Below the pieces are notes generated by a model that saw only the letters and a program-made list of their open reading frames with translations, had not been told where the DNA came from and searched no databases. A stretch of 64,000 bases of DNA, taken from Thermococcus sp. P6 (GTDB lineage: Archaea; Methanobacteriota_B; Thermococci; Thermococcales; Thermococcaceae). Shown here in pieces: positions 1 to 64,000 of this stretch (the first letter of the stretch is position 1; every line of letters starts with the position of its first letter). The stretch lies in the NCBI RefSeq assembly GCF_002214525.1, contig NZ_CP015104.1, positions 186,001 through 250,000 of the forward strand. The letters run 5' to 3'. The translations under genes were made by a program, and so were the position numbers.

Positions 1-1304
1 ATCCCGGCGGTGTCCCTGAAGAGAACCCCGAGGCCGTAGCTCAGGGGGAGACGAAGAACCCAGAGGCGGAATATGGCAAGTAACATGCTCTTCTTCGTGT
101 GACCCGAGCTCCGGAAGACGTTGTTCACTGCCGAGAAGATCCCGAAGAAGGGGAGGAAGGCGGAGAAGTACCTCACAACCTTCGTGCTCTCGGCTATTAT
201 CGCCGGATCGTCGATGAAAAACCTGAATATCTCGACCCTGAAGAGGATGAAGAGCAACGTTCCAGCACCGAGTATCGTGAAGTTTATGGCCATCGCCTTC
301 TCCGCTATGGTCTTCGCCCTGTCGTAGAGCTCTGCCCCGACGGTCTGGCCGATCATCGTACCCATTGCCATGCTTATGCCGTCCGAGAAGGCAAACATGA
401 AGTTGGTGAGCCTGTTGGTGATGGAGTAGGTTGAAAAGGCCACGTCGGCGTTACCGAACGCTCCTCCGAGGGTGAAGATTATCTTCGTGAGTATGACGAA
501 GCCGAGGGCGGTCGTTGAGGAACCAACGCTCGAGGGTATTCCCACCCGAAAGATGCGAGAGTAGAACGCTGGGTCAGGCTTAAGGTTCTCCATCGTCAGG
601 TGTATCCCAACCCTCCCGGTGAAGAGGAGGTAACCGCCGACGAGAGAGCCGAGGGTGTTGGACAGCATCGTTGCGATCGCCGCACCCATGACCCCGAGCC
701 TCGGGAAACCGAACCAGCCGAATATGAGCAGGGGGTCAAGCAGGATGTTGAGGAACACGGTCGCCATGTTTATTTTAACCGGCGTTCTGGTGTCGCCTAT
801 GGCCCTCAGGAGGAAGTTGAACGCAAAGAGCGTGAAGGAGAAGGGAATGCCCGCGAAGATTACCCTCGTGTAGGCGAGGGCGTACGGGTAAACCGTATCC
901 GTGACGCTCATAAACCTGAGCAGGTAAGGGGCCGAGAGAACTCCAAACAGACCCACGCCAACGGCGAAGAGCATCATGAGGGAGTAAAGCGCACCGGCGG
1001 CCCTGTTGGCCTTCTCGTATTCCCCCGCTCCAACGTACTGGCTCACGAAGGCGAAGCCGGCCGTCGCAAAACCCATGCCAATAGACATGAAAAACCAGAC
1101 GAGCGGCCACGCCGTTCCGGGGGCGGCAAGTTCCACCCTCCCGAGTTTTCCGAGCCAGAAGGTATCGGTCAGGTTGTAGAGAACCTGAACCAGCTGGTTT
1201 ATGATCAGAGGGTAGGCTAACACCAATAGAGTCTTCACTATCGATCCGTTGAGTATCTCCTCACGCATCCGTGCGACTTTCTCGTTTCTCATTGAGACAT
1301 CCAT
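1..1304 (-). CDS. MATE family Na+/H+-driven multidrug efflux protein (C-terminus cut by window edge)
   Basis: About 434 codons are visible on the minus strand, and the gene runs off the left edge without a stop. My translation begins MDVSMRNEKVARMREEIL and continues as a run of hydrophobic helices with MATE-like segments such as YPLIINQLVQVLYNLTDTFW, GFATAGFAFVSQYVGAGEYE and LLDPLLIFGWFGFPRLG. MATE pumps are usually about 450-470 residues with 12 helices, so only a short tail is missing. The family exports cationic drugs or metabolites in exchange for Na+ or H+; the substrate here is unknown. ATG codons at 1304 and 1292 are both possible starts; GGATG lies five bases before the second. A TATA-like TTTTTATA lies at about 1315-1322. 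Confidence 0.88.
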   Translation of the reverse strand, partial: MDVSMRNEKVARMREEILNGSIVKTLLVLAYPLIINQLVQVLYNLTDTFWLGKLGRVELAAPGTAWPLVWFFMSIGMGFATAGFAFVSQYVGAGEYEKANRAAGALYSLMMLFAVGVGLFGVLSAPYLLRFMSVTDTVYPYALAYTRVIFAGIPFSFTLFAFNFLLRAIGDTRTPVKINMATVFLNILLDPLLIFGWFGFPRLGVMGAAIATMLSNTLGSLVGGYLLFTGRVGIHLTMENLKPDPAFYSRIFRVGIPSSVGSSTTALGFVILTKIIFTLGGAFGNADVAFSTYSITNRLTNFMFAFSDGISMAMGTMIGQTVGAELYDRAKTIAEKAMAINFTILGAGTLLFILFRVEIFRFFIDDPAIIAESTKVVRYFSAFLPFFGIFSAVNNVFRSSGHTKKSMLLAIFRLWVLRLPLSYGLGVLFRDTAG

Positions 1305-1407
1305 CGAAACGTGGATATAAAAACCTTACTATGGATAAAAAGACCAGAGGGCGGTAAAAGGAAGGGAGAAGATCGCAAAAATCGGTCTCCCTAATTGCCC
1401 CCTTTAA

Positions 1408-1569
1408 TTTGACGACGCTGTCCTTTTTAAGCTCTTTCAGTGCCTCACCCAAGCTTGACGGGAGGCTTTCAATCCCCAGCTCTTCCTTCTTCTTTTCATC
1501 CATCTTGTAGACATTTCCCTCAACATAACCGGGTGGCTCGATTTCGTTGTAAACTCCATCAAGGCCCGC
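1408..1569 (-). pseudogene. Relic of glutamine synthetase C-terminal region
   Basis: A reading frame on the minus strand encodes AGLDGVYNEIEPPG followed by a segment with ENVY-like, KEELGIESLPSSLGEALKEL and KKDSVVK features. This is the pattern near the C-terminus of archaeal GlnA (glycine-leucine-aspartate-glycine, a proline-rich turn, then LP-SL-EAL-EL-KD-V). Similarity stops abruptly on both sides: upstream is unrelated sequence overlapping the end of the deacetylase gene, and downstream the frame drifts into non-GlnA sequence. The catalytic part is absent and there is no ribosome-binding site. I read it as a roughly 54-codon fossil left by a deletion or recombination, not a gene. It rests on remembered family sequence, so a search is needed for proof. 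Confidence 0.6.
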
Positions 1570-1597
1570 TCTGTATCCAACTGATAAATAGTCCAAT

Positions 1598-2467
1598 TCA
1601 TGGGTTAATCTGCAACATAGCATTCAGAAATTCATCCAGAAATTTCAGCCCGCCTCCATAGATTATGGTCTGGGGATGAAGGGAGAGATAGAAGGGAATC
1701 CCTGCCCTGCTGGTCCGGTTGTAGTCGCGGAGTGCCATCGAAACCCGTATATCAGTCTCATTTCTCTCAATGTACCATGTATATTCATGATTCCACACCC
1801 TTTTTATGCTCCCGTTTGGGAGTATAAAGTAATCGGGCATGATCGTTGTCAGATTATATTCCTCAATGGCATCAATGGACTCATTGTTCAATGCCCATGC
1901 AGGGGGTAGAAATAAGCTGAAATTTCCAAATCCCACGCTCTCCATTAAGAATGTTGCATTTTCGAGCTTCTCCCCGGCTTTAGCATACGAACAGTTGAAT
2001 TCATGGAATGTGTGCTCATAACCGTGAAGCTCTATCCTGTACCCTTTTGCTTGGAGCTCATGGAGATATGAGACAAAATGGGGGTTTCGCCTCAAGTCCC
2101 ATTTATCGCCATAGTGAGGGGGATCAAAGCGGGGAATTACGAAGAGGACTGTTCTGGAAGAGTAATTGTGTCTGTCTATGATTTTCACAACTTTCCGAAG
2201 CTCCATGAAGTACCTGGGGGTTACATCATGAAGGAATATAATAGGTTGGGCGGGTTTGGAATTTGAGAGCCGCATGTTGGGGCTGGAAAAATTGGAACTC
2301 AAAAATAACGCTTTATAAGAGGTATAATTCTCATAACCGGCGGTGGTGATGCTTGAAACCTCGTACTCCATGGTTGGAGAGTCCTCTCTGTGAATTATAC
2401 CTATGGGGAGAAGGGAGATCAGTACAATGAGCATGATAAAAAGCCTGAGCTTCAAACACACCACCAC
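1598..2467 (-). CDS. Secreted polysaccharide deacetylase-like protein (DUF2334 type)
   Basis: The 289-residue product starts with a hydrophobic leader (LRLFIMLIVLISLLPIG), so it is probably exported or anchored. The core carries an HDVTP motif and a later HGYEH motif, the Asp and His pairs expected of the metal site in NodB/DUF2334 carbohydrate deacetylases. It also has PPAWALN and SLHPQ segments typical of the DUF2334 branch. Several N-x-S/T sequons are present. Its role could be trimming acetyl groups from an extracellular glycan, but the substrate is not shown by the sequence. The start is uncertain: GTG at 2467 lies inside a GGTGGTG run that itself looks like a ribosome-binding site, so a TTG a few codons in or the ATG at codon 12 could be used. 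The gene is AT-richer than its neighbours, suggesting transfer. Confidence 0.72.
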   Translation of the reverse strand: MVVCLKLRLFIMLIVLISLLPIGIIHREDSPTMEYEVSSITTAGYENYTSYKALFLSSNFSSPNMRLSNSKPAQPIIFLHDVTPRYFMELRKVVKIIDRHNYSSRTVLFVIPRFDPPHYGDKWDLRRNPHFVSYLHELQAKGYRIELHGYEHTFHEFNCSYAKAGEKLENATFLMESVGFGNFSLFLPPAWALNNESIDAIEEYNLTTIMPDYFILPNGSIKRVWNHEYTWYIERNETDIRVSMALRDYNRTSRAGIPFYLSLHPQTIIYGGGLKFLDEFLNAMLQINP

Positions 2468-2588
2468 ATGGCATTACATTTTAGAGTTAAAAAAGTTTGT
2501 CCTTGTAAGGATTAATGTTCAATGTCCCCTAAAAACCACAGATTGCTAAATTAGGAAGTAGAAAGTAGAAAAATGGAAATAAAAGGAT

Positions 2589-4940
2589 TCACTCCCTGAG
2601 AGCCTTCCTTGCGGCCTCGAGCATTATCTTCTTCTCTTCCTGATAAACAACCTTCCTTATGAGCTCGACCGCATCGGGGTTGGCGGAGACACTGTCGATT
2701 CCAAGCCTGACGAGTTTCCTTACCATCTTTGGATCGCTTCCGGCCTGACCGCATATGCTCGTTTCAACGCCGTGCTTCTTGCAGACCTTTATGACGTTCT
2801 CAATGAGCTTAAGCACCGCCGGGTGCTTCTCGTCGTAGAGCTTGAAGACGCGCTCGTTGTCCCTGTCGATGGCGAGGGTGTACTGGGTGAGGTCGTTGGT
2901 TCCGAAGCTTACGAAGTCAAGGCCCTCCTTGACGAGGTCCTCGATGATCAGCGCCGAGGCCGGGATCTCGATCATAACACCCCACTCCACATCCCTGTGG
3001 GGAACGAGGCCGACCTCAAGGGCGATCTCCTTGGCTTTCCTGATCTGCTCGGGGTGGCTGACGAGTGGGAGCATGACGCCGATGTTGTCGTAGCCCTCAT
3101 CGACGAGCCTCTTGATGGCCTTGAACTCGGCCCTGAGAAGCTCCGGCTGGTCGAGACCTCTCCTGATTCCCCTCCATCCGAGCATCGGGTTCCTCTCTTC
3201 GGGCTCTTCCTCGCCACCCGGAAGCTCTCGGAACTCGTTCGTTGGTGCGTCCAGCGTTCTGTACCAGACGCGCCTCGGGTAGAAGGCTTCAACGACGGTT
3301 CTAATTCCTTCCACGAGCTTCTCAACGAGCTCTTCCTCCTTGCCCTCCCTGATGAACTTGACCGGGTGGGCGCCTATGCCGAGGATCATGTGCTCTGCCC
3401 TGAGGAGACCGACGCCATCGGCACCCGTAGCTGCGGCCCTCTCTGCAACTTCGGGCATGGAAACGTTGACCTTGACCTCGGTGGCCGTTACAAGGGGAGC
3501 GCCTGCGACGACAACCTTTCCGCCCTCGGCCTTCTCCTCCTTCTCCTTGACGAGGCTCTTGACGATGCCCTCGTAGACGACACCTCTGGTACCGTCAACC
3601 GTTACGAGCATTCCGTCTTTGAGAACCTTGGTGGCCTCTTTGGTACCAACGACGGCCGGGATGCCGAGCTCCCTGCTGACGATAGCGGCGTGGCAGGTTC
3701 TTCCACCCTCGTCGGTTACGATGGCACTCGCCCTCTTCATGGCCGGAACCATGTCGGGGTTGGTCATAGTGGTTACGAGAACGTCTCCTTCCTTGACCTT
3801 GTCGATCTCACTCGCATCAAAGATTACCACGACCTTACCTGCGCCGATTCCGGGTGAGGCCCCGAGACCCTTGAGGAGTACCTTCATCTCCTCGGTCATC
3901 TCAGCCTCCTCCGTCTTAACCTCCTCCTTGAGGGTCGTGATGGGTCTTGACTGCACGATGTAGAGCTTTCCATCGTCCTTATCGTAGGCCCACTCTATGT
4001 CCTGAGGCCAGCCGTAATGCTCCTCAATCTTGGCGCCCATTTTGGCGACCTCAACGATCTGCTCCTCCGTGAGAACCTGCTTCTCAACCCACTCCGGGCC
4101 GAGGAAGTCCGCGACCTTCACATAAACCGTGCCCTTCCCCGTCTCGGGGTTCCTGATAACCATGACCTCTTTCTTGGCTATGTACTTCTCCTTTATCTTC
4201 CAGGTGCCCTTCTCGACGATGTACTCGTCCGGGGAAACGCTTCCGCTAACGACGGCCTCGCCAAGGCCCCAGGCGGCGTTTATCATTATCTCGCTCCTGT
4301 CGTTGGTGACCGGGTTGGCGGTGAACATCACACCGCTCGTCTCGCTGTTGACCATCTTCTGGACGACCGCGCTGAGGTAAACCTTGCTGTGGTCGAAGCC
4401 CTGCTTGGCCCTGTAGAAGGTTGCCCTCGCGGTCCAGAGTGAGGCCCAGCACTTCTTAACCTTGTCTATAACGTCCTCAACACCGTAAACATCCAAATAG
4501 GTCTCCTGCTGGCCCGCGAACGAAGCCTCGGGGAGGTCCTCAGCCGTGGCGGAGGAGCGGACGGCCACGTAAACCGCATCCTTGTTGAACCTCTGTGAGA
4601 GCTCCTTATAGGCCCTCTCGATCTCCTCGGCTATCTCCGGGAGCATTGGGACTTCGACTATCTTTTCCCTGATCTTAGCGGTGTTCTCCTGAAGCTGTCT
4701 GGAGTCATCAACGTTTGTCCCGGCGATAACGTCCATAATCCACTCCTGAAGGGTCCTACCGTCCTCGAGCCTTACGTTCTCAACGAAGTACTTGTAGGCC
4801 TCGGCGGTAACGCAGAACCCGGGCGGAACCGGAATACCGGCGTTGGTCATCTCCCCAAGGTTGGCCCCCTTACCGCCAACGAGGGGAACGTCCTCCTTTC
4901 CAAGCTCCTCAAACCACTTTATAAACCTGTATTCGCTCAT
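2589..4940 (-). CDS. ppsA: Phosphoenolpyruvate synthase
   Basis: The 783-residue enzyme makes PEP from pyruvate and ATP (pyruvate, water dikinase), the entry to gluconeogenesis; in Thermococcales it may also work in the glycolytic direction. Seen in order: N-terminal ATP-grasp-like domain (KGANLGEMTNAGIPVPPGF; RSSATAEDLPEASFAGQQ), a mobile phosphohistidine domain with GGRTCHAAIVSRELGIP (His417 is the phosphorylated residue by family knowledge), and a C-terminal TIM barrel with the SICGQAGSDP motif (Cys730, catalytic acid in relatives). Length is normal. The ATG at 4940 follows GGAGGG with six bases of spacing. A TATA-like TTTTAAATA lies near 4990-5000. It appears to be monocistronic. Confidence 0.97.
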   Translation of the reverse strand: MSEYRFIKWFEELGKEDVPLVGGKGANLGEMTNAGIPVPPGFCVTAEAYKYFVENVRLEDGRTLQEWIMDVIAGTNVDDSRQLQENTAKIREKIVEVPMLPEIAEEIERAYKELSQRFNKDAVYVAVRSSATAEDLPEASFAGQQETYLDVYGVEDVIDKVKKCWASLWTARATFYRAKQGFDHSKVYLSAVVQKMVNSETSGVMFTANPVTNDRSEIMINAAWGLGEAVVSGSVSPDEYIVEKGTWKIKEKYIAKKEVMVIRNPETGKGTVYVKVADFLGPEWVEKQVLTEEQIVEVAKMGAKIEEHYGWPQDIEWAYDKDDGKLYIVQSRPITTLKEEVKTEEAEMTEEMKVLLKGLGASPGIGAGKVVVIFDASEIDKVKEGDVLVTTMTNPDMVPAMKRASAIVTDEGGRTCHAAIVSRELGIPAVVGTKEATKVLKDGMLVTVDGTRGVVYEGIVKSLVKEKEEKAEGGKVVVAGAPLVTATEVKVNVSMPEVAERAAATGADGVGLLRAEHMILGIGAHPVKFIREGKEEELVEKLVEGIRTVVEAFYPRRVWYRTLDAPTNEFRELPGGEEEPEERNPMLGWRGIRRGLDQPELLRAEFKAIKRLVDEGYDNIGVMLPLVSHPEQIRKAKEIALEVGLVPHRDVEWGVMIEIPASALIIEDLVKEGLDFVSFGTNDLTQYTLAIDRDNERVFKLYDEKHPAVLKLIENVIKVCKKHGVETSICGQAGSDPKMVRKLVRLGIDSVSANPDAVELIRKVVYQEEKKIMLEAARKALRE

Positions 4941-5068
4941 GCCAATCCCTCCACAAATGCTTACTGCGGGTGGTATATCCCGGGTCCGTATTTAAAATTA
5001 ACTATCCACGGCTGTTCTCCAGAGTACAGAAATGAGAAGAGAGATAGATGTGTCCATTCTCTCAATCC

Positions 5069-6472
5069 TCACCCTTTCTCCTTCTTTATGAAGATCTCAA
5101 ACGTCCCGCCGTGGAACTCCCCCACCCTGATGTACTTCCCGGTCAGGTTCAGGTTTGCCTCCGGATTCTTCAGGATTATCAAATCGTAATAACCATCGGC
5201 CACCCTTTCCCCCGCCCTGCCCTCCGGGAGTAGCATATCGATACGGGCGTCCGGGTAGTAGAGTCCGGCCATCGTGTAAAGCCCCGGGGACACGAGCAGG
5301 GTATCAGCCTCGTAGTGCTCCGACGCGTACCTGAGAACCTCCGACTCAACGCTCCCCACGGAGTTCCACTCCTCCTTAAGGTCCATACCCCTGAGCCCAA
5401 CCGGAACGATGAGGAAGGCAGTTAAGAGCAGCGCCGCCGCGATCCTCCCCTCGGGGGAAACCTCCACCCCGTACCTCTTGAACGCCCGCTCAAGACCCTC
5501 CATCAGGAGGAAAACTCCCCCGGATGCGAACACCGCTATCGCCGGGGAGAGGAACGTTATGAACCTCGTCTCCTTATGGGTGACCGCCATTATCCCCGCG
5601 AGGCCAATGAAAAGCCAGCTTATCAGAAGCCACCCCTCTTCGTCCTTCTTTATCCTCAGGAAACCGACAGCGGCCAGCGCCGGGAGGAGATACCCGAGAT
5701 CCTGAAGGAGCATCTTCACGTATTCCCCTGCCGAAACCGGTCGGTCGAGGGTCACGACTTTCGAAGCAACGCTGAAGGGCCTCAGGGCCCCGCCGTAGTA
5801 AAGATGCCCCATGTAGAGCCACGGGGCAAGGGTTAAGCCCAGGAGAAGGAAGCCCAGCAGGTATTCCCTCCTCCTGACCCACTCCCAGTCATCCACCAGC
5901 CAGAGGTATGCTAAGAAAACGCCGATGATGGAAAGCCCGGTGTAACGGGTGAGTATCGCCAGCCCCCCTGAGACGAAGGCGAGGTATATTCTCGCGGTGC
6001 TCTTCCGCTTTCTGCCCGTGTACAGCAGATAAACGGCGAGGGTGTAGAACAGGGTGAACTCGCTGTGGACGAGCTCCCTTGTGGCCATGGTAAAGGCGAG
6101 GGGGTTCAAAACGTAAAAGCAGGAAGCGATGATGCCCCTTACCCGGTCGTTCGAGGTTTCCTCAACCAGGAGGTATACTAAAAGGGCCGTGAGGGCGAAG
6201 CTCAGGAGGGAAACCAGCCTCGCCACCGTGAGGTGGAGCTCCAGTGGGGTGAACCTGAAGGGAACCGAGAGCGTGTAGGGATACAGCGGTGGCCTGTACA
6301 TCATGTAAACTCCCTGATAGGTGAAGTCCGTTACGTTTCTGGCCAGGTTGCGGGCTATGTCTATGTACAGAGCCCCGTCGTAGGTAAGGGTGTTCCACGG
6401 CGGAAACGTCGCTATCCCAAGGATCAATGCTCCGATGAAGGGAATTAAAGCCAGCTTCCTGTTCTCTCCCAT
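5069..6472 (-). CDS. Membrane glycosyltransferase of the PMT/ArnT (GT-C) type
   Basis: The 467-residue protein begins MGENRKLALIPFIGALI. An early lumenal segment with YDGALYIDIARNLARN and YRPPLYPYTL follows helix 1, as in PMT/ArnT-like GT-C enzymes that move sugars from lipid carriers. About ten more hydrophobic helices follow, and a soluble tail ends in KKEKG. I chose the ATG at 6472 because GGGAGGGAT lies just before it; the longer upstream frame runs antisense-free but lies inside the upstream gene and lacks family features. It overlaps the upstream gene by 28 bases, so translation is probably coupled. It is the last gene of a four-gene envelope glycan module. Sugar and acceptor are unknown. 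Confidence 0.8.
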   Translation of the reverse strand: MGENRKLALIPFIGALILGIATFPPWNTLTYDGALYIDIARNLARNVTDFTYQGVYMMYRPPLYPYTLSVPFRFTPLELHLTVARLVSLLSFALTALLVYLLVEETSNDRVRGIIASCFYVLNPLAFTMATRELVHSEFTLFYTLAVYLLYTGRKRKSTARIYLAFVSGGLAILTRYTGLSIIGVFLAYLWLVDDWEWVRRREYLLGFLLLGLTLAPWLYMGHLYYGGALRPFSVASKVVTLDRPVSAGEYVKMLLQDLGYLLPALAAVGFLRIKKDEEGWLLISWLFIGLAGIMAVTHKETRFITFLSPAIAVFASGGVFLLMEGLERAFKRYGVEVSPEGRIAAALLLTAFLIVPVGLRGMDLKEEWNSVGSVESEVLRYASEHYEADTLLVSPGLYTMAGLYYPDARIDMLLPEGRAGERVADGYYDLIILKNPEANLNLTGKYIRVGEFHGGTFEIFIKKEKG

Positions 6473-7566
6473 ATTATCCCTCCCAGTGCGCTGTAGGCCA
6501 GAAAGGCCACGGCAGGAAGGAAGAAGGCGTCTATCCCTATGGGCACCATCAGGATGAAGAGCGTTAACGCCAGAACCTTGGTGCTCTCCATCCACTCCGC
6601 ATCCCTGAGTATGCCCCCGAGGAGAAACCCCTCGACGATGCCAAAGACCCCAAAATCGTGGGATGGCTGGCCGAAGATCGTGTAACTGTAACCCACGCTG
6701 CTTCCAAACAGTCTCCCAACGTAACCCTTGGGATCCTTTGAGAGGAGTATCTCCGGGTTCCCCCATGGCATCCCCATGCTAAAGAGCCTCTCGTACACGC
6801 TGTAGGTCAGGCCCATGCGGTGAAGCAGGGTCCCAAAAAAGCCCAGTCTCCATTCCGGGTACGTGCTCAGCGTGGCCTGATACCTCACCAGAAAGACTAT
6901 CAAAACGCCCGCGGTTATAACGCTCAGTTTTAACCAGAGCCCTTTCCCGGGCTTTGTCCTTTTCTCCCCCATCAGCCTCAGAAGGTAGGTCACGGTTACC
7001 GCAACAGCTACCGTTCTGAAGGTCGAAACCACCGCCACAAAGAGACCGAGCAGAAAGACCCGAAAGTCACCCCTCAGGGAGATGGCAGCGGCTATGAGAT
7101 ACCCCGAGGCAAGATAGAAGAACCTCACACCGGTGTACCTCAGCCCGGGGTGAAGGAGAGGTACTCTGCCCGTAACGAGGGGAAACGCGACAAGTGCAAC
7201 GGCTGCCACGATCAGGAGCGTGTCGGTGGTTAAGGAAGCTGAAGCGAGCCTTTCCTTAACCCGTTTTCCCTCTTCCCTTGCAAACACCGGGGGGGCTGCT
7301 ACAATGGGCAGGGCCATTAAAAACCCCCACGACCCGAGGGCCGAGAGGACGAGCACTACAACGAGGCCGTAGGTCAGGATCCTGACCCTTACGGGAAACC
7401 TCTCCGCGGTCATGTAGCCGGTTACCATAGCGCCGGAGAAGGCGAGGGCGTAGATGAGGGGCAATAACCGGGGAGAGGGGAGAAGATCGTTAAAGATCAG
7501 CTTCGCCACTATCCCACAGAGGGTGTAGGTTATAAGGAAACCCCATAGGATCGAGTTCAGCCTCAT
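6445..7566 (-). CDS. Polytopic membrane protein, oligosaccharide repeat-unit polymerase-like (copy 2)
   Basis: The 373-residue protein is almost entirely hydrophobic with roughly ten helices. It shares landmarks with the gene before it: a GRVPLLHPGLRYTG segment after the first helices, a SHDFGVFGIVEGFLLGG segment near the end, and a helix ending in an Arg or Tyr next to Thr (STFRTVAVA here, ALYAYRTPILV in the other). These resemble the Wzy/EpsG-like family that joins lipid-linked oligosaccharide repeats. The gap to the upstream gene is only three bases and the downstream gene overlaps it, so it is in an operon. I cannot place it in a named family with certainty; a flippase or a structural membrane protein remains possible. 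Confidence 0.62.
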   Translation of the reverse strand: MRLNSILWGFLITYTLCGIVAKLIFNDLLPSPRLLPLIYALAFSGAMVTGYMTAERFPVRVRILTYGLVVVLVLSALGSWGFLMALPIVAAPPVFAREEGKRVKERLASASLTTDTLLIVAAVALVAFPLVTGRVPLLHPGLRYTGVRFFYLASGYLIAAAISLRGDFRVFLLGLFVAVVSTFRTVAVAVTVTYLLRLMGEKRTKPGKGLWLKLSVITAGVLIVFLVRYQATLSTYPEWRLGFFGTLLHRMGLTYSVYERLFSMGMPWGNPEILLSKDPKGYVGRLFGSSVGYSYTIFGQPSHDFGVFGIVEGFLLGGILRDAEWMESTKVLALTLFILMVPIGIDAFFLPAVAFLAYSALGGIIWERTGSWL

Positions 7567-7569
7567 TTC

Positions 7570-8544
7570 TCAACGCCTCAGACCGTCTATCACGACGTAG
7601 GCCCCGAGAATGAAGAGCAGATAAACCGGGAGGTCGAGTATGCCGGTTTCAACCCCAACCAATCCATAGGCGAGGGTGGAGTAGTAGAGGGCCAGGGTTG
7701 AAGTGGCGGTCGCCTCCTTTATCGTACCGTAGTAGAGGCCGAGGATGAAGCCTTCGAGGAGGGAGAAAATGCCAAAATCGAGATAGATGCCACCGAGCAG
7801 GGTTCCGGTTATCGTGGCCCCTGTTTTGATGTAGAGGAACTTCGCTATCAGTCCCCTCGGTGAGTAGCCCCCGATTATGTAGGATTGTATCCCGCTGAAC
7901 TGCAGCTCACCGTGGTAGAAACCATGCCAGCCCGTCCGGAGGATTATAACGTCCAGAACCGACGTGGTCCCCTGAATCCTCGTCCAGAGACTCTGGAGAG
8001 TTTCACCCCTCATAAAGCCGATCCCTACCCCGAGGAGGAGGGCGAGAAGAAGGAGCCCCGCTATGCGGTAACCCCCCGGTCCCTTCCTTTCCATCGCGGT
8101 TTCGTAGTAAGCGCCTCCGATGGCGAGAAGGCTCACCAGAATGGGGGTTCTGTAGGCGTAAAGGGCCACCACGAAGGGGTAGAGGAGGGCGTACCTTCTG
8201 CCCCTGAGGAAAAGGTACACGCTCGCCGGGACCCCCAGAAAATAGGTTAAAGCCGTAAGGCGCGGGCTTAGGGAAGTTCTGACGGCCGGGTTCAGGAGGG
8301 GAACGTTCCCCAGCATAAGTATCTGGATGAAAACCAGCGCTATAGAAATCCAGAACGCCCAGATTACGTGTTTCTCCTCGATCCCCAGACCGTTATCCCT
8401 CCACTTAACCCTTTCCCCCGCCCATATGCCCGCCAAGATGGATAGGGCAAAGAGGCAGCTCACTATGAGGGTCTCCGGCCGGGCCAGTCCAAGGGACACG
8501 AAGGTCATGAAGAGCAGGGGAATGAGGAGGGGCAGGTTCCTCAT
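7570..8544 (-). CDS. Polytopic membrane protein, oligosaccharide repeat-unit polymerase-like (copy 1)
   Basis: The 324-residue product has about ten membrane helices and is a diverged paralogue of the next gene. The matching landmarks are GNVPLLNPAVRTSL, AYRTPILVSLL and DFGIFSLLEGFILGL. Its start overlaps the stop of the upstream gene by four bases, a classic coupling arrangement. By analogy with Wzy-type proteins it may polymerise or ligate glycan repeats on the outer face of the membrane, but no catalytic residue can be assigned from sequence alone. Two related polymerase-like proteins side by side could form a heterodimer or act on two glycans. Confidence 0.62.
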   Translation of the reverse strand: MRNLPLLIPLLFMTFVSLGLARPETLIVSCLFALSILAGIWAGERVKWRDNGLGIEEKHVIWAFWISIALVFIQILMLGNVPLLNPAVRTSLSPRLTALTYFLGVPASVYLFLRGRRYALLYPFVVALYAYRTPILVSLLAIGGAYYETAMERKGPGGYRIAGLLLLALLLGVGIGFMRGETLQSLWTRIQGTTSVLDVIILRTGWHGFYHGELQFSGIQSYIIGGYSPRGLIAKFLYIKTGATITGTLLGGIYLDFGIFSLLEGFILGLYYGTIKEATATSTLALYYSTLAYGLVGVETGILDLPVYLLFILGAYVVIDGLRR

Positions 8545-9209
8545 CCGCTTCTCACCTCAAGCAATTCCAGTGGAAGGTTCCTCTCCTCCGAGTTGACGTA
8601 AAGGGTACCGTACATGTAAACGGTGTGATCCGACAGGCTTTCCTTAAGGAACTGGATGGGCACCATGTTGGCGGTTATCACCGCCCCTTCGGAGGTCATG
8701 TGCTCTATCGTGATGGAACCGTAAGTCAGATAATCGGCCCTGTACTTCAGCTCCCCGAGTTCGATCGGGCTAACCCTTCCATCGATGTAGAGGATCCCGC
8801 TGAACCTTTCCGAGTGGGCCTCCACCGTCAGGTTATCCACTATGTCCCCGAGTTTTCCACGGAGGGGCGGGATCAGTTTGTAGACGTAAACCTTCCCGCT
8901 GTAGTTGATCCCTATGAACCTCGCCCTTACGTCCTCTTCGGTTGCCTCAGGCCCGCCGATGGTGACGATCCTGCCGTTGGAGAGTACGGTTATCGTGGAT
9001 CCGCGGACGCTTATAAGGGTGCCCTCCATTCTCTCTCCATCGACGCTTTCCACCTCGAGCGTGACGTTAAATCCCTTCCTGAGCAGGGAGTAGGCCCTGT
9101 TGGCCGCCTCGTAGATCTCGGCTCCCTGATAGTGCTTTACTTGATCGTTTATTATGAATCCGAGCGCAACCATAAGCAATATGACCGCAACGGGTTTTTT
9201 CCAGTCCAT
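8541..9209 (-). CDS. Signal-anchored extracellular protein of unknown function
   Basis: The 222-residue protein begins MDWKKPVAVILLMVALGFII, a single N-terminal membrane anchor, followed by a mostly beta-rich soluble region (EVESVDGERMEGTLISVRGS; GRIVTIGGPEATEEDV). I do not recognise the family. The ATG at 9209 follows GGTGAGTGAT; the longer GTG-GTG start would place the ribosome-binding site inside the coding region. As first gene of the four-gene module it is coupled by overlap to the polymerase-like genes, so it may be a periplasm-side partner, for example a chain-length or assembly factor. That role is inferred from context only. Confidence 0.6.
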   Translation of the reverse strand: MDWKKPVAVILLMVALGFIINDQVKHYQGAEIYEAANRAYSLLRKGFNVTLEVESVDGERMEGTLISVRGSTITVLSNGRIVTIGGPEATEEDVRARFIGINYSGKVYVYKLIPPLRGKLGDIVDNLTVEAHSERFSGILYIDGRVSPIELGELKYRADYLTYGSITIEHMTSEGAVITANMVPIQFLKESLSDHTVYMYGTLYVNSEERNLPLELLEVRSG

Positions 9210-9332
9210 ATCACTCACCACACTTTCTGCTGGGTCCCTTTGGAGGGGCTGGTTTTATACCTTTCCCCGGGGTTTCCTTCCGAGGGACAGCTGCCGTAGT
9301 CACCGCCGGTGTTATACTCCCCTTACGGCTCA

Positions 9333-9346
9333 CGAAAGGGCTTTCG
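9333..9346. promoter_or_regulatory. Perfect inverted repeat just upstream of the pyrolysin-like gene's TATA box
   Basis: CGAAAG-GG-CTTTCG is a perfect six-base inverted repeat. It ends about ten bases before the TATA box at 9357, where an activator or a BRE-blocking repressor would sit. No known regulator is assigned. Confidence 0.35.
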
Positions 9347-9356
9347 AGGCGAAATC

Positions 9357-9408
9357 TTTATATCGATGCTCCACTCAGGGTATAGTTGAGCATTACAAGT
9401 CGGAGGTG
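9357..9408 (+). promoter_or_regulatory. TATA box and ribosome-binding site for the pyrolysin-like protease
   Basis: TTTATAT at 9357-9363 is a good archaeal TATA box. GGAGGTG at 9402-9408 lies five bases before the ATG at 9414. The spacing predicts a leader of about 25-30 bases. Confidence 0.7.
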
Positions 9409-9413
9409 TCAGG

Positions 9414-12400
9414 ATGGGTAGAAAAGCGTTGAGCATTTTAATTGTAGTGGTGATGCTACTCGGGGCGGTTCCAGCGGCCTATTCAGTGCAGGCGGCTCCC
9501 TCTACCCCGGTAACCGCCACTCAGAAGGTCACGGATCCAGCGGTCGAAAAAGGATCCTCAGGTTTCATCCCGGGCAACGTTCTACAGAAGGAGATCGAAG
9601 CCGTTCTTAAGAACAGCGATAAAAGTGTGAGGTTGATAGTGGCACCCGATAAGGACCACGCGGCTGAAGTTTACAACGCCATTAAAAAGCTTGGAAAGGT
9701 AGATCCGATAAGCAAACCCGAACTCCAGTTCATCGTCATTGAAATGCCCGTTTCAAACGTTGAAAAGCTCGCCGAGATACCGGGAATACTGCACGTGTGG
9801 AAGGATAAAACCGTTAAGTTGCCAGAACCGGTAGCCCCGGAGGCGGGGATCGGTGAGGTTTCTCCCAAGAAGGACCTACCAAACCTTCCCGACATGTTCA
9901 TGAGCGTCTTTACCATAAGGGCCTACGACACCTGGATGGACTACGGGGTCTACGGCGATAACGTTACCGTTGCAGTCCTCGATACCGGTGTCGACGTCGG
10001 GCACCCCTTCCTCCAGATAACCCTCGATGGCAGGCCAAAGATCATAGACGTACACGACGCGAGCGACGAGGGAAGGGTTGATATCTACTACTCGACCAAC
10101 ACCACCTCCAACGGAACCATAGAGGTAAACCAGAACGTCACAATCGACTGGGGAGCCTACTATTTCTATTACGGCCACCCGGCCGAGACCAACTACACCA
10201 TGGGCACCTACTACGTTGGGAACATAAGCGGTGACGATTACTACCTCGGCCTCCTTCCGGAGAGGTACTTCGACCTCAACAACTTCACCGGAACTCCCAA
10301 CGATCCCTATGAGCTCGGTCTCTTCGGTGATCTCAGCGACGTTTATCCCGTCCTGATAGTTAACCAGAGCGGGAACTTTATAGCCTACATAGACTTCAAC
10401 CTCGACAACAACTTCACCAACGACCAACCGATGGGTATATTCGACCTTACCCACGATTACGTTACCGTTAACTCCACAAAAGTCAACGTCGCCTTTGCCG
10501 AGTTCGATCCGGATGATGGACAGGCATACTTCATCTGGGACGCGCACGGACACGGGACCCACGTCAGCGGTACGGTAGCGGGCGTCGGTCTGCCCAGCGA
10601 TCCTGTCTTCCATGATGTTTACGGCGTTGCACCCAACGCCCAGCTCATGGAGGTAAAGGTCCTTCCGGGAGAGCTCGGCTTTGGAAGGTACAGCTGGATA
10701 ATCAACGGCATGATATACGCCACCCTTAACGGTGCCGATGTCATAAGCATGTCCCTCGGCGGTGGCGGTGAGATAAACGACGGTATAGAGAGCCCCGAAA
10801 ACTTCTACGCCAACCTGATCACTGACCTTTATGGGGTTACCTTCGCCATAGCCGCCGGAAACGAGGGACCGAGTACCAACTCCGTCCACTCCCCGGGTGA
10901 CAGCGACCTCGTGATAACCGTCGGCAACTACTGGGAGAGCGATAGATGGGATCTCCTCTACGGCCTGCCCGGTGTTGCGAACGGCCCGGCCATGAGTTCG
11001 AGCAGGGGGCCGAGGGACGACGGTATGATCGATCCGGATGTTATGGCGCCGGGAACGGCCATATTCTCAAGCCTCCCGCTGTGGTACACGGTCATGAACA
11101 ATAATTCATACGCCTACTACGACTTCTGGAGCGGCACCTCAATGGCCACACCGCACGTCAGCGGTGCCGTTGCGCTGATGATAAGCTACGCCAAGCAGCA
11201 CAACATCACCTACAACCCGATAATGATAAGGCGCGCCCTCGAGCTCAGCGCCGAGCCCACCAACCAGACGATGATAGATCAGGGGTTCGGTCTCATACAG
11301 GTCGACAAGGCCATAGAAAAACTCGAGGAACTCAGCGAGGAACCAACCACCTACATCTTTGGAGGAACAACGTTCACGAGCTTCAAGAACCCGATCGAGG
11401 AGCCAATGATACCCATCTCACAGGCATACGTTGACTTCAACGGGTACTTCCAGTACATGTTCGGCTTCCCCTACCTCTACAGGGGAGTTTACATAAGGAA
11501 CGAGTATCCGGGTAGCGTTCCGGTGTACTTCTCACCGATGGTATACGAGCCCGGATGGGGTCTCTGGTACGTCTTCGAGAACAAGACCTACAGTATAAGC
11601 ACCAGCGTTGACTGGATAATTCCCAACACGACGGAGGTCACCATTTACGGCGCCAATGCGGTGTACATAAGTGACGTAATGGGCCAGTTCTCCATAAACA
11701 TCGACTACTCCAAGCTCCAGAAGAGCGGCACCTACGTCGGACTTGTTTATATAGACGATCCAGACACGAGCTACGTTGACGGCTACATCCCGGTCGTCGT
11801 TGACGTACCAATGAACCCCAATGGAGAGAACCACGCCAAGCTGTCCGACACCGCCAGATCGGGTGAGGCCAAGCACTACTTCTTCAAGGTTCCGCGCGGC
11901 ACGAAGGAGCTCCGCGTTACCCTTCGCGTGCCAACGGATGAGCAGGGCAACCCGATGGGAAGGGTCAAGCTCGTCATCGCGAGACCAATGGGTGAAGTGG
12001 TCTACGATGGTGTGCCCGGATATTACTACGTCGGTCCGGGTGGACCGCTTGAGTACACGTGGGTCGTTGATAACCCGGTCGATGGGACGTGGGAGATAAC
12101 AGCCTACGTCAGCGTCAGCTCCTACGCCAGAACGGGCTATACGGATGCCCACTACGAAATCGAGGTTGAGAGTGCCTCCGTCTCGATATCCCCTGAGATC
12201 ATAAAGAAGGACACCGCCCAGCCCTCGAACGTCACCGTTACGGCGAAGGTCACCAACGACTACGGCAACTTCAACGCCAGCGTAGCTGGCTACGGTCTCG
12301 GAAGGCTTGACGTAGCCTACGCGATGACCAGAAACGTCAGCCAGGACGAGTTTGATACTATCGGCGTGTTCATAGTTAACCCGACGACCTACTTCCTCAG

Positions 12401-13685
12401 GCTTGGAATCACCGAGCCAGAGAATTCCAGCGCGGACCTCGACCTGTACGTTTACTACTTCCCAACGTTGGATGACCTCATGAACTTCGCAAACTACACC
12501 CTCTACTACGACCAGATCGGCCCGACGAGCGATGAGGTCTTCGAGAAGTTCATGCCCGAGCCGGGATATTACCTCGTTGCGGTTTACGGCTACGACACAG
12601 TCGGCTACAACCCGATCCACTACACCTTCTACTACCAGCTCCTCGGCGACAACGGTGACGTGAGTGTCGACGGCACGCCTTTCAGCTTCGATGCCGGAAC
12701 CTCCAGGACCATCAACGCCAACGTGGAACTCTCAGATAGCGGAACCTACCTCGGCATACTCGGTCTCCTGAACGCTGACACCGGAGAAGCGATGACCTAC
12801 GCTCCGATGATTTTCCAGGTTGGAATGCCGGAGATGTACGTTGCTGTCTATCCAGAAGCAACCCTCGGAGAACAATCAAAGCTGACGATAAGGCTCCTTG
12901 ACCTCTCAACGATGGAAAGGATAGGTCTCCCGGCGAAGGTCCTCGTAAACGGCAAAGAGTACTACACGGACAACGGTGAAGTCGAGGTTTACTTCACACC
13001 GCTCGAACTGGAGGAGACGTTCCAGATAGCTGTCTTCAGCGACTATTATCAGGACGCGTCAAAGGAGGTAACCGTCAGCGTTAAGGAGCCTGTTCAGAGC
13101 GCGGTATATTCCTCCACCCAGCTGCCACCGTACGTTGCTCTCGGTCTCGGCACGGTAACTGACTACACGGACACGGGCAAGGAGATAACCTTAACCGTCG
13201 AAGGTCCGAGCGGAACGACCGGATACGTCCTCGTGACGCTTCCCGCGGACACCCAGTACGCTGAGATAAACAGCGATCACGTGGTGAGCTACTACCTCCT
13301 CACGGGCCAGAACGCGAAGTACGCCGTGGTGGAGGTCAAATACGCCTCCCCGGTGACGTTGACGGTAGAATACAAGACCTCCCGCTGGATCGTCAGCACC
13401 TACAACTACGTCTGGTACATGCTCTACTGGATGTACGACATAAAGTTCGACAAGCTCTACCAGAAGGCCCTCGAGCTCGGCGTCGACAACGAAACCCTGC
13501 AGGAGGCAATGGCTTACAAGCAGCTCGCCGACACGTACTATGAGAAGGCCAAGAAGTTCATGGTTCCGGAGGCGGAGAGCATGGGGATAGGGGCACTGCC
13601 GAACCTCCGCATGGCCTACATGAACATCATAAGGGCCTACAGCCTCCTCAACAAGGCAATAGAGGAAATCGAGACTCAGGGCTGA
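9414..13685 (+). CDS. pls: Pyrolysin-like cell-envelope S8 serine protease
   Basis: This is a 1423-residue secreted endopeptidase close in size and layout to P. furiosus pyrolysin. A signal peptide (MGRKALSILIVVVMLLGAVPAAYS) is followed by a propeptide of roughly 120 residues. The catalytic triad is visible: Asp190 in AVLDTGVD, His380 in GHGTHVSG, Ser576 in SGTSMATPH, with oxyanion Asn483 in AIAAGNEGP. About 190 residues separate Asp and His, far more than in simple subtilisins; this large insert is a pyrolysin trait. A long C-terminal extension of beta domains follows, then a helical end (YQKALELGVDNETLQ...). N-x-S/T sequons are frequent, consistent with glycosylation. It probably degrades protein outside the cell, supplying peptides to importers like that at 27-33 kb. 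Confidence 0.95.
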   Translation: MGRKALSILIVVVMLLGAVPAAYSVQAAPSTPVTATQKVTDPAVEKGSSGFIPGNVLQKEIEAVLKNSDKSVRLIVAPDKDHAAEVYNAIKKLGKVDPISKPELQFIVIEMPVSNVEKLAEIPGILHVWKDKTVKLPEPVAPEAGIGEVSPKKDLPNLPDMFMSVFTIRAYDTWMDYGVYGDNVTVAVLDTGVDVGHPFLQITLDGRPKIIDVHDASDEGRVDIYYSTNTTSNGTIEVNQNVTIDWGAYYFYYGHPAETNYTMGTYYVGNISGDDYYLGLLPERYFDLNNFTGTPNDPYELGLFGDLSDVYPVLIVNQSGNFIAYIDFNLDNNFTNDQPMGIFDLTHDYVTVNSTKVNVAFAEFDPDDGQAYFIWDAHGHGTHVSGTVAGVGLPSDPVFHDVYGVAPNAQLMEVKVLPGELGFGRYSWIINGMIYATLNGADVISMSLGGGGEINDGIESPENFYANLITDLYGVTFAIAAGNEGPSTNSVHSPGDSDLVITVGNYWESDRWDLLYGLPGVANGPAMSSSRGPRDDGMIDPDVMAPGTAIFSSLPLWYTVMNNNSYAYYDFWSGTSMATPHVSGAVALMISYAKQHNITYNPIMIRRALELSAEPTNQTMIDQGFGLIQVDKAIEKLEELSEEPTTYIFGGTTFTSFKNPIEEPMIPISQAYVDFNGYFQYMFGFPYLYRGVYIRNEYPGSVPVYFSPMVYEPGWGLWYVFENKTYSISTSVDWIIPNTTEVTIYGANAVYISDVMGQFSINIDYSKLQKSGTYVGLVYIDDPDTSYVDGYIPVVVDVPMNPNGENHAKLSDTARSGEAKHYFFKVPRGTKELRVTLRVPTDEQGNPMGRVKLVIARPMGEVVYDGVPGYYYVGPGGPLEYTWVVDNPVDGTWEITAYVSVSSYARTGYTDAHYEIEVESASVSISPEIIKKDTAQPSNVTVTAKVTNDYGNFNASVAGYGLGRLDVAYAMTRNVSQDEFDTIGVFIVNPTTYFLRLGITEPENSSADLDLYVYYFPTLDDLMNFANYTLYYDQIGPTSDEVFEKFMPEPGYYLVAVYGYDTVGYNPIHYTFYYQLLGDNGDVSVDGTPFSFDAGTSRTINANVELSDSGTYLGILGLLNADTGEAMTYAPMIFQVGMPEMYVAVYPEATLGEQSKLTIRLLDLSTMERIGLPAKVLVNGKEYYTDNGEVEVYFTPLELEETFQIAVFSDYYQDASKEVTVSVKEPVQSAVYSSTQLPPYVALGLGTVTDYTDTGKEITLTVEGPSGTTGYVLVTLPADTQYAEINSDHVVSYYLLTGQNAKYAVVEVKYASPVTLTVEYKTSRWIVSTYNYVWYMLYWMYDIKFDKLYQKALELGVDNETLQEAMAYKQLADTYYEKAKKFMVPEAESMGIGALPNLRMAYMNIIRAYSLLNKAIEEIETQG

Positions 13686-13750
13686 TGCCCTGTCTTTTCT
13701 TTACCAATCCTTTTAAACCTCCGCACCTCTTCACTACAGGTGGCTGATTC

Positions 13751-14053
13751 GTGATATACGTTAGGGTATACCGGGTTCAGGGGGAGGTTCTTTTGGCTGC
13801 ATGCGACGAGGAGCTCCTCGGAAGAACGTTCAGGGAAGGAAAGCTTAAACTGGAAGTTAAGGAGAGGTTCTACAAGGGTGAACTTGTTGAAGAGGATGCA
13901 CTGGAAGAGCTTTTAGAGAAAGCCACAATAGCCAACCTAACCGGGGAAAGATGCGTTGGCAGGGCCGTGGAGCTCGGTTACGTCGATGAAGCGAGGATAC
14001 TGCGGATCCAGGGAGTTCCCCACGCCCAGATGGCGAAGATGCTGAAGTTATGA
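13751..14053 (+). CDS. DUF424 family protein
   Basis: The 100-residue archaeal protein begins with GTG as MIYVRVYRVQGEVLLAACDEELLG. The conserved core includes GRTFREGKLKLEV, ANLTGERCVGRAVELGYVDE and RIQGVPHAQM, the usual DUF424 pattern. Function is not established; a translation link has been suggested for the family from neighbourhoods, and here it lies next to NMD3. GGTGG lies upstream of the GTG and a TATA-like TTTTAAA is near 13709-13716. Confidence 0.82.
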   Translation: MIYVRVYRVQGEVLLAACDEELLGRTFREGKLKLEVKERFYKGELVEEDALEELLEKATIANLTGERCVGRAVELGYVDEARILRIQGVPHAQMAKMLKL

Positions 14054-14105
14054 ACCGGACTGTCATTCTCTTTCCTAGTGTTTTCCCTCCCCCGGGGCGA
14101 TAACC

Positions 14106-14113
14106 TTTATATT
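14106..14113 (+). promoter_or_regulatory. TATA box of the NMD3 gene, predicting a leaderless transcript
   Basis: TTTATATT lies 24-31 bases before the ATG at 14137. No Shine-Dalgarno sequence is seen, so the transcript probably begins at or next to the start codon. Confidence 0.65.
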
Positions 14114-14136
14114 CCACCCCGTTCAAATGGCCCAAC

Positions 14137-15297
14137 ATGAGCGAGAGGTTCTGTTACAGGTGCGGGATAGGTGAGAGCGAGGGCGGCCCGCTGATAGAGG
14201 GCCTCTGTCAGGTGTGCTTTAGAAAGGAAAACCCTGTACTGCTTATAGATGACAAAATAGACACCGAGCTCTGCCAGAACTGTGGCAGCTATAAGAAACG
14301 AGGCGTCTGGGTCGATCCTCAAAGCTACGAGCTCGAGGAATTGCTGTTCGAGGTAAGTGAGAGCGCTCTCCTCGAGGTTCTGGGTAACTCCCTCGATGAA
14401 AGGGTCAGGGAGTTCGAGGTGGTTTCTCCGAAAGAGCTCGAGGAGGTTGAAAAACTTCCGGTTGGAAAGGCCCTCGTCAGCTTCCAGCCCGTTGACTGGC
14501 ACATCGAGCACTTCCCGGCAATAATAACCTACGAGGTTCGCGTTAAGGCCCGGATACACGAGCTTCAGCGCGAACTCCACGACGAAACGAGAAAGGTTAC
14601 GGTTTACGTCCGCCAGACCGTCTGCCCTCGCTGTTCAAGGTTCCTGGGAGGTTATTTCGAGGCCATCCTTCAGGTTCGGGCCGAGGGCAGACCGCTCACG
14701 GAGGAGGAGCGTAAGGCCGTTGGGGAACTCGTTGAGGAGAAGGTGGACGAGATAATGCGCAGGGACAGGATGGGCTTCATTCAGGACACCATAGAGAAGG
14801 AGGAGGGGCTCGATTTTTACATGGGGTCCACCTCCTCGGCAAGAAAGCTCGCCCATGCGATAAAGGAGCGCTTCGGTGGGAGTATAAGCGAGGCCTACGA
14901 GCTGGTCGGTCAGGACAGGATGACAAGCAAAGAGGTCTACAGGACGAGCGTGAGCGTTCGCCTGCCCGGGTTTTTAAAGGGGGACATCGTGGAGGACAGG
15001 AAGGGAAACGTCTACGAGGTCGAGGGAATCGACGGCAGGGGCATGGAGATGAGGAACCTCAAAACGCTGGAAAAGGAGCACCGGGACTGGAGAACCGTAA
15101 AGAGAGATGGAATAGAGAGGGTGGAGCACGAGGAGATTAACGCCATGGTGACGAGCGTAACTCCGGGGGAAGTCCAGCTCATGGACATGGAAAGTTATGA
15201 AACTTTTGAAATAGAACGTCCCCACATAGATCTGGAAGAAGGTAGAGTCTACAGGCTCATTAAGGTGAAGGGAAAATATTACGTGGAAAAGATTTGA
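14137..15297 (+). CDS. NMD3-like ribosome biogenesis protein
   Basis: The 386-residue archaeal homologue of NMD3, the eukaryotic 60S export adaptor. The N-terminus has paired CxxC zinc-binding motifs (CYRCG, CQVCF, CQNCG) and a further CPRC near residue 166. The middle has the NMD3 substrate-like region (VYVRQTVCPRCSRFLGGYFEA) and a long charged region follows, with SSARKLAHAIKERFGG and VRLPGFLKGDI. In archaea it presumably binds the large subunit during assembly or recycling. Length is as expected. Confidence 0.88.
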   Translation: MSERFCYRCGIGESEGGPLIEGLCQVCFRKENPVLLIDDKIDTELCQNCGSYKKRGVWVDPQSYELEELLFEVSESALLEVLGNSLDERVREFEVVSPKELEEVEKLPVGKALVSFQPVDWHIEHFPAIITYEVRVKARIHELQRELHDETRKVTVYVRQTVCPRCSRFLGGYFEAILQVRAEGRPLTEEERKAVGELVEEKVDEIMRRDRMGFIQDTIEKEEGLDFYMGSTSSARKLAHAIKERFGGSISEAYELVGQDRMTSKEVYRTSVSVRLPGFLKGDIVEDRKGNVYEVEGIDGRGMEMRNLKTLEKEHRDWRTVKRDGIERVEHEEINAMVTSVTPGEVQLMDMESYETFEIERPHIDLEEGRVYRLIKVKGKYYVEKI

Positions 15298-15408
15298 TAA
15301 AGCACGTCAGGGCAAAGAAGGATCAAAATGCCTTCATTGATTTTCAACCAGTAAGAGACATTCCGGGGGAAGAACGACCGTATATACGAATATGAAATAT
15401 CAGAAATC

Positions 15409-15469
15409 TTTATATATGCTCTTACATCAATATTTAAAACGAAAATGAATAAATATAGGGGTGGTGGTG
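15409..15469 (+). promoter_or_regulatory. Promoter and leader of the giant surface protein
   Basis: TTTATATAT at 15409-15417 is a strong TATA box, 53 bases before the ATG at 15470. GGGGTGGTGGTG immediately before that ATG is the ribosome-binding site. The expected leader is about 25-30 bases. Confidence 0.65.
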
Positions 15470-15835
15470 ATGAAGAAAAAGTTTCTTGCCGGTATTTGCG
15501 TGGTTTTAGTGTTATTCAGCTTTTTCCCGGGCATAGTTCCAGCAGCTTCAGCAAATCCAGATGAGCCCAGTGGTGAATACTTTAGTAGTTTGGATTATTT
15601 TAATATAACGGTGGGGCATGCTATCAAATATAACGTGGTGGACAGCTATGACAACCTTAATTCCACTGTTTGGGCTGTAGTTCAATGCCATAATTCAATC
15701 AAGGATTACGATGGGGAGGATTTTGTTTTCACATTAAACAAAGCGTATGGTGGATCTGGTTATTTCCGTGATTGCACGATAGGCGGCTATACTTCCCTTA
15801 GAAACGAGGATGGTACCAACATAACCAGGGTTTAG
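15470..15835 (+). pseudogene. N-terminal part of giant surface protein, ended early by a frameshift
   Basis: This frame encodes a signal peptide (MKKKFLAGICVVLVLFSFFPG, cleavage near PAASA) and about 95 further residues. It then stops at TAG 15833-15835. I chose ATG 15470 over the GTG at 15461 because the GTGGTGGTG run is the ribosome-binding site. The next frame is open from 15825 and continues the protein without loss (NITRV, then SHGCPGSN), so one extra base in GGGTTT at about 15828-15833 explains the break. Either the gene is inactivated, a one-base assembly error is present, or the ribosome shifts +1. Without a fix, the secretion signal is separated from the 2096-residue body. Confidence 0.85.
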
Positions 15836-15872
15836 TCATGGTTGCCCTGGTAGTAATCAAGGACTTTTCTAT

Positions 15873-18800
15873 ATGTATTTTTCATTGCCAAGATGGTTTA
15901 AATCTGGCGACAATTGGAGCTCTATTGGAATAGATTATAAAGTAAAAACTGTTGGTCAACAGGTGATTAACGGGAAAGTATTCAACGATTGTATTAGAGT
16001 GGACATCGATACAAGAAATAGCCCATATCCCTCTAATTATACCAAAGGATATGGGTACTTTATTTTGGCTAAGGGTATTGGAATCGTAAAGTTATGGTTT
16101 AACAGAACGGCAGGCATATACGCGGGGACAACGGTTACTTATACCTACGAAAATCACACGTCCATGGAAAAACATACCATTTCAGGCACAATCAAAACCC
16201 CTGAAGGGGATCCTGTTAAGGGCGTTGTTGTGCAAATCTCCAACTGCGACCCCTGCATTCGTTCAGTGACAGATTCAACTGGTTCGTTCAGTATTCAGGC
16301 TTATGGCCCGGACATTGTTCTCAGAGTGGGGTATGATAAAGATAACGACGGAACTTTCGATTTTGATTTGTATCCTGATTTTCCAATGGAGTTCCACATA
16401 AACAACATAACTTCAGACATTACAGGACTTGTACTGACCATTCCTATGAGGGTGTTTTACGTTCCCGACGATTATACAACGATTCAAGAGGCTATTAATA
16501 ACGCCAGACCGGGGGACACAATAATTGTCAGGGATGGAACTTATAATGAGAACGTTATTGTGAACAAATCGATAACCCTGAAGTCCGAGAACGGTCCTGC
16601 AAACTGTATCATAAACGGTACCGGAAGTGGGAGCGTCGTCACGATCACCGCCGACAACGTCACGATTCAGGGATTCACGATAACCGGCAGCGGCAGTGGC
16701 TGGGGTAACGGTGGGGTATGGGTGGAATCCTCAGGAAACACAATATCCTCTAATGTCATAACAAACAACGGGAATGGCATCTATCTCGATTCCTCAAGTA
16801 ACAACAATATAACCTCTAACAACATCACTTCAAACAGCGGGAATGGAGTCTATCTCGATTCCTCGAGCCACAACAATATAACCTTTAACAACATCACTTC
16901 AAACAATTGGGCTGGTATCTGGCTCCGCGGATCCAGCAACACCACCATAACCTCCAACAACATCACATCAAACGGGGAACGTGGCATCTTCCTCTACTAC
17001 TCCAGCTACAATATTGTAACCAATAATACAATGACTAACGATGGAATCGTCATAGAGGGTTATAAGATAGAGCACTGGAATACTCATGTTATAGAGAACA
17101 ATACTGTTAACGGTAAGCCGGTTTACTACTTCAAGAACAGGGTTGGGGGAAATGTCCCTGAGGATGCCGGACAGGTCATACTTGCTAACACTACTGGAAT
17201 GCTCATAGAGAACTTGAATATCAGTAACACTGATGTTGGAATTGAACTTGGATTCTCCAGCAACAACACCATTAAGAACAGCAACATCACTTCAAACAAC
17301 AGAGAGGGCATTTATCTCTATTACTCAAGCAATAACAATATAACCTCTAACAACATCACTTCAAACAGCGGGGCTGGAATCTTCATCTATGGATCCAGCA
17401 ATAACAATATAGTCTCTAACAACATCACATCAAACGCGTGGGCTGGCATCTGGCTCGATTCATCAAACAACAACACGATCTACCTCAACAATTTCAACAA
17501 CACAAATAACGTTTATTCTGAAAATTCAATCAACATCTGGAATTCGCCAACTCCGATTAAGTACACCTACAACGGCACAACACACACGAGCCACCCCGGG
17601 AATTACTGGAGTGATTACACCGGTTCAGATTCGGACGGAGATGGAATCGGTGATACCCAGTATATAATAGATGCGAACAACAAGGATGAATACCCGCTAG
17701 TGCAACCGCGGGAGAATTATAATTTAAATCCGGTTGCAAACTTCACTTACTCCCCAGAGAATCCAGAGGTAAATCAAACGGTAACCTTCAACGCTTCATC
17801 AAGTTACGATCCTGACGGTTCTATTGTAAACTGGACATGGGGCTTTGGAGACGGAATAACGGCTTCAGGTAAAACAGTTCAGCATACTTACACCAAGCCA
17901 GGAACCTACACAGTAACCCTCACAGTCACGGACGATGATGGGGCAACATCAAACATATCAAAGCGGATAACCGTTGCAACACCGAGCATCCAGTTCGTTG
18001 ACGTGACGGATGGCAACGATGATGTCTTCATAAGCGGCGAAACAGTAACAATACGCTTCAATGCGGACAACAGTAGTCTCAGCCCGGACGATGTTACTTT
18101 CTCGAACATTACTGGTAATGTATCAAATGCTTTAGCACCGTCATTGAAGACAATAAGCTCCGAAATTATCAACAACGTGACCTACTGGACCTACGAGCTC
18201 AACGTAACAGTTAGCGGACATGGGATCCTGAGGGTTTACGTGTGTGGTCAAACACTCACAGATCTCTACGTCTACGAAGTTACAGAGTCAAGTGTGTGGT
18301 CAATAGGAGCAGGCAAAGAAGTCACTGGTGGGGGGAACATCCTCATCAACGACGAACTTCAGATAAACGCAACTTTAGAAGGTCCCGAGGTTCCAGAACA
18401 CTATGCGCTGCCCACCCCGGATAACGCCGAACTCTACGTTCCGGCATTTGAAAGCACGCTGAACTTCGTAAAGTATAACTCCACTGAAGGAAAATGGTAC
18501 TTCTCAAACAACTTCACCATGAGGACGAACGGCACCTTTACCCTCAACATCACCAATGAACATGGCATAAACTTCACTACCAATACAGAAGTACATGTCC
18601 TCCAGCCAGTCATAAAGCTCCTCCCGATAAACAACGGCACCGCTAATCAGAAGCTTGTGGAGTACGCCAACCTCACCAACGGCACTCAAAACAATCTGAC
18701 TCTGAGCCTCCACTACGACCTTACAGTCGAACTAACTCCCGGTGTCAACTGGACAGAGGTTGACGGTAACAATTCTGTTAACAGTAACGTGTACGAAAAC

Positions 18801-21800
18801 GAAAGCGCCAGCAACCTGACCTTCCTGAACGGGGCAAAGGTTACCGTAATTGACGGGACTTTAAGCACCGCCACCCTGACCATCAAAGTCAAGAACCTTG
18901 GCGTTGTGTACACGAAAGACTTTGTAATACTGCCTGAAGATGAGCCGGCAGCGATGGAGCTTAACGCAACGGAAGTCGTTAAAGGCGAACCGTTTAAGAT
19001 AAGTCTTGCCATCACAAAGCCCAACTGGAATGGAACCACAGAGTACAACCTCACCCTCGTGAATGGAAGTCACGAATACCCGGTTGCTACTAATGTCCCG
19101 GTTACAAACGAGTACGTTGACTACATCGTGGATACGAGTACTATGAATAACCTGCCCGTTGGGACTTATAACGTGGTCTTCTTCATGAGCAACGGCACTA
19201 GCAACTACACAACAGTCCAGAATGTGACGATTAAAGAGAACCTTACGCTCAAGCACAAGGAGTCGCCGTGGGGAGCCTATTACCCAAGTGACACCGTAAC
19301 CTTCAACGGAACGTTCCTCAGGATCGACGAGTTTGATAGCACCAACGTGAACATAACAGTCTATCAGAAGAACGCTGCCGGGCAGTGGGTAGATGCAGGT
19401 GCAAATGCGACCAATAGCAGTATCATAATTAACTCGACTGCCAAGACCTACAACTTCACCGTAACTTTCAACGCGCCCGGCGAGTTCAAGGTCATCGTCA
19501 ACGAGACCGACATCCCGAACGTCGAGGCATGCAACCCGATAACGATTTCAGACCACAAGGTCACGCTGAGCGAGAATAGCTCGGTGATAAACCTCGGTAC
19601 ATCAGTAACGATTCAGGTCACCACAACCGCAAACGTTTCAGCTTCAGATCTTAACATCACCGGTGCTCCATTAGAACCCCAGGTTAGTGAAGCGGAAGCA
19701 TTCAACTCGACCACCCATCTGAAGGTCTTCAACGTCACCTTCACGACCAATGGAAGCACCAAACTTGGTTCATGGCCGATAAACATAACCGTCGACAACG
19801 GGGAGGTGAAGGTATTCACCCTCGAAGTGACCGACGAGCTTACTCCAGTGTATGTCCCAAGCAAGGTTGTCCTTGGAAGCAAGATGTTCATGATCCTCAA
19901 TACGACGGCGAACTTGACTGCTGGTGAGTATGACGTCACGGTATGGGCGTTCGGTGTCACAACCACCGAAGCATCAGGTCTTAGCGTCAGCCTTGGAGAT
20001 TACAACGATGGATACAGGCTCCTCAACGTGACGTTTGACATAACCCAAAACATTTACAGCAAAGACCCAGAAAACTATCCAACCCACTACATGAACGTCA
20101 CCGATGGTCACCTCTGGATTGAGAAGCAATTCGAGATAGTGGAGGATCCTGCACTTTACATCGAACCGGTTGGAACCGTTGTCGTTGGCCAGAACGTAAC
20201 CTTCGAGGGAACAACATTACTCGCACCAGGAGAATATGTGACGGTCAACATAACCAAGGTCGATCAGGAGAACGTCTTCGAGGTTCCAGTCAAGCTCGAT
20301 ACGAGCGGGGACGAGAATGTCTTCACCTTCAGCCACAAGTTCATCGAACCCGGTCTCTACAACGTGACCGTGAACTGGAGTAAGTATAAACATACCATCC
20401 AAGTCAACGTTACCAACGAGGGCGTCCTGTCATTGAACACCGACAGGAACGAGTACTACCCAGATGGCAAGATAAAGATTACCGGCCAGCTCGACAACGT
20501 CACTGAAGATGACGCAATAACCCTCAAATTCTACTGGGTGCGTGGAAATGCAACTTCGAGCGCCGATCTCGTCAACGGTAGCTACGAGTACTACTTCGAT
20601 ATGGATATGAATGACGTCCAGCCCGGCGACCTCAGGATAGAGGCCACATACTATGGCAATGCCAACGCAACCAAGACCGTAACAATTACAGACACCCCAG
20701 TGATCGAGAATGTTGTTGTCCCAGCGAAGCCCGTTAAAGCAGGAGAGCTCTTCAACGTCACGGCCGATACCAACCTCGGTATCAACGGCACCGTTGCCCT
20801 TGAGATCGTCAAGGCCGACAACGCAAGCGATGTTAAGTTCAACGGGAACGTTAAGGTGAGCGAGGGCGGAGCCTTCCTCTACACGGTAAACACCACCGAC
20901 TGGACGGCGGGCTACTACAACATCACACTCAGCAAGGGCAGTGTTGAAGTCTCAAAGCAGGTTTACATCTATGTAACCGGGGCAAACATCCGCCTTGTCG
21001 ATGGAAGCCTCGTGGTAGAGCCTCTCAACGGCACCGCTCCACTGACAATTAACGTCAAGGCAAACGTCACCAACACGGGCGACCTCGACGGTACTTACAC
21101 GGCTGAACTCATGGTCAACAATATAACAGTAAAGAACGTGACCGTGACCGTACCCTTCGGTGAAGTGGTTCCAGTTGAGTTCAACTACACTCTTGAAGAG
21201 TCGGGAGTTTACAACGTTACGATAGGCGACCTAACACCAGTAGAAGTTACGGTCCTCAAGCCTGCAACACCAGAGTTCAGCAACCTGACGGTAGAGCCTC
21301 TCAACGGCACCGCTCCACTCGATATCACGGCAAGTGCCGTGGTTAAGAACATCGGAGAAGTGTCAGGCACCTTCACTGTCGAATTCAAAGTTAACGGCGA
21401 AGTCAAGGCTACCAGAGAAGTTGAGCTTGCGGCTGGAGCCAACACTACAGTTGAGTTCAACTACACTCTTGAAGAGCCGGGAGTTTACAACGTTACGATA
21501 GGCGACCTAACACCGGTGCAGGTTACAGTCGAGAAGAAGCCTTATGCCACGGTGGATGAGTATGTGCAGAGGGTTGGGAGTGCCGGCACTGTTTACTTCG
21601 TCTTCAACAACCTTGGAACGCCTGACGCTTACTCAACCGCCTTCTATATGAGTCGTACAGTTGGTGGCGCAAGGACAAAGTCAGTGCCTGCCAAGGACTT
21701 TAACATGAGTGCCGTGAATGCCAGTGACGTGGTTATTTCGGTGGGCGGCCCACTGGTCAACCCGGTAACCGCAGCCTACGAGGACATTGCCCCAGTGCAC

Positions 21801-22163
21801 ATGCTGATCAACGGTAGCAACGTAACCATCGTAACTCCTAACACTAACTTCACGTGGAGCGCTCCAAAACCGTGGTGGAATGCCACGGAGGGATACTTCA
21901 TTATACAAGTGTTCCAGGATGACAATACTGGAGCCTTCGTAGTGACGATTTATGGTACTGACGCGGACAGCACGGCGGCAGGAGCTTACTACTTCATGAG
22001 CAACGTGTATCCAAACCTCGCAAACTACACCGGCATTCGCTACCTCGTTGGCCTCTGGCAGGATACCGAGCTTGGAGCCGACATTCCATTGCCGGGCGAG
22101 GACCTTGGAGACACCAGCGGATTCAGCGCAGGAGACACCATAACAATAGTGGAAATGGGCTGA
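15873..22163 (+). CDS. Giant multidomain surface protein body (beta-helix, PKD, Ig-like repeats, S-layer-like C-terminus)
   Basis: The open frame really extends back to 15825; 15873 is only its first ATG and has no convincing ribosome-binding site, so this is the downstream part of the gene starting at 15470. Domains in order of the 2096 residues: a carboxypeptidase-regulatory-like fold (ISGTIKTPEGDPVKGVVV); NosD-like right-handed beta-helix repeats (about 200-560); a PKD domain (VANFTYSPENPEVNQTVTF ... DDDGATSN); many beta-sandwich repeats rich in N-x-S/T sequons; two CARDB-like tandem repeats near 1715-1890; and a C-terminal region (VISVGGPLVNPVT; TDADSTAAGAYYF) resembling S-layer C-terminal domains. 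It is likely an adhesin or S-layer-associated protein. There is no clear C-terminal transmembrane helix. Confidence 0.82.
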   Translation: MYFSLPRWFKSGDNWSSIGIDYKVKTVGQQVINGKVFNDCIRVDIDTRNSPYPSNYTKGYGYFILAKGIGIVKLWFNRTAGIYAGTTVTYTYENHTSMEKHTISGTIKTPEGDPVKGVVVQISNCDPCIRSVTDSTGSFSIQAYGPDIVLRVGYDKDNDGTFDFDLYPDFPMEFHINNITSDITGLVLTIPMRVFYVPDDYTTIQEAINNARPGDTIIVRDGTYNENVIVNKSITLKSENGPANCIINGTGSGSVVTITADNVTIQGFTITGSGSGWGNGGVWVESSGNTISSNVITNNGNGIYLDSSSNNNITSNNITSNSGNGVYLDSSSHNNITFNNITSNNWAGIWLRGSSNTTITSNNITSNGERGIFLYYSSYNIVTNNTMTNDGIVIEGYKIEHWNTHVIENNTVNGKPVYYFKNRVGGNVPEDAGQVILANTTGMLIENLNISNTDVGIELGFSSNNTIKNSNITSNNREGIYLYYSSNNNITSNNITSNSGAGIFIYGSSNNNIVSNNITSNAWAGIWLDSSNNNTIYLNNFNNTNNVYSENSINIWNSPTPIKYTYNGTTHTSHPGNYWSDYTGSDSDGDGIGDTQYIIDANNKDEYPLVQPRENYNLNPVANFTYSPENPEVNQTVTFNASSSYDPDGSIVNWTWGFGDGITASGKTVQHTYTKPGTYTVTLTVTDDDGATSNISKRITVATPSIQFVDVTDGNDDVFISGETVTIRFNADNSSLSPDDVTFSNITGNVSNALAPSLKTISSEIINNVTYWTYELNVTVSGHGILRVYVCGQTLTDLYVYEVTESSVWSIGAGKEVTGGGNILINDELQINATLEGPEVPEHYALPTPDNAELYVPAFESTLNFVKYNSTEGKWYFSNNFTMRTNGTFTLNITNEHGINFTTNTEVHVLQPVIKLLPINNGTANQKLVEYANLTNGTQNNLTLSLHYDLTVELTPGVNWTEVDGNNSVNSNVYENESASNLTFLNGAKVTVIDGTLSTATLTIKVKNLGVVYTKDFVILPEDEPAAMELNATEVVKGEPFKISLAITKPNWNGTTEYNLTLVNGSHEYPVATNVPVTNEYVDYIVDTSTMNNLPVGTYNVVFFMSNGTSNYTTVQNVTIKENLTLKHKESPWGAYYPSDTVTFNGTFLRIDEFDSTNVNITVYQKNAAGQWVDAGANATNSSIIINSTAKTYNFTVTFNAPGEFKVIVNETDIPNVEACNPITISDHKVTLSENSSVINLGTSVTIQVTTTANVSASDLNITGAPLEPQVSEAEAFNSTTHLKVFNVTFTTNGSTKLGSWPINITVDNGEVKVFTLEVTDELTPVYVPSKVVLGSKMFMILNTTANLTAGEYDVTVWAFGVTTTEASGLSVSLGDYNDGYRLLNVTFDITQNIYSKDPENYPTHYMNVTDGHLWIEKQFEIVEDPALYIEPVGTVVVGQNVTFEGTTLLAPGEYVTVNITKVDQENVFEVPVKLDTSGDENVFTFSHKFIEPGLYNVTVNWSKYKHTIQVNVTNEGVLSLNTDRNEYYPDGKIKITGQLDNVTEDDAITLKFYWVRGNATSSADLVNGSYEYYFDMDMNDVQPGDLRIEATYYGNANATKTVTITDTPVIENVVVPAKPVKAGELFNVTADTNLGINGTVALEIVKADNASDVKFNGNVKVSEGGAFLYTVNTTDWTAGYYNITLSKGSVEVSKQVYIYVTGANIRLVDGSLVVEPLNGTAPLTINVKANVTNTGDLDGTYTAELMVNNITVKNVTVTVPFGEVVPVEFNYTLEESGVYNVTIGDLTPVEVTVLKPATPEFSNLTVEPLNGTAPLDITASAVVKNIGEVSGTFTVEFKVNGEVKATREVELAAGANTTVEFNYTLEEPGVYNVTIGDLTPVQVTVEKKPYATVDEYVQRVGSAGTVYFVFNNLGTPDAYSTAFYMSRTVGGARTKSVPAKDFNMSAVNASDVVISVGGPLVNPVTAAYEDIAPVHMLINGSNVTIVTPNTNFTWSAPKPWWNATEGYFIIQVFQDDNTGAFVVTIYGTDADSTAAGAYYFMSNVYPNLANYTGIRYLVGLWQDTELGADIPLPGEDLGDTSGFSAGDTITIVEMG
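16640..17495 (+). repeat. Coding tandem repeats for right-handed beta-helix (PbH1) units
   Basis: Units of roughly 72 bases encode variants of NNITSNNITSNSGNGIYLDSSS. Near-identical copies lie at about 16780-16850, 16852-16920 and 17320-17400. Each unit is one coil of the helix. The DNA is AT-richer than the window average and similar enough between copies to slip or recombine. Confidence 0.75.
21014..21516 (+). repeat. 276-base tandem duplication encoding two CARDB-like domains
   Basis: Two 92-residue units start near 21014 and 21290. An identical 30-base block opens each (21014-21043 and 21290-21319), and a block of about 68 bases with only two differences closes each (21173-21240 and 21449-21516). 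The middles are clearly diverged at protein level. The offset is 276 bases for both blocks. Confidence 0.85.
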
Positions 22164-22189
22164 AACCTTTCCAACCTCTCCCTTCTTCC

Positions 22190-22220
22190 ATTCTTTTATA
22201 CTAAAATTTTTTAATTTTCA
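22190..22220 (+). terminator. Probable T-rich transcription terminator after the surface protein
   Basis: A T-rich stretch including TTTTTT at 22207-22212 and nearby TTTT runs follows the stop codon within 60 bases. Archaeal termination often uses such non-template T tracts. Confidence 0.45.
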
Positions 22221-22287
22221 ATTAACCCCACTTGATACTGCACGATAGTGCTATTATTCTTTCAATTCTCCTGGAGTCTTGTTGAAA

Positions 22288-22701
22288 CTATTCAATCGGA
22301 ACGCCGTCCTTTGTCCTCGGTGCGAGCCACTTCATCAGTCTGCCGGGGTCCTTCGTCCTTATGATTATCGTTATCGGCCCCAGCGGGCCCTCCTCGTTGA
22401 AGTTCACAACCCCCGCATAGGCGGCCTGCTTGTTCACCCGGATTATTATCTCCTCCCCGAAGTGACCTTCCTCGAGGAAGGATCTGGCCGTGTCGAGTAT
22501 CGCCTGCCCCCTGAAGAGTTCGTAGAGCCTGCTGAGTGCCTTCCTGCTCCTCGTTTTCCCGGTGAGCGTGACGTAATCCCTGCCCTCAAAGGCTTCGAAC
22601 TCCAGATCCGGGATCAGGTTGAGCATCGCCCTCCTGACCTTCTCGATGTCCTCGGTTGGATAAACGGGAGCCTCGACCTCGACCTCCTCGAAGAGTTCCA
22701 T
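22288..22701 (-). CDS. UPF0201 family protein
   Basis: The 137-residue protein has the UPF0201 pattern: [20 protein letters not shown] at the start, [14 protein letters not shown] in the middle and [21 protein letters not shown] near the end. The family is archaeal and of unknown biochemical function. The ATG at 22701 follows GGGGTGAGGAA. It is divergent from the ZIP transporter gene, with one TATA-like element between them. Confidence 0.83.
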
Positions 22702-22733
22702 TTCCTCACCCCCCTTAAACTTCCGGAAAAGGC

Positions 22734-22741
22734 TTATAAAT
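22734..22741. promoter_or_regulatory. Single near-symmetric TATA box between two divergent genes
   Basis: TTATAAAT lies 33 bases from the minus-strand ATG at 22701 and 32 bases from the plus-strand ATG at 22773. It reads as ATTTATAA on the other strand, so it could serve both directions. Confidence 0.5.
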
Positions 22742-22772
22742 CCATCCTCCGGTTAATTAGTGTGACCTAACA

Positions 22773-23582
22773 ATGCTCGAGAACTTCATAACCGGCCTCG
22801 CCGGATGGATATCGGGATTATCGAACGGTCAGACGATGTGGGTGGCCTTTTACGCGGGCCTCTTCGTTGCCCTGATGACTTCCCTCGGGGCCATGATCGC
22901 GCTGTTCGCAAAGAGGCTCCCGGCAGGTGGCGTTGACCTTTCCCTCAGCTTTGCCGCAGGGGTTATGCTCGTGGCCAGCTTCACATCCCTTATAATCCCC
23001 GCGATAAATTCCACAGGCTCCTTTACCCCAGCCGGGCTCGGGATAGCGCTTGGGATTCTCCTCATATACGTAATAGACCGCTTTTTGCCCCACGAACACC
23101 TCGTGAAGGGTTATGAAGGACCACCTTCCATGAAGGACAGGATCAGAAAGGTGTGGCTTCTCGTGATAGCCGTGATGATCCACAACCTGCCCGAGGGCCT
23201 CGCCGTCGGGGTTTCCCTCGTTTACAGCCTCGAGCTCGGTCTCATCACCACCGTGGCCATAGGCATTCAGGACTTCCCGGAGGGAACGGTGATTTCTCTG
23301 CCGCTGGCGGCGATAGGGGGGAAACGCCTCCAGCCGGTTGTGATGGGTGTTCTCAGCGGCCTCTCGGAGATGGCAATGGTCCTTGTTGGGGCCTACTTCT
23401 TCGACCTCTTCTCGTGGCTTCTGCCCTACGGCCTCGGACTGGCCGGCGGGGCTATGCTCTACGTCACGATAAAGGAGATGGTGCCGGAGATATACAGGGG
23501 AGAGACGAGCGAGACCCTCGTAACCCTCGGCTTCTTCATCGGCTTCTACGTTATGCTGTTCCTCGACTCAATGCTCGGCTAA
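22773..23582 (+). CDS. ZIP family divalent metal transporter
   Basis: The 269-residue membrane protein has about eight helices. The family signature HNLPEGLAVGV in helix 4 and a later QDFPEGTVISLPLA in helix 5 supply the His, Glu and Asp metal ligands typical of ZupT-like ZIP importers. Zinc is the likeliest substrate, with iron or manganese possible. A His- and Asp-containing loop (DRFLPHEHLVKGYEG) precedes helix 4. No ribosome-binding site is evident; the TATA spacing suggests a leaderless transcript. The gene's last 15 bases overlap the convergent UPF0200 gene. Confidence 0.92.
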   Translation: MLENFITGLAGWISGLSNGQTMWVAFYAGLFVALMTSLGAMIALFAKRLPAGGVDLSLSFAAGVMLVASFTSLIIPAINSTGSFTPAGLGIALGILLIYVIDRFLPHEHLVKGYEGPPSMKDRIRKVWLLVIAVMIHNLPEGLAVGVSLVYSLELGLITTVAIGIQDFPEGTVISLPLAAIGGKRLQPVVMGVLSGLSEMAMVLVGAYFFDLFSWLLPYGLGLAGGAMLYVTIKEMVPEIYRGETSETLVTLGFFIGFYVMLFLDSMLG

Positions 23583-24134
23583 TATTCTCTCTATCAGTTC
23601 CCCTATTCTCCTTTCGTACTCTTCCGGGGGAACGTCGTTCACGATCATGTAGTCGGCCATCGCTATCACGTTGCCTATACCGAACTTCAGCTCCTTCCAG
23701 TCCCTTTCCTCGAAGTCCTCCCAGGTTTCGGGGTCGTCGTGCCTTCCCCGCGCTTTAAGCCTCTTAAAACGGAGCTTCGGCGGGGTATGAACCGCCACTA
23801 TTACTATTCTCTCGTCGGGAAAGGCGCTCCTGAAGGTTCCGACCTCGTCAAGCGAGCGAACGCCGTCAACGACCACCACGTCGCTTTCCTTCAACAGGCT
23901 CCTCACCCTCTCGACGGTGAGCTTCGCAACCGCGTTCTGCCCCAGCTCCTGCCTGAGCCTTATGCTGACACGGGCAACGTTCTCAGGGCTGAGCTCGAGT
24001 CCCCTCCTTACGGTCTCTTCCCTCACGATGTCCCCCATAGAAACGCTCCGAAAGCCCCTTCTTTCGAACTCCCTGACGATCCTGCTCTTTCCCGAGCCGG
24101 GCATTCCCGTTACGATAACTATCATCGTGCCCAC
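23568..24134 (-). CDS. UPF0200 P-loop nucleotide kinase-like protein
   Basis: The 188-residue protein has a Walker A loop, GMPGSGKS, at residues 10-17, then SMGDIVREE and VVVDGVRSLDEV. These resemble dephospho-CoA or adenylate kinase folds; the archaeal UPF0200 group has no settled substrate. Starts at GTG 24134 or ATG 24125 are both possible; TTTTAAAT near 24151-24158 predicts a leaderless start close to the ATG. It follows hel308 on the same strand with a gap of 36 bases, but appears to have its own promoter. Confidence 0.8.
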   Translation of the reverse strand: MGTMIVIVTGMPGSGKSRIVREFERRGFRSVSMGDIVREETVRRGLELSPENVARVSIRLRQELGQNAVAKLTVERVRSLLKESDVVVVDGVRSLDEVGTFRSAFPDERIVIVAVHTPPKLRFKRLKARGRHDDPETWEDFEERDWKELKFGIGNVIAMADYMIVNDVPPEEYERRIGELIERILAEH

Positions 24135-24170
24135 GCCGGGATAGGGGAGGGGGATTTAAAAGTTTGACCC

Positions 24171-26327
24171 TCACCCGAGGAAGTCATCCAGTGTCTTCCG
24201 TTTCCTTTCCTTCACCCTCCTCGGTGGTTCCAGACCGAAGTACCTGGCGAGGTTCTCGATGACCCCCATGCCTATACCTTCAACCCGAAGGAGATCGCCG
24301 ACTTTGGCCCGTTTTATGTCCTCCTTCGTCCTGAATCCGGAGTTGTAGAGCGCCCTCGCCCTCTTCCTCCCGATCCCGGGCAGGCTAACGAGTTCGAGGA
24401 GCTCCTCGCGGATGCCGTGCCTCAGGCGGAGGTGCAGTGAGCGAAGGCATTCGATGACTTCCTTCTTTGGGTTGAAGAGCCTGTAGAGTTCTATGAGCGA
24501 GTACATCAACCAGTCGGCGAGTTCGATGAGCCTGCGGAAGTCCCCGGGGTCGATGCCGTAGGATTCGTATATCCTCTGCTCCGGAACCTCGTTTATCCAG
24601 TCGAGGAGCACCTTTGCGGTCTTCACGGTTCCGGCAAAGCCCTGAAACCTGTAGTCCTCGTAGGGGATTTCCGTGTAGAGTTCCCCTTCAAGTTCGTAGG
24701 CCGTATCGAGGTAGTCCTCAAGCTCGCGTTTTTTCGCGTTCAGCGTTGCCATGTCCGGCGTTGAGGCGATAAGCTGGAAGATCCCGAAGGGGTTTGGATT
24801 CCTCTCAAGCTTCGGAAAGGCATCCCTGAACCTCTTGGCCGTCAGCGGGTCGATGTAGAGCTGGGAAGTGCGTTTTCCGAAGGGGAGCGCTATGAACTCA
24901 TCCTCCGTGTCCATGTCTATGAACTCGTTTTCGATGAGGAAGTAAACCACTTCCTTGGCTTTATACTCAATCGTGCTGGTATCCTTCCGCTGGTGGAAGT
25001 AGAAGGTTCTCTCGAGAAAGCGTATCAGCTCCCGAAAGTTGTGCACCCCGAAGTTCGTTATCAGCGCCAGAATCTGGCTCCTGAAGGCGTTCTCGTTGGC
25101 CAGCATCGAGAACAGCTTCTCCGGCTTCCCGTGGATGTAGCGCTTCATCAGCTCCTCCGGGTCCCGGGTTCTGGCGACGATTATGGCCTCCCCCACCCTG
25201 TCGTAGCCCGGCCTTCCTGCTCTACCCATCATCTGCTGGATCTCGAGGACGGGTATGTCCGTCCATCCGAAGCCGGAGTATCGCTTGGTGTCCCTTATGA
25301 TCACCCGAAAGGCCGGAAGGTTCACCCCCGCACTTAAGGTGGGGGTTGCGGTTACAACCCTTATCAGACCCTCCCTGAAGGCGTTCTCTATCAGCGTCCT
25401 CTCTTCCCTGCTCAGGCCGGCGTGATGGAAGGCCACCCCGCCACGGAGGACGGTTTTGAGCCTCTCCCCCGTCGGAGTGTCCCTGATCGAATCGGCCAGT
25501 TCCTTAAGTCCCCTCGTCCCGGGTTTCGTGAGGAGTTTTGATATCCGGGATGAGAGCGAGACCGCCTCCTTCTCGGCGGAGCGCCGGGTGTTGACGAATA
25601 CCAGCGCCTGCTTTCCCTTTTTGACCGCATCAACGACCAGACTTTCCCAGTTTTCGGGGTAGTGCTCCCTTTTCCCGTCCTCCCACACCAGCTCACCGAG
25701 GTGGAAAACCCCCTTCCTCAGCTCCACCGGGCGCCAGTCGCTCATCACCAGGGAGGCGTTGAGCCACCCGGCCAGCTCCTCGGCGTTACCAACGGTAGCG
25801 CTCAGGGCCAGTATCTGGGCCTTGTCGAGCATGTGGCTCAGTATCATCTCCAGCGTGGCCCCCCTGTCGTAGGAACCTATGAGGTGGACCTCGTCAGCGA
25901 CCACGAGTTTCACATCACCTATCCAGCTCGCGCCGTGCCTCAGGAGGGAGTCGAACTTCTCCGCGGTTGCCACCACGATGTCGTACCTTCCCAGCCACTC
26001 CTCTGTGGAGTCGTAGTCGCCTGTGGTGGCAGCTACCTTAAGCCCGAGGGATTCCCACGCCCTGAACTCCCGGTACTTCTCCTCGGCGAGGGCCTTCAGC
26101 GGAACGAGGTAAACGGCCTTTCCCCCCTCACTGAGAAGCCTGCTGACCATTACTATCTCGCTCACGAGGGTCTTTCCGCTCGCCGTGGGGATGGCCAGAA
26201 CGAGGTTCTTCCCCTCCAGAACCCCGCTTTTCAGCGCCTCTGCCTGCGGGGGGTAGAGCTCTTTGATTCCCCTTCTCAGGATGACCTTTTTGATCCTCTC
26301 ATCCACAGGAAGATCCTCGACTCTCAT
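24171..26327 (-). CDS. hel308: ATP-dependent DNA helicase Hel308 (Hjm)
   Basis: The 718-residue superfamily 2 helicase unwinds lagging-strand forks and branched DNA during replication-fork repair. Seen: Q-motif region with YPPQAEAL, Walker A AIPTASGKT (Lys52), DEVH box at 145-148, motif ATPTLSAGVNLPA, motif VI QMMGRAGRPGYDR, then the winged-helix and ratchet domains and a helix-hairpin-helix VSLPGIGRKRARAL. The last residues, KRKTLDDFLG, look like a PCNA-interacting peptide of the kind reported for Hjm. Length is typical. Confidence 0.96.
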   Translation of the reverse strand: MRVEDLPVDERIKKVILRRGIKELYPPQAEALKSGVLEGKNLVLAIPTASGKTLVSEIVMVSRLLSEGGKAVYLVPLKALAEEKYREFRAWESLGLKVAATTGDYDSTEEWLGRYDIVVATAEKFDSLLRHGASWIGDVKLVVADEVHLIGSYDRGATLEMILSHMLDKAQILALSATVGNAEELAGWLNASLVMSDWRPVELRKGVFHLGELVWEDGKREHYPENWESLVVDAVKKGKQALVFVNTRRSAEKEAVSLSSRISKLLTKPGTRGLKELADSIRDTPTGERLKTVLRGGVAFHHAGLSREERTLIENAFREGLIRVVTATPTLSAGVNLPAFRVIIRDTKRYSGFGWTDIPVLEIQQMMGRAGRPGYDRVGEAIIVARTRDPEELMKRYIHGKPEKLFSMLANENAFRSQILALITNFGVHNFRELIRFLERTFYFHQRKDTSTIEYKAKEVVYFLIENEFIDMDTEDEFIALPFGKRTSQLYIDPLTAKRFRDAFPKLERNPNPFGIFQLIASTPDMATLNAKKRELEDYLDTAYELEGELYTEIPYEDYRFQGFAGTVKTAKVLLDWINEVPEQRIYESYGIDPGDFRRLIELADWLMYSLIELYRLFNPKKEVIECLRSLHLRLRHGIREELLELVSLPGIGRKRARALYNSGFRTKEDIKRAKVGDLLRVEGIGMGVIENLARYFGLEPPRRVKERKRKTLDDFLG

Positions 26328-26359
26328 GGGCCTCAGCTCTTGAGGTCTTCCACCGGCGG

Positions 26360-26367
26360 TTTTATAT
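26360..26367. promoter_or_regulatory. Single central TATA box between hel308 and the divergent unknown gene
   Basis: TTTTATAT lies 33 bases from the hel308 ATG at 26327 and 34 bases from the TTG start at 26401. The geometry is the same as at 22734. Confidence 0.5.
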
Positions 26368-26400
26368 CCTTATCCCCATCACCATACTGGGGGTGGGACG

Positions 26401-27015
26401 TTGAGGGTTCCCTACGTGCTCTTCGAGACGAACACCGGGAGGTACGGTCTGGATGCCTACTTCTCGATGAGGGTGGATGCGGTGGAAAGGCGGGCGACCC
26501 TGATAAGGAGGGCCGACGATCTGAGGAGGGTTGAGGAGAGGCCTTCTACAGCACTCCTCGACGGTGAGTCCGTCGGGGAATATCTGAGGTCGCTGTTCCT
26601 GACCCTCTACGAGCTCAGCGGTGAGAGATTCAACGAGAGGATGGGCCATATGAGGCGCTGGAACGTCTGGAGGATGATCGGCATACCCACCGGACACTGG
26701 CGGCACCTGAGGAAGGACGATGAGCTCGCCCGAAGGAACAGGGAAGCCCTCCTCGCTCTGGAGATAATGAGGAAGGTCCTCGGCGTAAAGCACCCGGGAG
26801 ACCTTGAAAAAGCCCCGGTCAGGCCTCTGGGCTACGCCCTCCTGGAGGTTGAATTCAGGGACGGTAAGGCCAGCGACCCCGTTTACAGGGAGCTTCTCAG
26901 AATAGACGCCGGTGCCGGGATGGCCCTCCCGTGGCTGGAAATAAAAACGGGAAAGGGGATCACTCCCCCCCGTAGAGCCAGCAGGCCACGTAATGATCCT
27001 TCTCAACCTCGATGA
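26401..27015 (+). CDS. Conserved-looking hypothetical protein, function unknown
   Basis: The 204-residue product starts at TTG with GGGGGTGGGA just upstream. It is charged and soluble, with no signal peptide or membrane helix. The first two thirds look like a folded alpha/beta protein (VPYVLFETNTGRYGLDAYFSMRVD; AGAGMALPWLEIK near the end). I do not recognise the family. The last 56 bases overlap the end of oppF on the other strand, and the tail [16 protein letters not shown] is probably read-through of antisense sequence. Codon usage upstream of the overlap matches neighbouring genes, so I regard it as real. Confidence 0.6.
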   Translation: MRVPYVLFETNTGRYGLDAYFSMRVDAVERRATLIRRADDLRRVEERPSTALLDGESVGEYLRSLFLTLYELSGERFNERMGHMRRWNVWRMIGIPTGHWRHLRKDDELARRNREALLALEIMRKVLGVKHPGDLEKAPVRPLGYALLEVEFRDGKASDPVYRELLRIDAGAGMALPWLEIKTGKGITPPRRASRPRNDPSQPR

Positions 27016-27940
27016 GGGGAGGTTCTTTTTTATCGCAGAGTCCTGCCTTGGCCATGGGGCACCTCGGGTGGAAGCGGCATCCTCCGGGCGGGTTTATGGG
27101 ACTCGGCGGTTCTCCGGTTATCTTCATGCGTTTCTGTTTCAGTTCTCTGGCCAGATCGGGATCCGGAATGGGGATGGCTGAGAGCAGAAGCTTCGTGTAG
27201 GGGTGAAGGGGATTGTTGAACACCTCCTCCGCGGGCCCCACCTCAACCAGTTTTCCGAGGTACATAACCCCTATCCTGTGGCTCATGTACTTGACCACGC
27301 CGAGGTCGTGGCTGATGAAGAGGTAAGTGAAGCCGAACTCCCTCTGGAGGTCCTTTAAGGTGTTCAGGATGTTGGCCTGAACGGAAACGTCGAGGGCTGA
27401 CGTGGGCTCGTCCAGAACTATGAACTCGGGTTTGAGGGCGAGAAGCTTTGCAAGGGCTATCCTCTGCCTCTGGCCCCCGCTGAACTCGTGGGGATAGCGG
27501 TAGAGGTGCATCTCGTTCAGCCCCACGCTCTCGAGCAGTCTTACCACGAACTCCTCCGGATCGTCGACCTCTATGCCGTGAAACCTGACGGGCTCCATGA
27601 TTATCTCAAAGACCGTCTGGCGGGGGTTCAGGGAGGAGTAAGGGTCCTGAAACATTATCTGGGCCTTCCTTCTGAACCACTTCATCTCCTCGCCCTTGAG
27701 CTTCGTCACGTCCCTGCCCTGAAAGATGATCTGGCCTGCCGTGGGTTCTATAAGACGGAGGATCGTTCTACCGGTCGTGGTCTTTCCGCAGCCGCTCTCC
27801 CCTACGAGACCGAAGGTTTCGCCCTTTTCTATCGTGAAACTGATGTCGTCCACCGCTTTAACGTAACCCGTGGTCCTCAGGAGACCCCTGATGGGAAAAT
27901 ACTTTTTGAGGTTCTTAACCTCGAGTAGCGGCTCGCTCAT
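26960..27940 (-). CDS. Oligopeptide-type ABC transporter ATP-binding protein (OppF/DppF)
   Basis: The 326-residue ATPase has Walker [13 protein letters not shown], signature [11 protein letters not shown] and Walker [14 protein letters not shown]. The C-terminal oligopeptide-transporter extension has a cysteine set ([18 protein letters not shown] ... VACWLY) that may bind an Fe-S cluster in this family. It is last in the five-gene order SBP-B-C-D-F, ten bases after oppD, so it is co-transcribed. It energises import with its OppD partner. Confidence 0.92.
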
Positions 27941-27949
27941 GGTATCACC

Positions 27950-28930
27950 TCAGTAAAGGTGGCAGGCCACGAAGTGGCCCGGTTCTACCTCCTTCAGTTC
28001 GGGCACCTCTCTACTGCAGATTTCCACGGCTCTGGGACATCTCGGATGGAAGCGACAGCCACTGGGGGCTTCTATCAGGTTCGGAACGGTTCCGGGTATC
28101 GCCTCGAGATGCTCTATCTTCGTCATCGGGTTTGGAACGGCCCTGAGCAACCCCCGGGTGTAGGGATGGAGCGGGTTTTTGAATATCTGCTCCACCGAAC
28201 CTATCTCGACTATCTTACCGGCGTACATGACGGCCACCCTGTCGGCCATCTCCGCGACGACGCCCATGTTGTGGGTGATGAGTATAATCGTGGTGTCGTA
28301 CTCCTTCTTGAGCCTGTTCATCAGATCGAGTATCTGGGCCTGCACGGTTACGTCCAGCGCGGTCGTGGGTTCGTCCGCTATGAGTATCTTCGGGTTGTTG
28401 GAGACGCCGGTTCCTATGACAACGCGCTGTTTCATCCCCCCGCTCATCTCGTGGGGATAGTTCTTCACCCTCTCCTCCGGATCGGGGATGAGAACACGCC
28501 GGAGCACATCCACGGCCCGTTTAAGGCCCTCCTTCCAGTCCCTGACCGTTCTGTGGACCACCATGGCCTCGGCTATCTGGTAACCCACTGTGTACAGGGG
28601 ATCGAGCGATGCGTTCGGGTCCTGAAAGATGTAGGCTATCTCCTTACCCCGGATGTCCCTGATCTCCTCCGGAGAAAGCTTCAGCAGGTCAACGGAGCTT
28701 CCGTCTTCGCGGTGATAGATTACCCTTCCCCTCACTATCTTCCCGGGGCTTTCGATGAGCTGGGTCAGTGCCCGGGATGTAACGCTCTTCCCGCAGCCGG
28801 TTTCTCCAACGAGGGCGAAGGTCTCTCCCCGGTAGACGTCAAAAGAAACCCCCTCGATGGCCTTTACTATGCCGGCGTAGGTGTAGAAGTGGACGGTAAG
28901 ATCGCGGACCTCGAGAATGGGCTCAGGCAT
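27950..28930 (-). CDS. Oligopeptide-type ABC transporter ATP-binding protein (OppD/DppD)
   Basis: The 326-residue ATPase has Walker A ALVGETGCGKSVTSRAL, signature SGGMKQRVVIG and Walker B ILIADEPTTALDV. The C-terminal extension ends in a cysteine motif, [17 protein letters not shown] ... VACHLY. It overlaps the preceding permease gene by eight bases, so the two are translationally coupled. Confidence 0.92.
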   Translation of the reverse strand: MPEPILEVRDLTVHFYTYAGIVKAIEGVSFDVYRGETFALVGETGCGKSVTSRALTQLIESPGKIVRGRVIYHREDGSSVDLLKLSPEEIRDIRGKEIAYIFQDPNASLDPLYTVGYQIAEAMVVHRTVRDWKEGLKRAVDVLRRVLIPDPEERVKNYPHEMSGGMKQRVVIGTGVSNNPKILIADEPTTALDVTVQAQILDLMNRLKKEYDTTIILITHNMGVVAEMADRVAVMYAGKIVEIGSVEQIFKNPLHPYTRGLLRAVPNPMTKIEHLEAIPGTVPNLIEAPSGCRFHPRCPRAVEICSREVPELKEVEPGHFVACHLY

Positions 28931-30101
28931 TGCTCTCGCCCTCCTTTCTGGACTTCTTGACCTTGAACTCTATGCTCCTCCTCGTCCGGGGATCGAGGAT
29001 GTCCCTCATGGTGTCGCCGAGGAGGTTCCAGCCGAGGGCAACGAGCATTATCATCAGGCCGGAGAACGTGACCAGCCACCATTTCTCCGGGAAGTACTGG
29101 GAGCCGTCGTAGACTATCCTGCCCCAGTCGGCTATTGGCGGCGTGGCCCCGAGTCCGAGGAAGCTCAGACCTGCTTCCATAAGGATAACACCGCCGAAGT
29201 CGAGGGTGATGTAAACGAGTATCGGTCCTATGATGTTTGGCAGGATGTGTTTGAACATTATGGTCCTCGAGCTGAGCCCTATGGCCCTCGCCGCCTCAAC
29301 GTAGAGGTTCTCCCTCTCCGTAAGGGTGGAACCGCGCGTGATCCTCGCGTATGCCGGCCACCAGACGATTATCATCGCCAGTATGACCGCGAGTAGCTTT
29401 CCGAGGTTACCCGCATCCTGCTGCTCGAGGGCAAAGAGCCACAGCACGAACTTCTGAAGCAACTCGTGGGCCGAAATGAAGTTCTGAAGTCTCTGAGGTA
29501 GGACGGCGGAGAAGGCTATGGCCAGTATCAGGGCGGGGAACGCCAAGAAAACGTCGGTGATGCGCATGATGAGCTCATCCACCTTGCCACCGTAGTAGCC
29601 CGCCACCAGACCCAGTACGATGCCCAGCGGAACGCCCAGGACTATGACCAGTATGGATATCACGAAGGACACCCTTGCACCGTAGAGGATGAGGCTGACG
29701 AGGTCCCTGCCGTAGTGATCCGCGCCGAGGGGGTAGTGTACCGTTGCGGTGTACTGAATCACGTTTTTCCCCTGCAGTTCGATGACGTTCATGACGTAAG
29801 TTGAACCGGGAGGGGCGAGGTAGGTGTTGAAGTTGTAGTTGCTCGGGAAGAACCGGTAGCTCCAAGGTGCCAGCCTCGGTCCGAAGATGCCGAGGAACAC
29901 GAACATCAACACGAGGATCAGGCCTATTAACCCGGGCGGAGAGCGGTTCAGGGCGTAGAGCGTAAGCTTCCACTCTTCCATCTTGGAACGGTTTTTCCGC
30001 TTCCAGTCCTTCTTGAAGAGGGCAATGAAGGAACCAATGCCTTCAACCAGCGCATCGGAGAACCTGTCAAGGAAGTTCCTCTCGTACTCTTCCCTTCCCA
30101 T
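28923..30101 (-). CDS. Oligopeptide-type ABC transporter permease (OppC/DppC)
   Basis: The 392-residue permease is longer than the usual 280-300. It has a charged N-terminal extension of about 60 residues before helix 1 and an amphipathic insert near LQNFISAHELLQKFV between helices. The EAA loop that contacts the ATPase is clear: EAARAIGLSSRTIMFKHILPN. LGADHYGRDL is a conserved N-terminal OppC motif. It sits 12 bases downstream of oppB. Confidence 0.92.
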   Translation of the reverse strand: MGREEYERNFLDRFSDALVEGIGSFIALFKKDWKRKNRSKMEEWKLTLYALNRSPPGLIGLILVLMFVFLGIFGPRLAPWSYRFFPSNYNFNTYLAPPGSTYVMNVIELQGKNVIQYTATVHYPLGADHYGRDLVSLILYGARVSFVISILVIVLGVPLGIVLGLVAGYYGGKVDELIMRITDVFLAFPALILAIAFSAVLPQRLQNFISAHELLQKFVLWLFALEQQDAGNLGKLLAVILAMIIVWWPAYARITRGSTLTERENLYVEAARAIGLSSRTIMFKHILPNIIGPILVYITLDFGGVILMEAGLSFLGLGATPPIADWGRIVYDGSQYFPEKWWLVTFSGLMIMLVALGWNLLGDTMRDILDPRTRRSIEFKVKKSRKEGESNA

Positions 30102-30113
30102 TTTATCACCTCA

Positions 30114-31115
30114 TCAGTACCTCACCCTCGGGTCTATGAGGGCGTACAGCACGTCTACAACCAGGTTGGTTATGAGGAAGATCAGGGCAAAGACGGTCGT
30201 TATGGCCACCACCGCCGGGAAGTCGAGGTTCCTGATGGATTCTATGACGTAGGAGCCCATTCCGGGCAGGCCGAAGACCGTCTCGGTAATGGGCGTCCCG
30301 CCGAGGAGGCCCCCAAACTGAAGGCCGAGGACCGTAACTATTGGCACCATCGCGTTCTTGAGTGCGTGACGGTAGATGCCCATCTTCGGAACCCCCTTGG
30401 CCTTGAGGAATCCCACGTAATCACTGTTTATGGCCTCAAGGAAGCTGTTCCTGACGAACCTGGCTATAACCCCCGATCCCATAAAACCGAGGGTGAACCC
30501 GGGCAACCAGAGCCTGTGGAGGTGCTGGCTGAAGGTTGAGAAATCTCCAGTAAGGAGGGCGTCTATCATGGGGATGTGTGTTATCACGTGCTGCGGAGGG
30601 GCCGGGAAACCCGCGAGCGTTATCCAGCGAACTTTGACGAAGAACAGATATATGAGCAGGTAACCCAGCCAGAAGACGGGCATGGAAACGCCCGTGAGCG
30701 CGAAGAACCTTATAATTGTATCCACCCAAGTGTTGCGCTTGAGGGCGGAGATCAGGCCCAGCGGGACGCCTATTATCAGTATGAAAAAGAAAGCCACCAG
30801 CGCCAGTTCGAAGGTTACGGGAAATCTCTCCTTTATATCGTCGAAGACGTAGTTGGAGGTTCTCGGATCCACTATGCTGTTCCTCGCAAGTCCGCTGATG
30901 AGGAACCAGTACTGATCGTACCAGGGGTCGTCGAGGTGGTATTCCCTCCTTATCTGCTCCATGTACTCCTGACTGGCCTTCTCACCGCCGGCCCATGCCC
31001 TGGCAACGTCAGCTGGAATAACGTAGGCGATCAGAAAAACTATGAGCGTGACTCCAATCAGTGTGGGTATGAACGTGAGGAGCCTTCTTATTAGGAACTT
31101 CTTCAGGTTGGCCAA
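30114..31115 (-). CDS. Oligopeptide-type ABC transporter permease (OppB/DppB)
   Basis: The 333-residue permease has six predicted helices, the opening FLIRRLLTFIPTLIGVT and the EAA loop GFLKAKGVPKMGIYRHALKNA. It forms the channel with OppC. It lies 64 bases downstream of the binding-protein gene. Confidence 0.92.
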   Translation of the reverse strand: MANLKKFLIRRLLTFIPTLIGVTLIVFLIAYVIPADVARAWAGGEKASQEYMEQIRREYHLDDPWYDQYWFLISGLARNSIVDPRTSNYVFDDIKERFPVTFELALVAFFFILIIGVPLGLISALKRNTWVDTIIRFFALTGVSMPVFWLGYLLIYLFFVKVRWITLAGFPAPPQHVITHIPMIDALLTGDFSTFSQHLHRLWLPGFTLGFMGSGVIARFVRNSFLEAINSDYVGFLKAKGVPKMGIYRHALKNAMVPIVTVLGLQFGGLLGGTPITETVFGLPGMGSYVIESIRNLDFPAVVAITTVFALIFLITNLVVDVLYALIDPRVRY

Positions 31116-31179
31116 CTTTCTCCCCCCTCTTCCCTCCTGACCATCAAAGGAGAAATCATGGAAAAAAGAAAACCATGGA

Positions 31180-33288
31180 TCAGCTCACGCTTACCTCAAG
31201 GGTCTTGAAGCTCGTGGCACCGTAGAGGAACGGTCCGACCCAGTTGTCGGAGTCGAGGTAGTCCGGAACCCAGCCGACGACGTAAACGTCGTACTCGCCG
31301 TGTTCGGTCTTGTCGAGGTAGGTGGGCCAGTTGTAGCTGTTCACCGTTACCTGGAAGCCGAGCTGGCTCCAGACGTTCTGGAGGAGGGTCATTATCTTCT
31401 CACGTGCCGTGTTGCCCTCGTTGTAGATCAGCTCGATCTTGTACTTGGTCGGATCGACGCCGGCCTTCTGGAGAAGTTGCTGGGCCTTGGCGAGGTCGTA
31501 CGTGTACTTGATTATTCCCTCCTCGGTGTATCCGGGCCATGGCTTCGGTATCGGCCCGTAGTTCCGTTCAAGGAGTCCCTGATAGACGAGCTGGGATATC
31601 TGGTCGTAGGGAACGGCGTAGGCCAGGGCCTCCCTGACGAGCGGGTCGTTGAAGGGTTCCTTCTGCGTGTTGAAGACGAGGAATGTCAGTATGGGCTGAA
31701 GGATGTCCGTCTGAACGATCGACTTGAAGCCGTTGAGCTCGAGTCCCTTGACGGTGTCCATCTTCTCGGGCGGTATGGCAACGACATCGGCCGTTCCCGT
31801 CTTGAAGAGGTTGATCCTTGCCATGGCGTCGCTGTTGATGACGTAGATTACCCTCCTGTGTCCCGGGCTGGACGTGGCGTTCCAGTAGTGGGGGTTGTAT
31901 TCGAGGACTATGTAGGCGTCCTTCTGGTAGTCGGCAACGTAAAACGGTCCGGTTCCAACGGGTTTGTCGTGCATGAGCTGGTGGGTCGGGTCGCTCTTGC
32001 CCTCGCTAAGGTAGTTCCACCAGGCGCTCGGGTCGTGCCCGTTGTTGCTCGCCTCGAGTGCTTCCTGATACTTGTCGCCGAGGAGGTACTCCATCGGGAC
32101 GACACTGAGGAACGGGTCCGCGAGTACTCCAAGTACCGGGGCGTAGGGAGCCGGAAGGACGAGCTTAAAGACTCCCGCGGTGTCCCCACTGTAACCGAAG
32201 AACTGCTTGAGCTCGTCGAGGCTCTTGATCTGGGTGCTCTTTCCGTTGAACTCGGCCACGAGCGGGTGGTCCTTGAGGTACTGGTCAAACTCATCCTCCG
32301 TCAGGGCCGCCGAGTGGTTAACGTCCATGAAGGAATTGACCATCCAGCTGACGCTGTGTCCAAGCCTCTCCACACGGAGGAAGGTGAAGGCCACATCCGT
32401 GGCGTCTATCGGGTAGGTCTTCTCGTTCCACGGGTCGTAGGCATTCACACCACCGCGGATCAGGAAGTACCATTCCGTGCCTTCCTCGTTGTGGGCCCAG
32501 GCTACGGCCAGATCCGGGCTGACCTCTTCCGTGTTCTCCTTCCAGTAGGTGACGAGGGTGTCGCCTATCTCGTGCCATATCTCCCATCCGAAGGTCTCGT
32601 AGGTCATTGCGGGATCAAAGCTCTCAGGCCAGCCAAAGGTGGCTATAACGTACGTGTCCGGATCGTTCGTGTAGTCCTTGATTCCCACCTTTACGGAGGG
32701 AGCGTTTTTGTCCTCGCTGAGAAGATCGTAGCGCTCTGCAAGGGTCGGGTGGTAGTAGCGTCCCTTTACCCAGTCCCAGTAAACGCGTAGCTGCCTGTTC
32801 TGACCGAGGATGACCTCAGGAACCAGCTTGTTTCCGAGGATGTAAACCGCCTTGAAGAGCTCGGTCCTTATCGTCGGATCGGTCTGGCGCCTCGCCGCTA
32901 TGATGAGGGCATCCACGTGCTCGTCACGGAAGAAGGCCGGATCGATCGCACCAAACCCCTGCCCCTGTTCCATCAGGGTCTTGACGTCGGGAGTGTTGGC
33001 GGTGTCGACCTCGTATTCCACCCTTATTACCTTCTTGCCCGAGGGAATGCTTACGGTTGGACTGGAGCCTTTGGGTCCGACCACGACGACGCTTTTGTCG
33101 GTCTCTATGACGTAAACCTTCCCCATCTCGAGTATTGCCGACGTGGATTTGGTTTGGGTTGTGGTTTCTGTGGTACCGGGCTGGGTGGAGGTGGTGCCGG
33201 ACTGACCACCGCTGATACAGCCACTGGAGGCCACGGAAAACGCCACTAAAAACACAACCAGCAAAGCCAGCAGGGTTTTTGTTTTCAC
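31180..33288 (-). CDS. Lipoprotein substrate-binding protein of the Opp/Dpp ABC importer, apparently circularly permuted
   Basis: The 702-residue protein starts at GTG 33288 (GGGGTGG upstream; TTG 33291 is an alternative). A signal peptide ends in a lipobox with Cys24, then a Thr/Ser/Gln-rich linker. The family 5 solute-binding core is clear from about residue 209: VIATFGWPESFDPA, SPDLAVAWAHNEEGTEWYF, VGTGPFYV, LVREALAYAVPYDQI, then VGWVPDYLDSDNWVGPFLYG. The protein ends there. The segment that normally follows is instead at residues about 117-189: DPAFFRDEHVDALIIAARR, TDPTIRTELFKAVYILGN and RVYWDWVKGRYYHP. It should bind peptides or oligosaccharides outside the membrane; which cannot be told. 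TATA-like TTTATTTAT is near 33340-33348. Confidence 0.9.
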   Translation of the reverse strand: MKTKTLLALLVVFLVAFSVASSGCISGGQSGTTSTQPGTTETTTQTKSTSAILEMGKVYVIETDKSVVVVGPKGSSPTVSIPSGKKVIRVEYEVDTANTPDVKTLMEQGQGFGAIDPAFFRDEHVDALIIAARRQTDPTIRTELFKAVYILGNKLVPEVILGQNRQLRVYWDWVKGRYYHPTLAERYDLLSEDKNAPSVKVGIKDYTNDPDTYVIATFGWPESFDPAMTYETFGWEIWHEIGDTLVTYWKENTEEVSPDLAVAWAHNEEGTEWYFLIRGGVNAYDPWNEKTYPIDATDVAFTFLRVERLGHSVSWMVNSFMDVNHSAALTEDEFDQYLKDHPLVAEFNGKSTQIKSLDELKQFFGYSGDTAGVFKLVLPAPYAPVLGVLADPFLSVVPMEYLLGDKYQEALEASNNGHDPSAWWNYLSEGKSDPTHQLMHDKPVGTGPFYVADYQKDAYIVLEYNPHYWNATSSPGHRRVIYVINSDAMARINLFKTGTADVVAIPPEKMDTVKGLELNGFKSIVQTDILQPILTFLVFNTQKEPFNDPLVREALAYAVPYDQISQLVYQGLLERNYGPIPKPWPGYTEEGIIKYTYDLAKAQQLLQKAGVDPTKYKIELIYNEGNTAREKIMTLLQNVWSQLGFQVTVNSYNWPTYLDKTEHGEYDVYVVGWVPDYLDSDNWVGPFLYGATSFKTLEVSVS

Positions 33289-33457
33289 CAATAGCCACCC
33301 CCCTTCATTAGGGCGCCCATCTATACATCAGAGGCATAAATAAACCTTTCTATGCATTTGATAGCCCCAGGAGTGTGAAGGGGTAACGTGCTCTGCGAAA
33401 AGCTTAAATGATGCTGTGGTCAAATAAAGGTGTAGAGCCTTTCGCGGTGGTGAAAAA

Positions 33458-33700
33458 ATGGTCAGGGCGTATGTTTTGTTGACCGTGGAGATTGGAAAGG
33501 TCGAGAGCGTTATAGAGGAGATCAAGCAGATCCCGGGCGTTAGAAAGGCCGATGCCGTTACGGGCCCCTACGATGCGATAGTCCATCTCGAGGCCAAGGA
33601 CCTCGGAGAGCTGACGAGAAAGATACTCCATGACATACACAACATCGACGGCGTTATAGACACCACTACGGCCATAGTCGTGGAGGCGGAGGAAGAGTAA
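33458..33700 (+). CDS. Stand-alone RAM-domain protein (Lrp/AsnC ligand-binding domain)
   Basis: The 80-residue protein has only the effector-binding, oligomerising domain of Lrp/AsnC regulators: VRAYVLLTVEIGKVESVIEEI, VTGPYDAIVHLEAKD and a terminal TTTAIVVEA strand. There is no helix-turn-helix domain. Such proteins bind amino acids and may modulate full-length Lrp partners. GGTGGTG precedes the ATG by six bases and a TTAAAT box lies about 50 bases upstream. Its stop codon directly abuts the stop of the convergent SRP19 gene. Confidence 0.88.
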   Translation: MVRAYVLLTVEIGKVESVIEEIKQIPGVRKADAVTGPYDAIVHLEAKDLGELTRKILHDIHNIDGVIDTTTAIVVEAEEE

Positions 33701-34048
33701 TCACCTCTTTTTCCCGCCGGATCTGTGCCTCTTCCTGCCCTTTGTCTTAGTCCGGGTTTTTCTGATTTCCCTGATCTTCTGTCCCAGCATTCTCAGGCTT
33801 TTTCCCTTTGGATGTTTGCTCCCGATCCTGAGCATTCCCTTCAGGCGGTACTCCTCATCGAGACCGGCCAGGCGCGGATTGAGCTTTGAGCCGTCAAGCT
33901 CGATTATCTTCATCCCCAGAGATTTTGCCGCATCCGTTATCTCCTTGATTCCGGGAGCCTCAACCGCAAACTCCTTCCCCACCTGCCTGCCGTACCTTCT
34001 GCTGAGCCGGGAATCCAGTTCGTTCGGCCACACCACGAACTTCTTCAT
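33701..34048 (-). CDS. srp19: Signal recognition particle 19 kDa protein
   Basis: The 115-residue protein has the SRP19 core: VVWPNELDSRLSRRYGRQV, a central AVEAPGIKEITDAAKSLG and a lysine/arginine-rich tail. It binds the tips of SRP RNA helices 6 and 8 and promotes assembly with SRP54. GGTGG lies before the ATG at 34048. TTTTTAAT at 34082-34089 on the minus strand is the likely TATA box. Confidence 0.95.
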   Translation of the reverse strand: MKKFVVWPNELDSRLSRRYGRQVGKEFAVEAPGIKEITDAAKSLGMKIIELDGSKLNPRLAGLDEEYRLKGMLRIGSKHPKGKSLRMLGQKIREIRKTRTKTKGRKRHRSGGKKR

Positions 34049-34103
34049 CCTTCCACCCGGTAAGGTTTAAAAGAGGATGATTAAAAATCCTTTTGGTGGG
34101 TCT

Positions 34104-34739
34104 ATGAGAACGTCCCTCTTGGAGAACTGCCTCTTCGAAAAGATCAGGAGGGGGGATAACGTTATAATCGAGTACGGATCGAGCTACCCCGTGGAAATGT
34201 TCTCCTGGGGTTTCCTCGTCCCGGCCCTTGTAGAGCGGAACGGGATTACGGTGGTGGATTTCTTCGGCGTTGGCAGTATCCTTTTCAGGAATTACGTAAG
34301 GAAGGTCTCCGGCAGTGAGTACTCCCGTATAATAGAGTTCCTGAAGAAGATAAAGGTCATTAAGGTGGGACCCGGCACCGTTGGTTATGGGGAAGTCATA
34401 GATGAGAGGATTCCGGTCTACGACCCCCAGACGTTCCTCAGGGAGTACTACGCCATCGTTAACAGGATAACGCGTTTCCCGATGAAGCCCGGGTACTTGG
34501 TAACCTTCGGTCTATCGCACTACGTCCACTTCGGAGGGGACAAGGCGGTAAAGAGCCTTATAACGGGTTTAACCACGATTCCAATGGAGGACTGGGTGAG
34601 CGTACACCTCCTCAACGTGGACGTGCTGGAGCCGACGCATCTTGCCATGCTGGAGGAGATGGCACCCGTGGTCTTCCAGCTGTCGGATGAAGGAGTAACG
34701 CTAAAGAAGGGGTGTGATACCTTTGATCCGGAAGGGTGA
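34104..34739 (+). CDS. DUF257 family protein
   Basis: The product from ATG 34104 has 211 residues; GGTGGGT lies just before it, so I prefer it to the ATG at 34077. Motifs include NVIIEYGSSYPVEMFSWGFLVPAL and YVHFGGDKAVKSLITGL. DUF257 is found almost only in Thermococcales and looks like a distant RecA/KaiC-type fold without a clear Walker A. It overlaps the TrmI gene by 17 bases, so the two are probably co-translated. Confidence 0.75.
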   Translation: MRTSLLENCLFEKIRRGDNVIIEYGSSYPVEMFSWGFLVPALVERNGITVVDFFGVGSILFRNYVRKVSGSEYSRIIEFLKKIKVIKVGPGTVGYGEVIDERIPVYDPQTFLREYYAIVNRITRFPMKPGYLVTFGLSHYVHFGGDKAVKSLITGLTTIPMEDWVSVHLLNVDVLEPTHLAMLEEMAPVVFQLSDEGVTLKKGCDTFDPEG

Positions 34740-35481
34740 CAGGGTTCTCCTGATCGACAGGAGGGGGAAGAGATACCTCGTAACCGTCTCCGAGGATGAG
34801 TTCCACACGGATCTGGGGGTGCTTCGGCTCGGCGAGCTCATCGGAAGGGACTACGGGAGCTCGATAGTCAGCCACAAAGGGGAGGAGTTCAGGGTTCTGA
34901 AGCCGGATGTTAACGACATCGTGGCCAAAATGCGACGTGGACCTCAGATCGTTCACCCGAAGGACGCCGGTATAATCATCGCCTACGCGGGCATATCCTC
35001 AGGGGACACCGTCGTGGAAGCGGGGGTGGGAAGCGGTGCGCTCACGATATTCCTGGCCAACGTCGTGGGACCGACCGGAAGGATCATCGGCTACGAGATC
35101 AGGGAGGACCACGCCGAAATAGCCAGAAGGAACGTAGAACTCGCCGGTTTCTCCGATAGGGTTGAGATAAAGATCGGAAACATCTACGAGGGCATAGAGG
35201 AGAGAGCCGATCACATCGTCCTCGACCTGCCCCGGCCGGAGAACGTTCTACCGCACGCCGTGGAGTCCCTGAGGCCCGGAGGTTACTTCGTCGCCTACAC
35301 GCCGTGCATGAATCAGGTTCACCGCTTTTTCAGGGCCTTTGAGGAGTACAGGAAGGAGTTCTACAAGCCAAGGGTCGTGGAAGTTCTCGTCAGGGAGCAC
35401 GAGGTAAAGGAGGAATGTATGAGGCCGAAGACGAGGATGCTCGCCCATACGGGCTACATAACGTTCCTGCGGAAGGTTTGA
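34723..35481 (+). CDS. trmI: tRNA (adenine-57/58-N1) methyltransferase TrmI
   Basis: The 252-residue SAM-dependent enzyme makes m1A57/m1A58 in the T loop of tRNA. The archaeal enzyme modifies both positions. The SAM-binding motif is VEAGVGSGALTIF, followed by LDLPRPE and YTPCMNQV. Cysteines in YTPCMNQ and EECMRPKT match those that form intersubunit disulfides in the P. abyssi tetramer. I chose TTG 34723 because the product then starts MIRKGDRV like its homologues and AAGGGGTG lies eight bases upstream; GTG 34714 is the alternative. Confidence 0.93.
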   Translation: MIRKGDRVLLIDRRGKRYLVTVSEDEFHTDLGVLRLGELIGRDYGSSIVSHKGEEFRVLKPDVNDIVAKMRRGPQIVHPKDAGIIIAYAGISSGDTVVEAGVGSGALTIFLANVVGPTGRIIGYEIREDHAEIARRNVELAGFSDRVEIKIGNIYEGIEERADHIVLDLPRPENVLPHAVESLRPGGYFVAYTPCMNQVHRFFRAFEEYRKEFYKPRVVEVLVREHEVKEECMRPKTRMLAHTGYITFLRKV

Positions 35482-35610
35482 TCGTCCATCCCATTTCATC
35501 CATAGGTAAACTCCAGAGAACACGCTCCCCATAGGTTTTTATCTTACGTGGCTTTTCTCGAACGTTTTTTGACCCTTTAGTTTATCGTTTGGGGATCCTC
35601 CCGGGCATTG

Positions 35611-35627
35611 AACCTTTGGTTAACAAC
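35611..35627. promoter_or_regulatory. Candidate SurR operator upstream of sudB
   Basis: The site reads AAC-N5-GTT-N3-AAC, which on the minus strand is GTT-N3-AAC-N5-GTT, the full published SurR consensus of Thermococcales. It lies three bases before the TATA box at 35631, overlapping the BRE area. Confidence 0.5.
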
Positions 35628-35630
35628 AGA

Positions 35631-35638
35631 TTTATAAA
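35631..35638 (+). promoter_or_regulatory. TATA box of the sudBA operon
   Basis: TTTATAAA lies 62 bases before the GTG start at 35700, predicting a leader of about 40 bases. GGAGGTG precedes the start by six bases. Confidence 0.6.
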
Positions 35639-35699
35639 CACTCCACGGTTACGAAGGGTTAGATGGTCAGATCTGAGCTCACGTACGGAGGTGTTCATT

Positions 35700-38005
<2,306 letters not shown>

Positions 38006-38007
38006 CT

Positions 38008-38472
38008 TTACCACTGCCTTTTTCTTTCCCCTATGAAGAACTTCATGAAGCCCGAGAAGTCCTCGCCCCGAAAGGCCGCGTAGAGGCTCCCCGTTTCTTC
38101 CGGTGTTAGCCACTCGATGTATTCGGGAATTCCTTCCTCGAAGGTGTAGAGCACTTCATCGTCCTTTCTGGCGACGTCAAGTGTGTAGATCCTCTTTCCG
38201 TGCTTTCTGGCTATCTCGATTTCCCTGACGACGAGGGAGGTGAACTTCCCCACTATAGCCACCGCCACGAAGACGTCCGCCTCCGGTATCATGTGGTCCG
38301 TCATTTTGAGCCCGTAATCCGAAGGAACCACGAAGTTGTTGGAGTTCAGCTTCTCCTCGAGCAGTCTCAGTATGGCCTTCTCGGTGCGCGTATGGTAAAG
38401 TATCGTCGGCTCGCTCAGGTAGACGAGCGGGCCGTGTTTTTCCACCTTCTTTTTCCGGAAGAATCCAAGCAT
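38008..38472 (-). CDS. Hypothetical Rossmann-like protein, possibly nucleoside-hydrolase/TIR-like
   Basis: The 154-residue protein begins MLGFFRKKKVEKHGPLVYLSEPTI. It has alternating helix and strand segments including ADVFVAVAIVGKFTSLVVREIEIARKHGKRIYTLDV, a pattern reminiscent of nucleoside 2-deoxyribosyltransferase or TIR-like sensing folds, but the catalytic Glu cannot be assigned. No signal peptide. The ATG directly follows the closing stem of a C/D box RNA, and the GGTGG ribosome-binding site lies inside that stem. The function is unknown. Confidence 0.6.
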   Translation of the reverse strand: MLGFFRKKKVEKHGPLVYLSEPTILYHTRTEKAILRLLEEKLNSNNFVVPSDYGLKMTDHMIPEADVFVAVAIVGKFTSLVVREIEIARKHGKRIYTLDVARKDDEVLYTFEEGIPEYIEWLTPEETGSLYAAFRGEDFSGFMKFFIGERKRQW

Positions 38473-38537
38473 CGAACCACCTCAGGTGGGGATAATATCA
38501 TCATCCGTCAGGAGGGATGACACTCATCATCGGTTCG
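38473..38537 (-). ncRNA. C/D box small guide RNA (2'-O-methylation guide)
   Basis: On the minus strand, a perfect closing stem (CGAACC 38537-38532 with GGTTCG 38478-38473) encloses box C ATGATGA (38530-38524), guide GTGTCATCCCTC, box D' CTGA (38511-38508), three bases, box C' ATGATGA (38504-38498), guide TATTATCCCCAC, and box D CTGA (38485-38482). Both guides are 12 nt and the D'-C' spacer is 3 nt, as in archaeal sRNPs bound by L7Ae, Nop5 and fibrillarin. A TATA box at 38564-38571 predicts transcription from about 38541. The targets are not identified. Confidence 0.88.
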
Positions 38538-38563
38538 TTCCCTTTCGAAGATCCCTCGTTCAC

Positions 38564-38571
38564 TTAATAAA
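38564..38571 (-). promoter_or_regulatory. TATA box for the C/D RNA and downstream gene
   Basis: TTTATTAA on the minus strand lies about 27 bases before the guide RNA's 5' stem. It should initiate near 38541, so a transcript of RNA plus mRNA is expected. Confidence 0.55.
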
Positions 38572-38634
38572 CCTTCCCACCCGGGAAGGCGACAATGATT
38601 TTAACGGTAACGACCACTGGCATCGGGTGGTTCG

Positions 38635-39537
38635 ATGAGGGTAATCCCTCTGGCATCCGAAAGTCTCGGGGTCAGGAGTATGGCAACCTTCGTCGAGGTC
38701 AAGGGAACCGGGGTTCTCATCGACCCCGGGGTGGCACTGGGTCCGAGGCGTTACGGCCTTCCGCCCGCGAGGGTTGAGCTTGAGACCCTCCAGAGGATGA
38801 GGAGGAAGCTTCAGGGTTACGCGAGGAGGGCCGGGGTCATCACCATCTCCCACTACCACTACGACCACCACACGCCCTTCTTCGAGGGCCTCTACGAGAG
38901 CTCGAGCGAGGAGTTTGCGAGGGAGATATACGAAGGAAAGACCCTTCTCATAAAGCACCCCCGCGAGAACATCAACTTCAGCCAGCGAAAAAGGGCTTGG
39001 GCCTTCCTGAAAAATGCAGAGCCGATGGCCAAGGGCATTGAGTTCGCCGACGGAAGGAGCTTTGATTTCGGGGACTTCGTGATGGAGTTCTCTCCGGCGG
39101 TTCCCCACGGAAGGGAAGGCTCGAAGCTCGGCTTCGTCGTTATGGCCCTTATAGACGACGGCACCAGAAGGCTGATCCACGCGAGCGACATCCAGCTCCT
39201 CAACAGAAAGGCCGTGGAATGGATAATCGAGAAGGTTCCGGACCTGCTCATAACGGGTGGACCCCCGAGCTACCTCGGTAAAAGGGTGGAGGGAAGCTGG
39301 GAAACCGGAATCAGGAACCTCAACTGGATAATCCGCGAGACGGACGCGGAAATAATCCTCGATCACCACCTGATAAGGGACAAGAAGTATCTCGAATTCT
39401 TCGAGGAGCTTGATAAAAGGCCGAAGACCTTCGCGGGCTATCTGGGGGTCAACGACAGGCCCCTCGAGGCCTACAGGAGGGAACTGCACAGAATCGAAAG
39501 GGGAGAAAAATTGAAACTGCCCTTTGACCTACGTTGA
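38635..39537 (+). CDS. UPF0282 family metallo-beta-lactamase-fold hydrolase
   Basis: The 300-residue protein has a beta-lactamase-fold core with the di-metal motif HYHYDHH and later PHG, ASDIQ and DHHLI segments that supply remaining ligands. The N-terminus is RVIPLASESLGVRSMATFVE. UPF0282 is archaeal and of unknown substrate. GGGTGG precedes the ATG and GATTTTAA at 38597-38604 serves as TATA. It overlaps the convergent SDR gene by nine bases. Confidence 0.88.
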   Translation: MRVIPLASESLGVRSMATFVEVKGTGVLIDPGVALGPRRYGLPPARVELETLQRMRRKLQGYARRAGVITISHYHYDHHTPFFEGLYESSSEEFAREIYEGKTLLIKHPRENINFSQRKRAWAFLKNAEPMAKGIEFADGRSFDFGDFVMEFSPAVPHGREGSKLGFVVMALIDDGTRRLIHASDIQLLNRKAVEWIIEKVPDLLITGGPPSYLGKRVEGSWETGIRNLNWIIRETDAEIILDHHLIRDKKYLEFFEELDKRPKTFAGYLGVNDRPLEAYRRELHRIERGEKLKLPFDLR

Positions 39538-40326
39538 AAGAAAGCCCCCGTCAACGGGTATAACGGCGCCGTTAACGTAGCTTGCCATATCACTGGCCAG
39601 GAAGAGCACCACCCGGGCAACTTCATCCGGTTCTCCAAAGCGTCCCATCGGCAGTCTGGCATTGAAGTTAAAGGATATGCCTATCTTTTGCATATCGAAC
39701 TTCATTATTGCCTCTTTTTTGAGCCTCCTCACGCCCTCAGTGTCTATTCCTCCGGGCACTATGACGTTCGCCCGGATTTTCTTCCCGTATTCGCGTGCTA
39801 TCGCTCTGGTTAGGGCCACCATCCCGAGCTTCGCGGTGTCGTAGTGTGCGAGAGCCGGGGCAAAGGGCAGAAAAGCCTCTATCGAGCTCACGTTTACAAT
39901 GACCCCTCCCCTCTCTTTTCTTGCCCTGACGAAGTTCTGGCACATCCAGAACACGGAGTGGAGGTTTATGGCCATGATTTTTTCGTAAAAGCCCTCATCA
40001 ACCTCTGTAAAATCCCTGAACCAGTAGACCCCGGCATTGTTTACCAGTATGTCGGGTTCTTTGTCCCTTAAGATTTTCCAGAGCGCGTCAATCTCCGCCT
40101 TCTTTGAAAGGTCAACACGGCGGGTATTGACCTCCACACCAAATTCTTCAACAAGCCTGCGCGTCTCCTCAAGCCCTGATTCGTTTATGTCAACAAGCTC
40201 AAGATCCGAGTTTGCCTCGGCGAAGCGAAGGGCGGTTGCACGCCCTATTCCAGAAGCGGCTCCGGTTATGAGGGTGCGCTTTCCCTTAAGGGATATCAGC
40301 CCGGAAAGACTTTCTCGAAATTTCAT
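39529..40326 (-). CDS. Short-chain dehydrogenase/reductase (SDR)
   Basis: The 265-residue oxidoreductase has the nucleotide motif TGAASGIGRA, the NNAG motif, the catalytic serine in NVSSIE, YDTAK as the catalytic Tyr-x3-Lys, and PGGIDTEG. Aspartate in LELVDIN suggests NAD preference. The substrate is unknown. A TATA-like stretch about 30 bases upstream fits; no ribosome-binding site is seen, so the transcript may be leaderless. Confidence 0.9.
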   Translation of the reverse strand: MKFRESLSGLISLKGKRTLITGAASGIGRATALRFAEANSDLELVDINESGLEETRRLVEEFGVEVNTRRVDLSKKAEIDALWKILRDKEPDILVNNAGVYWFRDFTEVDEGFYEKIMAINLHSVFWMCQNFVRARKERGGVIVNVSSIEAFLPFAPALAHYDTAKLGMVALTRAIAREYGKKIRANVIVPGGIDTEGVRRLKKEAIMKFDMQKIGISFNFNARLPMGRFGEPDEVARVVLFLASDMASYVNGAVIPVDGGFLST

Positions 40327-40414
40327 ACTTAAATTTATGTTTTTAATCTTAATATCTCTTATCCCTAAGAAAGCCTTAAATCATCCGGGAAGAACTATAT
40401 ATCAGGTGATAAAG

Positions 40415-41587
40415 ATGAGGGATTTTTACATTGCCCACGAAGAGGATATCAAAGCCGGAAAAACCACCGACGTTTACTTCATAAGAACAAAAAAGATACT
40501 CGAGGCAAAAGGCATCCGCAGGAAGGTTTTTGCAGATGTTACAACGACTTCCCTTCCACACGGCTGGAAATGGGGAGTTCTGGCCGGAGTTGAGGAGGTT
40601 GCAAAGCTCCTTGAAGGGTTACCGGTTAACGTTTACGCCATGCCCGAGGGGACCATCTTCCATCCCTACGAGCCGGTTCTCCAGATAGAGGGCTTTTACG
40701 ATGACTTCGGGATTTATGAGACCGCTTTACTCGGAATGCTCAGTCAGGCGAGCGGCATAGCAACGGCAGCCCTCAGGACCAAGATAGCGGCCGGCTTCAA
40801 ACCGGTGTACTCCTTTGGAATAAGGCACATGCACCCGGCGATAGCCCCGATGGTGGACCGCTCGGCATTCATAGGCGGCTGCGACGGCGTTTCAGGGGTT
40901 CTGGGCGCGGAGATGATGGGAGAAAGACCCGTCGGGACGATGCCCCACGCACTGATTCTCGTTGTGGGCGACCAGGTGAGGGCGTGGAAGTACTACGACG
41001 AGACCGTGGAGGGAGAGGTGCCGAGGACCGCCCTCGTTGATACGCTGTGCGACGAGAAGTTCGAGGCTTTGATGGCGGCGGAGGCACTCGGCAAGAGGCT
41101 CAACGCGATAAGACTCGACACGCCGAGCTCAAGGAGGGGCAACTTCAGAAGGATCATCGAGGAAGTCCGCTGGGAGCTCGATTTAAGGGGCTACGAATGG
41201 GTTAAGATCCTCGTGAGCGGCGGGCTGGACGAGGAGAGCATAGGGGAAATCGTCGACTTAGCTGATGCCTTCGGTGTCGGTGGGAGCATAGCGTCGGCAA
41301 AGCCCGTGGATTTTTCCCTCGATATAGTGGAGGTAGAAGGGAAGCCGATGACCAAGCGCGGGAAGCTGAGCGGGAGGAAGCAGATTTACCGTTGCGAGAA
41401 TGGGCATTACCACAGGGTCCCCGCGGATAAGAAGCTTGAAAAATGCCCCGTCTGCGGCGGAAGGGTCGAACCGCTCCTGAAACCCCTGATAGAAAACGGG
41501 GAGATAGTGGCCGAACTACCGAAGGCGAGGGATATACGGGAGTACGTTCTGGAGCAGGCGAAGAGGTTCGAACTCGGCCTTGAATAG
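40415..41587 (+). CDS. Nicotinate phosphoribosyltransferase
   Basis: The enzyme has 390 residues from ATG 40415, preceded by AGGTGAT. It converts nicotinate and PRPP to nicotinate mononucleotide in NAD salvage. Motifs: MRDFYIAHEEDIKAGKTTDVYF, SFGIRHMHPAIAPMVDRSAFIGG and LVSGGLDEESIGEIVDLADAFGVGG. A C-terminal zinc ribbon (RCENGHYH ... KCPVCGGRV) is typical of archaeal NAPRTases. The longer frame to 40037 is antisense to the SDR gene. A TTAAAT at 40376-40381 is 34 bases before the start. Confidence 0.93.
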   Translation: MRDFYIAHEEDIKAGKTTDVYFIRTKKILEAKGIRRKVFADVTTTSLPHGWKWGVLAGVEEVAKLLEGLPVNVYAMPEGTIFHPYEPVLQIEGFYDDFGIYETALLGMLSQASGIATAALRTKIAAGFKPVYSFGIRHMHPAIAPMVDRSAFIGGCDGVSGVLGAEMMGERPVGTMPHALILVVGDQVRAWKYYDETVEGEVPRTALVDTLCDEKFEALMAAEALGKRLNAIRLDTPSSRRGNFRRIIEEVRWELDLRGYEWVKILVSGGLDEESIGEIVDLADAFGVGGSIASAKPVDFSLDIVEVEGKPMTKRGKLSGRKQIYRCENGHYHRVPADKKLEKCPVCGGRVEPLLKPLIENGEIVAELPKARDIREYVLEQAKRFELGLE

Positions 41588-41672
41588 CCGGAAATTTTCC
41601 TAAGCATTTTCTAACGTTTTCTCCGTTTTTCAGGGAAAGCAGAAGAGAAGGAAAGGAAAGTTAAGAGGACCT

Positions 41673-41882
<210 letters not shown>

Positions 41883-42007
41883 TCACCGGGTTTAGATGTG
41901 TCCGGGGGAATATAAACTTTTCGTCGGGGGAAGAAGCCTCGGAGAGAGGCTATCCGGGTAAAAATGAGATAGGAGGGACTTTAATGAACAGATACCGGCA
42001 GGGCCGG

Positions 42008-42541
42008 TCAAAAAATCCCCAGCTTCTTCCGGTACTCCTCGCTTATCCTATCCGGGGTCCAGGGCGGGTCAAAGGTTAGCTCTATCTCGGCGTCCTTAAC
42101 GCCCGGTATCTCGAGGATCTTATCCTCCACTGCCCTGAGGATCCACATCGTCAGGGGACAACCGGGAGTCGTCATCGTCATCTTAACGTAAACCGTGTTG
42201 TCGGGCCTTACCTTAACCTCGTAGATCAGCCCGAGGTTCACAACGTCACCACCTATCTCCGGATCTATCACTTCCTTGAGCTTTTCCAGAACGGTTTCCT
42301 TCGTGAGCTGGACGTTCTCCCCGTTGCCGGTGGTTTCCCTCTCCCGGTTTACGGTTATCATCCCCACACCTTCGAGCTTTCCTATCTCCGAATGGAGTTT
42401 TATGAGAACGTCGTCAACGTTGGGTGTATCCTTTGCGAGTGTGACGGTGACGTTGCCCGACTCATCAACCTCAACGGACTTTACGAACTTCTCATCAACG
42501 ATCTTCCGAACGAGCACTTTAACCTCTTCTTCCGTAACCAT
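42008..42541 (-). CDS. MIP18/DUF59-family iron-sulfur assembly protein with extra N-terminal domain
   Basis: The product from ATG 42541 has 177 residues (GGTGAT upstream; an ATG at 42547 is also possible). The C-terminal half is DUF59: LKEVIDPEIGGDVVNLGLIYEV and MTMTTPGCPLTMWI with the conserved Cys, as in SufT/CIAO2-like Fe-S maturation factors. The first ~80 residues form a separate alpha/beta domain (EEEVKVLVRKIVDEKF) that could be NifU-like, but I do not see the cluster-binding CxxC. It likely helps build Fe-S clusters. Confidence 0.85.
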   Translation of the reverse strand: MVTEEEVKVLVRKIVDEKFVKSVEVDESGNVTVTLAKDTPNVDDVLIKLHSEIGKLEGVGMITVNRERETTGNGENVQLTKETVLEKLKEVIDPEIGGDVVNLGLIYEVKVRPDNTVYVKMTMTTPGCPLTMWILRAVEDKILEIPGVKDAEIELTFDPPWTPDRISEEYRKKLGIF

Positions 42542-42602
42542 ACTCATCACCAGACGTGGATTGGGGGGATAGATTTAAACCTTTTTTGGACAGGAATGGG
42601 TA

Positions 42603-43343
42603 TCAGCCCCGGAGTATGTCGAGGATAAGCTCCTCCGCCATACCGGGTTTAAGTGCCCTCGCCCGGAGCTCCCGGAGGACGCGCTGAATACCGAACCTCT
42701 TCAGGGAGGGGGCCTTTTTCGCGGCCTCCTTCCAGAGGGGACATCCAAAGGTAAGCTCGTAATCCCGTCCGAGCATCGCTATGGCCTCTTCCTTGTCCAT
42801 GGCCAGAAAGGCGGGAAGGTTCAGGATCACGAGGTCGTCCTTTTTGTATATCGAGATTAGACCTGAACTCAGCAGATCGCCCGACGCGATTATCTTTATC
42901 CCCTTCTCCCTTGCGTAGTTCTCCACCGCGTTCATGACCATCCCGTGGCATCGACCGCAGATCGGGGCCTTCTTCGCGATCCTCTCCCTCATCTCCTCCA
43001 GATAACCCGGAACCTCAATGAGAACCGCCCCTTCCCCTAGGGCGTTGCGGACGACCTGTTCCCCCATCTGCGGGAGCCTTACCGTTACCGGAACGACCTC
43101 AAAACCGGCCCAGCGAAGCACCTTCAGAGCGGTGGTGCTGTCGGAACCTCCCGAGAAGGCCACGACCACCCTTACCCCAACGGGTGAGCGATCGAGTTCT
43201 TTCCCGCGGAGACGGTACTCTACAAGAGCCTTAAGGCGGGAATAGGCCTCCTCGTTGAGGTCTTCCCTGACCCTTTCGAGGGCCTCGAGGTTGTATTCAA
43301 GCCGGTACCTCTTAACGAAATCCTCTCCAGCGGGGCCTATCAT
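42603..43343 (-). CDS. PP-loop ATP pyrophosphatase
   Basis: The 246-residue protein has the PP-loop SGGSDSTTAL and a CGRCHGMV motif that could hold a metal or catalytic Cys, then SGDLLSSGLISIYKKDD and TFGCPLW. This group of archaeal PP-loop proteins is annotated as tRNA thiolation-like, but the substrate is not fixed. No clear ribosome-binding site; TTTAATA about 30 bases upstream suggests a leaderless transcript. Confidence 0.82.
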   Translation of the reverse strand: MIGPAGEDFVKRYRLEYNLEALERVREDLNEEAYSRLKALVEYRLRGKELDRSPVGVRVVVAFSGGSDSTTALKVLRWAGFEVVPVTVRLPQMGEQVVRNALGEGAVLIEVPGYLEEMRERIAKKAPICGRCHGMVMNAVENYAREKGIKIIASGDLLSSGLISIYKKDDLVILNLPAFLAMDKEEAIAMLGRDYELTFGCPLWKEAAKKAPSLKRFGIQRVLRELRARALKPGMAEELILDILRG

Positions 43344-43447
43344 CGGCCTTCGATCCGGGAGGGGGCTATTAAACCTATCGCTCGAAAAACCTTAAAAGAG
43401 GCCCGGCCTAACCCTTTCGGGTCAAAACCCTTTTGGGAGGGATCACC

Positions 43448-44503
43448 ATGGAGGGGATAATAGAAAGAGTTCGGCGGAGGACGAGCATTCCGGTTTACAG
43501 AAGAACCCTTGAGAACGTTCTGGGTGCGATTCAAACGAGCGGCGACGTCTGGCGCATCGTTGACCTCAGCGAGGAACCGCTTCCCCTCGTGGTTGCGGTG
43601 ATCGAGGCGCTCCACGAGACCGGTTACGTGGCCTTCGATGGTTCCAGCGTCGTTCTGACCGAAAGCGGAAAGAAACTGGTGGAGAAGTATGGAATCGGAA
43701 CCATAAGGGACTTCACGTGCTCCCACTGTGGCGGAAAGACGGTTGAGCTCGACGCCTTCGGCGACCTCCTCAAGGAGTTCAGGGAGATAACCAGAGACAG
43801 ACCCCGGCCGAAGCAGGAGTTCGATCAGGCTTACGTAACGCCCGAAACCACCGTCGCGAGGGTTGCCCTGATGCATACACGCGGCGACCTCGAGAACAGG
43901 GAAGTTTTCGTTCTCGGCGATGACGATCTGACCAGCGTGGCCCTCATGCTCTCGGGTCTTCCGAAACGCATAGCCGTTTTGGACATAGACGAGCGCCTCG
44001 TGAGGTTCATAGAGAAGACGGCCGAGGAGATCGGCTACGGTAACATCGAGATGTTTACCTTCGATTTGAGGGAACCACTACCGGAGTATGCCCTTCACAG
44101 GTTCGACACGTTCATAACAGACCCCCCCGAGACGCTTGAAGCCGTGAGGGCCTTCATAGGAAGGGGAATAGCTACACTAAAAGGACCCGGATGCGCGGGT
44201 TACTTCGGCATAACGAGACGCGAAAGCTCGCTGGACAAGTGGAGGGAAATCCAGAGGGTCCTTCTCAACGAGTTCGGCGTTGTCATAACCGACATCATCC
44301 GGAACTTCAACGAGTACGTTAACTGGGGCTACGAGGAGAAGACGAGGGCGTGGAAGCTGCTTCCGGTCAAGGTCAAACCTTCGTACAACTGGTACAAGAG
44401 CTACATGTTCAGGATTCAGACGCTCGAAGGCTCGAGGGGATTCGAAGATAAGATTGAAGCGGGTGACGAGCTTTACAACGACGAAGAGGCCTCGACACAA
44501 TGA
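43448..44503 (+). CDS. bpsA: Branched-chain polyamine synthase BpsA
   Basis: The 351-residue aminopropyltransferase makes N4-bis(aminopropyl)spermidine, a polyamine of hyperthermophiles. The N-terminal winged-helix-like part is followed by CSHCGG and a Rossmann core with VLGDDDLTSVALML and TDPPETLEAV; the family's GDDD motif and DPP motif are both present. ATG 43448 follows GGGAGGG by six bases; the length matches T. kodakarensis BpsA. Confidence 0.94.
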   Translation: MEGIIERVRRRTSIPVYRRTLENVLGAIQTSGDVWRIVDLSEEPLPLVVAVIEALHETGYVAFDGSSVVLTESGKKLVEKYGIGTIRDFTCSHCGGKTVELDAFGDLLKEFREITRDRPRPKQEFDQAYVTPETTVARVALMHTRGDLENREVFVLGDDDLTSVALMLSGLPKRIAVLDIDERLVRFIEKTAEEIGYGNIEMFTFDLREPLPEYALHRFDTFITDPPETLEAVRAFIGRGIATLKGPGCAGYFGITRRESSLDKWREIQRVLLNEFGVVITDIIRNFNEYVNWGYEEKTRAWKLLPVKVKPSYNWYKSYMFRIQTLEGSRGFEDKIEAGDELYNDEEASTQ

Positions 44504-44511
44504 GGAAGGGG

Positions 44512-46266
44512 TCAGCGCCCCTTCTCTCGTCTCCTTCTTGTTACCATTAGAAGGGCCGCACCCGCCAGAACGATAGCCACAGCCGGGTAAACGTAGTGCC
44601 CCACCCATTTCCCCCCGGAGACTTTGAAGCCCTCAACTGCCCGGGCCTCTATCAGGAGAGGGTTTTCCCGGGGGTAGATCGTCACGTAGCCGTCCAGATC
44701 GCCTATCTCTGCCGTGTCGTTCGAGCTTCCGACGTATCTTGAACCCCTGATCAGCAGAAACGTTGCGTTGGCCAGCTCAACCCTTCCGTCCCTCACTTCG
44801 ACCTCCGGAAGGTTGGCGTATATAAGGTTCCTCAGGAAGGAAACGCCCCTCGAGTACAGGCTGCTTCCTTCCAGTCCGGCCTCGTGCAGGGCCCAGAGGG
44901 TTCTGGAGGTAGATAGCAAACCCGCAACGGAGCCCTGAGTGTAGGGAAACCCGCCGCTGGGGTACTGCCTCTCCCCGAGGATGCGGAGGGTCTCGTTGAG
45001 CTCCCTCTCCATCCCAAACTCCTTGAAAACCATCAGCGCGTGGGCGAAGTAGTAGGTGGGAACGTTGTAGTAAACCGGATTTCCGGTCTTTGGGTCCTTA
45101 GTCAGGACCATCCATGTGAGGTTCCGGGAGAGGTACTCCAGCGAGCGGTTGTAATCGTGGTCCACCTTCAGCGTTCTGAGAACCCACACAACGTATTCGG
45201 TGTTGTAGAAGTCCCTCCAGATACCGCCTTTCGAGGTTTTCAGGAGGTAGCTTACCTCTCCGGAGTAGTCCTCCCCGATCAGAGCCTTCAGTCTGGCCAT
45301 CTCGGCAACCTGCCACGGGAGTAGCTTTGAGTAGTTCGATGGGAACCCGGGGGTTAGGTTGCAGAGCACGTAGTAGTCTCCCAGGGTTACCCTTTCAACG
45401 TCCTCCTGTGGTTGTATCTTCTTCAGGTAGGGGCAGGCGATTCCCCTCAGGTCCTCAAAACCGGGAACCTTTGAGACGCTCAAAAGGTCGAGAACACGGT
45501 AGCGGAGTGGACCCCAGAATCCGAAGTGCTCCCTTTCGATCAGTTCCTTCCGGTATTCGGGATTGCCCGTTGCGTAGAGGGCCATCGCTATGCCCAAGGT
45601 TGAGTTGAAGTCACCGCTCAGCCCGACCTTCCTTCCGAGGTAGGCCATGGCAAAGGCCCTGTAAGCTTTAAGCTCACCCTCAACCTTCATGTCCTCGAGT
45701 TCCTTCTCCTTTCCGAGGGCCAGATAGCCGAATATCCTCTCTTCGTCGGTTTCTGCCTTCGAGGAGATGAGCCAGCCCTCTCCCCGGTTTATGGCCTCTT
45801 TAACCTGTTTCTCAAAGCCCGTTAGACTCTCATCGATGTATCCCCCTTCGAGGAACTCCCTGAGCGAAATTACCGCCAGAGCGGTCCCCGTGTAGTCCTC
45901 CCAGGAGCCGTCAGGGTTCTGCCTGTATATCAGCCAGTAAGCGGCTCCGTTCAACGTTTCCCTGTACCGGCCCTCCGCTATCCTCTCGCCCCTCATGAGT
46001 GCGAGCATCGCCATGGCCGTGTATTTGGCCATGTGCTCTTCCCCGTAGGCCACCCCCCACGAATCGAAGGGGGTCTTCATCTGGAGAAGCCACTCGCATC
46101 CCTCCATCACCTTATCGTAATCCCCGGTTCGATAGAGGGCGAGGACCGAGAAGGAAGTTTCCGGAACCGCGGGCGTGTAAACGTAGGGCTCGATTTTAGC
46201 ACTTCCGGGGGGAAGGGATAACCCGATGAGCATGACTACGAACAGTATCCCGAGAACCCTTTTCAT
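44512..46266 (-). CDS. Secreted, C-terminally anchored alpha/alpha-toroid (prenyltransferase-like repeat) protein
   Basis: The 584-residue product starts MKRVLGILFVVMLIGLSL, a signal peptide. The body has repeated alpha/alpha-barrel motifs as in squalene cyclase or terpenoid-cyclase-like toroids: NPDGSWEDYTGTALAVISL, TYYFAHALMVFKE and YPSGGFPYTQGSVAGLLST. A C-terminal helix (AVAIVLAGAALLMV) followed by RRRREKGR should anchor it outside the membrane. The catalytic DxDD of cyclases and the CGEQ thioester of alpha-macroglobulins are not seen. It lies about 40 bases downstream of a secreted subtilisin and is probably co-transcribed. GGTGGT precedes the tandem ATGs at 46269 and 46266. Confidence 0.65.
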   Translation of the reverse strand: MKRVLGILFVVMLIGLSLPPGSAKIEPYVYTPAVPETSFSVLALYRTGDYDKVMEGCEWLLQMKTPFDSWGVAYGEEHMAKYTAMAMLALMRGERIAEGRYRETLNGAAYWLIYRQNPDGSWEDYTGTALAVISLREFLEGGYIDESLTGFEKQVKEAINRGEGWLISSKAETDEERIFGYLALGKEKELEDMKVEGELKAYRAFAMAYLGRKVGLSGDFNSTLGIAMALYATGNPEYRKELIEREHFGFWGPLRYRVLDLLSVSKVPGFEDLRGIACPYLKKIQPQEDVERVTLGDYYVLCNLTPGFPSNYSKLLPWQVAEMARLKALIGEDYSGEVSYLLKTSKGGIWRDFYNTEYVVWVLRTLKVDHDYNRSLEYLSRNLTWMVLTKDPKTGNPVYYNVPTYYFAHALMVFKEFGMERELNETLRILGERQYPSGGFPYTQGSVAGLLSTSRTLWALHEAGLEGSSLYSRGVSFLRNLIYANLPEVEVRDGRVELANATFLLIRGSRYVGSSNDTAEIGDLDGYVTIYPRENPLLIEARAVEGFKVSGGKWVGHYVYPAVAIVLAGAALLMVTRRRREKGR

Positions 46267-46307
46267 CATACCACCCCAAAGGGAGAAGAAAAGGAAGTTA
46301 AAAAGCT

Positions 46308-48284
46308 TCAGCCGTAGTAGACAACCGCCTTGAGCTCGTAGCTGGCCCATCCGTAGGTGCTGTAGGCGTAAACAAGGAACGTCCACGTACCCGGTGTCGG
46401 GTTGGAGGCCTCGACGTGCTCAAAGCTGTCGCTCGTGGTGGACCTGTCCACGAGGTTCCCGTTGGGGTCGTAGAGGTAGAGATCAAGGTCGTGCCGGCTG
46501 GTGTCGAAGGTAAGATCGCCCGTTATCTTGGTGGCGCCGCTGTTCACGGTCATGGTGAAGCTGTCGCTGGTGTCCCAGTAGTCGTCCACGTATCCGGTGA
46601 AGGTCTGGCTGTCGGTGGTCGGTGTCGGGCTGGGGTTCGGGTTGGGATTTGAACCCCCACCGCCCGACTGGTTGAGGCTTCCATCGCTGACGAGGTCAAC
46701 CTGATAGTTCGCCGAACCGCTGTAGCTGACGACCTTGACCGTCCAAGTTCCCGCGCTGGGGTTGTAGTAACCGACCTTTTCGAAGCCGTAGTAGGCGGTG
46801 TAGGAGTAGTCCACCTCATTGCCGTTGGGGTCGTAGAGGTAGAGATCGATGTCACTCCCGCTGTTGTCCCAGTAGAGGGTGGCCGTGAGGAAAGTGGCCC
46901 CGCTCACGTCAAAGGAGTGGGTGGCGCTTCCCTTGTTGGCAACGGATCCGGTGAAGACAAGTTTGGCGTAGTTATCGTAGTTTATGGCCTTGTAAACGTT
47001 GACCCTTCCGGCACCGTAGGCGATGTCCGCTATCTCCTTCGGGGCAACTATATCGGCCGTCTCTATAAGGGCCGTTTTTACCTTATCGGGCGTCCAGTCG
47101 GAGTGGGCCTGCAGGATGAGCGCCGAAACACCCGCGACGTGGGGGGTGGCCATGCTGGTTCCCGAGGCCTTGGTGTAGTAATCGTCTATGGGGGTGCCCA
47201 TGCTCGTGCCGCTGGCGCGGGGGGCTATGATGTCAACGCCCGGGGCCACCACTTCCGGCTTGAGCCTTCCGTCGGCCGTTGGGCCCCTGCTGGAGAAGCT
47301 GGCTATGTTGTCGTTGCTGTCAACAGCCCCGACGGTTATGACCTTGCTGGCCGCTGCCGGTGAACCGATCGTGCGGGTATCCGGTCCGCTGTTGCCAGCT
47401 GCAACGCAGACGACCAGACCGGCGTCCCATGCATTGTTAACGGCCTGACTCAGGGAGTCGGTTCCGTCGGAGCTCTGACTTGAGCCGAGGGACAGGTTTA
47501 TGACCTTTATGCCGTATTTGTCCTTGTTCTGGACGACCCAGTCAACGCCCGCTATGATATCGGAGACGCTTCCCGAGCCGTCGGCTCCAAGGACTTTAAC
47601 GCCCACCAGTTTGGCTCCGGGGGCCACGCCTACGTAGTTCGAGTTAACCGAACCGGTCCCGGCTATTATACCTGCAACGTGGGTTCCGTGTCCATGATCG
47701 TCGTAGGGGGTCGTCCTGCCGTTGACCTCGTCCTTCCAGCCTATGACCTTGCCCTTCAGATCGGGGTGATTCGCGTCTATACCGGTGTCAATTACCGCAA
47801 CCACCACACCGCTTCCGTCGTAACCGAGGGAGTTCCAGACCCTGTCGGCCTGAATCTGAGAAACCGAAGTAGCGTCCGAAACCTGAACCTTATAATCTTC
47901 CTGTATGAACTTTATTCCCGAGACGCTGCTCCTGCCGAAGAAACCCGTGTCGATCATGCCCGAGATCAGAAGAAGGTCCCTGACCTTTATCTTAACCGCA
48001 ACCGCGGGGATTATGCTGTAGGAGTGCTTCACCTCAGCGCCCATGGTCTTAAGTATCCCGAGGGCCCTGTTCCTGTCCTGATAGCTTCCGAACATTATCA
48101 CCGTGTCAACTTCCTGATCCCAGTTCATCCTCTGAACTTTCTTGAACAGCCCGGGGGTCAAAAGCCCGTAGTTTTTCTGGTGGCCGACGTTCTTCACGGT
48201 GGGCTTGACCGGTGTCGCAAGGACCGCTCCGGCCATGAGTCCCACAAGCACCAAAGCCACTACAACCATACCAGCCCTTTTCAT
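46308..48284 (-). CDS. Secreted subtilisin-like serine protease (Tk-SP type)
   Basis: The 658-residue product starts [16 protein letters not shown], a signal peptide, at ATG 48284, preceded by GGGAGG. Catalytic residues are Asp166 (AVIDTGID), His199 (GHGTHVAG), Asn298 (AAGNSGP) and Ser377 (SGTSMATPH). A propeptide of about 110 residues precedes the catalytic domain. Two PPC-like beta-jelly-roll domains follow, joined by a Gly/Asn/Pro/Ser/Thr linker; each has a [10 protein letters not shown] calcium-binding-like loop. The layout matches T. kodakarensis Tk-SP, which is exceptionally stable. It acts outside the cell. Confidence 0.95.
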
Positions 48285-48875
48285 TACAGTCGCCTCCCAA
48301 TTCACTGGTCCACATATTAGAGCATCCGACGATGATTTAGAACATTATAAAAACCTTACGCAACACGATGTTATTGAAAGTCCCTTTCTGCATTCGAATG
48401 TAAATTTCAGAATGCGGCGAGAGATTTGTGTCTAAAAGGGTCAGGATCATGCATACCAGCGACTCTGAGTTGTTTAAAATCATAGAAATGAGAGTTTAAG
48501 TTATATTTTGGACAAACATCACATCCCTGGAAAAAATATAACAACCTGTGAAAACCTTGCCCCCAGCCGGATCGTTCCGGGGTTGTTAAAAACCCGATGG
48601 GTTCCTTTCTTCATCACGGAGATTCGGGTAACACCCATCCGATGACCCCCATCAACGGTATTGCCCGCCCGTGACTTTAATTCCGCTACCGATCAATGCA
48701 TCCCGGAACATGAAGGTACATCGGGGCAATAAAAAAGGGTTTAGGTGGCATTAAATTTCCAGAACAGTAATTTCCAAACCTTTTGTTGAAAATGAAGTGT
48801 TTAAAAAAGGTTTTTATTCTCGATGCCATACGTTTCAATGAACATAAGATGACATCAAGATAAAAGGTGATCTTT
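48285..48875. other. Long intergenic region before the formate transporter
   Basis: About 590 bases carry no convincing gene. The distal end holds probable promoter elements for the transporter (TTTTTAT near 48814-48820 and GGTGAT before ATG 48876). ATTGCCC at 48660-48666 and GGGCAAT at 48724-48730 form a seven-base inverted repeat enclosing about 57 bases. AACCC-GAT-GGGTT near 48590-48603 is a small perfect hairpin. GTT-N3-AAC at 48585-48593 is half of a SurR site. I see nothing else in it. Confidence 0.45.
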
Positions 48876-49892
48876 ATGGAGGATAAAAGTACTCCAATAC
48901 TCTATAATGTGCATGAAGGTGTGGATGCCTGTTCGGGTATAGGGTACGCCAAAACCAGAGCCCCTCCGTCAAAACTCCTCTTCGCGGGTTTTATGGCAGG
49001 TGCTTACATTGCTTTCGGGTTCATGCTGGCGATAGTGGCCGGTGCGAGCTTTCACCCGAAGCTCGGAACGCTTCCCAACACGTCGTTGTTCAAGCTCCTC
49101 CTGGGTGCCGTGTTTCCCGTGGGCCTCATAGCCGTCCTTCTGGGCGGAGCAGACCTCTGGACCGGGAACACCCAGATCGTGTCCATTTCGAAGCTGACGG
49201 GAAAGGTTGAGGTTAGGGACGTCCTTTACAACTGGATCGGTAGTTACGCGGGCAACTTCATGGGTAGCGTATTCCTGGCGTTTCTGGCGGTCTACGGCAC
49301 GGGGTTATTCGGGGGCGGACTATTCAGGGATGTTCTCGTGGGCATAGGAACCTACAAGGTTAACCTAACTCCCTGGAAAGCGTTCTGGCTTGCCGTGGGC
49401 TGTAACTGGCTCGTTAACGTTGCCATATGGCTCTACGTCAGGGCAAAGGATACCGCGGGAAAAATCCTCGCCACGTGGTTTCCGATATTCGCCTTCGTTG
49501 CCATCGGGTTCGAGCACAGCATTGCGAACATGTGGGCCATCACGAGCACAATATTTGCAAGCGACTACTCCGTTACATGGGTTGACTTTTTCAAAAACGT
49601 AATACCGGTCACCGTTGGAAACGCCGTCGGTGGCTTCTTCTTCGTTGGCTTTTACCACTGGTACCTGGCCGATGGTGAGCGTGCGCTTAAGGAGATCCTT
49701 GACTTCCTGGAACTTCTCCTGATCTTCACCGTGCTCATGACCCTGATACCGGCCGGAATAGCCTATCTACTGAACGGTCTTGGAAAAGCGGCCCTCTGGG
49801 CGGTTCCAGCCTTTATAATCCTCTACGGGGCGGGTGTAACCCACGCGGTCTGGCGTGGCGTATGCGGAGGTGGAAGCAAATGTTTAACATAA
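48876..49892 (+). CDS. Formate/nitrite transporter family protein (FocA/FdhC-like)
   Basis: The 338-residue membrane protein has six-helix FNT features: AGFMAGAYIAFGFML, GADLWTGNTQIVSISKLTGKV (the central omega-loop region) and FEHSIANMWAI. The start is ATG 48876 because the GTG at 48867 is part of the ribosome-binding site. Next to formate dehydrogenase, formate is the likely substrate; a homologous role in exporting or importing formate depends on growth conditions. The gap to fdhA is 62 bases with its own AT-rich segment. Confidence 0.93.
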   Translation: MEDKSTPILYNVHEGVDACSGIGYAKTRAPPSKLLFAGFMAGAYIAFGFMLAIVAGASFHPKLGTLPNTSLFKLLLGAVFPVGLIAVLLGGADLWTGNTQIVSISKLTGKVEVRDVLYNWIGSYAGNFMGSVFLAFLAVYGTGLFGGGLFRDVLVGIGTYKVNLTPWKAFWLAVGCNWLVNVAIWLYVRAKDTAGKILATWFPIFAFVAIGFEHSIANMWAITSTIFASDYSVTWVDFFKNVIPVTVGNAVGGFFFVGFYHWYLADGERALKEILDFLELLLIFTVLMTLIPAGIAYLLNGLGKAALWAVPAFIILYGAGVTHAVWRGVCGGGSKCLT

Positions 49893-49954
49893 ATTTGCTT
49901 AAATTATCAGAAAAACTCTTAAATTTTAACATAAAAATGTGAAAGGTGAGAGGG

Positions 49955-51979
49955 ATGGAAAAGCTCACGATAGGACTCTGCCCGTACTGCGGGGTCGGGT
50001 GCAGGTTTTACATAAAAACGCTCAACGGAGAGCCCGTGGGGATAGAGGTTTACGAGGGGGGCGTTAACGGGGGAAAGCTGTGCCCCAAGGGAGTAGCTGC
50101 TTTGGACTTTCTGAGGCACAGGGACAGGCTTACAAGGCCCCTAAAGCGCACAGAAAAGGGTTTCGTGGAGATCAGCTGGGAACAGGCGATAAGGGAAATA
50201 GCCGGGAAGATTCTGGAGATAAGGGACAAATACGGCCCCGATGCTCTTGGCTTCCTCTCAAGTGCCCGATGCTCCAACGAGGAGAACTACCTCATGCAGA
50301 AGATGGCGCGCCTCCTTGGAACGAACAACGTTGACCACTGCGCCCGCCTGTGCCACGCTTCAACGGTAGCGGGTCTTAGCAGAACAGTTGGGGCGGCGGC
50401 CCAGAGCGGTTCCTACAGGGACATACCCCGGGCAAAAGTGCTCCTCATATGGGGTTACAACCCGGCCGAAACCCATCCCGTTTTGATGCACTACATCCTG
50501 AAGGCAAAGGACAATGGGGCCAGAATAATCGTGGTCGACCCAAGGAAGACCCGGACGGCATGGTTTGCCGATATGCACCTCCGGATAAGGCCCGGGACGG
50601 ACATAGCACTGGCCAACGCCCTGATGCACGTCATAATAAAGGAGCGCCTATACGACCGGGATTTCGTGTCCTCGCGAACGAAGGGCTTCGAAGAGCTCGT
50701 CAGGGTTGTCGAGAAGTACAAACCTGAGTACGCTGAGAAGATCACGGGCGTACCGGCGCACCTGATCCGGGAGACTGCCATAACCTTCGCAACAGCCGGC
50801 AGGGGGATAATAATGTGGGCCATGGGCATCACGCAGCATGTGACCGGAACCGGAAACGTCGAGGCCCTCGCCGATCTTGGGTTGCTGTGCGGCTACGTGG
50901 GCAAAGAGGGGACGGGCCTGTTCCCGATGCGCGGTCAGAACAACGTGCAGGGTGCCTGCGATATGGGTGCCCTCCCGGACGTCCTTCCCGGTTACCAGAG
51001 CGTCACCGATAGCGGGCGCGTGGCCGGGATCTGGGGCGTGGAGGAGCTTCCAGAGAAGCCCGGCCTGACGGTTCCCGAAATGATAAAGGAGGCCCACAAA
51101 GGGAACATCAAAGCCCTCTACGTAATGGGGGAGAACCCGGCCGTGAGCGATCCCAACACGAAGCACGTGATCGAAGCGCTCGAGAACCTCGAACTGCTCG
51201 TGGTTCAGGACATATTCCTGACGGAGACCGCGGAGCATGCCCACTACGTCCTGCCGGCGGCGGCCTACGCGGAGAAGGAAGGCTCGTTCACGGCAAGCGA
51301 AAGGAGGGTCCAGTGGAACTTCAAGGCCATAGAGCCGCCGGGAGAGGCAAAGGCCGACTGGGAGATACTGGTGATGCTCGGGAAGGCACTCGGCCTGGAT
51401 TTCAACTACGAAAGCGTGGAGGACGTAACGCGGGAGATATGCCTCGTGGTTCCCCAGTACAGGGGCATAACTCCGGAGAGGCTTAAGGGCAACGTTGAAG
51501 GCATCCAGTGGCCCTGTCCAAGTGAAGACCACCCGGGAACGGAGCGCCTCCACGTGGAGCGCTTCCCGACGCCCGATGGAAGGGCGAATCTAATTCCCGT
51601 GGAGTTCAGACCGCCGGCTGAACTGCCGGATGAGGATTACCCCTTCATGCTGACGACCGTCAGGGTCGTGGGGCAGTACCACACGGCCACGATGAGCGGA
51701 AGGAGTGAGGCGCTCGCCAGAAGGTGGGGGGAGGCCTACGCTGAGATCAACCCTTCAGACGCTAAAAGGCTTGGAATTGAGGATGGAGAAAGGATCAGGA
51801 TCGTAACGAGGCGCGGATCCTACGAGTGCAGGGCAAGGATTACGAAGCGCGTCGGCGAAGGCCTGATAGCCGTTCCGTGGCACTGGGGGGCCAACGTTCT
51901 CACGAACGATGCCCTCGATCCCGTGGCGAAAATACCCGAGTTAAAGGTTAGCGCATGCAGGGTGGAGAGGGTGATGTGA
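49955..51979 (+). CDS. fdhA: Formate dehydrogenase catalytic subunit (molybdopterin or tungstopterin, Cys type)
   Basis: The 674-residue subunit has an N-terminal 4Fe-4S set (Cys9, Cys12, Cys16, Cys43) and bis-pterin domains. NNVDHCARLCHASTV shows Cys133 as metal ligand where E. coli FdhF has selenocysteine, and the next residue is the conserved His. Tungsten is likely in this group of organisms. ATG 49955 follows GGTGAGAGGG. It lacks a twin-arginine signal, so it is cytoplasmic. The next gene begins right after its stop. Confidence 0.94.
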   Translation: MEKLTIGLCPYCGVGCRFYIKTLNGEPVGIEVYEGGVNGGKLCPKGVAALDFLRHRDRLTRPLKRTEKGFVEISWEQAIREIAGKILEIRDKYGPDALGFLSSARCSNEENYLMQKMARLLGTNNVDHCARLCHASTVAGLSRTVGAAAQSGSYRDIPRAKVLLIWGYNPAETHPVLMHYILKAKDNGARIIVVDPRKTRTAWFADMHLRIRPGTDIALANALMHVIIKERLYDRDFVSSRTKGFEELVRVVEKYKPEYAEKITGVPAHLIRETAITFATAGRGIIMWAMGITQHVTGTGNVEALADLGLLCGYVGKEGTGLFPMRGQNNVQGACDMGALPDVLPGYQSVTDSGRVAGIWGVEELPEKPGLTVPEMIKEAHKGNIKALYVMGENPAVSDPNTKHVIEALENLELLVVQDIFLTETAEHAHYVLPAAAYAEKEGSFTASERRVQWNFKAIEPPGEAKADWEILVMLGKALGLDFNYESVEDVTREICLVVPQYRGITPERLKGNVEGIQWPCPSEDHPGTERLHVERFPTPDGRANLIPVEFRPPAELPDEDYPFMLTTVRVVGQYHTATMSGRSEALARRWGEAYAEINPSDAKRLGIEDGERIRIVTRRGSYECRARITKRVGEGLIAVPWHWGANVLTNDALDPVAKIPELKVSACRVERVM

Positions 51980-52465
51980 ATGAAGCTTTTCATAAACTTT
52001 GGAAGGTGCATAGCCTGCAGGGCCTGTGAGGTGGCGTGTGAAAAGGAACACGGGATCTCCCTCATAAGCGTCTACGAGTTTGAGGACATGGCCGTTCCCC
52101 TGAACTGCCGTCACTGCGAGAAGGCGCCATGCGTTGAGGTGTGCCCGACGAACGCCCTTTACAGGGATGAGAGTGGAGCCGTGGTCCTCGAGGAGGATAA
52201 GTGCATAGGCTGTTACATGTGCTCGGCCGTCTGCCCCTACGCCATTCCCATCGTTGACCCCATCAGGGAGGTGGCCGTTAAGTGCGACCTCTGTGCGGAT
52301 AGAAGAAGGGAGGGAAAGCTCCCCGCCTGCGTATCCGTCTGCCCAACGGAAGCACTCGTCTTCGGTGAGATAAACGAGATCATGGAGGAGAAGAGAAGGA
52401 ACAGAGCGGAACGCATAGTCGAGGCCCAGAGGAAGGCCATAGAGAGGATAGCAATCCTCAGGTGA
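51980..52465 (+). CDS. Four-cluster ferredoxin-like subunit of formate dehydrogenase
   Basis: The 161-residue protein has four cysteine groups: CIACRACEVACEKEH, CRHCEKAPCVEVCPTNAL, CIGCYMCSAVCPYAIP and CDLCADRRREGKLPACVSVCPTEAL, for four 4Fe-4S clusters. It should take electrons from FdhA. The ATG immediately follows the fdhA stop and GGTGATG. Confidence 0.92.
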   Translation: MKLFINFGRCIACRACEVACEKEHGISLISVYEFEDMAVPLNCRHCEKAPCVEVCPTNALYRDESGAVVLEEDKCIGCYMCSAVCPYAIPIVDPIREVAVKCDLCADRRREGKLPACVSVCPTEALVFGEINEIMEEKRRNRAERIVEAQRKAIERIAILR

Positions 52466-52469
52466 TCCC

Positions 52470-52847
52470 ATGCTAAAGGGAAACCTCTGCATTGGATGCG
52501 GCATCTGCGCAAAGGTCTGTCCCTTCGATGCCATTTCAATTTCCGAGGAGAACCTCCGGAAGGTAGTCTTCGAGCCGGAGGAATGCGGGGATTGTGGGTA
52601 CGAGTGCAACGATGCCTGTCCCACCGGCGCAATAGAAGGAAGGCCCGAGAGAGCCGTCTTCCTCTTTGAGTACGCCTCATGCGCGGGCTGCGGCAAAAGG
52701 CTCAATCGCACCCTCAAGGAGGCTGAATACCTCGCGAGAAAGCTTGAGAGCATGGGAGAAGACCCGGAAATGGCCTATCTGTGCGATGACTGCAAAAGAA
52801 AGAGGCTTTTTGATGTGGCGACAAAGTACGAAGGTTATATGAGGTGA
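52470..52847 (+). CDS. Small Fe-S protein of the formate dehydrogenase operon
   Basis: The 125-residue protein has two ferredoxin-type groups (CIGCGICAKVCPFDA; CGDCGYECNDACPTGA) and later CAGCGKR and CDDCKRKRL pairs that could bind zinc or another cluster. AGGTGATCCC precedes the ATG. It resembles small subunits linking an FdhA module to a flavin subunit. Confidence 0.85.
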   Translation: MLKGNLCIGCGICAKVCPFDAISISEENLRKVVFEPEECGDCGYECNDACPTGAIEGRPERAVFLFEYASCAGCGKRLNRTLKEAEYLARKLESMGEDPEMAYLCDDCKRKRLFDVATKYEGYMR

Positions 52848-52852
52848 TGGTT

Positions 52853-53908
52853 ATGGGTGGGATGAGGTTTGCCTTTCTCTGCAGGGAAAAACCCGGGCCC
52901 ACGGGGAAAAAGGTTGCCATAATCGGTGCCGGCCCGGCGGGACTGAGTGCCACTGGTTACCTCGTGTGCCACGGCCATGAGGTCCACGTCTACGATAAGC
53001 TCCCGGAGCCCGGTGGTCTGATGCTCTTCGGGATACCCGAGTTCAGGATCCCAATCTACCGCGTTAGGGAGGGGTGCAGGGAGCTGGAGAACGTCTTTGA
53101 AGTTAAATTCTTCGCCGGTACAAAAGTTGCATTCGGAAACGGTGATGAGGAGGGGGACGATTTCGTCGAAAACGTTGTGGACTTCAATGAACTCGTGAAG
53201 GAATACGATGCCGTCCTTATATCCACAGGCACATGGAAATCATGGATGCCGGCAATTGAGGGCGTGGATCTGGAGGGGGTCTACCCGGCCTTGGGGTATC
53301 TGTTCAGAATCAAATCCGCAAGGCTCGGCCACATGGGCTGGGACGAGGTTCCCCCGATCGAGGGTAAAAAAGTCATGGTGGTTGGCGCGGGACACACGGC
53401 GGTTGACGCCGCCATGGAAAGCATGCTCCTCGGTGCGGAGAAGGTTTACATGAGCTACCGCAGGACGATCAACGAAGCCCCCGCCGGTGCGTACGAGATA
53501 AACCTCCTAAAGCAAAGGGGAATCAAATGGCTCGAGCTCACGGTTCCCGCGAGGATAATAGGCGAAGGTGGAAGGGTCAGGGCGATCGAACTACAGAAGT
53601 GCAGGCTCGGAGAGGCCGACGAGAGGGGAAGGAGAAAACCGATCCCGATTGAAGGCTCAAACTTCCAGATAGACGTCGATTACGTGATCTTTGCGGTCGG
53701 TCAGAGACCAACGCCCCCCTTCGCAGGGGATGCCGGTATAGCGGTTGATGGAAAGGGCAGAATCGTCGTTGATTCGCGGCACATGACGAGCAGGGAGGGC
53801 GTCTTTGCGGCGGGGGATGTGGTTATAGGGCCATCGAAGGTTGGCAGGGCCGTGCTGGACGGGCTTCTGGCTGCCGAGAGCATGCACCTCTGGCTCCGGG
53901 GTGATTAA
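52853..53908 (+). CDS. FAD- and NAD(P)-binding oxidoreductase subunit (glutamate synthase small-subunit-like)
   Basis: The product from ATG 52853 has 351 residues and includes the FAD motif VAIIGAGPAGLSATGYL, GGLMLFGIPEFRIP, the NAD(P) motif VMVVGAGHTAVDAAME and a terminal GVFAAGDVVIGPSKVG. Compared with SudA it lacks the N-terminal eight-cysteine domain, which the preceding small Fe-S gene may supply in trans. It likely passes electrons between formate and NAD(P). The starts at 52844, 52847 and 52862 are alternatives. Confidence 0.87.
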   Translation: MGGMRFAFLCREKPGPTGKKVAIIGAGPAGLSATGYLVCHGHEVHVYDKLPEPGGLMLFGIPEFRIPIYRVREGCRELENVFEVKFFAGTKVAFGNGDEEGDDFVENVVDFNELVKEYDAVLISTGTWKSWMPAIEGVDLEGVYPALGYLFRIKSARLGHMGWDEVPPIEGKKVMVVGAGHTAVDAAMESMLLGAEKVYMSYRRTINEAPAGAYEINLLKQRGIKWLELTVPARIIGEGGRVRAIELQKCRLGEADERGRRKPIPIEGSNFQIDVDYVIFAVGQRPTPPFAGDAGIAVDGKGRIVVDSRHMTSREGVFAAGDVVIGPSKVGRAVLDGLLAAESMHLWLRGD

Positions 53909-53909
53909 A

Positions 53910-54416
53910 ATGGCGAGGAGAATCCTCCACGTTGATTACAGCCTGTGCATAGGATGTGAAACGTGCCAGAGCGTCTGTGAGTTCCTCCACAACGGGAAAC
54001 CGAACATAAGGATCTACTACACCGTAAGCGGCCTTCCGGTTCCCATAAACTGTCATCACTGTGAGAAGGCCCCGTGCATGGACGTTTGCCCGGCGGGTGC
54101 CATACACAGGGACGGGGATGGGGCTGTTATAATAGACCCCGACAAATGCATCGGGTGCTTCATGTGTCTGGCGGTGTGCCCCTTCGGAGTGCCGAGCTTC
54201 GACGTGAAGGTGAAAGCAATGGTAAAGTGCGATATGTGCGCCGACAGAAGGGAACTTGGAATGGCTCCCGCGTGCAGTGAGATGTGCCCGGCTGAGGCAA
54301 TATTCTTCGGAAGGCCCGAGGAGGTGGAGGAGAGGGTAAGGAAGCGGACGGCGGAGAAGATAGCAAGGGAAAGGATTTCCTCCGAGGCCCTCGAGGGCAC
54401 CGGGAGGATGCTCTGA
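53910..54416 (+). CDS. Second four-cluster ferredoxin-like subunit
   Basis: The 168-residue protein is a paralogue of that at 51980: CIGCETCQSVCEFLH, CHHCEKAPCMDVCPAGAI, CIGCFMCLAVCPFGVP and CDMCADRRELGMAPACSEMCPAEAI. GGGGTGATTAAA precedes ATG 53910. Its place at the operon's end suggests a second electron route, perhaps to ferredoxin or a hydrogenase encoded elsewhere. Confidence 0.92.
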   Translation: MARRILHVDYSLCIGCETCQSVCEFLHNGKPNIRIYYTVSGLPVPINCHHCEKAPCMDVCPAGAIHRDGDGAVIIDPDKCIGCFMCLAVCPFGVPSFDVKVKAMVKCDMCADRRELGMAPACSEMCPAEAIFFGRPEEVEERVRKRTAEKIARERISSEALEGTGRML

Positions 54417-54516
54417 GGATACTGCGTGGCTTCCATGGGCCTTTAAGTTTACTGATTTTTGATTGTTTGCATCAAGCTTTTAAATTCCGGGGAACATCAA
54501 CCCCCCGGTGAACCTC

Positions 54517-55683
54517 ATGAGAAAAAAGTTCATCCTTATCATCGCCTTCCTCCTGATAATCATGTTTCCGGACGTTTCTGCACAGCCCCGGTGGGACTGG
54601 ACGTACAAAGACCAGTGCATCGTCTTTTCCATGGCCTTCAACGACAATGGAGACCTTGCCCTCGGCTTCGGATACGATGCCATTCTTTTTAAACCGAACG
54701 GCACGAGGGTTTTTAAATCGCCTGTAAGGGATTTCCCCTACTCCATAGCCCTGAGCGACAACGATTACACCGTCGTGGGGACAAAAGGCTTCTTCGTTCA
54801 CCTCTTTGACCCGAGGGGGAACCTGATCTACGAATACAAGACGGATGGCATAGTATGGGCCGTCGATATAAGCAAAGATGGGGAGAGGTTTATAGCCGGA
54901 AGCGAGGATGGAAACGTCTACTTCTTTGAAGGGAAGGAGTTGAAGTGGAAGTATAAACTGAAGGCTCCGGTATGGAGCGCCGAACTCTACGGGGGTTACG
55001 TCATCGCGGGAGACGATGGGGGAAACCTCGTGCTTTTAAATGACGAAGGCACCCTCCTGTGGGAAAAGGAACTCAGGGGAAGGGTCTGGCGTGTAAAGGC
55101 AAAGGCCGGACGGGTTATGGTTCTCGCCCTGTGGGAAGAGAACGGGAACTGGAGGAGCAGGGTTTACGCATTCTCGCTAAAGGGAGAAGAGCTCTGGGAA
55201 AGGGATTTCGACGATTACGTGCGTGATATGGATTTCGACGGGAACAGGACCGTTGTGGCTGGAGATATCGGGGAGATAGTGGTTTTGGACAGCTATGGGG
55301 AGGAGCTGTACTCAATCCCGAGCTTTGACGTCATGTGGGACGTTGGAATCGGCAGGGGCTACGTTCTGGCGGGTGGGGGGAGTCAGGCGTTCTTCATAGA
55401 CCCGCAGGGTAACGTGGACTGGGTATTCGAGACAAACGAAACCATTGAAAAGGTCTCCATAAGCGAGAACGGGCGCTACCTTGCCGTCTCCCACAAGGTG
55501 TTCTCAAAGATCCTGTGCGAGGGAACCGTCCACTTCATGGACATGCAAAAGGAATCAACCACCGTAACCGATCAAACCAGCGTGGCCCAAAGGGAAGGCA
55601 CCGAAAAAAGCTACATCCTCGGCGGTCTAATCCTCGTGTTAACGGCCATGCTGCTGCTGGCGATCCGGGAGATGAGAGAGTGA
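54517..55683 (+). CDS. Secreted, anchored beta-propeller (PQQ/WD-like repeat) protein
   Basis: The 388-residue product begins with a signal peptide (KKFILIIAFLLIIMFPDVSA) and ends in a membrane helix (YILGGLILVLTAMLLLAI). The middle has repeated four-stranded blades such as IVWAVDISKDGERFIAGSED, PVWSAELYGGYVIAGDDGG and VMWDVGIGRGYVLAGGGSQ. The function is unknown; as it overlaps an ABC exporter gene it may be a sensor or assembly partner. ATG 54517 follows GGTGAACCTC. TTTTAAAT near 54478-54485 is the TATA. Confidence 0.78.
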   Translation: MRKKFILIIAFLLIIMFPDVSAQPRWDWTYKDQCIVFSMAFNDNGDLALGFGYDAILFKPNGTRVFKSPVRDFPYSIALSDNDYTVVGTKGFFVHLFDPRGNLIYEYKTDGIVWAVDISKDGERFIAGSEDGNVYFFEGKELKWKYKLKAPVWSAELYGGYVIAGDDGGNLVLLNDEGTLLWEKELRGRVWRVKAKAGRVMVLALWEENGNWRSRVYAFSLKGEELWERDFDDYVRDMDFDGNRTVVAGDIGEIVVLDSYGEELYSIPSFDVMWDVGIGRGYVLAGGGSQAFFIDPQGNVDWVFETNETIEKVSISENGRYLAVSHKVFSKILCEGTVHFMDMQKESTTVTDQTSVAQREGTEKSYILGGLILVLTAMLLLAIREMRE

Positions 55684-56621
55684 GCGTGATAACGGCAAAG
55701 AACCTCACCAAAAAGTACGGCGATCTGGTTGCCGTTGACCACGTAAGCTTTGAGGTGAAGAGGGGGGAGATCTTCGGCTTCCTCGGGCCAAACGGCGCGG
55801 GAAAGACAACCACCGTGAGGATGCTCTCAACCCTGACAAAGATAACCGAAGGAGAAGCCTACGTAAACGGCTACGATGTTAGAAGGGAGCGGTTGAAGGT
55901 TAAGAAGAGCATAGGGGTCGTTCAGGACGTTTCAAACCTCTACGATGAGCTGACGGTTGAGGAAAACCTGAACTTCCTTGCGGAGCTTTATAACGCGCCT
56001 AAGGAGAACGTGGAGCGCCTCATAAAGGAGTTCAACCTCCCGAGAAGGCAGAAGTTTGGAAAGCTAAGCTCGGGGTACAAAAGGAGGGTTGCCATCTCGG
56101 CGGCGCTCGTTCACGAGCCCCCCGTGATATTCATGGACGAACCCACCGTCGCCCTCGATGTTCACTCCGCAAAGCTCGTCAGGGAAATGGTCCTCTCCCT
56201 GAACAAGGAGGGGAGAACGATATTCCTGACCACCCACAACATGGTTGAGGCTGAGAAGCTTCCGCACAGGATAGCCATAATAAACAGGGGAAAGATAGTG
56301 GCCATGGGGAGGAGAAACGAGGTGCGCTCCCTTCTTGGAAGCGGAATCAGGGTGAGGTTTAAGGTCGAACCCCTGAGCAACAGGCTCCTCAGGGCTCTGG
56401 AGAAGTACGGGCCATCTTTCGATGAGGATCTGATCCTGATAGAAACGGGCGACGTGGACGGGTTTCTGGATGAGCTGCATGAACTGAAGGGGGAGCTTGG
56501 GTTTAAAATCCTCCATCTGGAAACGCAGCTGCCCAGCATCGAGGAGGTCTTTCTCAGGCTCACGGATGAAAGCAATGAGTCTCCTACCTGCAGGACCTCA
56601 TGCGGGGGATGCCCGATATGA
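55680..56621 (+). CDS. ABC transporter ATP-binding protein
   Basis: The 313-residue ATPase from GTG 55680 has Walker A GFLGPNGAGKTTT, the signature KLSSGYKRRVAISAAL and Walker B VIFMDEPTVALDV. This is the ABC-2 exporter type. The tail has several Cys (TCRTSCGGC), unusual for the family. It overlaps both neighbours: four bases with the propeller gene and ATGA with the permease. The longer frame to 55515 overlaps the propeller gene and lacks features. Confidence 0.92.
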   Translation: MSVITAKNLTKKYGDLVAVDHVSFEVKRGEIFGFLGPNGAGKTTTVRMLSTLTKITEGEAYVNGYDVRRERLKVKKSIGVVQDVSNLYDELTVEENLNFLAELYNAPKENVERLIKEFNLPRRQKFGKLSSGYKRRVAISAALVHEPPVIFMDEPTVALDVHSAKLVREMVLSLNKEGRTIFLTTHNMVEAEKLPHRIAIINRGKIVAMGRRNEVRSLLGSGIRVRFKVEPLSNRLLRALEKYGPSFDEDLILIETGDVDGFLDELHELKGELGFKILHLETQLPSIEEVFLRLTDESNESPTCRTSCGGCPI

Positions 56622-57328
56622 AGATCCTCGCCATAGTGAAGAAGGAGTTCAGGGAGTACATGCTGAAACCGGGCTCTATAAGCTGGGGATTGGTGTTTCC
56701 CCTCGTTTTCACGCTCTCCTTCATAGTGCGCTTCGGAGATGTGGACCACCTCGCACCCGGACTCGTGAGCATATCGGCCCTCTTCGCCACAACGTCCTTT
56801 GTGGCCTCCTCGCTGATCTTCGAGCGCCGGTTGAAGACGTTCGAGCGCCTCCTTCTGGCTCCCGTGAGATACGGTGAGATAATCCTTGCGAAAATCCTCG
56901 TTGGAGCGCTCTTTGGGACCATGGTTAGCATCATAACCCTCCTGCTCCTCCTGAACTTCCTGCGCTACGGCATCTCCCATCCGGTCCTGACCCTGATACT
57001 GATTGCAATGGCGAACTTCACCTTTTCCGCCTTTGGGGTCTACGTATCCCTTGCTGTAAGAAACCCCATAAACGTGATGAGCTACCTCAACCTCTTCAGG
57101 CTCCCCATGATATTCACGAGCGGGGCAATAGCATCGCTCTCCCTCTTCCCCCGGTGGTTCATGCTGGCGGGCATTGTAACTCCCCTCACCTACTCCGTTG
57201 AGGCCCTTCGCTTTGCGATCCTTGACTACTACGACGTAATACCCTTCGAGTACTCGGTGCTCCTGCTTTCAATACTGGGGCTTCTCTTTTTCATAGCGAG
57301 CGTTAGAACCCTCAAAAAGCTGTACTGA
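56618..57328 (+). CDS. ABC-2 type exporter permease
   Basis: The 236-residue protein has six helices and the ABC-2 motif ERRLKTFERLLLAPVRYGEII, then NPINVMSYLNLFRLPMIFTSG. ATG 56618 shares an ATGA with the ATPase stop; the ATG at 56600 lies inside that gene. It probably exports a lipid, glycan or drug; the substrate is unknown. Confidence 0.9.
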   Translation: MKILAIVKKEFREYMLKPGSISWGLVFPLVFTLSFIVRFGDVDHLAPGLVSISALFATTSFVASSLIFERRLKTFERLLLAPVRYGEIILAKILVGALFGTMVSIITLLLLLNFLRYGISHPVLTLILIAMANFTFSAFGVYVSLAVRNPINVMSYLNLFRLPMIFTSGAIASLSLFPRWFMLAGIVTPLTYSVEALRFAILDYYDVIPFEYSVLLLSILGLLFFIASVRTLKKLY

Positions 57329-57394
57329 TGTTCACGCAGGTATCAACGGCCGTTGGGGAAGTTTAGAAGGATAGAAAAAGAAATACCAAAGAGA

Positions 57395-59332
57395 TCACTT
57401 CTTTCTCCTCATAAGGAGGGGAATTAATGCCAGTGCCACAATCGCAGCGGGACCGCACGTTCCGCTCTGGGATGTGGTTGATGCGGTGCTCGGGGATACC
57501 GTTGAGGTGGTGCTGCTCGACTGCGTTATTACCTTCTCGGCCATCGCCCTGTTTCCGTTGAAGTCCACGGCAACGGCTCTGATGGTGTAGTCCGGTGTGT
57601 CGACCCCGTCGACCTTGACGTAGAAGTAGTTTCCGTTGGGATCCCCTTTGGTTGGAATCCCGGTGTACTTCTTGACCCCGCTGGCTGTAACTATCTCCAC
57701 CTGAACCTCTTTTATTCCAACGTTGTCACTCGCCTGCAGGTACACCTGGAAGGGCTTCCCCACCTTTGGCTTTGAGGGGTAGGTGTAGGCTATCTCCACC
57801 GTGGGCTTGGTCGTGTCCGGAGCCTTGGTTACAACGATCTGGTGCTCTCCGAGGGGAACGGTTACGTTGAAGAGCATGTAGTGCTTGTCTCCTATTGTCC
57901 TCTCGCCGAGGAGCCTGTACTCAACGTCCGTTGCACTCTCATCGACCTTGGCCCCCTCGGGGGCAACCAGAACGAACTTTCCGCTTATCTCTTTGTACTT
58001 GTTTATGAACAGGGCACCGCTCCCGTCCTCTCCCGTCTTTCTGAAGACCAGGAACTCCTGGGGAACCGGAAGGGAGCTTAAGGGACCGAATATCGTGCCG
58101 AACATGTCCTTTATGTAAGGCAGTCTAACGTTGCCGTTCTCGTCTATCTCCACTATCCTCGATCCGTACCAGTTGTTCTCCTCCCTCTTATCGGGGGCAC
58201 CGGTGGCGGTGTTCGTTACGAACCAGTGCTCGTTCCCGTTCTTATCCTTGTAAACCTGCACGTAATCCGCGTGTACGTGACCGCTGAGGACGAGCTTGAT
58301 GTTGTACTTCTCCACATCCTCGAGGAAGCGCTTTGCTATGTCCTCGCTCGTCCTATCGGGTCCGCCGATCCAGTACCAGCTCACCCATGGAGCTATGGTA
58401 TCCCAGTCATCGGTGGCGCTGTAGCCTTCGATTCTTCCGCTCCTCCCCTCGGGGGTCTTGTACCAGAAGGGGTGGTGCACAAGGACTATGGGTATCTTGT
58501 CGGGGTGTGCCTCGAGAACGCTCTCCATCCACTCGAGCTGGTCCATATTCGGGTGGGCCTGATCTCCGTGGGAGTCGAGTCCTATTATGAGGAACTTCCC
58601 GATCGTCAGGTTGAAGTCCGTTAAACCGACGAGCTTTGAGTAGTAGGTCGGCGGGTCATCGTGGTTTCCTTTGATTATTATGGCCGGCTTTCCGGTCGCC
58701 ACGGCGTTCTCAACTGCGTTTAAGTAAAGGTTGTAGCCTTTTAGATCCCCGGCGGTGTCCACGTCATCCCCCGTGTTAATTATAACGTCCACCTCATCGC
58801 TCATCGCTCCGTAAGTAAAGGCGCTGTCAGTTGCGAAGTAGCTCGTTAGCGGAATCGCACCTTCACCGCACTTGCTCAGGCTCCTGCAGAACTTCTCCCC
58901 GTTCACATAGCCCACCTTGGAACCGCTGGTGACGTGGGTATCGCTTACGTGCCATATCCTCAGCACCTTTGGATATTCGTTCAGAACCCAGACGCCGTTG
59001 GGGATCACAATACTCCCTTTACTCGACTCCACCTGGAGGAAGTAGCTCCCGGGAACGGCCTCCTTCGGAATCTCGGCTATTACCGTGCCGCCCTCTTTCC
59101 TGAGGATGTTAAGATCGTAGGGCCCATTTAGGATGGAGATTATTGAAAGCCTCGTTATGTCAACGCCATCGGCCGCCTGAATCGTTACCGTCTCTCCGGG
59201 TTTTGCTATGGCCGGGGTGCCGGTGCTCGGAAACTTCAGGATCTCATTCGGGAAAACGTCCGCTTTCACCGTGTTTACCGGGATCAAAGACAGCGTTAGC
59301 AGGACCAGGAATAAAGCCGCTGCCCTCTTCAT
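57395..59332 (-). CDS. Secreted metallophosphoesterase with CGP-CTERM anchor signal
   Basis: The 645-residue protein has a signal peptide (MKRAAALFLVLLTLSLIPV) and calcineurin-like phosphoesterase motifs: HVSDTHV, NTGDDVD, KGNHDD, VHHPFW and SGHVHAD. A beta-sandwich domain follows. The tail, TCGPAAIVALALIPLLMRRKK after a Ser/Thr stretch, is the Thermococcaceae CGP-CTERM sorting signal, so the protein is processed and attached to the surface. It may hydrolyse extracellular phosphoesters. GGTGATGGC precedes the ATG. Confidence 0.93.
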   Translation of the reverse strand: MKRAAALFLVLLTLSLIPVNTVKADVFPNEILKFPSTGTPAIAKPGETVTIQAADGVDITRLSIISILNGPYDLNILRKEGGTVIAEIPKEAVPGSYFLQVESSKGSIVIPNGVWVLNEYPKVLRIWHVSDTHVTSGSKVGYVNGEKFCRSLSKCGEGAIPLTSYFATDSAFTYGAMSDEVDVIINTGDDVDTAGDLKGYNLYLNAVENAVATGKPAIIIKGNHDDPPTYYSKLVGLTDFNLTIGKFLIIGLDSHGDQAHPNMDQLEWMESVLEAHPDKIPIVLVHHPFWYKTPEGRSGRIEGYSATDDWDTIAPWVSWYWIGGPDRTSEDIAKRFLEDVEKYNIKLVLSGHVHADYVQVYKDKNGNEHWFVTNTATGAPDKREENNWYGSRIVEIDENGNVRLPYIKDMFGTIFGPLSSLPVPQEFLVFRKTGEDGSGALFINKYKEISGKFVLVAPEGAKVDESATDVEYRLLGERTIGDKHYMLFNVTVPLGEHQIVVTKAPDTTKPTVEIAYTYPSKPKVGKPFQVYLQASDNVGIKEVQVEIVTASGVKKYTGIPTKGDPNGNYFYVKVDGVDTPDYTIRAVAVDFNGNRAMAEKVITQSSSTTSTVSPSTASTTSQSGTCGPAAIVALALIPLLMRRKK

Positions 59333-59511
59333 GCCATCACCGAAAAGGGATGGAAGTTTATCGAATATAAAAGTTTCTCCACAATTATGATTACTTGTTC
59401 CAGCGCATGGATATGAAGCTCAGCCCGAGAATTTTTTCCGCAACTTCACTTTCCCACACCCTACGCTCTTGAGAAGTCCATAATCCAAGAGTTTTGAAAG
59501 ACAGTAAAAAG

Positions 59512-59970
59512 TTAAGCAGTGCCCTTTTTCAGTTCCTCCGCAAACTCGCGTGCGTCCCTTTCAAGGCTTTTCTGTAAAAGGATTCCAGCCTTTAAAGGCT
59601 TCTTCCCGAGAATCTCCTCCATCTGAGAGAGGCATTTCCTGGACCTTCCGGCACATGTGGTGAAAAAGGCGGCCTTCTTGATCTTCTCCCCGTTTTTCAT
59701 GAGGTAAGTTCTGATAGCAGGAGTCACCCTGCTGTTCCACGTAGGGCTTCCAATCACGACGAGATCGTAATCTGAAGGATCCCTCTGGAACTCTATCTCC
59801 GTGGTTTTTCCGCGGGTGGCGTCGTAACCGGCCCTTAGGAAGCCCAGAATTCCCCTCCGGTTCTTTTTATCGATTACCTCATCCACATCGGCATTCAGGA
59901 CTTCGGCCATTATTTTCGCCGCTTTTCTGGTGTTCCCGGTCCGGGAATAGAAAACAACGAGTATTTTCAC
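59512..59970 (-). CDS. Flavodoxin family protein
   Basis: From GTG 59970 the product has 152 residues and starts MKILVVFYSRTGNTRKAAKI, the FMN phosphate loop. Later YDLVVIGSPTWNSRVTPAIR gives the second FMN loop and FFTTCAGR the third. GGAGGGTGT precedes the GTG by four bases; the longer frame from 60003 is probably not used. It is a small electron carrier or quinone-reductase-like protein. Confidence 0.88.
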   Translation of the reverse strand: MKILVVFYSRTGNTRKAAKIMAEVLNADVDEVIDKKNRRGILGFLRAGYDATRGKTTEIEFQRDPSDYDLVVIGSPTWNSRVTPAIRTYLMKNGEKIKKAAFFTTCAGRSRKCLSQMEEILGKKPLKAGILLQKSLERDAREFAEELKKGTA

Positions 59971-60399
59971 TTTTACACCCTCCAACCTGAACTCCGCCTG
60001 CATACTATAAAACCTTTGGGTTTAGTTAAAGGTATGAGGGATTATTCGAAACCGAGGGATGGTTACTTTAGCTTCACTATAACGACCAGCATAGCCACTA
60101 ATCTAAAACGGGAGCTGTGGGTTCTAGTTCTTCAATTGCTATTTTTACCATTATCTGTTCTGGGATTTTTTCTAAAATCCCTGAAGGTTTTGTAGTTCGG
60201 GATTATGTCTTGTTTGAAGTTATCCAGCATTTCCTTGAACGGTGGGATCATGTCTTTGGATGTAAAAGAGAGACCCCATCAGGTAAAAATTTACTTTTTG
60301 AATTTATCCGGCATTAGAGGGGCAACGTGCGGTAACAGGGAAAGGACAGGCAGGGAAAACTTAATTTTGGGCAATTACCCTCAAATTTTCCTGCCCCGT
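59971..60399. other. Intergenic region with possible gene relics
   Basis: About 430 AT-rich bases without a convincing gene. On the minus strand, 60251-60132 encodes 39 residues (MIPPFKEMLDNFKQDIIPNY, then a short tail) and a neighbouring frame gives EKIPEQIMVKIAIEELEP; joined by one frameshift they would read as one small alpha-helical protein end, so this may be a decayed gene. No ribosome-binding site is clear. Confidence 0.3.
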
Positions 60400-63300
60400 T
60401 TACGCTCCTTCCCTTATACCATACACTCCCTCGGCATATTCTAAAAGACTATCTGATAAGTTGCTTATCAGGGAGTAGTCGTTTATTCCCTCCTTTACCA
60501 GAATCATCTTCAACCCAGCGCGGATCTTTGCCCGGAGGTTCTTCTTCCTCTTCCAGTCTGCTACCTTAACGTAGCCTGACATCATTCTGGCGATCTCCCG
60601 GGCGATCCGCTCCACACGTTCTCTCTCCCGTATGGGCAAGTCCGGATAAGTCAACAACATATCGTAGAAGGCCAGTTCATCATCACTGAGGCTGAGTTCC
60701 TTCCCTTCCTCGATGGCCTTTCTCATATTCCTCGCCAGTTCTACCAGCTCTTCTATCATCTCGGCCGTCGTTATGAGCTTCTGGTTATGTTTCTCGATTA
60801 TGGTTTCCAGCATTTCTGAAAACTTCTTGAAGCGTGGGGGGTTGATCCGCGTTCTAAAACGGAGTTCATCGCTGAGAATCTTCATCAGGACGTCCCTAAC
60901 GTAATTCTTGTTCTCGATCTTGGTAAACTCGTTGAGAAACTCGTCGGAGAGTATCGAGATCTCGGGCTTCTTCTTTCTCAGCATTTCGAAGATGTCTACT
61001 GGCTCCCGAGCGGTGATTCCTCTTGAGATAATCTCCTGAACTTCCCTCTCCAGTTCCTTCGATATCTCCCTCGATAGTCTGGTGGAGTACTTCACTATCA
61101 TCCTCTTTATCATCTCGAAGAACTGCAGTTCCTCTTTAATGGCCGTTGCCTCGGGATGGGGGCTGGCGAGAAGGTATAGTTTCTTCAGGGCCACCACGTC
61201 CCTTACGAACTTCTTCTTGGCTTCGTCGCTCCTGGCTATGAGCCCGTAGGCCTTCACCGTGAGTCGTGATAGTTCCTCCGGGGAGAGATCCTTCCAGTTC
61301 CTGTAATCAATCCCCTTTAGCTGGGCTTTCACGTCCTCATGTTTCTTTTTCAGTGTATCCAGAATGAGCCTGATGTCCGTCATGATGTCTCTCCTTGCCT
61401 CGCTGGAATATTTCGAGAGGGACTTTGAAAGGTCGTCCGCTATACCGATGTAGTCAACGATAAGGCCCCCCGGCTTGTCCTTATAGACCCTGTTAACTCT
61501 CGCGATGGCCTGGACGAGGCTATGGTTCTTCATGGGCTTCCAGAAGTACATCGTGTGGAGAGGGGGAACGTCAAATCCCGTAAGCCACATATCCACGACG
61601 ATAACCATCTTAAGATCCGATTCAGGATCCTTGAACTCCTTGGCGAGGTCTTCCAGTTGCTTTCTCGTCCTGATGTGGGGATGGAACTCCTCAGGATCCC
61701 GGGATTTATCGCCCGAGATGACGACGGCCACCTTAGGAGCCTTGGGCTGTTTCACTATCCAGCCGTAGAGCTCGACGGCCACCCTGCGGCTTATCGTTAC
61801 CACCATAGCCTTTCCGTCGAAGTCCTGAACGCGCCTGTTGAAGTGCTCCACTATATCCTTTGAAATACGGGATAGATACTCCTCCGTGAGCATTATCCGT
61901 TCCAGCTTTGCAAAGGCCCTCTTGAGACCCTCCTTAGTCTCCGGGTCAGCAGCCACCTTCTCCGAGAGATTCTCGAACTCAAGGTCTATAAACTCCTTCG
62001 TCAGGTGGAGTTCGGTTAGACGGGCCTCGTAGTAGATGGGAACAACAACGTTGTGCCGTCTGGCTTTGTCCATGGGGTAGGCACTAACGTAATCACCAAA
62101 CACCAGAAACGTGGAACGGTCATCGTAGTCAATGGGAGTGGCGGTGAAGGCCAGGAAGGAAGCGTTGGGGATGGCCCTTCTGAGGTTCTGGGCCAGTTGC
62201 CCGTACTGGCTCCTGTGGGCCTCGTCCGCTATCACGATTACGTTTCGCCTGTCCGTCAGGAATGGGTACTCCTCGTCCTTTGACTTTCGGCCGAACTTCT
62301 GGATGGTGGCGAAGATTATTCCACCGGGAGTTTTCTTGATCGCCTCCTGAAGTTCGGTTATGCTTTCCACATGCTCGGCCTCGGTAAAGACGTTCGCAAA
62401 GACCTCATAGAGCTGTTCATCGAGCTCTCGCCGGTCGGTAAGGAAGATGAGAAGCGGGTTATTCAGTTCCCTGACCTTAAGAACCTTTTTGGCGTAGAGG
62501 AGCATGGTTATGGATTTGCCCGTTCCCTGAGCGTGCCATACTATGCCTATCCGTCTGTCCTCCGGTTTTTCTCCGTGAAGTACTGCTCGCATCGTCCTTT
62601 CAACGGCTTTCTTTACGGTGTAAAACTGGTAGTAGGTGGCGATTATCTTCGAGTAACTCTTTCCTCTCCTGTCGTAGACGATGAAGTCCTCCAGATACTC
62701 CAGCAGGTGCTCCCTGCGGAAGAGTCCCATTAGCAGTATATCCAGACTGGTGTACTGTTTGCCGTTGTATTCGTAGGCGAGGGCACCGTGCCCCTCGACT
62801 TCTATGGGCCTCACATCGTCATCGCTCATAACCCCCTCCCAGACGAAAAAGCGGTCCCAACCGCTGGTGGGGGAGCCGTAGCGGGTTTCGACTCCATCGC
62901 TGGCGACCAGTATCTGGGCGTACTGGTAGAGCTGTGGAATGTCCTTCTTCTTGACGTCGTGGTCGTTGAACGCGTCCTTTGCCGTTTGATTGGAGTTATA
63001 ACCCTTGAACTCGAAGATGGCAATCGGGAGCCCGTTTATGAATACCACCATGTCCGGTCTCCTGAAGCGGTCGTTCTCGTAGTAGTACTCGACGGTGAAC
63101 TGGTTGGACACGAGAAACTCGTTGTTATCCGGATTCTGGAAGTCAACGAGCCTTACGAACCTCGTCTTCTCCTCGCCCCCGGTCTTGAAGGTGAGCTTTA
63201 CGCCCTTTGAGAGCATATCGTAGAACAGCATCCCCCTGACGACGAAGTCCGGATGGTCCGGGTTCCTGACCATCTCGTAAACCTTCAAGGCCAGCTCGTC

Positions 63301-63495
63301 GGTTAGCCATGGGTTGAGCCGCTTTACGGCCCTCAGGAACCGGTCCCGCAGGATGACGTCACGGTAGGATTCCCTCTCCCCTTCTTCAGGGGTGAGCTCG
63401 GAGCCGTGGACGTAAGCGTAACCCAGCCCCTTTAGAACGTTGATGGCCGTGTCCTCGACCATGTAACCCTCGTTTAGCCTTGCCCCTTCTCCCAT
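60400..63495 (-). CDS. hsdR: Type I restriction enzyme R subunit (HsdR)
   Basis: The 1031-residue motor/nuclease starts at ATG 63495, after AAGGTGAT. The nuclease domain has RPDMVVFINGLPIAIFEFKG, the PD-(D/E)xK motif. The helicase has Walker A QGTGKSITML, the DEAH box VIADEAHRSQYG, and TATPIDYDDR and QAIARVNRVY motifs. A long helical C-terminal domain follows. It cuts unmethylated DNA far from its site while translocating. It follows hsdS with a gap of about 58 bases; hsdM is expected beyond the window. Confidence 0.93.
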   Translation of the reverse strand: MGEGARLNEGYMVEDTAINVLKGLGYAYVHGSELTPEEGERESYRDVILRDRFLRAVKRLNPWLTDELALKVYEMVRNPDHPDFVVRGMLFYDMLSKGVKLTFKTGGEEKTRFVRLVDFQNPDNNEFLVSNQFTVEYYYENDRFRRPDMVVFINGLPIAIFEFKGYNSNQTAKDAFNDHDVKKKDIPQLYQYAQILVASDGVETRYGSPTSGWDRFFVWEGVMSDDDVRPIEVEGHGALAYEYNGKQYTSLDILLMGLFRREHLLEYLEDFIVYDRRGKSYSKIIATYYQFYTVKKAVERTMRAVLHGEKPEDRRIGIVWHAQGTGKSITMLLYAKKVLKVRELNNPLLIFLTDRRELDEQLYEVFANVFTEAEHVESITELQEAIKKTPGGIIFATIQKFGRKSKDEEYPFLTDRRNVIVIADEAHRSQYGQLAQNLRRAIPNASFLAFTATPIDYDDRSTFLVFGDYVSAYPMDKARRHNVVVPIYYEARLTELHLTKEFIDLEFENLSEKVAADPETKEGLKRAFAKLERIMLTEEYLSRISKDIVEHFNRRVQDFDGKAMVVTISRRVAVELYGWIVKQPKAPKVAVVISGDKSRDPEEFHPHIRTRKQLEDLAKEFKDPESDLKMVIVVDMWLTGFDVPPLHTMYFWKPMKNHSLVQAIARVNRVYKDKPGGLIVDYIGIADDLSKSLSKYSSEARRDIMTDIRLILDTLKKKHEDVKAQLKGIDYRNWKDLSPEELSRLTVKAYGLIARSDEAKKKFVRDVVALKKLYLLASPHPEATAIKEELQFFEMIKRMIVKYSTRLSREISKELEREVQEIISRGITAREPVDIFEMLRKKKPEISILSDEFLNEFTKIENKNYVRDVLMKILSDELRFRTRINPPRFKKFSEMLETIIEKHNQKLITTAEMIEELVELARNMRKAIEEGKELSLSDDELAFYDMLLTYPDLPIRERERVERIAREIARMMSGYVKVADWKRKKNLRAKIRAGLKMILVKEGINDYSLISNLSDSLLEYAEGVYGIREGA

Positions 63496-63553
63496 TGTAT
63501 CACCTTGACTCTGAAATTCTTTCTTGTTCAACGATGGAGTCTTCTTTTAACAC

Positions 63554-64000
63554 TCATACCTCCTCCACCCTCAGCCTTCCAAACACCAGCTGTGGAAGGA
63601 GCGCGTCGCGAATCTTTTTCAGGAGCATTATTTCCCTCTGGTTGAGTAGGATTTTCTGGAAAAGGGGCTCTACGAGGGAGTGGAAGCGCTGGAGGATCGG
63701 TTGTGGTGGGATTGGAAATTTAACTGCTTTGAGATTGTTAATATTTATTCCAGGAACTGCAGTATCAGACGATCCTAACTCAGCAAGTGGAATAAGTTTT
63801 AGATGATGGTAAATATAGAATGTTACTGCTGGATTAGTTCCAGTGGTGTAGAATACAGTATCGATAGGGTAAAACGGCTCCAACATTAAATACACGCTCC
63901 CAACATTTCCTTTTCTACCAATAACTACAGAGGGAGCTGTTGCCAAAAATTGAGTGTGATATCCTATGATGCCACTTGAACCCACAACAGGAAAACGTCC
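63554..64000 (-). CDS. hsdS: Type I restriction enzyme specificity subunit (HsdS), C-terminal part
   Basis: The visible 148 codons run off the right edge. The frame reads GRFPVVGSSGIIGYH at the edge and ends LPQLVFGRLRVEEV. It includes a target-recognition domain end (GKGNVGSVYLM-like, PGININNLKAVKFPIPP) and the conserved helical region (QREIMLLKKIRDALLPQLV). It determines the DNA site recognised together with HsdM and HsdR. Confidence 0.9.
   Translation of the reverse strand, partial: GRFPVVGSSGIIGYHTQFLATAPSVVIGRKGNVGSVYLMLEPFYPIDTVFYTTGTNPAVTFYIYHHLKLIPLAELGSSDTAVPGININNLKAVKFPIPPQPILQRFHSLVEPLFQKILLNQREIMLLKKIRDALLPQLVFGRLRVEEV

Follow-up and report, generated by a model that had tools for sequence, protein, structure and literature searches.

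A very probable natural circular permutation of a family 5 substrate-binding lipoprotein in Thermococcus sp. P6, and close orthologues opened elsewhere on the same ring

The substrate-binding protein (SBP) encoded at positions 31180..33291 (minus strand) of the window, i.e., the whole stretch of 64,000 nucleotides of Thermococcus sp. P6 analyzed here, stops without a C-terminal lobe, while a segment resembling that lobe precedes the core. This arrangement raises the question of whether the protein is a circular permutation of the family 5 fold and, if so, whether the permutation was a single event. According to the open reading frame and its translation, the gene encodes 703 amino acids ending in ...YLDSDNWVGPFLYGATSFKTLEVSVS, also written ...SDNWVGPFLYGATSFKTLEVSVS. 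It starts with TTG; an alternative GTG start lies at 33288, the end coordinate given in the first-pass annotation. Against PF00496 (SBP_bac_5) the protein scores 229.9 bits (gathering cut-off 32.4), with the match limited to residues 256-693, and against the DppA equivalog NF043070 it reaches 125 bits, below the cut-off of 1005. On the same strand, the gene is followed by permease 1 (BPD_transp_1; 30114..31115), permease 2 (BPD_transp_1 and OppC_N; 28923..30101) and two oligo_HPY-type ATPases (27950..28930 and 26960..27940), all assigned by Pfam. With two permeases and two oligo_HPY ATPases downstream, the protein can be assigned to a Dpp/Opp-type importer as its binding component, and its gene, the first of a Dpp/Opp-type ABC operon, encodes a family 5 solute-binding lipoprotein. 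Peptides and oligosaccharides are both possible ligand classes of this transporter. Elsewhere in the window, positions 15873-22163 encode a large surface-type protein of 2096 amino acids with NosD/right-handed beta helix and PKD domains.

To describe the order of the parts, segment HMMs (N, M1, M2 and C) were built from unpermuted binding proteins only. On unpermuted homologues (L098, L091) these HMMs read N-M1-M2-C, which is expected because those proteins are training sequences, and on the window protein they read C-N-M1-M2. From its N-terminus, the window protein consists of a signal peptide with the lipobox ...VASSGC (Cys25; 33217..33291), a Ser/Thr-rich linker that tethers the relocated piece (residues 26-52; 33136..33216), a family-specific insert containing strands and a 'VVVVGPKG' hairpin (residues 53-117 by alignment; 32941..33135), and the moved canonical C-terminal lobe with the helix DALIIAARRQTDPTIRTELFKAVY and the strand VYWDWVKG (residues 118-196 by HMM and hhalign; 32704..32940). 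These are followed by the canonical N-terminal portion of the family 5 fold (residues 197-477; 31861..32703; E 2e-37), the middle segment M1 (residues 478-521; 31729..31860) and the segment M2, which forms the present C-terminus (residues 522-703; 31183..31728; E 2e-54), all on the minus strand. The M1 match is weak in the window protein (E 7e-3) and ranges from E 1e-4 to 1e-10 in some relatives. The C-segment HMM matches residues ~120-185 of the window protein with E 2e-9, and L043 with E 2e-12; the 'VDALIIAARRQTDPTIRTELFKAVYIL...VYWDWVKGRYYHPTLAERYDLL' segment occupies residues ~118-192, upstream of the core. The first-pass annotation had placed this segment at residues ~117-189, ahead of the core, and had named a permuted alignment as a check; the segment HMMs and an alignment to a doubled copy of the domain both give the rotated order.

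Profile-profile comparison (hhalign) of residues 115-184 with the C-terminal end of unpermuted proteins gave E 2.6e-5 (probability 75%) for distant paralogues and E 1.1e-11 (probability 97%) for nearer proteins. If the N-terminal segment were an unrelated helical domain that resembles the C-lobe by chance, the phmmer pairing of this segment with the solved Yersinia DppA (5f1q), at just 1.8 bits, would be understandable, but both profile values and the HMM matches to the window protein and L043 speak against such a coincidence. Moreover, type B relatives (described below) carry the segment after M2 and the insert, and in the predicted structure of one of them, L036, the segment aligns with the end of the family 5 structure 5u4o. 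We therefore consider a chance resemblance scarcely credible.

The other end of the protein is equally informative. Only ~65 bp separate its stop codon from the permease 1 gene, and therefore no second C-lobe can follow residue 703. An earlier proposal, made alongside that of a permutation, was a duplication with partial loss, in which the C-lobe-like piece near the N-terminus would be a surplus copy, the protein's own C-terminal lobe having been kept or recently lost; a permutation, too, probably arises through tandem duplication (PMC3320104). However, a C-lobe is absent after residue 703 in the window protein and from the C-terminus of type A orthologues, and the same segment occupies its canonical place after M2 in type B. 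Since the segment HMMs find each canonical segment once in the window protein, an extra copy is refuted for the present protein, and this history is very improbable. The new termini lie in the loop preceding the C-lobe helix, in agreement with the surface loop proposed earlier, and the lipobox and Ser/Thr-rich linker are found on the new N-terminus. The linker had been described as attached to the moved piece itself; its place at the new N-terminus holds, and residues ~53-117, between linker and lobe, are a non-canonical insert. We conclude with high confidence that the window protein is a natural circular permutation of the family 5 fold.

Two AlphaFold models were calculated, for the window protein and for the type B protein L036, from alignments of eight rows each; both are low in confidence (mean pLDDT 62 and 59, pTM 0.45 and 0.41, respectively). 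With a sequential aligner, which is unable to reveal a permuted lobe, the low-confidence window model matched PDB chains of family 5 proteins over about 161..630 (Z 14.8 over 346 residues, rmsd 7.6 Å). Foldseek also returned family 5 proteins for this model, with TM values of 0.2-0.3, and therefore no fold claim is drawn from those matches alone. The L036 model consists of the M2 part followed by the C-lobe, with the insert between the two. Its residues 18..348 superpose on 259..490 of 5u4o (Z 14.5, rmsd 2.6 Å, 143 residues). As the C-lobe helices of the model are residues 308-338 and the superposed range stops just beyond them, the superposition takes in these helices, and the model therefore places the C-lobe segment of type B at its canonical position. 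Indirectly, this model may also back the reading of a moved lobe in the window protein.

Homologues were aligned locally to two tandem copies of the window domain, whose ring has 651 positions. Most of them match a near-full circle of 640-655 of the 651 positions, and the two ends of each such match are neighbours on the ring. The ring is opened at 703/53 in the order of the window protein (type A), at ~76/76 in type A', within a beta-hairpin of the insert, at 473/478 in type B, at 521/522 in type B' and at ~190/197 in unpermuted proteins. The segment HMMs independently agree with these openings, reading C-N-M1-M2 in types A and A', (M1)-M2-C-N in type B and M2-C-N-M1 in type B'. In the window gene, the site matching the type B opening (L036, L039-L041 and many Thermoproteota) corresponds to residues ~473/478 (31858..31875), that of type B' (L037) to residues 521/522 (31728..31729), and that of type A' (L038, L084, L087, L123) to residues ~76/87 within the insert hairpin (33031..33066), all on the minus strand. 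In L036 and L037 the Pfam SBP_bac_5 match is divided into two stretches. Short, low-complexity matches of linker residues to positions 687-703 in the doubled alignment were treated as chance.

In total, 107 distinct permuted proteins were collected (66 of type A, 32 of type B, 8 of type A' and 1 of type B'), with the classes set by the ends of the doubled alignment and type A' by position and score. Type A is the order of most Thermococcaceae genomes sampled (>50 genomes, several of them single contigs), which shows that it is not a sequencing or assembly error, and also of about 25 Thermoproteota genomes. The first-pass annotation had suggested looking for the same order throughout Thermococcales; it is indeed found in most Thermococcaceae, with type B in a single genus, hereafter g2 (L036, L039, L040 and L041 in genomes G096 and G001-G003, of which G002 is a single contig). 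The g2 proteins are 73-78% identical to the window protein. The suggestion of a natural permutation thus stands as far as the rotated order and the single copy of each segment are concerned, but not as one event, since orthologues are opened elsewhere on the ring. Outside Thermococcaceae, type B occurs in many and type A' in some Thermoproteota, and type B' on one MAG contig only (L037). This contig, assigned to Thermoplasmata archaeon B1_G16, carries a permuted gene and a permease fragment most like those of Thermococcales, and sampled phylum-mates are without the permuted family; it may therefore be mis-binned or transferred.

The breakpoint also varies within type A: the cut in Thermococcales is one helix away from that in many Thermoproteota. 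The helix SSVSEAQQVFSG remains C-terminal to the cut in many Thermoproteota type A proteins, lies N-terminal to it in type A proteins of a second Thermococcales subfamily (KAVxYIExHLSxA), and is internal in type B, where the chain ends with ...YWNxxLWxxxYGxKP.

The insert of ~60-75 residues, composed of the VVVVGPKG hairpin and a helix, is shared by permuted members but has no counterpart in the aligned unpermuted outgroups. In type B it lies within the chain, as the connection between core and C-lobe. A Pfam scan of the insert gave no match above the cut-off; Ntox1 (0.02) and AFF4_CHD (0.04) were sub-threshold and taken as chance. The insert could be a fossil of former terminal extensions, internalized when the ring was re-opened elsewhere.

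The permuted gene appears to be maintained. For the pair formed by the window gene and L007, dN was 0.070 and dS 0.733, and the dN/dS ratio of about 0.10 indicates purifying selection on the permuted gene in that pair. At nearly all loci with enough flanking sequence, the permuted gene opens the same operon, and permease 1, permease 2 and the ATPases come after it in this order. The exceptions are L048, L130, L131 and L139, without a partner in the stretch fetched, and L157, where the gene is divergent from the permeases. The type B' gene (L037) also lies upstream of permease 1, which is 69% identical over the part present. A plasmid search returned only distant family 5 relatives, the best of them 25-29% identical and mostly aligned from residue 213 onward. 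Some copies are broken: L051 (G015) is split into two frames, while L057 (G029) and L058 (G078) contain in-frame stops, and in G029 and G078 the operon is partly lost as well. Two genomes hold several type A copies, namely G008 with two (C1:1818137-1820278, and C1:1860548-1861318 plus 2-1360, which spans the start of the record) and G615 with three (contigs 57, 68 and 105).

The number of permutation events was estimated from two trees. For the SBP tree, 52 rows were each rotated to canonical order before alignment, and the root was placed on two long-branched outgroup rows. This tree requires six changes among five orders, four being the least possible, and the type B proteins of g2 (G001-G003, L036) are nested in the Thermococcaceae type A proteins (support 98/90, 100/99 and 96/98). 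The partner tree, based on the two permeases and one ATPase without the binding protein, requires four changes among three orders, two being the least possible, and again places g2 inside Thermococcaceae. In AU tests of groups named after the tree had been seen, a single clade of all type A proteins (p 1.35e-14) and a single clade of Thermococcales type A proteins (p 4.8e-4) were both rejected. The event count is the same whether B was reached twice or was ancestral with A reached several times. We see an even chance that at least six order changes took place, the first event included, that the B loop was reached again in g2, and that the gene or these archaea favor recurrence.

Few permutations would suffice if horizontal transfer or old paralogy had distributed the orders and the trees showed an artefactual nesting. 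Such a history would suit the presence of types A and B in both Thermococcales and Thermoproteota, as well as the two orders within one genome, G249, which has one operon of each of types A' and B, about 580 kb apart (L148, L149). However, different orders still require different permutations, and the binding protein and partner genes of g2 fall inside Thermococcaceae and not with Thermoproteota. Spread of a few old permutations is therefore improbable, and repeated re-opening of the ring remains our preferred reading.

In the permuted protein, the canonical C-terminal lobe stands before the canonical N-terminus, and a short linker joins the old ends. This order probably arose when the gene was duplicated in tandem and in frame and its outer pieces were then lost, in line with the usual model for circular permutation, tandem duplication and loss (PMC3320104). 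Neither a fused double-length nor a partly truncated duplication intermediate was seen in the sampled genomes, in which the longest true family ORF is about 815 amino acids; their absence is still compatible with this route. A double-length frame of 1297 codons (G285/L086) was rejected as an intermediate, since it runs through a masked N stretch. Permutation was repeated within this one family: the ring has at least four main openings (A, A', B and B'), and in each of them the new N-terminus bears the lipoprotein or membrane anchor, mostly via a Thr/Ser/Pro-rich linker. The mature protein would probably adopt the usual two-lobed clam fold and, judging from its partners, may bind an extracellular oligopeptide or oligosaccharide and pass it to the conserved permeases. 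The permutation would thus alter the attachment site of the tether and not the binding cleft.

Whether the position of the tether is also the reason for the permutation is less clear. If permutation were an adaptation of tether geometry, each opening would serve to direct the anchor to a particular side of the protein, an idea also put forward for the tethered, permuted lipoprotein TpMglB-2 (PMC4990184). The anchor is N-terminal in all orders, as a lipobox in Thermococcales and as a hydrophobic segment in Thermoproteota; in type A, 40 of the 66 distinct proteins have a lipobox and 25 an N-terminal hydrophobic segment. A long Thr/Ser/Pro-rich linker is present in most orders (A' excepted), and a C-terminal membrane segment was found in none of the orders among the permuted proteins collected. 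On the other hand, the openings are scattered around the ring and favor no single tether position, and close orthologues that share their partners differ in the opening used. These varied positions argue against one favored tether point, so that tolerance of a ring whose ends are neighbours is at least as likely an explanation, and an adaptation of tether geometry remains a tentative idea that we consider rather unlikely.

Most known natural circular permutations are single, old events. In the present family, closely related orthologues that share an operon position have different chain ends, and one can therefore follow the steps, breakpoints and tolerances of the process in fairly recent sequences. 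Annotation is affected too: in profile searches the permuted SBPs score as partial matches, and parts of them look like absent or additional domains. In transport research, the natural series would uncouple the position of the tether from the binding cleft.

The window protein resembles the family 5 binding proteins DppA, OppA and NikA (PF00496) in its core, its partner operon and the presence of all canonical segments, and differs from them in its rotated order, its insert of ~60-75 residues and the C-lobe ahead of the core. TpMglB-2 (Tp0684) of Treponema pallidum is likewise a natural, circularly permuted, tethered ABC-transporter binding lipoprotein; it was described as 'Type Ic / Cluster Bc', with conserved relatives, and its authors named tethering as a possible reason for the permutation (PMC4990184). 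Unlike the window protein, it has a Type I / Cluster B fold and binds glucose, its permuted part is poorly conserved in sequence, and one topology is described and no series of openings. The window protein is not of this type, as its listed sequence and fold matches are family 5 proteins. Permutations among DNA methyltransferases are old and lie between divergent enzyme classes, whereas the differences in order described here separate orthologues of 73-78% identity that occupy one operon position. That family comprises several circular permutations (Jeltsch, 1999; Bujnicki, 2002, as cited in PMC3320104). The same review treats saposin/swaposin as the model case of permutation by duplication (PMC3320104), which, unlike the present case, concerns a single permutation of a small helical domain in eukaryotes. 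One permuted binding protein, TpMglB-2, was thus already known, from another fold class, whereas neither a permuted family 5 protein nor a permutation series in close orthologues turned up in the open-licence literature searched.

Follow-up and report, generated by a model that had tools for sequence, protein, structure and literature searches.

The sR55 guide RNA of Thermococcales carries a predicted Shine-Dalgarno sequence of the gene that follows it

Within the window, i.e., the whole 64,000-nucleotide stretch of Thermococcus sp. P6 DNA analyzed here, the site at 38473–38537 is a genuine C/D box guide RNA of the family sR55. Its box D and closing stem, CTGAGGTG, hold the putative Shine-Dalgarno sequence of the 154-aa gene that starts directly behind it. 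The RNA itself was already known, as was, for a class of sRNA genes, a position overlapping the 5′ end of a downstream gene; new here are the linkage of sR55 to this gene and the order-wide fixation of their overlap. We consider it fairly probable that one transcript has two competing fates, becoming sR55 RNA or being translated into the 154-aa protein, because removal of the RNA would take the ribosome-binding site with it.

Results

Identity and parts of the guide RNA

An Rfam search placed sR55 (RF01307) at 38480–38534 on the minus strand with 66.4 bits against a gathering threshold of 35 (E = 8.5e-15), the sole Rfam match within the 64-kb window. Of 94 Thermococcales genomes, 83 contain a match above the cut-off of this model, with conserved boxes, whereas no genome of the same class outside the order does. 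This score and the order-wide occurrence rule out a chance match of the boxes. The earlier note, silent on strand, had described four boxes, two 12-nt guides and a 3-nt D′–C′ spacer. All features of the site and of the linked gene lie on the minus strand: boxes C, D′, C′ and D are found there in order, with the guides at 38523–38512 and 38497–38486 and the spacer at 38507–38505. The guide sequences as first written were those of the plus strand, i.e., target-sense. The features are as follows.

38564..38571 (−): TATA box TTTATTAA, presumed promoter of the sR55–gene transcript (sequence and A/T peak)
38473..38535 (−): predicted mature sR55, about 63 nt (analogy with the 67-nt circle of T. kodakarensis, PMC9014305, and alignment)
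38532..38534 (−): closing stem, 5′ side, ACC, which pairs with GGT in 46–49 of 49 loci
38524..38530 (−): box C, ATGATGA (sequence)
38512..38523 (−): D′ guide GTGTCATCCCTC, 12 nt, 10 Watson-Crick pairs with 23S rRNA, predicted Gm2516
38508..38511 (−): box D′, CTGA (sequence)
38505..38507 (−): D′–C′ spacer, CGG, 3 nt (sequence)
38498..38504 (−): box C′, ATGATGA (sequence)
38486..38497 (−): D guide TATTATCCCCAC, 12 nt, 9 Watson-Crick pairs with 23S rRNA, predicted Gm2538
38482..38485 (−): box D, CTGA (sequence)
38478..38483 (−): predicted Shine-Dalgarno sequence GAGGTG, made of the last two bases of box D and GGTG, whose first three bases (GGT) form the 3′ arm of the closing stem
38008..38472 (−): linked 154-aa gene, function unassigned (sR55 immediately precedes a homologue in 79 of 83 genomes)

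The three pairs of the in-register closing stem, ACC/GGT, form in 49, 49 and 46 of the 49 linked loci, respectively. A perfect six-base closing stem had been proposed earlier, and CGAACC/GGTTCG is indeed present in the window; however, it would leave GGT (38481–38479) unpaired between box D and the stem, and four of its six pairs form in at most 23 of the 49 loci. It was rejected as the conserved closing stem, being in the wrong register for a kink-turn and poorly kept. Folding energies were uninformative, as the predicted folds of the leader RNA, computed for the RNA alone, did not outdo most shuffles (z from −0.37 to −1.46).

Predicted targets in 23S rRNA

The search of the guides against rRNA that the earlier note had proposed returned 23S matches extending across the fifth base from the D or D′ box. 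With the 23S rRNA of the same genome, 10 bases of the D′ guide form pairs (target CAGG(G)AUGACAG), as do 9 of the D guide (target CUGG(G)GAUAAC), at sites 22 nt apart. Among 20,000 control guide pairs of similar spacing drawn from the window, a single one paired equally well with 23S rRNA. The bases predicted to be methylated are G2516 and G2538 in the 23S numbering of this genome. The target sites lie beside the conserved peptidyl-transferase sequence, GGGGAUAAC. The core of the D′ guide, GTCATCCC, is present in 49 of 49 linked loci, with two variable bases next to the box; the 9-base pairing of the D guide is kept in 40 of them and shortened to 6–7 pairs in the other nine. From this complementarity we infer that sR55 directs 2′-O-methylation at two neighbouring 23S sites.

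Linkage of sR55 to the 154-aa gene

Two independent searches, one with the RNA family and one with the protein, found sR55 next to a homologue of the 154-aa gene, and in the same orientation, in 79 of the 83 genomes that have both; in 57 genomes, exactly 7 nt separate the end of the Rfam match from the match to the gene. As the genomes are related, neither this count nor the 49 of 49 given for linked loci consists of independent cases. Across the linked genomes, protein identity falls to about 50% and the upstream neighbours of the pair vary. Ordinary synteny, or slow rearrangement, was therefore rejected as the cause of the linkage: the pair stays together while its upstream neighbours change. 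No stop codons were found to interrupt the matches to the 154-aa gene, and its differences from close relatives fall mostly at third codon positions.

Homologues within the genus form two sequence types, about 80–85% and 52–59% identical to the protein of the window, and each type carries sR55, sometimes behind similar upstream sequence. The existence of two types suggests that the cassette may have been replaced. The divergent neighbour at 38635–39537 (+) encodes a metallo-beta-lactamase-fold protein (NCBIfam PRK04286) and adjoins the pair in some genomes only.

The 154-aa protein gave no significant match in Pfam, NCBIfam, PHROGs, PADLOC or PDB-sequence searches, and a scan of the named genomes with it led to one locus. 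An AlphaFold model built from two sequences (pLDDT 72) weakly resembles the fold of nucleoside 2′-deoxyribosyltransferases and TIR domains (best E = 5.5e-3). The product is no recognizable sRNP protein, which leaves the earlier suggestion of an autoregulated gene unsupported.

Promoter and the Thermococcus kodakarensis orthologue

In a genome (G024) that we take to be T. kodakarensis KOD1, the sR55 matches at 1476852–1476910 and 963854–963913 correspond to the published sR52 and sR31. For sR52, alias Tko-sR54, a transcription start was mapped at 1476850, and a circular junction at 1476851–1476917 defines a 67-nt RNA (±5 nt); it accounts for 28,701 small-RNA reads, and its circular reads drop from 467 in the wild type to 6 in an RNA ligase deletion (PMC9014305). 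The small RNA of about 65 nt expected at the site is thus represented, in this orthologue only, by a partly circular RNA of 67 nt. The ATG of the linked gene lies at 1476918 in KOD1, one base past the end of the sR52 circle. The idea that the RNA is cleaved out and the mRNA loses its leader fits this circle end, allowing for its ±5 nt.

The window sR55 and sR52 share the family, the boxes, the D′ guide and the position before the same gene. The former differs in its longer extra stem, which is out of register, and in a TATA box placed a little more upstream, but in nothing essential. Over the 49 loci, an A/T peak lies at −39..−32 from box C, which together with the T. kodakarensis start points to a single promoter ahead of the sR55–gene pair. 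Initiation at the 5′ end of the guide RNA, as predicted earlier, is borne out by the mapped start in T. kodakarensis, but in the window genome transcription probably starts near 38540–38543, a few bases before the 5′ end first proposed, because its TATA box is shifted upstream by about 7 nt relative to that of T. kodakarensis.

A Shine-Dalgarno sequence within the guide RNA

The 16S rRNA ends in ATCACCTCCT, and the simplest reading of GAGGTG is that it serves as the Shine-Dalgarno sequence of the 154-aa gene. GGTG follows box D directly in 49 of 49 linked loci, and it is separated from the start codon by 5 nt in 39 of 50 loci, by 6 nt in 9 and by 7 nt in 2; the fiftieth locus is one in which the C box is lost. 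The fourth base of GGTG pairs in the stem in only 9 of the 49 loci. As this last G is rarely paired and yet invariant, it is probably kept for translation, which is evidence that the closing stem may be under translational constraint. That the guide RNA and the ribosome-binding site of the downstream gene overlap was first noticed in the window; the overlap is conserved across the order and resides in the D box and C-helix.

Of the circular C/D RNAs of KOD1, 20 were readable, and GGTG directly follows box D in only two of these, sR52 and sR61, both of which abut start codons. In sR61 (G024:C1:2070050-2070116, minus strand), CTGAGGTG runs directly into an ATG, the start of a NUDIX-domain gene of about 170 aa. 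This arrangement occurs in at least nine Thermococcus genomes (loci L124-L127, L086, L089, L091, L098, L100, L104 and L105), although the sR61-type RNA scores below every Rfam cut-off. A second conserved cassette, of an sR61-type RNA and a NUDIX gene, suggests that the device arose more than once.

Natural separations of RNA and gene

RNA and gene lie apart in four genomes (G075, G079, G084 and G001), so that the coupling is dispensable rather than essential. In the first three, which belong to one genus, a complete sR55 lies about 700–760 nt upstream of the gene; TGAGGTG still precedes the ATG of the gene, where no C box can be recognized. This state (loci L039, 3′ of 1531, L109 and L110) looks like a duplication of sR55 followed by decay of the boxes next to the gene. 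In G001, sR55 is located elsewhere, its stem reads GCC/GGC with A as the fourth base, and another Shine-Dalgarno sequence precedes the gene. Of the four sR55 copies set apart from the gene, three still have GGTG; translational selection is therefore not the sole way of keeping it.

Discussion

With a promoter upstream of the sRNA and a start codon at its 3′ end, sR55 belongs with the 5′-overlapping sRNA genes. According to Tripp 2017, as reviewed in PMC7994747, archaeal C/D sRNA genes often use the promoters of their neighbours, and 7% of sRNA genes overlap the 5′ end of the downstream gene, which lowered reporter output. Eleven snoRNAs were counted in T. kodakarensis leaders, and the possibility of regulation in cis was raised (PMC4247193). 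sR55 resembles such genes in sharing promoter and sequence with the downstream gene and in having the start codon just past the D box. It differs in that box D and the closing stem appear to form the Shine-Dalgarno sequence and that the pair is kept across the whole order, neither of which we found described in the literature consulted on leader sRNAs.

We favour two competing fates of one transcript over a dedicated switch. From a single promoter, the transcript would run from the 5′ end of sR55, or from just before it, into the gene starting at 38472. Where the leader is assembled into an sRNP with L7Ae, Nop5 and fibrillarin, sR55 would be trimmed out and partly circularized; its 3′ end would fall at the start codon, and the Shine-Dalgarno sequence would be removed along with it. 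Where no sRNP assembles, GAGGTG would be exposed and ribosomes would translate the gene. The coupling would arise from the shared bases, making a dedicated signal unnecessary. Behind this model stand the observed boxes, family, conservation, linkage, invariant GGTG and rRNA complementarity, and the start and circle observed in T. kodakarensis, from which we infer read-through into the gene and competition between the fates. As a whole, the earlier interpretation is partly supported. A stronger form, in which the rRNA guide regulates the translation of a conserved gene in cis, with sRNP assembly and the ribosome contending for GAGGTG and the 154-aa protein falling as guide-RNP assembly rises, is put forward only tentatively, and we rather doubt it.

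The earlier note had also raised a switch by binding of L7Ae to the kink-turn. In a regulated form of it, free L7Ae on the leader kink-turn would hide the Shine-Dalgarno sequence in the C-helix and repress the gene according to sRNP supply. At the sequence level, the Shine-Dalgarno falls within the kink-turn in all 49 linked loci, matching a structural model in which the Shine-Dalgarno lies in the C-helix and L7Ae occludes the ribosome-binding site (PMC6298567); L7Ae does repress mRNAs with leader kink-turns (PMC5539422), and the idea has been raised for T. kodakarensis leaders (PMC4247193). The L7Ae-repressed leaders of l7ae and nop5-fibrillarin likewise have a kink-turn, with the Shine-Dalgarno in or beside the C-helix. 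However, those leaders are no rRNA guides, whereas the present leader is a full double-guide RNA on which L7Ae action is putative. The 154-aa gene has no known link to sRNPs, and the leader RNA demonstrably becomes a guide RNA, which is enough to account for its boxes. Such a switch is accordingly judged unlikely.

Excision of sR55 might instead be the usual route, with translation of the gene from an mRNA whose 5′ end is the ATG itself. In T. kodakarensis the circle stops at the base preceding the ATG, and leaderless mRNAs occur in that organism (PMC4247193), but a leaderless mRNA has no need of an invariant GGTG placed 5–7 nt from the ATG, and the circle ends are uncertain by ±5 nt; we regard this route as very improbable. 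Hardly probable, too, is a neutral overlap, in which bases shared for historical reasons, and inseparable without damage, have no meaningful effect on either output: overlap by itself would keep the genes adjacent and is a known minority arrangement (7% of surveyed sRNA genes, PMC7994747), yet with the Shine-Dalgarno inside the removed RNA some competition is hard to avoid, and 5′ overlaps reduced reporter output (Tripp 2017).

Together, our results add to the known RNA and its class an overlap fixed across the order, a closing stem whose sequence translation may constrain, and another cassette built alike, in which the gene encodes a NUDIX-domain protein. They provide an order-wide case in which one set of bases would belong at once to the kink-turn, the end of the guide RNA and the ribosome-binding site; T. 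kodakarensis, which is amenable to genetics, has an orthologue. The question from 2014 and 2017, whether leader guide RNAs only borrow promoters or also set downstream expression, can now be tested.
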